A stretch of DNA of 25,528 nt from a virus, in IMG/VR virus record IMGVR_UViG_3300036770_004092, positions 1 to 25,528 of that record, one strand, 5' to 3'. This document shows, piece by piece, positions 1 to 25,528 of the stretch. The notes under the pieces were generated by a model. It made no database searches. It saw only the letters and a program-made list of their open reading frames with translations, and was not told the DNA's origin. Every line of letters begins with the position of its first letter. The first letter of the stretch is position 1. The position numbers and the translations under genes are program-made.

Positions 1-791
1 CGCCCGCGCTTGGCGCCGGTCTTGAGCTTCAGCCCCTCGTCTTCCCGCTCGACGAGCACCATGACATGGCGGTCGCCGCGGTCTTCGATCCAGCCCTTGC
101 GGCAGTAGGCGACCTCCTTGGGCGTCATGCCCAGGTAGCGAGTTAGTAAATACGCGCGCCGGGTGGCGCCGCCGATGGCCTTGCTGCTGGCTTCCATCTT
201 CTCCAGCGTCTCCGGCGGGATGCGGACGAAGGTCGAGACCGGCGCCTTCATCCCCTTGGTCATGGCGGCAAACTCCTTGATGCAGTCCGGCAGCGGGAAG
301 CCGCGCCAGTCCATCGGATTGCAGAAGACGCTGCGCGCCCCGGAAAGCACCGAGCGCATCGTGTAGGCGCTGCCCCGGAAGGTCGTGCGGTATTTGGCCG
401 CGGTGTCCGGCGAGATGACCGTCAGCGGACGCGCCCGCACCTGCTCGTTGTCCTGCCCGAGGACGAGCCGCAGCATGCGCAGGAGGCGATTGACATTGGT
501 CTGCTTCGTGTCAATCTGCGCGACCTTCAAGTAATGATCGACCGCCTCGCCAACCGACTTGTGGACCGCCCGCTGGCCGTGCGCCCGCAGGGCCGCCAGC
601 CCGTCCCGGTAGGCGTCGGTGATCATGCCCTTGGCCTTCTCCTTGGCCATGACGAGGTCTCGCAGCCCGGTCGAGATGCGGACGCGCTTGGTCGTCTGCG
701 GGTGGCGGAACTCGAGCTGCCAGCGCGGCGAGTCCGCAGTGCGGTAGAGTTTGCCGACTATGCCGCCGACCTTGATGTCGTGCGTGTCCAT
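1..791 (-). CDS. int: Tyrosine-family phage integrase, C-terminus cut by window edge
   Basis: Reading leftward from the ATG at 791, the frame stays open for about 263 codons to the window edge. The N-terminal part (about residues 1-50) resembles a SAM-like or AP2-like arm region. A core-binding domain follows (VGEAVDHYLKVAQ through a helical stretch with an RLLRMLRLV motif), and then the start of the catalytic domain (RAYLLTRYLGMTPKEVAYC, then LKLKTGAKRG, which fits the beta-hairpin lysine). Integrases of this family recombine attP with attB for lysogeny. The position where the first catalytic Arg is expected (G-x-R-x-x-E) reads G-M-T-P-K-E, so that Arg appears to be Thr. The remaining catalytic residues (H-x-x-R, H/W, Tyr) lie outside the window. 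Its neighbour upstream is a tRNA-derived attP candidate, as expected for an integrase. No strong Shine-Dalgarno is seen. Confidence 0.82.
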   Translation of the reverse strand, partial: MDTHDIKVGGIVGKLYRTADSPRWQLEFRHPQTTKRVRISTGLRDLVMAKEKAKGMITDAYRDGLAALRAHGQRAVHKSVGEAVDHYLKVAQIDTKQTNVNRLLRMLRLVLGQDNEQVRARPLTVISPDTAAKYRTTFRGSAYTMRSVLSGARSVFCNPMDWRGFPLPDCIKEFAAMTKGMKAPVSTFVRIPPETLEKMEASSKAIGGATRRAYLLTRYLGMTPKEVAYCRKGWIEDRGDRHVMVLVEREDEGLKLKTGAKRG

Positions 792-797
792 GCGACA

Positions 798-847
798 AAC
801 TCTGCCACCGGAAAGTATGTCTGGCAAACTTTGTCGGCAACTTTGCC
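798..847. repeat. Three short direct repeats upstream of the integrase start
   Basis: On the + strand, AACTCTGCC (798-806), AACTTTGTC (827-835) and AACTTTGCC (839-847) form three near-identical 9-mers just upstream of the integrase ATG, and the last two are 12 bp apart. They could be integrase arm-type sites, an autoregulatory operator, or chance similarity. The location between the integrase gene and the candidate attP makes arm sites the most attractive reading. Confidence 0.35.
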
Positions 848-918
848 AAAAATTCAGTCAAACCAGTTCAACTCAAACCAACTAAAACAACAACACCTAC
901 AGAGATAACCGTCATTTC

Positions 919-960
919 GCCAGGGTAGCTCAGCGGTAGAGCAGGGGACTCATAAGCCTT
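919..960 (+). other. 5' half of a tRNA-Met(CAU)-like gene; candidate attP core
   Basis: The stretch follows tRNA geometry exactly from its 5' end: acceptor 5' strand GCCAGGG (919-925), TA, D-arm GCTC-AGCGGTA-GAGC (928-942), A, then a 5-nt stem, the loop CTCATAA with a CAT anticodon (951-953), and GCCTT. After 960 the tRNA pattern stops. No CCCTGGC acceptor 3' strand and no canonical T-arm follow, so this is a fragment and not a functional tRNA gene. A tRNA fragment beside an integrase gene is the usual look of an attachment site. That it is the 5' half, and that crossover falls near the anticodon arm, are inferences. Confidence 0.6.
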
Positions 961-1000
961 CGATTCTCTGTGTCCGATGGTGGCTTTGGCGGGGAGTTTG

Positions 1001-1222
1001 TCAGCAATACGCTTCTTCCCTGCGGACAATATGTTCCTCAATCGCCGCAACCTCTGCGGGGTACGGCAGGACATCGAGGTCGATGCAGGCGTGCTTCACC
1101 TGCTCATCGCAGAGGCACTGGCGGCGCATCATGGCGAACAGCTCGGGGCTGTCGAAGCGGCGGCCGGCGAAGCGGAGGCCATCCCACGGGAACGTGCCGG
1201 TGAGTAGGTAGCTGTGCTTCAT
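1001..1222 (-). CDS. Small hypothetical protein, last gene of the minus-strand operon
   Basis: A 73-residue protein beginning MKHSYLLTGTFPWDGLRF. Its ATG overlaps the stop of the upstream lipoprotein gene (ATGA-type overlap), so it is probably translated by coupling. It is slightly acidic with four cysteines (MRRQCLCDEQVKHAC and a terminal Cys), which could bind metal, although no standard zinc motif is complete. No family is recognised. Its co-directional position at the end of the operon supports it being a real gene. Confidence 0.6.
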   Translation of the reverse strand: MKHSYLLTGTFPWDGLRFAGRRFDSPELFAMMRRQCLCDEQVKHACIDLDVLPYPAEVAAIEEHIVRREEAYC

Positions 1223-1791
1223 GGGTTGATGGCGAGCGGCTGCGGCGGCTTGGGCTGCGTGGCGGAATACCAGTGCGTGTACCCGGGCACGCGCAGCAGG
1301 ACGCGGGATGGCACGCGGTAGCTGCGCGGGTAGATCATCTCCTCGAAGGCTACGGTGTCATGCGGCACCACGGCGCGGATGATGCTGTCTTGCTTCCACT
1401 TTCCGAAGCGGTCAGCGACCAGCTTAATCGTGACCGGCGAGGTACCCATGTATTCGGCGTTGAGGTAGACCAAGGCGCCCGGAGGCAGCGTGGCGACCTC
1501 CACGGTGGCCACCGGCTCGGCGGTCTCGTAGTCGTCCGGTATCGGGTCGGTGGCGCAGCCGGCGAGCAGCACCACCACCGCCAAGGGAGCGGCGTGCTTG
1601 GCGATGGTGGCGAGCGCTCGGCGCATCTTGGGCGCGGCTGCGTATAGCTCGCCGGACTCATGCAGCGCGAGACCCGCGGCGATGAGCTGGCGGTATTGGC
1701 GCCGGTGCTTGCTGCCGTTGAGGCGCTCCGACGCCCACTGGCTGGCGGCGAAGCCAACCAAGGCGATGGTGCGGGCGTTGAGGGTTTTCAT
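1219..1791 (-). CDS. Putative lipoprotein with a PEGA domain
   Basis: The 190-residue reading holds a classic lipoprotein signal: positive residues (MRRALATIAKH), a hydrophobic core (APLAVVVLL) and lipobox L-A-G-C with the acceptor Cys near residue 79. A PEGA-type beta domain follows (VEVATLPPGALVYLNAEYMG, about residues 97-125). PEGA domains are short beta folds seen in cell-surface proteins, and the product should be anchored in the envelope facing the periplasm or outside. The first ATG (1791) sits 1 base after the stop of the upstream gene, but it puts 55 residues ahead of the signal peptide. The Met at residue 56 (ATG at 1626) gives an ideal 23-residue signal and may be the true start. 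In a lysogeny region such a protein might alter the host surface or block superinfection (inference). Confidence 0.65.
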   Translation of the reverse strand: MKTLNARTIALVGFAASQWASERLNGSKHRRQYRQLIAAGLALHESGELYAAAPKMRRALATIAKHAAPLAVVVLLAGCATDPIPDDYETAEPVATVEVATLPPGALVYLNAEYMGTSPVTIKLVADRFGKWKQDSIIRAVVPHDTVAFEEMIYPRSYRVPSRVLLRVPGYTHWYSATQPKPPQPLAINP

Positions 1792-1792
1792 G

Positions 1793-2041
1793 TTAGGCGG
1801 TGGCGCGGCGGATTGCCGCGGTCAGGCTGTCGCAAAACAGCGTGGCGCAGTAATCGCTTTGCGGCTCGCTGCGGTCGTTTTCGTGACGATAGCCAATGCA
1901 GGTGGCCTCGTCGCTCCGGCCGTTGCGGCTGAACTCGACGACCCGCCTGCAGTTGTCTTTCTTGGCGGTGAAGAAGCCGTGGTCCTCCGTGACGGTGAAG
2001 CCGGCCTTGTGCAGTTTGTTGATGGCGTTTTGGATTTTCAT
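1793..2041 (-). CDS. Conserved-looking small soluble protein
   Basis: An 82-residue protein beginning MKIQNAINKLHKAGFTV. The layout, an N-terminal helix (NAINKLHKAGF) followed by beta-like segments (FFTAKKDNCRRVVEF) and a C-terminal YCATLFCDSLTAAIRR helix, resembles small uncharacterised proteins that are common in phages and bacteria; no function is known to me. It has no Shine-Dalgarno. The ATG is preceded by CACACCAC, as at two other genes of this operon. Its stop lies just before the ATG of the lipoprotein gene, so the two are probably cotranslated. Confidence 0.7.
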   Translation of the reverse strand: MKIQNAINKLHKAGFTVTEDHGFFTAKKDNCRRVVEFSRNGRSDEATCIGYRHENDRSEPQSDYCATLFCDSLTAAIRRATA

Positions 2042-2082
2042 TGTGGTGTGGATGCCCGGGGATTGGACCCGGGCGTTGCTGG

Positions 2083-2328
2083 TTAGGATTTGCGGCGGGC
2101 CTTGCGGGCCTTGCGCTTGTCAGCGCGTTCCTTGGCGATCCGGCGGCGGACGCCATCGACGTAAAGCTCGGCTGCATCGAAGCAGACCTCGCTCTTGCTG
2201 CGGCGCCCGACCTCGCGGATGCCGATGATGCCCCCGGGATGAAGGCTGATGACTAACTCGGCGCGCACGCCATAAGCGGCGGGACGAGTGACGGCCCTGC
2301 GGGCGACGGGCTTGTTGAGTGTGGTCAT
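2083..2328 (-). CDS. Small basic protein of unknown function
   Basis: An 81-residue protein with a short beta-rich centre (RAELVISLHPGGIIGIREVG) and a strongly basic C-terminal tail (RRRIAKERADKRKARKARRK). The tail suggests nucleic-acid binding, but no fold is recognised with certainty. The start ATG directly follows ACACACC rather than a Shine-Dalgarno. It is the second gene of the minus-strand operon, between two other small genes in the same direction. Confidence 0.62.
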   Translation of the reverse strand: MTTLNKPVARRAVTRPAAYGVRAELVISLHPGGIIGIREVGRRSKSEVCFDAAELYVDGVRRRIAKERADKRKARKARRKS

Positions 2329-2337
2329 GGTGTGTTG

Positions 2338-2613
2338 TTAGGCGCTGCGGGTGACGATGCGGGCGCCTTCAGAGCGCCACACTTGTTTTGCGTAAGACAG
2401 CGGCGCGCATCCTTGGCCAGCACGCGGTCCGTTGTAGTAACCGCCACGCTGCCGCAGGATTTCTTTCTCGGTGCCATCAGGAAACACCGCGAAAAGCCGG
2501 CGACGAGTCGCGCGTTGCACCGGCCCGAAAAGCCCGAGCCGAATAAACGCTGTGGTGATTTGACGCGCAGCCGTGGTGTCCGCTGCGCCCGTTGTGGTGT
2601 GTTGTGTTGTCAT
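2338..2613 (-). CDS. Small basic hypothetical protein, first gene of the minus-strand operon
   Basis: The 91-residue reading starts MTTQHTTTGAADTT. A longer frame runs to 2673, but those extra 20 codons cross the proposed operator and promoter and look non-coding, so the internal ATG at 2613 is preferred; it is preceded by ACACACCAC like the next two genes. A central segment (ITTAFIRLGLFGPVQRATRRRLFAVFPDG) contains a helix-turn-like stretch with many Arg. No family is recognised. A paired TGTCCAT motif lies upstream, suggesting repressor control of the whole operon. Confidence 0.55.
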   Translation of the reverse strand: MTTQHTTTGAADTTAARQITTAFIRLGLFGPVQRATRRRLFAVFPDGTEKEILRQRGGYYNGPRAGQGCAPLSYAKQVWRSEGARIVTRSA

Positions 2614-2636
2614 GTGGTGTGTGTGGTTACTGCGGT

Positions 2637-2668
2637 ATGGACAATAGTATGCATATATGGACAACACA
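2637..2668 (-). promoter_or_regulatory. Promoter/operator candidate for the minus-strand operon
   Basis: On the minus strand, two exact TGTCCAT heptamers (2663-2657 and 2643-2637) lie 20 bp apart, two helical turns. A TTGTGT -35 and TATTGT -10 with a 17-bp spacer can be placed over them (2668 to 2640), so a protein on the heptamers would cover the promoter. The second copy continues as TGTCCATACC, identical to the last copy upstream of the helicase operon. Confidence 0.5.
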
Positions 2669-2729
2669 AGCATTATTTTGATCTTTTTTGCAAATAGTTA
2701 CTATCGACTGCTTATCAGCGAGTTACAGA

Positions 2730-2984
2730 TCAGACTTCGCCGAGGAATTTGTTGAATTTCTCCTTGGCGAGCTTGAGCCGGGTGGCAGTTTGCTGCCGGA
2801 TCTGCTCGGTGACGGGGCCGCCGAAAGCTTCCTCGCAGTCGAGCAGGAACTCGAGGGCGATCTGGCAGTAGCGGTTGTTGGACACGCCGTGAGCGGGCGC
2901 GTGGCGGCAGAGGCGAGCGTACAGACCTGGTGTCAGCGTGACGGTGGCGCGCCGCGGGTCTCTGCGTGGTGTGGTTGGTTTCAT
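2730..2984 (-). CDS. Ribbon-helix-helix DNA-binding protein, candidate repressor
   Basis: An 84-residue protein. After a basic N-terminus (MKPTTPRRDPRR) comes a beta strand ATVTLTPGLYARLCRHA, then a turn and second helix (GVSNNRYCQIALEFLL). This is the Arc/MetJ/CopG-type ribbon-helix-helix pattern, in which the strand (about residues 13-18) contacts the DNA major groove as a dimer. The remainder is a charged helical tail (EQIRQQTATRLKLAKEKFNKFL). The gene is divergent from an excisionase-like gene, the classic position for a phage control protein. Ribbon-helix-helix dimers often bind tandem phased short sites, which fits the TGTCCAT arrays in this genome; the pairing of protein and site is inferred. 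The promoter placed upstream would give an almost leaderless mRNA. Confidence 0.65.
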   Translation of the reverse strand: MKPTTPRRDPRRATVTLTPGLYARLCRHAPAHGVSNNRYCQIALEFLLDCEEAFGGPVTEQIRQQTATRLKLAKEKFNKFLGEV

Positions 2985-3132
2985 AGCGACTTAATTGTTC
3001 ACGGCTTACCGGACGTGTCAAATGGGGTCTTTTGCCCACAGTTGCATGTGGTGCGCATTTTTTGCTTGTGCTTGTCCACATTTGCATGCATTGTGAGGAT
3101 ATACCCACCAGCTGCCCCCGCCTCCACTCTCT
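2985..3132. promoter_or_regulatory. Divergent control region between repressor candidate and early genes
   Basis: A 148-bp AT-richer gap. For the leftward gene, a perfect TTGACA (minus strand, 3021-3016) is followed after 16 bp by AACAAT (2999-2994). A 17-mer of the form TTGYCCACAKTTGCATG occurs at 3032-3048 and 3072-3088, exactly 40 bp apart, and the second copy contains TGTCCA. Rightward, GATATA (3098-3103) could be a -10. No ribosome binding site is obvious before the ATG at 3133; the sequence there is C/T-rich. The phased direct repeat is the best operator candidate. Confidence 0.55.
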
Positions 3133-3324
3133 ATGACAAACACCACAACACAACTGCTCACGATCCGCGATGCGGCTGATGCCCTCCGGGTGAGCTACGC
3201 CACGGCTCGTAAATGGGTCGTCGATGGCCGGCTGCCGAGCATCGCCTTCGGGCGACGCACGCGCCGGGTGCCCGCACAACAACTCGCGAAGTTCATCGCG
3301 GCCAACACCACAGGAGGCAACTAA
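3133..3324 (+). CDS. Excisionase/MerR-type small helix-turn-helix protein
   Basis: A 63-residue single-domain winged-helix protein: LLTIRDAADALRVSYATARKW (helix-turn-helix), then VVDGRLPSIAFGRRTRRVPA (wing) and a short final helix. This is the HTH_17/excisionase pattern, in which the wing Arg residues contact DNA. Such proteins direct excision or regulate early transcription. As first gene of the rightward operon and divergent from a repressor candidate, it fits a Xis- or Cro-like role; which of the two is not determinable here. The next gene overlaps its stop by one base (TAATG). Confidence 0.75.
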   Translation: MTNTTTQLLTIRDAADALRVSYATARKWVVDGRLPSIAFGRRTRRVPAQQLAKFIAANTTGGN

Positions 3325-3443
3325 TGAGCGCGCTCGAAGTCTTCTGCTACCTGACCGATCCGACGTTTGCGACGGTGGTCTTGCTGGGCGTCTGCGTGTT
3401 CGCGGCGCTGGAACTTATCGATGGGATCGGAGGTGCGCGATGA
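3324..3443 (+). CDS. Tiny membrane protein
   Basis: A 39-residue product starting MSALEVFCYLTDP, with one clear transmembrane segment (FATVVLLGVCVFAALELI, about residues 14-31). The start is supported by a strong AGGAGG (3312-3317) and by the TAATG overlap with the preceding stop. Longer frames exist upstream but would overlap the HTH gene. Function unknown; small single-span phage proteins include holin-like and superinfection proteins, and nothing here distinguishes them. Confidence 0.6.
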   Translation: MSALEVFCYLTDPTFATVVLLGVCVFAALELIDGIGGAR

Positions 3444-3754
3444 TCGACCTGCGCGTAGACCAACCCTACGAGGAGGCATTCCGCTGCGAGTGCGGCGACC
3501 CTGAGTGCCTCGGTCCGGTGGAGATCGCCGGCGCCATCGCGCAGTCCCTCGCCGAGCAGCTGCCGCAACTGCAGTCGCCGATGTTGAAGTTGATCAAAGA
3601 ACGCAATGAGGCCCGGCGCCTCGCCGCGGCGATGGTCAACGCGACCAACGTCTCCATGCTCAAGCAGAGCGTGGCCATGGAGAAAGCCTTCACCGACATC
3701 TGCAAGGCCCAGGGCAAGTGGGACAAGCGGAGTTACGAGGAGGTGCCGCAGTGA
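3440..3754 (+). CDS. Hypothetical early protein with an N-terminal Cys pair
   Basis: A 104-residue product beginning MIDLRVDQPYEEAFRCECGD. A CECGDPEC cluster near residues 16-23 could bind a metal ion, and the rest is predicted helical (AIAQSLAEQLPQ, LIKERNEARRLAAAMVN, SVAMEKAFTDICKAQG). The start at the ATGA overlap with the membrane-protein gene is backed by a GGAGG 8 bases upstream. No family recognised. The overlaps on both sides indicate one early operon. Confidence 0.65.
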   Translation: MIDLRVDQPYEEAFRCECGDPECLGPVEIAGAIAQSLAEQLPQLQSPMLKLIKERNEARRLAAAMVNATNVSMLKQSVAMEKAFTDICKAQGKWDKRSYEEVPQ

Positions 3755-3891
3755 GCGAGCAGCAAGACATCACCACGCCACCGCCTGCACGTCGCGAGCG
3801 CACCCCGGAGGAAGAAGCCGAGTGGCTCGAGGATAAGCGCGCGGAGTACGAGGCGGACACGATTTGCGGGCACTACTGGAGCAACTGGTAG
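3751..3891 (+). CDS. Small acidic protein, GTG start
   Basis: A 46-codon frame starting at a GTG that overlaps the upstream stop (GTGA), with GAGGAGG placed about 8 bases before it. The product begins (M)SEQQDITTPPPARRERTPEE and is rich in Glu and Arg, ending GHYWSNW. It is too short for domain assignment. It is called because of the strong ribosome binding site, the overlap and the co-directional neighbours. Confidence 0.5.
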   Translation: MSEQQDITTPPPARRERTPEEEAEWLEDKRAEYEADTICGHYWSNW

Positions 3892-3893
3892 AA

Positions 3894-4145
3894 ATGAAGC
3901 GCCACGCTTATGTCAACTCGTTCGGCGGTCAGCAATGCGCCGGTCTGTCAAGCTATCGCATTACTCACTTGGCTGGACGATGCCGCAGCGGCAGTGATCA
4001 GCGCGGAGCAATTTCTCACGCGGTTCACAATTACGTTGCCTTATGTGGCAAGCAACCGGGCTCCAAAAGCGCCGGTTGGTCTGCCTGGGATGACGAACAA
4101 ATCACCTGCCCAAGGTGCAAGAAGTTAACAGAGGTCGCAGCATGA
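3894..4145 (+). CDS. Small putative zinc-binding protein
   Basis: An 83-residue product starting MKRHAYVNSFGGQQC. The C-terminal portion carries VALCGKQ and CPRCKKL, so Cys near residue 53 plus the C-x2-C near residues 74-77 may form part of a zinc site; His residues occur nearby. The ATG lies 2 bases past the previous stop, and the stop overlaps the next ATG (ATGA). Small zinc-ribbon proteins of unknown function are common in phage early regions. Confidence 0.6.
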   Translation: MKRHAYVNSFGGQQCAGLSSYRITHLAGRCRSGSDQRGAISHAVHNYVALCGKQPGSKSAGWSAWDDEQITCPRCKKLTEVAA

Positions 4146-4312
4146 CCACCCTCACCTACTCACAACGCGACATCGACCTCGTCAACGCATGGCTCGCCGC
4201 CCGCGACAACGAGAAGACCAACGCCAAGGTCTACCACGGCGAGCGGCCGTGTTTGCCGGCGCAGGTCATGTTGGCGGTGGCTAAGGCGATCTGGAGGAAG
4301 CGCGCTGAGTGA
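4142..4312 (+). CDS. Small hypothetical protein
   Basis: A 56-residue product, MTTLTYSQRDIDLVNAWLAA, mostly alpha-helical with a short polar centre (DNEKTNAKVYHGERPCLP) and a final helix AQVMLAVAKAIWRKRAE. It is joined by ATGA and TGATG overlaps to the genes on either side. No family recognised. Confidence 0.6.
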   Translation: MTTLTYSQRDIDLVNAWLAARDNEKTNAKVYHGERPCLPAQVMLAVAKAIWRKRAE

Positions 4313-4491
4313 TGACCTTCAAGCAGTGGCGAGCATGCGGACGCAAGCGGCGGTTCTACACCGCGGCCCAAGCGCGCCGCTGCCAGCCGATGATGACTGT
4401 CTACGAATGCAAATATTGCGGCCGCTACCACCTGACCAAGGGAATTGACTGGTGGGCAAAGCACATCCTGCAGCGGAGGTTGGCGGCTTGA
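4312..4491 (+). CDS. Small phage zinc-ribbon-like protein (CxxCGxxH)
   Basis: A 59-residue basic protein. An N-terminal helix (KQWRACGRKRRFYTAAQARR) is followed by a short strand and the motif YECKYCGRYHLTKG. The Y-x-C-x2-C-G-x2-H-L-T signature is widespread in very small phage and plasmid proteins, where it is taken as a zinc knuckle, with upstream Cys or His completing the site. The ATG overlaps the preceding stop (TGATG); a GTG three bases earlier is an alternative start. Confidence 0.65.
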   Translation: MTFKQWRACGRKRRFYTAAQARRCQPMMTVYECKYCGRYHLTKGIDWWAKHILQRRLAA

Positions 4492-4766
4492 AGGCTTCGG
4501 GCGCGTCCATGGTCTGCGCTTGGCCTGTCGGCGCCTCCGAGTGGCGCATCCAGTCGCGCAACGGCACGATCACGCGCTACCTCCGCGGGCTGAAGCTGCG
4601 GCGCTGCTCTTGGGCGGTTTGCGGCGGCCACCTGACCATCTGGCGCCTCGACGGCTGCAAGGCTGACGCGGATCGCACGATGCGCAATGCCATCCGGTTT
4701 TTACTGCAGACTTTTACAGAGAAGCCTCCGGGCGAAATGCCCCGTAGAGGCGTTTTTATTGACTGA
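4488..4766 (+). CDS. Hypothetical protein, probable TTG start
   Basis: The preferred start is a TTG overlapping the upstream stop (TTGA) with GCGGAGG about 9 bases before it, giving a 92-residue product. The ATG at 4509 would give 85 residues. The product contains VCAWPVGASEWRIQ and CSWAVCGGHLTIWRLDGC, Trp- and Cys-rich with beta character, and a helical C-terminus. The last 14 codons coincide with the intrinsic terminator that ends this operon, so the C-terminal sequence is shaped by the hairpin. Function unknown. Confidence 0.5.
   Translation: MKASGASMVCAWPVGASEWRIQSRNGTITRYLRGLKLRRCSWAVCGGHLTIWRLDGCKADADRTMRNAIRFLLQTFTEKPPGEMPRRGVFID
4724..4760 (+). terminator. Intrinsic terminator at the end of the early operon
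   Basis: GCCTC (4724-4728) pairs with GAGGC (4747-4751), and the inner CGGG pairs with CCCG (4741-4744) across a small loop. GTTTTTATT follows immediately (4752-4760). The hairpin lies inside the 3' end of the preceding reading frame and separates the early genes from the HTH-protein gene at 4769. Confidence 0.7.
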
Positions 4767-4768
4767 CT

Positions 4769-5344
4769 ATGGCAAGACCGCGGACGACATCGAAACCACG
4801 ACCAAAGCGAAAGAAGCAGGCCGAGCCTGAGCGCGAGATCGTCAATGTGAATGGCTACACGGGCATGATGGTGCCCGAGGCCAAGGCCAAGGCCATCGCC
4901 GCGGCGCATGTCGCTGGCATGCCGGCCACGCAGATCTGTAAGGCGTTCAACTGCAACTGGCAGACTGTCATGGCGTTAGTAAGGAATCGTCCTGAGCTGC
5001 TCGAGAAGGCTCGCGAGATAACAGGGCGGAATTGGAAGACCTTGGCCGCTGTCGGCACCGCGGAACTGATTGACCGCATTCCAGATATGCGGAATCACGA
5101 GCTTACTATCATGTCGGCCGTATCAACGGAGAAATCAGAGCTGCTCTCCGGTGGAGCGACCCAGCGTGTTGAGCATGTGATGGCGCCTGCGGCTGACCAG
5201 TGGCAGGACTTTGTGAGCGGGCTAAGGAGCGCCCAAGTGATTGACGTGACGCCGGAACCGGTCGGCCCAGTGTCGGCCGAGCCGCAAAAGGCCGCAGCGC
5301 TGCCGGCGCCGGTTGTTGAGATTGAGACTGAGCCGCTTCAATAA
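4769..5344 (+). CDS. HTH protein resembling small terminase subunits
   Basis: A 191-residue protein. A basic N-terminus (ARPRTTSKPRPKRKKQ) is followed by a helix-turn-helix (AKAIAAAHVAGMPATQICKA, about residues 38-57, then NCNWQTVMALVRNRPELLEK). A central helical segment contains ELIDRIPDMRNHELTIMSAV and a KSELLSGGATQRVEHV stretch. The IP-x-x-x-x-x-E-L and K-x-x-L-L-x-G-x-x-T-x-R-x-E pattern is typical of small-terminase-like HTH proteins, which recognise phage DNA for packaging. The tail is Pro/Ala-rich. It sits about 10.5 kb before the large terminase gene, unusual but known. It could instead be a transcription regulator. It is the first gene after the terminator. Confidence 0.5.
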   Translation: MARPRTTSKPRPKRKKQAEPEREIVNVNGYTGMMVPEAKAKAIAAAHVAGMPATQICKAFNCNWQTVMALVRNRPELLEKAREITGRNWKTLAAVGTAELIDRIPDMRNHELTIMSAVSTEKSELLSGGATQRVEHVMAPAADQWQDFVSGLRSAQVIDVTPEPVGPVSAEPQKAAALPAPVVEIETEPLQ

Positions 5345-5543
5345 TATGCGAGCTGATTCTACCGCCGATTGCGCCTTATTGAGACAACAGAGTCCGTCTC
5401 ACTATAACAAGAGAATACTATCGGAGTCATGTATAGTTGAATTGATAATGAGACGGGGTACCAGGGGTCGGGGGGATCTGTCGTTCTCATTTTTTCATAA
5501 CCCCCCTACCGGTAGCCCCTTACAGAATTTTTTATAAAAAGCC
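5345..5543. other. AT-richer intergenic segment with dyads, possible promoter or insertion boundary
   Basis: About 200 bp without a convincing gene, clearly AT-richer than its surroundings. It contains TGAGAC (5380-5385) facing GTCTCA (5396-5401), an 8-bp inverted pair CCGTCTCA (5394-5401) and TGAGACGG (5449-5456), ACTAT...ATAGT around 5420, runs GGGG, GGGG, GGGGGG (5455-5475) mirrored by CCCCCC (5501-5506), and the palindrome CTACCGGTAG (5506-5515). The G and C runs could pair into a long hairpin followed by a T-rich tract. It separates the HTH gene from the first PD-(D/E)XK nuclease. Confidence 0.45.
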
Positions 5544-6053
5544 ATGCTGATCATCGCCGAAGACTCGCCCGAATACCTCTTTGATGTCAAGGAGGTTACG
5601 GTTCCAGCACTGCCATCAGAATACAGCGCAATTGGAAACGACGGCTCTTTTGAGGAACTATGCTTTCTGACCGCCGCAAGACAGCGCGGATACGTCACTT
5701 GGGTTCCTATTGGCCATAGCCAGAAGGCGGATGCCAGCGTGTGGCTGCCGCCTCACCGGCCGATCACTGTGCAGGTTAAGCGCGCCAGCTTTCACGGCGG
5801 ATCATGGCGCGTTGATGTCGCCTCAAGGCGCGGCGGTAAGGACGTGATCAAGCGCCGCAACAACGACCAGCCCATTGACAAGTATTGCCGCTACCAGCTT
5901 GGCGACTTCGATGTTCTCGCCGGATACGTCCCGCCGGCCAACGCCTTTAAGTTTTGGTCACTACCAGAGGTGGTTGGCCAGCTCAAGGTCACCTTCCGAG
6001 ACCTCTCAACCCTCAACAACTGGCACGTCATCGAAGACGCGCTCAAAGCCTAA
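5544..6053 (+). CDS. PD-(D/E)XK nuclease-like protein, paralogue 1
   Basis: A 169-residue protein. The core GSFEELCFLTAARQRGYVTW, then VPIGHSQKADASVW, then ITVQVKRASF gives E38, D63 and Q77-x-K79, the arrangement of the PD-(D/E)XK family that includes I-Ssp6803I-type endonucleases (a Gln replaces the usual acid before x-Lys). The C-terminal half has YQLGDFDVLAGYVPPANAF. The gene at 7324 encodes a clear paralogue with the same residues at a constant offset of four. It may be a free-standing homing-type endonuclease or a recombination nuclease; the choice is open. Its AT-rich upstream flank hints at a separate origin. Confidence 0.65.
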   Translation: MLIIAEDSPEYLFDVKEVTVPALPSEYSAIGNDGSFEELCFLTAARQRGYVTWVPIGHSQKADASVWLPPHRPITVQVKRASFHGGSWRVDVASRRGGKDVIKRRNNDQPIDKYCRYQLGDFDVLAGYVPPANAFKFWSLPEVVGQLKVTFRDLSTLNNWHVIEDALKA

Positions 6054-6056
6054 CTT

Positions 6057-6443
6057 ATGATCAAAACCATCCTCACCAAAGCAAAGTCAACCATCAGTCA
6101 ACCAGAACCCGCCCCCAAAGCTGTCCCCGAAGCCGCCCCCGAAGACCTCCTCAAAGCCGCTCCCCTCACCGACCAGCAGCTCGCTGAGACATCCGCCAAG
6201 CAGATCGGCTACCAGCCCGGCGACGAGGTTACCGGCATTGTGCTGCCCAAGAAGATCCCCAACGGCCGCATGCTGATGATCTCGGTCGAGCACTGGGGCG
6301 AGCCGGCGCTGTGCTCGGTGCAGAATGCCGCGGACTGGAGCGCCAATGAGCGTATCAAATGCCGCTACGTTAAGGCCAACGCCGAGGGCGTCCTGCTTTT
6401 CGAGAACCGCGACGGCATCCGCCGCAACAGGTGGCGTCGATGA
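6057..6443 (+). CDS. Hypothetical protein, possible OB-like fold
   Basis: A 128-residue protein. A Pro/Ala/Lys-rich N-terminal third (SQPEPAPKAVPEAAPEDL) is followed by a beta-rich domain (GYQPGDEVTGIVLPKKIPNG, MLMISVEHWGEPALCSV, GVLLFENRDG) that could be an S1/OB-like barrel. That reading is pattern-based and weak. It lies between a nuclease gene and the replication initiator, with its stop overlapping the initiator ATG (ATGA), so a role in DNA metabolism is plausible but unproven. Confidence 0.55.
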   Translation: MIKTILTKAKSTISQPEPAPKAVPEAAPEDLLKAAPLTDQQLAETSAKQIGYQPGDEVTGIVLPKKIPNGRMLMISVEHWGEPALCSVQNAADWSANERIKCRYVKANAEGVLLFENRDGIRRNRWRR

Positions 6444-7327
6444 GTGCAGTTTCCGCCAACTACGCAATCCGCGTTTGCGGGCTGCAGGATGTCGCCGCCA
6501 AGATGGTGCTGACTGCTCTGGCTTGGCAGGCGCACAAAAACACGCCGCACTTGGCCCACATGAGCAATGAGGATATCCGGCGGCATACCGGTCTCAAGAG
6601 CATCAATGGAGTCAAGGATGCCCTGCGCAGGCTAGTCGATGCTGGCGAGATCCAGGTGCGGGAAATTGGCGGTCGAACCTATGGCATCGGCCGCGCCGCA
6701 GACTTCGAGCTGCTCGGCGTCAAGCGGTGGATTGAGAGCGGCGAACCGTCAGAATTTGACGGTTTGGAGCAAGAGCAACCGTCAGAATTTGACGGTAAAG
6801 TGTCAGCATTTGACGGCAAACCGTCAGAATCTGACGGAAAACCGTCAGCATCTGATACCCATAGACATAGACTTAGTAAGACAGAAAGACAAAGCGCTGC
6901 CGCGCCCGCTTCGGCGACTTCATCGCCTTCGCTCCCTTCTTCGGAAAAAAAAGCACCAAAGCCCCAAAAAGCTCCCGCTCCCAAATTTGACCCAGCATCT
7001 ATTCCGCTGCCCCATGGTCCCGGCTTCCAAAAATGGTGGCTGCACTTCGTCGAGCACCGCAGCAACCCGATCAAGGGCCGCCGCAATCCCCTAACCCCGC
7101 TCGCCGCCAAGATCATCCTCGGCGAGCTGGCCGCGGTGAACGAGCAGCAAGCCGTCGAATCGATCAAGAAGTGCATCGCCGCGGGCTGGGTTAAGCCGTT
7201 CCCGCCGGAGCCGGCCACCGCGCCTAAGCTCGTCACTTTGCCACCCCAAGGCCAACCCCGCCAATCCGCCCTCGAGCGCTCCCTCGCCGAGATGCGGGCT
7301 AAGTATGGCAAGGAGGACGCAGCGTGA
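6440..7327 (+). CDS. Replication initiator, lambda-O-like, with origin iterons in its gene
   Basis: A 295-residue protein. Residues about 15-85 form a winged helix-turn-helix (MVLTALAWQAHKN, MSNEDIRRHTGLKSINGVKD, ALRRLVDAGEIQV, GGRTYGIG), as in phage replication initiators of the O/replisome-organiser type. Residues about 102-140 are a linker of heptad-like repeats (PSEFDG, VSAFDGK, PSESDGK, PSASD) encoded by five dyad iterons. Then comes a low-complexity Ala/Ser/Pro/Lys linker and a C-terminal helical domain (about 190-295) of the kind that recruits helicase machinery. Length and layout match lambda O (299 residues), whose gene also contains the origin. The start is the ATGA overlap at 6440; a GTG 9 bases earlier is less likely. 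A DnaB-type helicase is encoded downstream. Confidence 0.75.
   Translation: MSAVSANYAIRVCGLQDVAAKMVLTALAWQAHKNTPHLAHMSNEDIRRHTGLKSINGVKDALRRLVDAGEIQVREIGGRTYGIGRAADFELLGVKRWIESGEPSEFDGLEQEQPSEFDGKVSAFDGKPSESDGKPSASDTHRHRLSKTERQSAAAPASATSSPSLPSSEKKAPKPQKAPAPKFDPASIPLPHGPGFQKWWLHFVEHRSNPIKGRRNPLTPLAAKIILGELAAVNEQQAVESIKKCIAAGWVKPFPPEPATAPKLVTLPPQGQPRQSALERSLAEMRAKYGKEDAA
6745..6859. repeat. Five 19-bp dyad iterons: candidate phage origin of replication
   Basis: Copies start at 6745, 6778, 6799, 6820 and 6841. The first two are identical, ACCGTCAGAATTTGACGGT, with 7-bp inverted arms around a 5-nt centre; the others differ at a few positions and the last has a degenerate right arm. Spacing is 33, then 21, 21, 21 bp. 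The 21-bp steps are two helical turns and a whole number of codons. They lie inside the initiator gene, between DNA-binding and C-terminal domains, as in lambda. A less GC-rich segment (about 6851-6900, then an A-rich patch near 6945-6985) follows and may be the unwinding element. Confidence 0.75.
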
Positions 7328-7860
7328 CGCAGCCAATCTTGTTTGCGTTAGAGAGCGGCTTCCATGCTCCGGTCGCGAGGAGCGCTGGTACGTTATCTTC
7401 AAACCGCAAGGGCGAGATCGCCGAGACTCTTTTTATCGCTGGCGCAATGGTCCACGATTGGGAGGTCTTTGTCCCATTTGGCCACGCGCAGACCACGGAC
7501 GTTTGCATTGTTAAGCCGCGTAAGGCGCCGGTCAAAGTTCAGGTCAAAACGGCAGCCTTGGCTGAGGCGGGCGGATACCAAATTGGCACTCAAAAGTCTT
7601 CGGGCGGCAAGAAAAAGCACATGGCCTACCAAGCGGGAGACTTCGATGTTCTTGCCGCGTATTTGCAAGACCTTAACCAATTTGTTTTTTGGGCGGCCGA
7701 AGACATCATCAACAAGCAAACCGTTCGCTACTGTCCGACCCGCCACCGGCAACCTAACAACTGGGAGTTGCTCAACGATGTCGCGGAATCGCTAACAAAT
7801 TTTGGGTCTGGGACAGCCATTGTCCCACCCCTAGCTGTACAAATGTCCACCTCATCATGA
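7324..7860 (+). CDS. PD-(D/E)XK nuclease-like protein, paralogue 2
   Basis: A 178-residue protein with a GTG start overlapping the initiator stop (GTGA). The motifs KGEIAETLFIAGAMVHDWEV, VPFGHAQTTDVCIV and VKVQVKTAAL give E34, D59 and Q73-x-K75, the same residues as paralogue 1 shifted by four. The C-terminal YQAGDFDVLAAYLQDLNQFV also matches. This copy fits the nucleotide composition of its neighbours and is tightly coupled to the initiator gene, so it may serve in replication or recombination. The family includes I-Ssp6803I-type endonucleases; the actual substrate is unknown. Confidence 0.68.
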   Translation: MTQPILFALESGFHAPVARSAGTLSSNRKGEIAETLFIAGAMVHDWEVFVPFGHAQTTDVCIVKPRKAPVKVQVKTAALAEAGGYQIGTQKSSGGKKKHMAYQAGDFDVLAAYLQDLNQFVFWAAEDIINKQTVRYCPTRHRQPNNWELLNDVAESLTNFGSGTAIVPPLAVQMSTSS

Positions 7861-8030
7861 AAAAGCAAAAAACCACCAAGAAGGCGCCTGCCGTTAAGGC
7901 GAAAACCCGCACCCTCAACGTCAACATCGATGCCGTCTTTGAGATGGCCGACGAAAGCATGGCCACGATCATGGCCCTGCGCGCCTTGGTCGCCACGCTG
8001 GCCAACGAACTTGAGGAGGACCGCAAATGA
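7857..8030 (+). CDS. Small Lys-rich helical protein
   Basis: A 57-residue product, MKKQKTTKKAPAVKAKTRTL followed by a helical part (VFEMADESMATIMALRALVATLANELEEDRK). Its ATG overlaps the upstream stop and its stop overlaps the next ATG (both ATGA). The basic tail suggests nucleic-acid contact and the helix suggests oligomerisation; no family recognised. Confidence 0.6.
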   Translation: MKKQKTTKKAPAVKAKTRTLNVNIDAVFEMADESMATIMALRALVATLANELEEDRK

Positions 8031-8212
8031 TCCTCCGCAACGGCAAGGTCCACAAGTGGGAAGATGGCGTCCCCGGCTGTCCCGCCATCGATCACTTGAG
8101 CATGCAGGCTGCCTGCGAGCGCTTCTTTGTGAAGCGCCGCATGGCGACCGCTTCGTTCCGCAAGAGCACCTGGCTCTTCGGGTTCAAGGAAGCCAAGCGG
8201 AGGGCCGCCTAA
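8027..8212 (+). CDS. Small basic hypothetical protein
   Basis: A 61-residue protein, MILRNGKVHKWEDGVPGCPA, then a helix with MQAACERFFVKRRMATASFR and a basic end (EAKRRAA). It sits within a chain of overlapping small genes, with a GGAGG six bases upstream of the ATG. No family recognised. Confidence 0.6.
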   Translation: MILRNGKVHKWEDGVPGCPAIDHLSMQAACERFFVKRRMATASFRKSTWLFGFKEAKRRAA

Positions 8213-8430
8213 TGAGCACGATCATCCCTGACCTGGTTGTCGGCGAGGTTGGCTTTGGCCCCAACCTCGACGACAGCACCATCGCCCTCGGCATGTCCGA
8301 GTCCAAAGTCCGCGACCTCATCCGCTCAAACAACCGTTTGATCCGCATCCTCAAGCGCTGCGTCAAGCCATCCAACGAGATCGCCTCCGAGGCCCACGAT
8401 GCCATCGAGGAGGCCATGGCCATCCGATGA
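8212..8430 (+). CDS. Small hypothetical protein
   Basis: A 72-residue product beginning MSTIIPDLVVGEVGFGPNLD, with helical IALGMSESKVRDLIRSNNRL and a C-terminal acidic helix. The SESKVRDLIRSNNRLIRIL stretch has a weak helix-turn-helix look. The start is fixed by the TAATG overlap and a CGGAGG before it; a longer upstream frame would overlap two genes and is rejected. Confidence 0.6.
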   Translation: MSTIIPDLVVGEVGFGPNLDDSTIALGMSESKVRDLIRSNNRLIRILKRCVKPSNEIASEAHDAIEEAMAIR

Positions 8431-8687
8431 GCACTCCGGTCGAACAAGCCCGCGCCATTGCGAGCGCCCGCCGGTTCCTGCTTGATCTCTGCATCCCCGG
8501 CAAGATCAAGCGGGTGCCGCGGGCCGTCCGCCTTGAGGCCCGCGCGCGGGTCAAGCACATGCCCATGAGCTGGGATCTTGAGCGCATCGTGGCCGACGAC
8601 CTCGCCTTGGACCAGATGGAGCAGCTTGAGGAATACCACCGCAAGCAATTCTGGGAGGAATGCGGCATGGACGGGAGGGAACTCTAA
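8427..8687 (+). CDS. Small conserved-looking phage protein
   Basis: An 86-residue helical protein. The segment ASARRFLLDLCIPGKIKRVP, then AVRLEARARVKHMPMSWDLE, matches a pattern found in small phage proteins of unknown function (BPSL0761-like in my recollection). It is joined by ATGA to the previous gene, and its stop directly touches the next ATG. Likely soluble and cytoplasmic. Confidence 0.65.
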   Translation: MSTPVEQARAIASARRFLLDLCIPGKIKRVPRAVRLEARARVKHMPMSWDLERIVADDLALDQMEQLEEYHRKQFWEECGMDGREL

Positions 8688-8897
8688 ATGGCCGGCAAAG
8701 GCGACAGCCCGCGGCCGGTCGATGGCGACCGCTACCGGGCCAACTACGAGGCGATCTTCTGCCAGCGTCCGCAACGCCTCACATGGGCGGAAGCCGAGCG
8801 GCTGCTGGAAGAAGACCCATCCTCATTGGTCAGCGTCATTGAAACCGATTTCGACGCATCTGCGCGCCGCGATCCCGCTGGAGGCTGGAGACTATGA
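8688..8897 (+). CDS. Small phage protein with KGDxPRPV signature
   Basis: A 69-residue product beginning MAGKGDSPRPVDGDRYRANYEAIF. The KGD-x-PRPV-x-G-x-x-Y-x-x-NY-x-x-IF start is a recurrent signature of tiny phage proteins of unknown function. A GGGAGGG sits 8 bases upstream and the ATG abuts the previous stop. The rest is helical (TWAEAERLLEED). Confidence 0.68.
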   Translation: MAGKGDSPRPVDGDRYRANYEAIFCQRPQRLTWAEAERLLEEDPSSLVSVIETDFDASARRDPAGGWRL

Positions 8898-9121
8898 AAG
8901 ACTCGCTCACCGACATCCTCACCAAGGTCCGCGAGCAGTTCCCCTACCCTGCGTGGATCTGCCGTCCGTGCGGCGAAGCCCACGGCCGCGGCATGCCGGA
9001 TGGCCACGTCTCAACCTGGCATGAGGACGTGTGCGGCATCTGCGGGCGTCGCGCCCAAGTCACCGAACCCCGCGATTTCGGCCACCTAAAAAAATGGCCC
9101 ATCCTGCAGAAAACCCATTGA
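8894..9121 (+). CDS. Small zinc-ribbon phage protein
   Basis: A 75-residue protein with ICRPCGEAHGRG followed by HVSTWHEDVCGICGRRAQV. The two C-x2-C-G knuckles (residues about 23-26 and 47-50) with flanking His form a probable zinc ribbon, a pattern common in phage small proteins. It is coupled by ATGA to the previous gene. It ends this transcription unit: a new promoter candidate starts within its last codons. Confidence 0.68.
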   Translation: MKDSLTDILTKVREQFPYPAWICRPCGEAHGRGMPDGHVSTWHEDVCGICGRRAQVTEPRDFGHLKKWPILQKTH

Positions 9122-9153
9122 CTTTGTGTCCATGTTTGTCCATAAATGTCCAT
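9118..9153 (+). promoter_or_regulatory. Promoter with three phased TGTCCAT operator heptamers
   Basis: TTGACT (9118-9123), a 17-bp spacer and CATAAA (9141-9146) make a good sigma-70-like promoter for the helicase operon. Exact TGTCCAT heptamers lie at 9127-9133, 9137-9143 and 9147-9153, a strict 10-bp period that runs from the spacer across the -10 to about +1. Occupancy of these would block the promoter. The last copy continues ACC, as at the minus-strand operon promoter. Confidence 0.65.
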
Positions 9154-9189
9154 ACCCGGAGGCCACACCGCTGCATCTAGAGACCTCCG

Positions 9190-9399
9190 ATGAACGCTGA
9201 AACCAAACGAATACTCCGAGAACAATGGCCCCACGTTGCCGAAGACTTAATCGCCGTAGACGAAGCCGCCGACCGCTGGCTCAAGTGGCGCGCGGACTTG
9301 TATCGCCGCAAGAAGGAGCGCCGCGATGAGCGCCGGAGAGCTGAGCGTCTTCATGCTGCTGATCATGCTGCTCGCACTGATTGTCATAACGATGGGTGA
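9190..9399 (+). CDS. Basic hypothetical protein, first gene after the promoter
   Basis: A 69-residue product, MNAETKRILREQWPHVAEDL, helical, becoming strongly basic (RRKKERRDERRRAERLH). No clear Shine-Dalgarno is adjacent. The last third overlaps, in another frame, a small membrane-protein reading with a good ribosome binding site; either or both may be used. No family recognised; the charge suggests nucleic-acid binding. Confidence 0.5.
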   Translation: MNAETKRILREQWPHVAEDLIAVDEAADRWLKWRADLYRRKKERRDERRRAERLHAADHAARTDCHNDG

Positions 9400-9418
9400 C
9401 GACGACAACTTCGCCTAA
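9326..9418 (+). CDS. Overlapping 30-residue membrane protein
   Basis: The frame encodes MSAGELSVFMLLIMLLALIV followed by ITMGDDDNFA: a nearly ideal single transmembrane segment with an acidic tail. AAGGAG (9312-9317) is properly spaced from the ATG, and the stop lies one base before the helicase ATG. It is nested in another frame inside the preceding gene. Too short for statistics, but the hydrophobic run and the ribosome site favour a real gene. Confidence 0.5.
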   Translation: MSAGELSVFMLLIMLLALIVITMGDDDNFA

Positions 9419-9419
9419 A

Positions 9420-10817
9420 ATGAAACGCACCACACCACAATCCCCCGCCACCGAGAAGACCGTGCTCGGGTCGCTTATGGCCGACCCCAAGCTGTGCGAC
9501 GAAGTCGCCGGTCTCCACGCCGACCTGTTCTTCACGCCGTCCAACCGCTTCATCTTCGAGACCATCACCGAGGTCCGCGGCGAAGGCGGCACGCCGAACG
9601 TCATCGCCGTGACCCAGCGCATCGACGCGAAGCACAAATTGAACTTTGTGGGCGGCGCCGGTGCCCTCACCGAAATGCTTTCCTTGTCCGCCGGCGGACC
9701 CGCCGCGGTTGACTACCACGCGCAAACCCTGCGCGACCTCCATGCCCGCCGCCGCATCATCGACGCCTCCGTCGCGATGCAGGCGGCGGCGCAGGATATG
9801 GCGGCCAACGCCGACGACGTGCTGCAGCAGAGCGGCGAGAGCATCCTGAGCCTCTCGCTCGGCACCGCCACCGACAGCATGCGCCCCGCCGCTGAGATCG
9901 TGCCGGGCCTCCTCGAGGAATTGGAAGCGCTGATGACCAACCGCGTGCAGCTCGGCCTCAAGACCGGCTTCAAGGACTTCGACCAGACCACCGGCGGCCT
10001 CCGCGGCGGCACGCTGGCCATCATCGCCGGACGCCCCGCCATGGGCAAATCGGCCCTTATGATGAACATGGCCGACAACATGGCCCAGCGCGGCATCCCC
10101 GTCCTTTACTTCAGCTTGGAAATGCCCGCCCGCGAGCTGGCCAGCCGCGTCGTCCTCTCGCGCGCCGAGGCCAACACCGAACTCATCCGCAACGGCTTCC
10201 TCGACCACGCCGGCAAGCGCCGCATCGCCGACGCCGCCGACAAGTTTGCCAGCGAGCCGATGATCATCGACGACCGCGGCGGCCTCAGCCTGCTCGACAT
10301 CCGCGGACGCGCCCGCCTCGCCGTCCGCCGCTACGGCGTCAAAGCCATCTTCGTCGATTACCTGCAGCTCGTCAGCCACGCCACCGCCAACAGCCGCGAG
10401 AACGAAGTCGGCTACGTCTCCCGCGGCCTCAAGAGCATGGCCATGGAGTTGGACATCCCGGTCGTGGCCGCCGCCCAGGTCAACCGCCAAGCCGAGAACC
10501 GCAGCGACAACCGCCCCAAGATGTCCGACCTCCGCGAATCCGGCAGCATTGAGCAGGACGCCGACATCGTGTGCCTCGTCCACCGCCCCGCGTATTACGC
10601 CGTGGCCGACGAAGAACCGGACCCGCAGGACGCCGAGTTGATCGTCGCCAAGCACCGCGCCGGCCGCACCGGCACCTTGGCCATGACGTGGCGCCCGTCG
10701 CTCACCCGCTTCGAGGGCAGCACGCCCAGCAACATCGTCCCGGCCCCGCGCCTCACCGACGAACCCAACGGTGTCTACGCGCCGGACAAGCAACTTTGGG
10801 AGGCACTGAACGAATGA
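9420..10817 (+). CDS. dnaB: Replicative DnaB-type DNA helicase
   Basis: A 465-residue protein of the usual DnaB length. The N-terminal helical domain (ATEKTVLGSLMADP, HADLFFTPSN, AVDYHAQTL) precedes a RecA-like motor: Walker A GRPAMGKSA (about 204-212), LYFSLEMPARELASR, Walker B AIFVDYLQL (Asp about 313), PVVAAAQVNRQ, MSDLRESGSIEQDAD, and the RAGRTGT arginine-finger region. It unwinds the fork as a hexamer with 5'-3' polarity. Its gene lies just downstream of a TGTCCAT-controlled promoter, and the upstream initiator would load it. The ATG at 9420 is chosen over a GTG 24 bases earlier because of the preceding stop and DnaB family starts. No intein is seen. Confidence 0.93.
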   Translation: MKRTTPQSPATEKTVLGSLMADPKLCDEVAGLHADLFFTPSNRFIFETITEVRGEGGTPNVIAVTQRIDAKHKLNFVGGAGALTEMLSLSAGGPAAVDYHAQTLRDLHARRRIIDASVAMQAAAQDMAANADDVLQQSGESILSLSLGTATDSMRPAAEIVPGLLEELEALMTNRVQLGLKTGFKDFDQTTGGLRGGTLAIIAGRPAMGKSALMMNMADNMAQRGIPVLYFSLEMPARELASRVVLSRAEANTELIRNGFLDHAGKRRIADAADKFASEPMIIDDRGGLSLLDIRGRARLAVRRYGVKAIFVDYLQLVSHATANSRENEVGYVSRGLKSMAMELDIPVVAAAQVNRQAENRSDNRPKMSDLRESGSIEQDADIVCLVHRPAYYAVADEEPDPQDAELIVAKHRAGRTGTLAMTWRPSLTRFEGSTPSNIVPAPRLTDEPNGVYAPDKQLWEALNE

Positions 10818-11191
10818 TCAACAGCCGCCAAAAAGGCGCCGCCTTCGAGCGCGAAGTCGCCAAGGCGTTGACCGCGGAGGGTTTTCCGGCCAAGCGCGGG
10901 GCGCAGGTGTCGCAGGGATCTTGGGGAATCTCCGCACCAGACATCGTCGTCCCGTGCTTGCCGGACTTCCACTTTGAGTGCAAGCGCCACGGCCGCGCGC
11001 GGTTTGACCTAGACGCCGCCATGGCCCAAGCGCAACGCGATAAGCTCCCCGAGCAATATCCCGTTGTTATCCACCGCAAGGACGATTGCCAGCGGCTTTA
11101 CACCCTCAACGAAGAAGGCTTCTGCGCCCTCCTGCGTCACTCCGACTTTCCTATCCAACCAAAAACACAACAACGCGAAATAACAACATGA
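10814..11191 (+). CDS. Holliday-junction resolvase-like PD-(D/E)XK nuclease
   Basis: A 125-residue protein. SRQKGAAFEREVAKALTAEG supplies the catalytic Glu (E12 or E14), SAPDIVVP the Asp (D43) and FHFECKRHG the E55-x-K57 pair: a textbook E-PD-ExK site as in archaeal-type Hjc resolvases and related phage nucleases. It probably cleaves branched DNA formed in replication and recombination. The gene overlaps the helicase stop (ATGA) and its stop overlaps the ssDNA-binding protein start. The C-terminal 30 residues are less conserved-looking and partly overlap the next gene's leader. Confidence 0.75.
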   Translation: MINSRQKGAAFEREVAKALTAEGFPAKRGAQVSQGSWGISAPDIVVPCLPDFHFECKRHGRARFDLDAAMAQAQRDKLPEQYPVVIHRKDDCQRLYTLNEEGFCALLRHSDFPIQPKTQQREITT

Positions 11192-11769
11192 GCAAAACCC
11201 TAACCACACCCGCCGGTATCGCCAGATACCCTCACCTCAACACCCCGGACAAGAAATACGCCACCGCGGACAAACCGCACGGCGAATACAAAGTAAACCT
11301 CGAGATGTCCAACGAGGACGCCGAGCCGTTCATCAAGCAGATCGAAGCCATCTTCTCCGCGTTCCTCGCCGAGAAAAAAGCCGAGCTGAAAAAGGACAAG
11401 CTCAAACAGCACGATGCCCCATGGCTGGAAAACGACGGCATGACGCAGCTCAAGCTCCGCGTCAAAGCCATGGGCAAAAGCAGGGACGGCGAGACCTTCT
11501 CGCGCCAACCCAAGCTCTTCAACGCCGCGGGCGAAGTCATCACCGACAACATCGGCGGCGGCTCCAAGCTCAAGGTCGCGGTCGTGCCCTACTGCTGGTA
11601 CACGGCGGCACTGGGAGCTGGCATTACCCTGCAGCCCAAAGCCGTCCAAGTCCTCGACTTGGTCACCTGGGGCGACGGCGGCAGCGCCACCTCCTACGGC
11701 TTCGATGTCAGCGAGGCCAAGCCCGAGTCGCGCAAAACCGGAACGGACGACGAAGAGATTAGCTGGTAA
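11188..11769 (+). CDS. Phage single-stranded DNA-binding protein (gp2.5/DUF2815-like)
   Basis: A 193-residue protein. The start TPAGIARYPHLNTPDKKYAT with HGEYKVNLEM, central WLENDGMTQLKLRVKAMGKS, and GGGSKLKVAVVPYCWYTAAL match phage ssDNA-binding proteins of the gp2.5/DUF2815 type, an OB fold. The acidic C-terminus ends TDDEEISW, acid residues closed by an aromatic, a hallmark of SSB tails that bind partner enzymes. It coats ssDNA at forks and recombination intermediates. The ATGA overlap with the resolvase gene and a nearby exonuclease gene support this role. The leader is A/C-rich without a clear Shine-Dalgarno. Confidence 0.75.
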   Translation: MSKTLTTPAGIARYPHLNTPDKKYATADKPHGEYKVNLEMSNEDAEPFIKQIEAIFSAFLAEKKAELKKDKLKQHDAPWLENDGMTQLKLRVKAMGKSRDGETFSRQPKLFNAAGEVITDNIGGGSKLKVAVVPYCWYTAALGAGITLQPKAVQVLDLVTWGDGGSATSYGFDVSEAKPESRKTGTDDEEISW

Positions 11770-11775
11770 CGCGCC

Positions 11776-12543
11776 ATGGCAGCCAAACGCACCACACGCA
11801 AACCGAGCGCCAAGGGCAAGGCGGCGAAAGCCGCCAAGCCCGCGGAGCCGGATCGCTTCACCGAAGACGGGCGCAAAATCGTCCGCCTCGAGAAAACCCG
11901 CGCGCACCAAAAGTATCCGTTGAAAGACGGCACCGAAGTCCCCGGCGCCAGCACCATCGCCAAGATCGGCGAGGACAGCAGCGGCCTAATCCACTGGGCG
12001 TGGAAGCTCGGCATGGAAGGCCAGGACTACCGCAAAGTCCGCGACAAGGCGGCCGACATCGGCACCATCGCGCACTTCCTCATTGAGTGCTTCCTGCACA
12101 ACCACGTTGCCGACCTCTCTGAGTTCAGCCCCGCGGACGTTGAGAAGGCCACCATCGCCTTCAACAACTTCAAGCGCTGGTGGGACGACGAAGGTCTCAC
12201 CGTCATCGAGCCGGAAGTGCAGTTGGTCTCCGAGGAATACCTCTTCGGCGGCACCATCGACGCCCCAAGCCGCGACCGCGACGGCAAGATCGTCCTCCTC
12301 GACTGGAAGACGAGCAAGGCCATCGTTGGCGCCCACAAAATTCAGTTGGCCGGCTACGAGCAGCTCTGGAACGAAAACCGCCCGGACATGAAAGTCCAGC
12401 GCCGCGGCATCGTCCGCATCGGCAAGGAATCCCCAGACGACTTTGAAGTCGCCTGGATGTTCAGCGCCGAGCCGTTCTGGAGGGTTTTCCAAGCCCGCCT
12501 TGCGCTCCACTACGCGCAGTTGCAGCTCAAAAAAGCCGCCTAA
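11776..12543 (+). CDS. RecB/Cas4-like PD-(D/E)XK exonuclease
   Basis: A 255-residue protein with a Lys/Ala-rich N-terminal tail and a nuclease domain: GTIAHFLIE (H100, E104), FGGTIDAPS (D162), IVLLDWKTSKA (D176, K178) and KIQLAGYEQLW (Q190, Y194). This is the RecB-family order of motifs found in phage and Cas4-type exonucleases. It probably processes DNA ends for recombination next to the SSB and the resolvase. No recognisable annealing protein (Bet/RecT-like) follows. The stop overlaps the next ATG by one base. Confidence 0.78.
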   Translation: MAAKRTTRKPSAKGKAAKAAKPAEPDRFTEDGRKIVRLEKTRAHQKYPLKDGTEVPGASTIAKIGEDSSGLIHWAWKLGMEGQDYRKVRDKAADIGTIAHFLIECFLHNHVADLSEFSPADVEKATIAFNNFKRWWDDEGLTVIEPEVQLVSEEYLFGGTIDAPSRDRDGKIVLLDWKTSKAIVGAHKIQLAGYEQLWNENRPDMKVQRRGIVRIGKESPDDFEVAWMFSAEPFWRVFQARLALHYAQLQLKKAA

Positions 12544-12896
12544 TGCCCCGCCGCACCCGCCGCTTCGTCGTCCGCGAACAGACCTTCGGTCTGACTGTGG
12601 AGTTCTATTGCGGAACTCCGCAGGCGGCGGCGATCCGGCGGTGCGTGGCCATCCTGCAGCTCGACCCAAAAGACCCTGAGAACCAGCCCGACGACTCGGA
12701 CGCCGCTTGGGCTATGTGCTGCGGCAGTCAAGCGGTCGTTTGGATTGAAGACGCCGACGACACCGGCTCGCTCGTCCATGAGCTGTACCACGTTGTCTCT
12801 GACTTCCTCAAACACATCACCTCGAGCGACGAGGAGACCGGCGCTTACCTCATCCAATACCTCTTCCGAGAAGCCACCAAGAAAAACAAACCATGA
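12543..12896 (+). CDS. Small HExxH putative metallopeptidase
   Basis: A 117-residue protein. SLVHELYHVVSDFLKH contains H79-E80-L-Y-H83, a zinc-protease motif, and DEETGAYLIQYL provides a plausible third ligand (E97 or E98). The N-terminal half is beta-rich (RFVVREQTFGLTVEFY; SQAVVWIEDADD). This resembles compact minigluzincin-like or ImmA-like folds in phage genomes; the substrate is unknown and it might cleave a repressor or a host protein. It is embedded in the recombination operon with overlaps on both sides, and no signal peptide is present, so it should be cytoplasmic. Confidence 0.6.
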   Translation: MPRRTRRFVVREQTFGLTVEFYCGTPQAAAIRRCVAILQLDPKDPENQPDDSDAAWAMCCGSQAVVWIEDADDTGSLVHELYHVVSDFLKHITSSDEETGAYLIQYLFREATKKNKP

Positions 12897-13042
12897 AAAA
12901 AGGACTCTACGCCAACATCCACGCCAAAAAAGCCCGCATCGCCGCCGGCAGCGGTGAACGCATGCGCAAACCCGGATCGGCCGGAGCGCCCACCGCCAAA
13001 GCCTTCCGCCAAGCCGCCAAGACGGCCAAAGCGCGCCGATGA
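12893..13042 (+). CDS. Short basic conserved phage protein (KKGLYANIHAKKARI type)
   Basis: A 49-residue product, MKKGLYANIHAKKARIAAGS followed by GERMRKPGSAGAPTAKAFRQ. This near-exact motif recurs in many phage and environmental viral genomes (DUF6321-like in my recollection). The K/R-rich sequence suggests binding to nucleic acid. It overlaps its neighbours by ATGA on each side. Too short for reliable gene finders but distinctive. Confidence 0.7.
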   Translation: MKKGLYANIHAKKARIAAGSGERMRKPGSAGAPTAKAFRQAAKTAKARR

Positions 13043-13548
13043 GCGACACCCCAGAAACCGACAATTTCGCCCGCGGCAACCACGTTGTGCCGACTGAGTT
13101 TGCGCAGGACTTGGAGCGCCGGCTTAAAAGCGAGCAAGACGAATTGTTTAAGATTCACAGAATCAATGAGCGCCTAATGACCGAGTGCGACCAGTATCAC
13201 TACGAGCGTGATGTTGCCGTAGAGGCGCTGCATAAGTGCTATGCAGCAACTGGCGAGGAAGCTGGTGATATAGGCGACTTCATTGCGCTTGTTGACCGTG
13301 AAAAACATACAGTCAAGGCCGTGCGTGAAATGCGCAAGCAGTTTGACTGGCTGCAGGATGAGCATGATGAACAACTGGAGCGCAACGCCGAGCTTGCTGA
13401 GGGTTGGCTAGATTGGCGCGAGTGCGCAAAATCGCTTTACGAGGCAATGGAAGCCGCAATTAGCAGCGGCGATTGGAAGGTTGACGGCGCATGCGACCCA
13501 GACATTGCCATGGCCCGCTTCCGGCGCCTTGTGGGAGTCGCAGAATGA
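13039..13548 (+). CDS. Coiled-coil hypothetical protein
   Basis: A 169-residue, mostly helical, charged protein. The start MSDTPETDNFARGNHVVPTE and AQDLERRLKSEQDELFKIHR resemble phage proteins annotated only as coiled-coil. Further helices cover YERDVAVEALHKC and DEHDEQLERNAELAEGWL. No catalytic motif. Base composition is slightly less GC-rich than neighbouring genes. The ATGA overlap with the preceding gene fixes the start. Confidence 0.65.
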   Translation: MSDTPETDNFARGNHVVPTEFAQDLERRLKSEQDELFKIHRINERLMTECDQYHYERDVAVEALHKCYAATGEEAGDIGDFIALVDREKHTVKAVREMRKQFDWLQDEHDEQLERNAELAEGWLDWRECAKSLYEAMEAAISSGDWKVDGACDPDIAMARFRRLVGVAE

Positions 13549-13700
13549 CCAGCGCCATCCTCATCGCCTTTGTCGGCCTCGCCTACTTCGCCGTGGCCAT
13601 CGACCAATTTTGCATACAGCACAACTTCTGGAACGGTGTGGTCTGGTTTGGCTACGCCGTGGCGCAGATCGGCTTGTGGCACATCACCGTGCAGCCATGA
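13545..13700 (+). CDS. Small membrane protein with two hydrophobic segments
   Basis: A 51-residue product, MTSAILIAFVGLAYFAVAID, then QFCIQHNFWNGVVWFGYAVA and QIGLWHITVQP. Two transmembrane helices joined by a short loop are likely. The ATG overlaps the preceding stop (ATGA). Two-span phage proteins can be holins, but there is no lysis neighbour, so the role is open. Confidence 0.55.
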   Translation: MTSAILIAFVGLAYFAVAIDQFCIQHNFWNGVVWFGYAVAQIGLWHITVQP

Positions 13701-13704
13701 CTTT

Positions 13705-14040
13705 ATGAAAACCGCTAGACACACACTTGAAACCGCCGCCAGCGCCGTCTGCGGCGACCGCAACGACAGCTACGGCTCGCCAGCCGACGATTTTAGCGCG
13801 CAAGCCGCCATGTTTAGCGCCTATCTTTCTCGCACCAACGGCCAGCTCGTCTCCGTGACCGCCAGCGACATCGCCGCGCTCATGTGTTTGGTCAAAATTG
13901 CGCGCCAAGCGCATTGCCCAAAGCCCGACAACTGGATTGACCTTGCTGGATACGCTGCTTGTGGCGCGGAGTGCGATGCCGTAGCGGGCGACAAGTTGAT
14001 GGATGCACTTCTTTCCCGAGACATCGCGACTAATGACTAA
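13705..14040 (+). CDS. DUF6378-like phage protein
   Basis: A 111-residue protein. CGDRNDSYGSPADDFSAQAA, MFSAYLSR, VTASDIAALMCLVKIARQAH and DNWIDLAGYAACGAECDA match the pattern of DUF6378 proteins: D-R-x-x-x-Y-G-x-P-x-x-x-F, then K-I-A-R, then D-N-W-x-D-x-A-G-Y-A. The all-helical shape with conserved acids recalls MazG-like nucleotide pyrophosphohydrolases, which is an inference. The ATG lies 4 bases after the upstream stop. Confidence 0.72.
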   Translation: MKTARHTLETAASAVCGDRNDSYGSPADDFSAQAAMFSAYLSRTNGQLVSVTASDIAALMCLVKIARQAHCPKPDNWIDLAGYAACGAECDAVAGDKLMDALLSRDIATND

Positions 14041-14209
14041 AGCTCGCGACATGTACGACCTCACGGCCCATCCCACGGACACGCCGGAGATCAAGGCCAA
14101 GCTCAAGCAGGCCATCAAGCTGGTTCACGAAATCGGCAGGGACCGCGCCAGCAACAAGCTGCCGGCGCTGGCTGCCGCTTTCGCCGACCGCAAGCGCAAA
14201 GCAAAATGA
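14033..14209 (+). CDS. Small hypothetical helical protein
   Basis: A 58-residue product, MTKARDMYDLTAHPTDTPEI, then helical LKQAIKLVHEIGRDRASNKL and a basic end (FADRKRKAK). It starts 8 bases inside the previous gene and is followed by an ATGA overlap with the doubtful reading at 14206. No family recognised. Confidence 0.55.
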   Translation: MTKARDMYDLTAHPTDTPEIKAKLKQAIKLVHEIGRDRASNKLPALAAAFADRKRKAK

Positions 14210-14658
14210 TTTACAAACTGACGGCTCAAGCGGGTTCTCGTCGCGGTTCATGTGGTGTGGCCGCGCGGACATTCCGGGATGCCCAGCCCCACGGAGCGAG
14301 ACCAGTGGGGCGCCGTCACACTTTTTTGTCCGGGCAGCATTGTTACTGGATGAGCGGCACACCGGGAGACAGAGGTCCGGCCTCAGTCCGAGAACGGTGG
14401 GCGCCACATCGAGGTCGGGAGCCGCAAATGGATAGTTGGGTAATGCCTCGAAATTTGCGTCGCAACCTTGGCAACCCGCGTGTTGAAAAGGTGCGGCCGC
14501 ACCGTCCCCGGCAAAACAAAGGTGCCGCCTCGCTGACAAAAGCCCATCGGGCTTTTCGCAAGATAGGCGAAGCGGTCAACAGGCAGGGAACGCTAACCAT
14601 CACCGGCTCCAATGTGCGCCTGGGCACTGAAATGCCGGTGGCCCTGTCTCTTTTTTGA
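14206..14658 (+). CDS. Doubtful 150-codon reading over a dyad-rich segment
   Basis: The frame begins MIYKLTAQAGSRRGSCGVAA, coupled by ATGA to the upstream gene, and stays open to 14658. The first half is Arg/Gly-rich and not protein-like, with competing open frames on both strands. The second half (from ATG 14428, MDSWVMPRNLRRNLGNPR, or 14443) looks more natural: KAHRAFRKIGEAVNRQGTLT, then ITGSNVRLGTEMPVALSLF. The same bases contain an apparent four-way RNA junction, a 14-bp palindrome and a terminator-like hairpin. A gene covering only about 14428-14658, or none at all, are both possible. Confidence 0.35.
   Translation: MIYKLTAQAGSRRGSCGVAARTFRDAQPHGARPVGRRHTFLSGQHCYWMSGTPGDRGPASVRERWAPHRGREPQMDSWVMPRNLRRNLGNPRVEKVRPHRPRQNKGAASLTKAHRAFRKIGEAVNRQGTLTITGSNVRLGTEMPVALSLF
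14219..14327 (+). ncRNA. Putative structured RNA, four-helix junction with U-tract
   Basis: Closing stem TGACGGC (14219-14225) with GCCGTCA (14312-14318). Inside are CGCGG (14242-14246) with CCGCG (14261-14265), GGACAT (14267-14272) with ATGCCC (14279-14284, one mismatch), and GCCCCAC (14286-14292) with GTGGGGC (14305-14311), the last stacked directly on the closing stem. A TTTTTT run (14322-14327) follows 3 bases later, as at an RNA 3' end. No known RNA family is recognised and no promoter is obvious. The fold was found by eye and is unscored. Confidence 0.35.
14538..14556. terminator. Terminator-like perfect hairpin
   Basis: AAAAGCCC (14538-14545), loop ATC, GGGCTTTT (14549-14556): an 8-bp perfect stem with A and T tracts on either side, capable of acting in both directions. 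It lies inside the doubtful reading, which argues against that reading or for a read-through role. Confidence 0.45.
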
Positions 14659-14660
14659 AC

Positions 14661-14873
14661 ATGAACCAGCAGCTCAACATACAATCTGACTTACTGCGCG
14701 ACTACTTCGCCGGCTTGGCCATGTGCAACGCTGTTGCCGCCCCTGGCAAGCTGCCCGAAGTATGGATGCCGCGCTTGGCAAGGCTGTCCTATCGCCTCGC
14801 CGACGAAATGCTTAACGCCAGAGCCATGACAATGGAGCAGCTTTGGAAGGAAGACTGGAAAGACGAAGAATGA
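14661..14873 (+). CDS. Small phage protein (LRDYFAGLAM type)
   Basis: A 70-residue product, MNQQLNIQSDLLRDYFAGLA, then MPRLARLSYRLADEMLNARA. The L-R-D-Y-F-A-x-x-A-M ... A-Y/S-x-x-A-D-x-M-L pattern is common in small phage proteins of unknown function. The ATG is preferred over a TTG six bases earlier. No Shine-Dalgarno; a TTTTTT run precedes it, so transcription may restart nearby. Its stop overlaps the next ATG. Confidence 0.65.
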   Translation: MNQQLNIQSDLLRDYFAGLAMCNAVAAPGKLPEVWMPRLARLSYRLADEMLNARAMTMEQLWKEDWKDEE

Positions 14874-15079
14874 TTTCCTGGCCACCCCAAAACTTCCGCG
14901 TTGAAGTAGACGGCATCGGCACGTGCCGCGTGCTCTACGTTGTCGCGCAGGGTGGCCTCGAAAACGACTACGTCACCGTCTGCCGCGAAGACAGCGGCCG
15001 GTGGCTGACCGCGCGCATCGACCAGTTGTCGTCCGCGGAGAATCCGACTTTGGACATTTTGGGCGCCGATCCGGCTTAA
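14870..15079 (+). CDS. Small beta-rich hypothetical protein
   Basis: A 69-residue product beginning MISWPPQNFRVEVDGIGTCR, then VLYVVAQGGLENDYVTVCRE and a short tail. Alternating hydrophobic residues suggest a small beta barrel (SH3-like), but no family is assigned. The ATGA overlap with the previous gene fixes the start. It is the last gene before a 100-bp leader. Confidence 0.55.
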   Translation: MISWPPQNFRVEVDGIGTCRVLYVVAQGGLENDYVTVCREDSGRWLTARIDQLSSAENPTLDILGADPA

Positions 15080-15179
15080 CCACAGCTCTGGGGAGGGCTG
15101 GCGTCTCGCGCGACGCACCGGCTCGGCGCCCAATGACATTTTAGGAGAGGAGCGCCGCGGAGTCGGCGCAGAGGAGTGA
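15080..15179 (+). promoter_or_regulatory. Structured leader before the Gp88-like gene
   Basis: A 100-bp gap with two hairpins: GCGTC...GACGC (15101-15116) and GCGCC...GGCGC (15152-15169). Purine tracts TAGGAGAGGAG before and GAGGAG (15171-15176) after the second hairpin precede the GTG start at 15180. The second hairpin could gate ribosome access (inference). No promoter is evident. Confidence 0.4.
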
Positions 15180-15827
15180 GTGAAAAGCAATCAATCGCCC
15201 GCATTTACGCGGGTCAATAAATACATCTTTGACGACAAGGCGTGGTCTTGGTCGCTGCCAAGCGGCACGACTTGTCCTGGTGCTCTGCTGTGCTTGGCCA
15301 AGGCTGACCGGCACACCGGAAAACTGTGGAACGGCCCCAAGCAGAAGTTCCGCTGCTATTCCGCGGTCACCGAGAGGTTCCCGTCAGTGCGCACGCGCCT
15401 GTGGACAAACTTCGACGCCGTCAAAGGTAAGTCACCGGATGAGGTCTGCAAGGTTCTGTCATGCATGCCTCGCAAAGCGCAGCGGGTACGCATCCACACC
15501 GCCGGCGACTTTTTCTCGCAAGGCTATTTCGACGGATGGCTGAAATTCTGCGCGCAGAATGAGCATGTGCGCTTTTGGGCTTTTACCAAAAGCCTGCCGT
15601 TTTGGGTCGCTCGCCTCGGAAGCATTCCTCGCAACCTCGTATTGCAGGCCAGCGTGGGAGGGCGGCACGACGAGCTGATCGGCAAGCACGGGCTGAAATA
15701 CGCGCAGGTGGTTTGGAGCCGCGAGGAGGCCGCGCGCTTGGGGCTGGCCATCGATGAAGACGACTACCTTGCCGCCTACGGCAGCAAGCCGTTCGCGCTG
15801 CTTGAAAATTTCACGGCACGCAAATGA
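15180..15827 (+). CDS. Gp88-domain protein
   Basis: A 215-residue protein with a GTG start 3 bases after a GAGGAG tract. SWSLPSGTTCPGALLCLAKA, RCYSAVTERFPSVRTRLWTN, VRIHTAGDFFSQGYFDGWLK and WAFTKSLPFWVARLG follow the motif order of the mycobacteriophage gene-product-88 family: S-L-P-x-G-x-T-C-P-G-A, C-Y, R-I-H-x-x-G-D-F-F-S, and a T-K-S strand. The biochemical function is not established as far as I know; conserved Cys, His and Asp suggest a metal-dependent enzyme. The gene overlaps the large terminase start by ATGA, placing it in the packaging operon. Confidence 0.75.
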   Translation: MKSNQSPAFTRVNKYIFDDKAWSWSLPSGTTCPGALLCLAKADRHTGKLWNGPKQKFRCYSAVTERFPSVRTRLWTNFDAVKGKSPDEVCKVLSCMPRKAQRVRIHTAGDFFSQGYFDGWLKFCAQNEHVRFWAFTKSLPFWVARLGSIPRNLVLQASVGGRHDELIGKHGLKYAQVVWSREEAARLGLAIDEDDYLAAYGSKPFALLENFTARK

Positions 15828-17446
15828 ACGAGCACCAGCAGAGATTTAAGCCGTCGCCGCATCCGGTTATGGCGCTCGACTACGAGCTGCTTGAAAAGCT
15901 GGGACCGGAAGACGGCTGGAAATACTTAAAAACGAGGGAAGAACTGATCGCCCGCGAGGCCAGCGATCCGTTTAGGTATGGGTTTGTCCCGCCGATCTGG
16001 AAGCGCGCCTCCGATCTGCTGGAAAAGCACCGCGAGCTGCTCGTCATGGGCGGAAATAGAAGCGGCAAGACCGAGTGGGCGGCGCGCGAGGCCATCCGCG
16101 TCATGTATACCAAGCCCGGCTCCGTCGTCTGGGCGCTCACGACCACCGCGCCGGTGAGCATTGAGACCCAGCAGCCCCGCATCTGGAAATACATCCCGCC
16201 GGAGTGGAAGTCCGCGAGAAAATCGCAGGTCACCAACATCACCTACAGCGTGAAGGGCGGCTTTACCGAGGGCCGCCTCGTCGCACCGAACGGCAGCCAG
16301 CTAACCTTCCGCAATTACGCGCAGGATCTTTCCACCGTAGAAGGCTCCTCACTCGATTATGCCTGGGCAGACGAGCTTATTCCTATCGACTGGCTGCAGA
16401 CGCTCCGCTTCCGCCTCGTAGACCGCAACGGCATGATGGCCGTCACGTTCACGCCGGTGCAAGGCTGGTCGCCGGTTGTGGCCGATTATCTCAACGGCGC
16501 CACCGCCATCGAGGAGGCCGACGCCGACCTCCTGCCGCTGCGCGACGAGAAGGGCCAAGTCAAGGGCTACGAGAAAGTGCCTATTGAACAGCGCAACGCC
16601 AAGGGCCGCCCGATCCTGTATTTCCACACCAACAGCAACCCGTGGTCCGGCTGGGACCGCATGCGCAAGGAACTGCAGGGCGAGACCAAAGAAAAGATCC
16701 TCACGCGCGCCTATGGCGTGCCGACCAAAGCCATCAGCGGCCGGTTCCCCTTGTTCAACCCCAAAGTCCACGTCATCCGCCACAGCGATGTCCCACAAGG
16801 CACCCGCTACCACTGGGTCGATCCGGCGTCCGGCAAAAACTGGGCCATGATCTGGACCGTCCACGACACCGCCGGCCGCACCGTGATTTATCGCGAATGG
16901 CCCAGCCAAACCGACTACATCGAAGGCATCGGCTACGCCGGCGAGTGGGCTATCCCAGACGGCAAACGCCTCGACGGCGCCCCGGGTCCGGCGCAGCAAG
17001 ATTTCGGCTTCGGCCTTGAGCGCTACCGCGACGAGATCCTGCGCGTCGAAGGCGGCGAGGAGATTTTCGAGAGATGGATGGATTCGCGCTACGGCAACGC
17101 TCGCACGCTGGCCAAGGAATCGCCCACGACCTTGATCGAAGAAATGTCCGCCCTCGGCATGGACTTCACCGCCACGCCCGGCGACAGCATCGACGAAGGC
17201 GTGTCGATGATCAACGACGCCCTGTCATACAACCCCGACAAGCCGGTCGATTCCCGTAACCAGCCCAAGCTCTACATTTCCGAGAACTGCAAAAACGTCA
17301 TCCACTGCCTGCAGACTTATACAGGCGCGGACGGCAAGCGCTCGGCGAACAAGGACTTCGTTGACCTGGTTCGCTACGTCACGCTCTCCGACGCCATCAA
17401 CGTCGAGGGCGACATCCTGCGATCCCGCGGAGGCGGCAGCTACTAA
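15824..17446 (+). CDS. terL: Terminase large subunit (ATPase and nuclease)
   Basis: A 540-residue protein. The ATPase domain has Walker A GGNRSGKT (76-83) and Walker B DYAWADE (178-184, with the catalytic Glu). The C-terminal RNase H-like nuclease begins YHWVDPASGKNWAM (D333), with further acids at MDSRYGNA (D420) and KDFVDLVRY (D511/D514). It cuts concatemeric DNA and pumps it into the procapsid through the portal. Full length for the family. ATGA overlap with the Gp88 gene. The candidate small subunit is far upstream (4769), with none adjacent. Confidence 0.9.
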   Translation: MNEHQQRFKPSPHPVMALDYELLEKLGPEDGWKYLKTREELIAREASDPFRYGFVPPIWKRASDLLEKHRELLVMGGNRSGKTEWAAREAIRVMYTKPGSVVWALTTTAPVSIETQQPRIWKYIPPEWKSARKSQVTNITYSVKGGFTEGRLVAPNGSQLTFRNYAQDLSTVEGSSLDYAWADELIPIDWLQTLRFRLVDRNGMMAVTFTPVQGWSPVVADYLNGATAIEEADADLLPLRDEKGQVKGYEKVPIEQRNAKGRPILYFHTNSNPWSGWDRMRKELQGETKEKILTRAYGVPTKAISGRFPLFNPKVHVIRHSDVPQGTRYHWVDPASGKNWAMIWTVHDTAGRTVIYREWPSQTDYIEGIGYAGEWAIPDGKRLDGAPGPAQQDFGFGLERYRDEILRVEGGEEIFERWMDSRYGNARTLAKESPTTLIEEMSALGMDFTATPGDSIDEGVSMINDALSYNPDKPVDSRNQPKLYISENCKNVIHCLQTYTGADGKRSANKDFVDLVRYVTLSDAINVEGDILRSRGGGSY

Positions 17447-17653
17447 ATGACCCAAGCACCGCCATCGCCCCCCAACCGCCTGCGCCCCGGCCGCCGCGGC
17501 AGCGACACTCCGAAATGCGGCGTGTGTACGAAGCCGCTTCGTATCGGCGAGATCCACGGCGAGGACTTTCAGCTCGGTATGATCTGCACCGAATGCGGCC
17601 CGCACGTTATCGCCGCCATCTGGCAACTCGAGCGCATGGTGCATAGGCGCTAA
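17447..17653 (+). CDS. Small zinc-finger-like protein
   Basis: A 68-residue product. A Pro/Arg-rich N-terminus (PPSPPNRLRPGRRGSD) is followed by CGVCTKPLRIGEIHGEDF and ICTECGPHVI. Two C-x2-C pairs (about 24-27 and 47-50) make a probable zinc site. The ATG abuts the terminase stop, with GGAGGCGG about 10 bases upstream. Function unknown. Confidence 0.6.
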   Translation: MTQAPPSPPNRLRPGRRGSDTPKCGVCTKPLRIGEIHGEDFQLGMICTECGPHVIAAIWQLERMVHRR

Positions 17654-17714
17654 AGCGTCAGAAATGACGAATTAACCCAAAATACCAACCTAAAGCGTCA
17701 CCAATGACGAATTA
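17650..17714. repeat. Two 25-bp direct repeats, 40 bp apart, each a hairpin dyad
   Basis: CTAAAGCGTCA-NN-AATGACGAATTA occurs at 17650-17674 and 17690-17714, exactly 40 bp apart and differing only at the two central bases. Each contains CGTCA-N4-TGACG. The first overlaps the stop codon of the preceding gene. The half-sites resemble those of the initiator-gene iterons (CGTCA-N5-TGACG). The rest of this 106-bp gap holds a short ATTCGC repeat and an A/C-rich leader. Confidence 0.6.
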
Positions 17715-17759
17715 CGCATTCGCCATTCGCGAACCCCGAACACAAACCACTTAAAAATT

Positions 17760-18047
17760 ATGCTATTCGTGAAAACCAAAACCATCCCGACCGACATCTA
17801 CCGCGTGCAAGAAGACTTCGACCGCCAAGGCGCCCTCGCCTTCTCCCGCGAGCAAGCCCCGAGCGCCTACTTGGCCGTCATGCTCGAGCTGCAGGACCGC
17901 ATCGCCGACGCCACCACGCTGGTCGCCGCCATGGCCACCGCCAAAGAACCCGGCTACTTGAGCCACGCCGCCGGCCAGCTCTGCGCCCTGCAGGAACTGT
18001 GGGACAGCCTGGAAGCCCGCCGCGTCGAGGCCAGCAAGATCCAGTAG
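17760..18047 (+). CDS. Hypothetical helical protein
   Basis: A 95-residue product, MLFVKTKTIPTDIYRVQEDF, with long helices (AYLAVMLELQDRIADATTLV and AAGQLCALQELWDSLEARRV). No family recognised. It is isolated between the 40-bp repeats and a long non-coding region. Its leader (CAAACCACTTAAAAATT) is A-rich with no Shine-Dalgarno. Co-directional with the packaging genes. Confidence 0.6.
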   Translation: MLFVKTKTIPTDIYRVQEDFDRQGALAFSREQAPSAYLAVMLELQDRIADATTLVAAMATAKEPGYLSHAAGQLCALQELWDSLEARRVEASKIQ

Positions 18048-18510
18048 TTTGAACTAATGCGCGCAGATGAAGTGGCACTTCACCTGTCGCCGCCGGTCTA
18101 AACATTCCTGAGCGCACCCATTCGGTTCTAAACCCATCGAATCCGACGGGATTAAACCCGCTCGGTAATACTAACCAACTTTTCCGTTATAGAAAAAGCC
18201 CCCTCTTTGTAACGCGCCGAGAAAGAAAAGCAGGGTTGCCGTTCGCCGACATCCCGAAATGTCACCGTGCGCCGACCTGTCACTAACTGACAGATTGTTG
18301 CAAATCGTATAACTCTACGCGGCTTATCATACGATTAGTAACAAAACCACTGCACATTTGGTGACACAAAGTGACATCATTTGTGCAGAACTATAGCCGA
18401 TCCTATCCACGGCAGTATCGCATAACGATACTATCACGCACTCGCCTGTCACGCCGTAGCCACGCAAAGGCGGATCACTCGCCACACGCCACTCGCCACT
18501 CAAAAAAAAG
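18048..18510. promoter_or_regulatory. Long non-coding region with a cluster of inverted repeats
   Basis: No convincing gene. Dyads seen: TGAAGTGGCACTTCA (18068-18082), CGGG-ATTAAA-CCCG (18147-18160), CTGTCA-N5-TGACAG (18277-18293), AATCGTAT (18303-18310) with ATACGATT (18329-18336), CTGCACA (18350-18356) with TGTGCAG (18382-18388) enclosing two GTGACA copies 10 bp apart, and AGTATCG-N5-CGATACT (18414-18432). TGTCAC also occurs at 18260 and 18278, and CACTCGCC recurs near 18438-18500. Candidate roles are late-gene control, a packaging site or a second origin. Confidence 0.55.
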
Positions 18511-18540
18511 CTGGACATTTGTCCAGTAGTGTGAGATAAT
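18511..18540 (+). promoter_or_regulatory. Structural-operon promoter overlapped by a TGTCCA palindrome
   Basis: TGGACA (18512-18517), a 17-bp spacer and GATAAT (18535-18540) match the sigma-70 consensus at 5 of 6 positions each. The -35 lies inside the palindrome CTGGACATTTGTCCAG (18511-18526), whose arms carry TGTCCA. It is the last element before the capsid genes and probably their main promoter. Confidence 0.65.
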
Positions 18541-18568
18541 AGTAGTATCAAAGTGGAGTAGTGCCCTC

Positions 18569-18631
18569 ATGGCACGCGAGGTTTTGATCGGTCTGGATGA
18601 CGCACATCCTGGTTCCTACTTGAGGGGGTAA
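18569..18631 (+). CDS. Possible 20-residue leader peptide before the scaffold gene
   Basis: ATG at 18569, with a GTGGAG a dozen bases upstream, encodes MAREVLIGLDDAHPGSYLRG and stops 5 bases before the scaffold ATG. The end of the frame supplies the GAGGGGG that serves as the scaffold's ribosome site, so translation of one would affect the other. The segment EVLIGLDDAHPG resembles EALVGLDKPAPA in the scaffold N-terminus. It could be a real leader peptide or chance. Confidence 0.4.
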   Translation: MAREVLIGLDDAHPGSYLRG

Positions 18632-18636
18632 TTCTC

Positions 18637-19677
18637 ATGGCGACAGAGGAAGCGGCTCCGGCCGCAGAGGTGGAAGATTTCGACGTAACCGCGATCAGCG
18701 AAGCGCTGGTCGGTCTGGATAAACCAGCACCGGCCGCGGCTGAACAAGCAGACGCCGAAACCGAAGAAGAAAAGCTCTCTGACAATGACGAGTCGGAGGA
18801 ATCTGCGGAGGACGAAAAGCCCGCGGAGGAATCCGAAGATGAAGATGCCGAGGAGTCCGAGGACGAAGAGTCCGAAGACGCCGAGGAGAAGGACGACCAG
18901 CCGGTCAGCCCCGAGAAGATCCAGAAACGGATCAACAAACTGACCGCGCAGCGCAAGGAGGCCGCCGAACAGGCCGCCGCCATCAAAGCGCAATACGACG
19001 AAGCGCAGAAACGCCTCGCCGAGCTGGAAGGTCAGGTCAACGAAGCCGCCCGCCCGGTGCTTCAGCCCACAAGCGACAACCCGCTGGCTGATGTCGATAC
19101 CGAGGAGGCGCTCGCAGCCAAGATCAAGTCCGCGCAGGAAGTGCGACGCTGGGCCTTACGCAATACGGACGGCGCCACGGTCAAACGCCCGGACGGCACC
19201 GAGGTCTACCTCGAGGCGGATGAGGTAAAAAATTACCTTATTAAAGCTGATGACGTCCTCACGGTTTACGGTCCCCAGCGCCAGCAATGGCTCGCGCAAC
19301 GCCAGCCGGCCGTCGAAGCCGCCAAGTCGTTATTCCCCGACATCTTCAAAAAAGGCACCCCGCTCAACACGGCCTACCAAGCGACCGTGAAGCAGGCGCC
19401 CGAACTGCTGCGCTTACCCCAAGTCGAATACTGGGTCGGCCTCGCCTTGTACGGCGAACAGCAGTTGATGGCCAAGCAGCAAGCCGATCAGGCCAAAGCC
19501 AAAGCCGCCAAGAAAGTCTCGTCAGCAAAATCAGAAGCCAAACTTCCCACACCTGCATCCCCGGTTAGCGCAGCGAAATCTGCCACCAAGACAAGCAGCA
19601 AAGACGCTGCAAAACGACTCTACGAACGAGGTGACAGGCAATCCCTGGAAGCCTTCGCCGAGAGTCTTCTGAGCTAA
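18637..19677 (+). CDS. Putative capsid scaffolding protein
   Basis: A 346-residue protein with the scaffold profile: an acidic low-complexity N-terminal third of Glu/Asp/Ser (about residues 40-88), a coiled coil (EKIQKRINKLTAQRKEAAEQ and on to about residue 138), a compact middle domain (VRRWALRNTDGATVKRPDGT, YLIKADDVLTVYGPQRQQWL) and a basic Ala/Lys/Ser-rich tail ending KRLYERGDRQSLEAFAESLL. It is directly upstream of the capsid gene. Scaffold proteins guide procapsid assembly and bind capsid through a basic C-terminus. GAGGGGG lies 9 bases before the ATG. Confidence 0.75.
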   Translation: MATEEAAPAAEVEDFDVTAISEALVGLDKPAPAAAEQADAETEEEKLSDNDESEESAEDEKPAEESEDEDAEESEDEESEDAEEKDDQPVSPEKIQKRINKLTAQRKEAAEQAAAIKAQYDEAQKRLAELEGQVNEAARPVLQPTSDNPLADVDTEEALAAKIKSAQEVRRWALRNTDGATVKRPDGTEVYLEADEVKNYLIKADDVLTVYGPQRQQWLAQRQPAVEAAKSLFPDIFKKGTPLNTAYQATVKQAPELLRLPQVEYWVGLALYGEQQLMAKQQADQAKAKAAKKVSSAKSEAKLPTPASPVSAAKSATKTSSKDAAKRLYERGDRQSLEAFAESLLS

Positions 19678-19705
19678 CCCAAACAACAGAAAGAACCAAC
19701 CAATC

Positions 19706-20722
19706 ATGGCTACTGGATCTATTTTCCCAGTGACAGGTCAAAGGGAAGACCTGAGCGATGTCATCACTATTGTTGACGCGAAAAACACGCCCTTCGTTTC
19801 GGCCGCCCGCAAAGGCGCCGACATCACCAACGCCGCCATCTACAGCTTTCAGGCGGACAAATACAACGACCCCTCGTTCGACGGCGTCCTGAGCAACTCG
19901 GACGTTTCCACGTTCGACGATCCCGCCAAAAACCGCGCCCTCCTGAGCGCCCGCGCGCAGATGTTCCGCCGCGCCGTCAAGGTGGACACGTTCGTCCAAG
20001 AGGCGAGCGACATCGCCGGCATCGGCCGCAAGAAGCAGCTCGCCGTTGGCGTTTCCAAGGCTCTCTTGGAGACCAAGCGCGACATGGAGTCCGCGTTCTG
20101 CTCCGACCGCGAAAGCCAAGAGCAAAACGGCGCAAGCCCGTATCGCACCCGCGGTCTCTTCCGCTGGATCGACAACTCGGCGCAGTCCGACCTCCCGGTT
20201 CCCGCGGATTACCGCACGCCGTCCGGCAGCGTCAACACCGACGCTTCGCCGACCGAGTCCGCCGTGCAGACGCTCTTGCAGAGCATCTACTCGCAGACCG
20301 GCCAGATCGACGACATGGTGCTCCTCTGCGGACCTTCGCTGAAGCGCAGCTTCACCGAATACACCCGCTTCAGCACCGGCGCGACCTCCAACGCCCTCAG
20401 CATCCGCACGTTCAACACGTCGGCCGAGGCCAAGAAGATCGTCAGCGCGGTGAATGTGTTCGAGGGAGACTTCGGCACGCTCCGTCTGTTGCCTTCGTTG
20501 TATCTCCGTCAGAACAACTCCAGCGCCACCGCGAAGAACTCGTCCGGCCTGGTGCTCAACATGGACCAGTGCGAAGTCCGCTTCGCCAAGCGTCCGGCCA
20601 TGCGCGAACTCCCTGACCTCGGCGGCGGCCCTCGCGCGCTGATCGACGCTATCGCTTCGGTCACCTGCTTGGCCCCGCAGTCGCAAGGCAAGTTCACCGC
20701 CAACGTGGCGCTCGCAGCTTAA
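19706..20722 (+). CDS. Major capsid protein, SU10/DUF5309-like
   Basis: A 338-residue protein. REDLSDVITIVDAKNTPFVS, YSFQADKYNDPSFDGVLSNS, RRAVKVDTFVQEASDIAGIG and ALLETKRDMESAFCSDRE follow the pattern of SU10-type major capsid proteins: E-D-L-S-D-x-I-T near the N-terminus, a V-x-x-T region, and a helix with R-D-x-E. These adopt the HK97 fold and are typical of podoviruses with prolate or isometric heads. Order scaffold, capsid, decoration-like protein agrees. The leader is A/C-rich (CCCAAACAACAGAAAGAACC) with only a weak Shine-Dalgarno, notable for a gene expected to be highly expressed. Confidence 0.8.
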   Translation: MATGSIFPVTGQREDLSDVITIVDAKNTPFVSAARKGADITNAAIYSFQADKYNDPSFDGVLSNSDVSTFDDPAKNRALLSARAQMFRRAVKVDTFVQEASDIAGIGRKKQLAVGVSKALLETKRDMESAFCSDRESQEQNGASPYRTRGLFRWIDNSAQSDLPVPADYRTPSGSVNTDASPTESAVQTLLQSIYSQTGQIDDMVLLCGPSLKRSFTEYTRFSTGATSNALSIRTFNTSAEAKKIVSAVNVFEGDFGTLRLLPSLYLRQNNSSATAKNSSGLVLNMDQCEVRFAKRPAMRELPDLGGGPRALIDAIASVTCLAPQSQGKFTANVALAA

Positions 20723-20747
20723 TCATTAACCAAAGGAACATAATCAA

Positions 20748-21194
20748 ATGAAAGTCTACGAGCTTCCCTACGAAACCAAAGCCGCGACCGGGTTCTCCCA
20801 CAAAGTCGTTGTGACCCACAGCGACATCACCGAAAGCACCGCCGACACCGACCAGACCATCGCCATCCTGAGCGTGGCCGCTGGCGACATTGTCGAAAAG
20901 GCCGCCTACAAACTCGTCACCGCGTTCTCCGATGCTTCGGATTCCGCGCTGAACGACACCAAGGTGCAGGTCGGCGACGGTGGAGACACCGACCGCTACA
21001 TCGCAGCGACCCAAGTCAACGTCAACGGCACGGAAGTGTTGTACGCCAACAACGCGAACACCACCGCCTACGCCTACACCGCGGCCGACACGGTTGACCT
21101 GCTTGTCGAGTCGATGACCGCCAAGTCACTCAGCGAATTGGATGCCGGAGAAATCCACATCTACCTCGCCGTGACCAAGCTCTCGTCGCTCTAA
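20748..21194 (+). CDS. Probable head decoration or minor structural protein
   Basis: A 148-residue beta-rich protein. HSDITESTADTDQTIAILSV, GDIVEKAAYKLVTAFSDASD, TKVQVGDGGDTDRYIAATQV and GEIHIYLAVTKLSSL match structural proteins that commonly follow capsid genes in podoviruses, where T-x-x-x-Q-T-I-x-L and V-G-D-G-x-D-x-x-R-Y recur. It probably binds the capsid surface or forms a head fibre. AAAGGAAC lies about 10 bases upstream of the ATG. The acidic composition fits a secreted-virion protein. Confidence 0.62.
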   Translation: MKVYELPYETKAATGFSHKVVVTHSDITESTADTDQTIAILSVAAGDIVEKAAYKLVTAFSDASDSALNDTKVQVGDGGDTDRYIAATQVNVNGTEVLYANNANTTAYAYTAADTVDLLVESMTAKSLSELDAGEIHIYLAVTKLSSL

Positions 21195-21247
21195 GTCAGA
21201 CCAACTCTTGAACACCTGCGGCGCCTCCGGGCGCTGCAGCTTTCAGG

Positions 21248-21583
21248 ATGGCCGACTCACTCTGGACCGGCATCGCCAACGACCTGGGCGATGAGCTGGC
21301 CTACCTCGTAAAAGAGGAGCTTCTTACAGGTTGGAACGCGAAAGCCGTCATGGCCGGCCTCGAACAAAAGCGCATCGCGCAGGCCAACGAACGCCTTGAG
21401 CAGTGCGCCGTGGAAGGCATCGGCCAGCACACCATGACCATCGACGCCGATGTCTACTGGGCTTGGGAAAAAGCCGAGCCGGGCTGCTGGGCCGACAAAG
21501 GCTGGCGCGACGACTTCAAAAAGCGGCACCCCGAGACCGCCGTCCACTACACCCCGCGCCGCACCACGGTGCTTGTCCCTTAA
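21248..21583 (+). CDS. Hypothetical protein between capsid and portal genes
   Basis: A 111-residue protein, MADSLWTGIANDLGDELAYL, then helical LLTGWNAKAVMAGLEQKRIA, TMTIDADVYWAWEKAEPGCW and a C-terminal KKRHPETAVHYTPRRTTVLV. Small Trp-rich proteins of this type accompany capsid and portal genes in related viruses; the function is unknown to me, and a virion or assembly role is inferred from position. Its stop overlaps the portal ATG (TAATG). Confidence 0.62.
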   Translation: MADSLWTGIANDLGDELAYLVKEELLTGWNAKAVMAGLEQKRIAQANERLEQCAVEGIGQHTMTIDADVYWAWEKAEPGCWADKGWRDDFKKRHPETAVHYTPRRTTVLVP

Positions 21584-23685
21584 TGATCAAAGCACCTGAC
21601 CGCGAAAAAATCTCCGAGATCCTCTCGGAAATCGACGAAGCCGACGCCGATGGCAGCGGCTACGTCCAGCGAAAGCTCCGCAACTGGAACACCCGCTTCT
21701 GCATCTGGGCCGGCCAGAGCGACGACGGCCGCAAGCACCAAGAAGCCATCGGCCGCCGCCCATTCCCCTGGGACAAGTCCCTGGATTCCCGCGTGCGCAT
21801 GGCCGACACCATCGTCCGGGATCACGTTGCCATGCTCACGAACGCCTTTTTTAAGGCGAGAGTGCAGGTGCAGCCCGTCGAGTCCATGGACATCGACAAG
21901 CGCAACGCTGCGGAGTCCGTCCTCAAGTGGCTCCTCTTCCAGCACGTCCTCGACGACCTGCGCCGCGAGGTCCAGCTCGCCGCCAACTTCCGCGAGACCT
22001 ACGGCCTCGCCGTCATGGCCGTGGACTGGGTCCGCACCACGCGCACCGAGATCAAGAGCTTCAGCATGGAAGATGCCATGGCCATGCTGCAGGAATCCCA
22101 AGATCCCAACCTGCAAGCCCTCCTTGAGGTCGTCCTCGACCCGGAGCAAGAGGAGTTAGCCGCCCAGCTCATGGGCGAAGTCATTCCCGAACTCGGCACC
22201 ACCACCAAAGTCCGCCAGTTCCGCGAGAAGGGCTTCGTCGAGTGGGAGCAGCCCTACGTCTTTGAGAGCCGGCCGCAGTGGACCGCGCTCGAGCCTTGGG
22301 AGGACATAATTTTTCCAGCTCAAACCTATAGTCTACAGCGGGCAGCGTTCGTTGCCCGACGCGAGCTATTGACCGAACCGGAGTTGCGCGAACGCGCCGC
22401 TGTAGAGGGCTGGGACGACAAGTGGGTCGAGCAAGTCGTCGAGAAGAAAGGCGACATCCGCCGCATCAGCCTCAACCTGCACCGCAGCGACCAGTTCCTC
22501 TACGACCACCAGCGCGACATGCTGGAAATCTGGCACGTTTTTAGGAAGGAGCACGACGACCGCACCAAGGCCATGCGCGTCACCCGCACGGTCCTGTCCT
22601 ACCACGTCCACGACCGGGTCGCCATCCACGACATCCTGCCCTACGCGCACGCCCTGTATCCCTTCGTCGAGCTGCCCCGCGAGCGCGCGTCCCGCCCCAT
22701 CCTGGAGTCCCGCGGCGTGCCGGAAATCGTCCAGACCGCGCAGGAGGAAGTAAAAATCCAGCGGGACATGCGAGGCGACCGCGCCAGCCTCGTCACCCTG
22801 CCGCCGCTCAAAACGTCCGCCGCCCGCGGCAAATTCGACCTCATCCTCGGCCCCGGCGTGCAGATCCCCGAACGCCGCCCCGGCGAAATCTCCTGGATGG
22901 AACCGCCACGCCCCGACGCCGGCTCCATCGAAGTCGAAATGTCCATCCGCAACGACGTGGACAACTACTTCGGCCGCATCTCCGAAGCCGTCCCGCCGCA
23001 GCGCTACATGCTGCATACCCAAGAGATGGTCGATAGCTGGCTTCTTGATATGAAGCTGTGTTTGGTCCAGACGCTGGCTCTCTGTCAACAATACATGACC
23101 GAAGAGGAAGTCGCCCGCGTCACCGGCAACCCCGCACTCCCGCTCACCGCCAGCCCCGCCGACATCCGCGGGCGCTTTGACGTGACCTGCGAGTTCGACG
23201 CCCGGCTGCTCGACTCGGAAGCCCTCGGCGCCAAGCTCGACTACCTCGCCAAAGTCTTGGTCCCATTGGACAGCTTCGGCGTCATAGACCGCGCCGGCTT
23301 GGTGAAATACATGTTCCAAGCCGTAGACCCTAATCTTGCAGGCGTCCTCGTCCAAGACATCGGCGCCGCCACCCAGGCAGAGATCGAAGACGAGCAAGTC
23401 CAGTTCAGCAAAATCGCCGCCGGCACCGAACCCCCGCTCAAGGAAGGCGGACAAAACGCCCAAGTCCGCCTGCAAACCCTGCAACAAATCATCCAGTCAA
23501 ACCCCGCCGTCAGCCAGCGCTACCAGCAAGACGAAATCTTCCGCCGCATGCTTGACGCGAGAATGCAAGCCTTCCAGTTCCAACTCCAGCAGCAGCAAAA
23601 CGCCGTCATCGGCCGCGTCGGCGCCCAGCCCGCGCTCCAGCAAATGCAGCAGGAACAGCAACTCGGCGGCCCAGCCGCAGCCTGA
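21583..23685 (+). CDS. Portal (head-tail connector) protein
   Basis: A 700-residue protein of podovirus portal size. IGRRPFPWDKSLDSRVRMAD and IVRDHVAMLTNAFFKARVQV are typical early portal sequence; the wing and stem follow (LEPWEDIIFPAQTYSLQRAA, LYPFVELPRERASRPILESR, MRGDRASLVTLPPLK). The C-terminal part is Gln-rich and helical (FQLQQQQNAVIGRV), a probable barrel or crown. Twelve copies should form the DNA channel at one vertex and dock the terminase. The ATG at the TAATG overlap is chosen; a longer upstream frame is a shadow of the previous gene. Confidence 0.82.
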   Translation: MIKAPDREKISEILSEIDEADADGSGYVQRKLRNWNTRFCIWAGQSDDGRKHQEAIGRRPFPWDKSLDSRVRMADTIVRDHVAMLTNAFFKARVQVQPVESMDIDKRNAAESVLKWLLFQHVLDDLRREVQLAANFRETYGLAVMAVDWVRTTRTEIKSFSMEDAMAMLQESQDPNLQALLEVVLDPEQEELAAQLMGEVIPELGTTTKVRQFREKGFVEWEQPYVFESRPQWTALEPWEDIIFPAQTYSLQRAAFVARRELLTEPELRERAAVEGWDDKWVEQVVEKKGDIRRISLNLHRSDQFLYDHQRDMLEIWHVFRKEHDDRTKAMRVTRTVLSYHVHDRVAIHDILPYAHALYPFVELPRERASRPILESRGVPEIVQTAQEEVKIQRDMRGDRASLVTLPPLKTSAARGKFDLILGPGVQIPERRPGEISWMEPPRPDAGSIEVEMSIRNDVDNYFGRISEAVPPQRYMLHTQEMVDSWLLDMKLCLVQTLALCQQYMTEEEVARVTGNPALPLTASPADIRGRFDVTCEFDARLLDSEALGAKLDYLAKVLVPLDSFGVIDRAGLVKYMFQAVDPNLAGVLVQDIGAATQAEIEDEQVQFSKIAAGTEPPLKEGGQNAQVRLQTLQQIIQSNPAVSQRYQQDEIFRRMLDARMQAFQFQLQQQQNAVIGRVGAQPALQQMQQEQQLGGPAAA

Positions 23686-23712
23686 TTATAGCGAAATTAG
23701 AAAGTTTATCCC

Positions 23713-23931
23713 GTGCATCCTAATATAAACGTCCGCAACGTCGCCGGATTAAACATCCCGCAGCACGACTACGTCTCTGTCTCCTACGTCTCGACGACAA
23801 ACAACATTGACCAAGTGGTCTACAAAGAAGGCGGCAGCGGCGGTCAGACAGTCGCCACGTTGACCTTCACCTACGTCGGCGGCACCCCGTCCAGCGACGA
23901 CGCCAAGATCGCCACCGTCACCCGCTCTTAA
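23713..23931 (+). CDS. Small structural-type protein, GTG start
   Basis: A 72-residue reading starting from GTG: (M)HPNINVRNVAGLNIPQHDYV, then SVSYVSTTNNIDQVVYKEGG and TVATLTFTYVGGTPSSDD. The N-I-P-x-x-D-Y-V ... V-Y-K-x-G-G-x-G-G-x-x-V-A-x-L-T-F-x-Y pattern is seen in small beta proteins near phage tail-fibre genes. No ATG or clear Shine-Dalgarno exists, so the start is uncertain. Confidence 0.6.
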   Translation: MHPNINVRNVAGLNIPQHDYVSVSYVSTTNNIDQVVYKEGGSGGQTVATLTFTYVGGTPSSDDAKIATVTRS

Positions 23932-23952
23932 ATCTCCAATTTCTAATTTCCA

Positions 23953-24474
23953 ATGTCCTTCGCCTTCAATCCGCTAACCGGCAACTTCGACCTCAAGGGG
24001 TCCGGAGGCGGCGGCGGCGCGTCCTACATCGACGGCGAAGTCCAAAACTTCAGCGCGCTGCCGACGAGCACGCCACCGGCCGTAGACGCCGCTTACTTGG
24101 TCCGCGAGGCCGAAGGCGCGTGGTTACTCAATAGAAAACCGGCCGGCATCTACATCCGCACCGCAACGACCGGCACACGCGCCAGCGATTGGACGTATGC
24201 CGGCGAGTTCCCTGACGTTTTTAGTGACGCAAACTTCTTGCTCTACGACGATGGCGACAGCACCAAGAACCTAAAGTTCCAACTCTCCGGCATCACCACC
24301 GGCACCACCCGCACGCTCACGGCCGCCAACCGCTCCGGCACCATGGTCGTCAGCGACACCTCCGCCGGCAGCGGCAGCGACGTGGTCAATAACATCGTTT
24401 CACTCACCACCGCCGAATACAACGCCATCGGAAGTCCCGACGCGGCCACGTTGTATCTCATCACCGACCCGTAA
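23953..24474 (+). CDS. Putative tail-fibre or virion-attached protein
   Basis: A 173-residue protein. MSFAFNPLTGNFDLKGSGGG is a hallmark start of fibre or neck-attached proteins in podoviruses: F-N-P-x-T-G-x-F-D followed by a Gly-rich linker. The centre (YLVREAEGAWLLNRKPAGIY) resembles short host-adhesion modules. The ISGITTGTTRTLTAANRSGT region is typical of fibre linkers. The end TTAEYNAIGSPDAATLYLIT recalls fibre segments preceding chaperone or host-binding parts. A virion role is inferred from these and from position. Confidence 0.65.
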   Translation: MSFAFNPLTGNFDLKGSGGGGGASYIDGEVQNFSALPTSTPPAVDAAYLVREAEGAWLLNRKPAGIYIRTATTGTRASDWTYAGEFPDVFSDANFLLYDDGDSTKNLKFQLSGITTGTTRTLTAANRSGTMVVSDTSAGSGSDVVNNIVSLTTAEYNAIGSPDAATLYLITDP

Positions 24475-24477
24475 GCC

Positions 24478-25332
24478 ATGGCTCTCCTGCAAAAAGCCTA
24501 TCTTGGTGCCACGCCGCTCTTCCGCGACAAATCGTGGTTTGAAGAGGAGTCAAACATGTTCGTCTCCGAGGGATACGTCAGCAATGTTGCGGCCTCTGCA
24601 AGCATTCACACCAAGGGCGCGTGGAGCCAGATTATTTCCTCTACGGCAGCCGATGCCGACGCGCTCGTCATTTCCGTGGATGGTCTGAGCGTCAACAACT
24701 CCAACGCACCCGCGCTGCTTGATATTGGCTTTGGCGCATCTGGCTCCGAAGTTGTCAAAATCGCCGACATCGCCGTGGGCAACGCACGATCCAACGGAAG
24801 CGTGCCGTTTTTTGGCAGCTTGCAATTTATCGTGCCATTTCAAATCCCTTCGGGAACCCGCATAGCCGCCCGCATCCAATCCTTGATCGCCTCGGACACC
24901 GCTGGCGTTTTTGTGCAAGCACTGTCAACTGGCAATTATTCCAACGCACCAACATCGGTCGATACTATCGGAACAGACACGGCGACCAGCACTGGTCTGT
25001 CGATGTCCGGAAGCAGCGGGTCTTGGGTCGAGATCATTGCTTCAACAACGCAGGCGTATCGCGGCGTTGTGCTTGTCCCAAGCCTTAATGCCACTTCGCT
25101 TATTTCATCGACGAGCAACACATTTGAAATCGGCACAGGCGCGTCGGGAAGCGAAGTCGTTTTTGGCTTTGTCAACGCCCGCTACGCATCTGACGAGTCG
25201 GTGTCTAATGCCATGCGAATGCCAACACCCGTTCTTGGCAAAGCAATTCCTTCAGGAACCAGAATTGCCGTCAAACACGATTTCGCCAGCAGCCCATCAG
25301 TCTACCAAGTCACCCTCATCGGCATCCCATGA
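24478..25332 (+). CDS. Virion protein with two copies of a beta domain
   Basis: A 284-residue Ser/Ala/Gly-rich protein. Two related halves are visible: the first (about 45-145) has GAWSQIISSTA, then IGFGASGSEVVKIADIAVGN and IPSGTRIAARIQS; the second (about 176-284) has GSWVEIIASTT, then IGTGASGSEVVFGFVNARYA and IPSGTRIAVKHDF. A tandem duplication of a beta-sandwich domain is likely. Low charge and the location next to fibre-like genes suggest a receptor-binding or tail accessory protein. No signal peptide. Confidence 0.65.
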   Translation: MALLQKAYLGATPLFRDKSWFEEESNMFVSEGYVSNVAASASIHTKGAWSQIISSTAADADALVISVDGLSVNNSNAPALLDIGFGASGSEVVKIADIAVGNARSNGSVPFFGSLQFIVPFQIPSGTRIAARIQSLIASDTAGVFVQALSTGNYSNAPTSVDTIGTDTATSTGLSMSGSSGSWVEIIASTTQAYRGVVLVPSLNATSLISSTSNTFEIGTGASGSEVVFGFVNARYASDESVSNAMRMPTPVLGKAIPSGTRIAVKHDFASSPSVYQVTLIGIP

Positions 25333-25528
25333 CCATGAACAACTGGCACCTCCTCTATAACACCACGACAGGCCAAAGCGTCAGCATCGGCACCGTCATC
25401 GCCGATCCGCTCCCCGCAGGCATCACCGCGCTCCCGCTCACCGACGAGCAAGGCGAAGGACTACAAAACGGCAGCCTCATCTGGGACGCCGCGACCCGCA
25501 GCTTGATCCCCACGCCGCCGCCCGCTGT
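25329..25528 (+). CDS. Partial hypothetical virion-associated protein, runs off right edge
   Basis: At least 66 residues, (M)TMNNWHLLYNTTTGQSVSIG then TVIADPLPAGITALPLTDEQ and WDAATRSLIP. Small proteins with L-Y-x-x-x-T-G-x-x-x-S-I-G-T and W-D-x-x-T-R-x-x occur among phage tail-fibre genes. It starts at the ATGA overlap (25329) or at the ATG six bases later. The stop is beyond the window. Confidence 0.55.
   Translation, partial: MTMNNWHLLYNTTTGQSVSIGTVIADPLPAGITALPLTDEQGEGLQNGSLIWDAATRSLIPTPPPA

Follow-up and report, generated by a model that had tools for sequence, protein, structure and literature searches.

A probable lambda/P22-type replication origin inside the initiator gene of an uncultured phage, and comparative evidence for the joint exchange of its iterons and DNA-binding domain

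Origins within initiator genes and the locus analysed

Iterons lying inside the gene of a diverged initiator have been described for phages lambda, P22 and L; P22 has four of them and phage L six different ones (PMC8022706). In lambda, four iterons and an AT-rich stretch of 38 bp occupy positions 39034-39160, within gene O (PMC3349717), and the layout of this origin is also given elsewhere (PMC7466680). In the PLE satellites of Vibrio cholerae, the DNA-binding domain and the origin have been swapped together (PMC8263062).

The window analysed here is a virus record of 25,528 bases, possibly a fragment, whose relevant features are collected in Table 1. Judging from sequence comparison, the dyad array that it carries is probably (about 90%) part of a lambda/P22-type theta origin embedded in the gene of its own initiator. 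This reading is based on the match of the protein to an O-like profile, on its organisation as a winged helix, a disordered linker and a C-terminal domain, on the AT tract directly following the iterons, on the helicase gene downstream, and on the recurrence of iterons at this site in all the homologues surveyed. A first-pass annotation of this DNA had already proposed a lambda-type origin inside the initiator gene, and these observations support it. Its further suggestion of a convergent arrangement or an undescribed origin family does not hold, because PHROG 678 is common to this initiator and lambda O and because origins of this kind have been published (PMC8022706). The kind of origin being known, what is new is the phage group, the number and breadth of cassette types found on shared C-domains, and a covarying hairpin.

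Table 1. Position, strand and basis of assignment of the features of the window
Feature	Position	Strand	Basis or remark
O-like replication initiator, 295 aa	6440..7327	+	ATG 6440; PHROG 678 match
N-terminal winged-helix DNA-binding domain (predicted), residues 1-100	6440..6739	+	AlphaFold2, Foldseek
Iteron 1, ACCGTCAGAATTTGACGGT	6745..6763		read directly from sequence
Iteron 2, ACCGTCAGAATTTGACGGT	6778..6796		read directly from sequence
Iteron 3, AGTGTCAGCATTTGACGGC, left arm decayed	6799..6817		read directly from sequence
Iteron 4, ACCGTCAGAATCTGACGGA	6820..6838		read directly from sequence
Iteron 5, ACCGTCAGCATCTGATACC, right arm decayed	6841..6859		read directly from sequence
AT-rich tract, likely unwinding element	6853..6894		directly after the iterons
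Small hairpin GGCGAC-TTC-ATCGCC, 5 pairs here	6913..6927		at the 3' boundary of the cassette that is exchanged
C-terminal domain, starting near residue 184, presumed to recruit the helicase	6989..7324	+	homologue alignment
PDDEXK_5 nuclease gene	7324..7860	+	Pfam 1.4e-12; overlaps initiator stop codon
DnaB-type replicative helicase, presumed initiator partner	9396..10817	+	Pfam DnaB_C 2.9e-87, DnaB 6e-15; PHROG 19 3.8e-101
Gp2.5-like single-strand binding protein	11179..11769	+	PHROG 112 6.8e-29; Pfam SBB_T7 8.5e-15

In such an origin, each dyad iteron of about 19 bp would be bound by the winged helix at the N-terminus of the initiator, probably in dimeric form. The helically phased copies would wrap into an 'O-some', the AT-rich tract beside them would melt, and the C-terminal domain would recruit the phage's own DnaB-type helicase. 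The array would thereby act as the origin in a layout resembling that of P22 gp18/gp12, no lambda P-like loader having been found.

Lambda and the window have in common a PHROG 678 initiator with an N-terminal DNA-binding part and a C-domain, dyad iterons between these domains (codons 103-140 of 295 here, 117-144 of 299 in lambda O), and an AT tract directly after the iterons, on their C-terminal side. They differ in the steps between iterons (20/24/23 in lambda versus 33/21/21/21) and in the AT tract, which is weaker in the window; pairwise BLASTP of the two initiators detects no similarity. Lambda sensu stricto, defined by O and P, also has a P-type loader gene next to the initiator gene. 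In contrast, between the initiator and the DnaB-type helicase of the window no P-type loader is found, the interval holding the PDDEXK nuclease gene and small ORFs without PHROG replication match; the layout is therefore P22-like. Indeed, P22 genes 18 and 12, as well as phage L, show the same succession of an O-like initiator, in-gene iterons and a DnaB-type helicase. In the window and in 24 relatives, the gene of an O-like initiator has that of a phage DnaB-type helicase on its downstream side. With respect to P22 and L, the window belongs to a different, uncultured phage group, has a different iteron sequence, and has the nuclease gene and several small genes inserted between initiator and helicase.

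The relatives, designated by L-numbers, are virus contigs from IMG/VR. In 24 of them, as far as each contig extends, the gene order is an HTH-like ORF, ORF128, the initiator, a PDDEXK-like nuclease, small ORFs and the DnaB helicase. A relative of the nuclease lies 3' of the initiator in 24/24 relatives checked, with a very variable sequence (24-63% identity). An ORF related to this nuclease is also found upstream, at 5544-6053 in the window and in some relatives. In the window and in 3/6 relative contigs (G001, G002, G006), the cumulative GC skew reaches its global maximum about 1 kb 5' of the initiator; the other three show a local peak near the initiator gene. The skew, one of the checks named in the first-pass annotation, is thus compatible with the proposed origin but does not decide for it, since the extremum has the sign contrary to the usual convention, being a maximum, and effects of gene orientation are possible. 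In the window, the maximum falls in the region 5000-6500. The large terminase subunit (15824-17446) is only 33% identical to that of the nearest annotated phage relative, Phage C75C1, and the phage group is thus poorly sampled.

Initiator, iterons and adjoining elements

The start of the initiator at its ATG is backed by an MS[VA] alignment of 20 homologues; here it overlaps the stop codon of the preceding ORF, and the initiator stop overlaps the GTG of the nuclease gene. Over residues 37-275, the protein has a match to PHROG 678 ('replication initiation O-like') with an E-value of 3.8e-12. Lambda O matches the same family at 1.7e-35 and relatives of the window do so down to 8e-26; one close homologue, L002, gave no PHROG match. 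A Pfam search of the window initiator returned no family, and a search of the PDB by sequence nothing useful. No relatives were retrieved either when annotated phages were searched by tblastn with the initiator or when genome contigs were scanned with the terminase and with an alignment of initiators. The AlphaFold2 model shows helices and a two-stranded wing at the N-terminus, with pLDDT values of 87-93 for residues 1-70 and 73-90 for residues 71-100; the putative recognition helix is KSINGVKDALRRL. Residues 104-172, encoded by the iterons, the AT tract and the hairpin region, are predicted to form a disordered linker, and the C-domain is modelled as helices. Among viral proteins, Foldseek matches include phage replication proteins, a putative protein O and lambda-O N-terminal domains; superposition of the full-length models is poor overall because of the linker. 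Against solved structures, no match falls below an E-value of 0.001.

According to the first-pass annotation, five 19-bp dyads lie at 6745-6859 with steps of 33, 21, 21 and 21, between the winged-helix and C-terminal domains of the 295-residue initiator and with the reading frame kept throughout. Direct reading agrees on all these points, the five copies being in one frame. The dyads have 8/9 pairs in three copies and 4/9 in copies 3 and 5. When the core motif is searched with up to 3 mismatches, 7 strand-hits are obtained, all within the array, for 0.78 expected, and 0/100 shuffles reach 7. The array has 32/45 dyad pairs, compared with a mean of 20.6 +/- 3.2 in 20,000 synonymous redraws keeping the protein fixed (P 5e-5), and its repeat-and-dyad score is 24 versus at most 16 among 60 synonymous recodings. 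Dyad symmetry in the window array therefore exceeds what the peptide requires. The serine codon TCA, among the rarer ones in this phage (27/307), is present in 5/5 iteron copies. That a 21-bp step keeps the frame is coincidental, 21 being both 2 x 10.5 and 3 x 7. The exact window iteron is found in 8 viral contigs, two of them known array-bearing relatives and the other six with single stray matches. An Rfam search gave one sub-threshold isrG match (21 vs 100 bits) on the inverted repeats, which was taken as chance.

Iterons were also sought in homologous initiators, a check suggested by the first-pass annotation. The survey covered 45 ORFs, that of the window and 44 homologues. All 45 have a dyad array at codons ~91-146, each scoring above the maximum of 60 synonymous recodings, and the site is the same in every homologue. 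The 44 homologues have 2-6 copies adjoining an AT tract. The weakest arrays are those of L061, L064 and L068 (two detected copies, score 11-12 for a recoding maximum of 9-10), followed by those of L047, L092 and L144 (16 for 13-14). Steps are mostly 21-24, with 15, 17 and 32-33 also observed. As positive controls, the same code recovered the four annotated iterons of lambda (steps 20, 24, 23) and four repeats in P22 gene 18, with spacing identical to that of lambda. In a grouping of our own, about 11 iteron types can be distinguished. They are GGGTCA-N-TGACCC, GGTCTC-N-GAGACC, GGTGCA-N-TGCACC, GGTCCAA-N-TTGGACC, GGTCTAA-N-TTAGACC, GGTGTC-N-GACACC, CCGTCAGAATCTGACGG, GTGTCGCCATCTGACAC of L080, GTGTCAGCGTGACA of L047, TGACGCAGCGTCA and TGACAATTTGTCA. 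The A-type loci L002-L004 keep both the winged helix and the iterons, with 5, 6 and 5 copies and 33/21 steps as in the window; in L097, also A-type, the outer copies are decayed.

The AT tract is 64% AT, compared with 40% for the whole ORF, of which it is the AT-richest 42-bp window; the corresponding values are 79% in lambda and 74-79% in P22. Its position relative to the iterons is the same in homologues, lambda and P22, and throughout the surveyed ORFs the AT-richest 42 bp overlap the array or directly follow it. After the AT tract, a 15-nt hairpin, GGCGAY-NNN-RTCGCC, is found in 95/95 homologous ORFs examined, many of them nearly identical to one another. In a set of 27 distinct sequences, pairing holds in 96.9% of cells and 3/6 pairs have changed on both sides; as the search was anchored on GGC-N9-GCC, independent evidence comes from the inner three pairs alone, and these are the covarying ones. 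None of 500 shuffles matches, and slid controls likewise do not. The residues encoded by the hairpin change along with it (A-T-S-S, A-I-S-S, A-T-A-L, A-A-S-Q), so that the nucleic acid itself appears to be constrained. The lambda sequence has an inverted repeat, GTCAGAG...CTCTGAC, just 3' of its AT tract, and a palindrome has been described at this site.

Other readings of the array

It may be asked whether selection acts on the peptide, the PSEFDGK repeats of the linker being functional and the DNA dyads a by-product. All copies do lie in one frame in the window and in A-type relatives. However, the dyads are lost on synonymous recoding. Moreover, in most types other than that of the window, the iterons of one array lie in two or three reading frames and encode unrelated peptides, for instance GLRMRP / VSERDP / CQNETP, which argues for selection on DNA rather than on peptide. 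Since, in addition, the linker is predicted to be disordered, the PSEFDGK repeat is itself most likely the by-product. Selection on the peptide was accordingly rejected as scarcely credible, and the joint constraint on DNA and protein put forward in the first-pass annotation falls with it. The same annotation had considered homologues that would keep the peptide repeat and lose the dyads; the reverse is found, dyads being kept and the peptide not.

The 21-bp units look duplicated and the cassette has clearly been exchanged by recombination (see below), as would be expected of a recombination seam or a recent tandem duplication with no binding function. Yet arrays of unrelated sequence keep a similar copy number, place and near-helical spacing; they follow the DNA-binding domain, and in the whole relative contigs checked they are confined to the initiator gene. 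The stretch common to all types is the hairpin region and not the iterons. This reading is in our opinion highly improbable. An autoregulatory operator, where the winged-helix protein would bind the dyads so as to repress or modulate its own operon, the array having no role as an origin, deserves consideration because a winged helix and dyads also describe repressor-operator pairs and because the folds matched in the PDB are those of generic winged-helix proteins, with many regulators among them. The array is nevertheless located about 300 bp inside the coding region and not at a promoter, 2-6 phased copies persist in homologues beside an AT tract, and the protein, whose C-domain is conserved, has its matches among replication initiators. 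An operator alone is thus unlikely. Iteron binding could still affect transcription, which is compatible with an origin role, the two being not exclusive.

Exchange of the winged helix with the iterons

Comparative evidence indicates that, in the proposed lambda/P22-type origin, the iterons are cognate with the N-terminal winged-helix domain and that both swap as a cassette; among the relatives, such joint swaps have occurred many times. Over 31 loci, iteron distance follows N-domain distance (Mantel r 0.67, partial 0.67, 0/2000 permutations) but not C-domain distance (0.04, partial 0.01), and the distances of the two domains are uncorrelated (r 0.04); many of these loci are related, so that the permutation count should be read as indicative and not as a strict probability. 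Individual pairs illustrate the pattern. The window and L015 have C-domains 90% identical, N-domains only 31% identical and different iterons, and L031 and L092 share 100% of the C-domain and 57-59% of the N-domain, again with different iterons. Conversely, the iterons are the same in L015 and L031 (N-domain 100%, C-domain 53-55%) and in L047 and L092 (98% and 50-53%). L005 and L006, with a C-domain ~90% identical to that of the window, have another winged helix and a linker array of GGTCTCAGAATGAGACC in three frames.

PLE RepA resembles this group in that its C-terminal domain is kept while the DNA-binding domain varies along with the iterons (PMC8263062). It differs by its RepA_N domain, its intergenic origin and its protein family, and the Odn nuclease is the driver proposed for PLE. 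Tentatively, and with more doubt than confidence, an actively diversifying system of origin types may be imagined in the present group. Winged helix, iterons and AT tract would form a cassette, delimited by the start of the gene and by the covarying hairpin, that is swapped across a set of C-domains; the pressure might come from origin-directed interference, like that of Odn against PLE origins, or from superinfecting relatives. The hairpin would then be either an additional origin element, serving in priming or in the entry of the helicase on single strands, or the exchange seam.

About 11 iteron types, joined to the winged helices that match them on a small number of shared C-domains, constitute a natural mix-and-match panel, which extends what is known from lambda, P22 and L to many phages. 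It also provides a rule for finding origins in uncultured phages, namely to look for dyads arrayed within the linker of an O-like gene, with the AT maximum after them. Between GGTCTC (B1) and GGTGCA (B2) iterons, the recognition helix changes from ARATVARC to ARRTVADC, and the wing changes as well. This covariation is seen twice, in L031/L048 and in L082/L093, and both cases may share one exchange event. Differences in recognition helix and wing that track the iteron half-site possibly reflect a DNA-recognition code, and initiator-origin specificity could be tested residue by residue in such near-identical proteins, for example with ARATVARC/GGTCTC and ARRTVADC/GGTGCA. In residues 48-80, the winged helices of L031 and L048, like those of L082 and L093, are near-identical, the helix and wing differing with the half-site.
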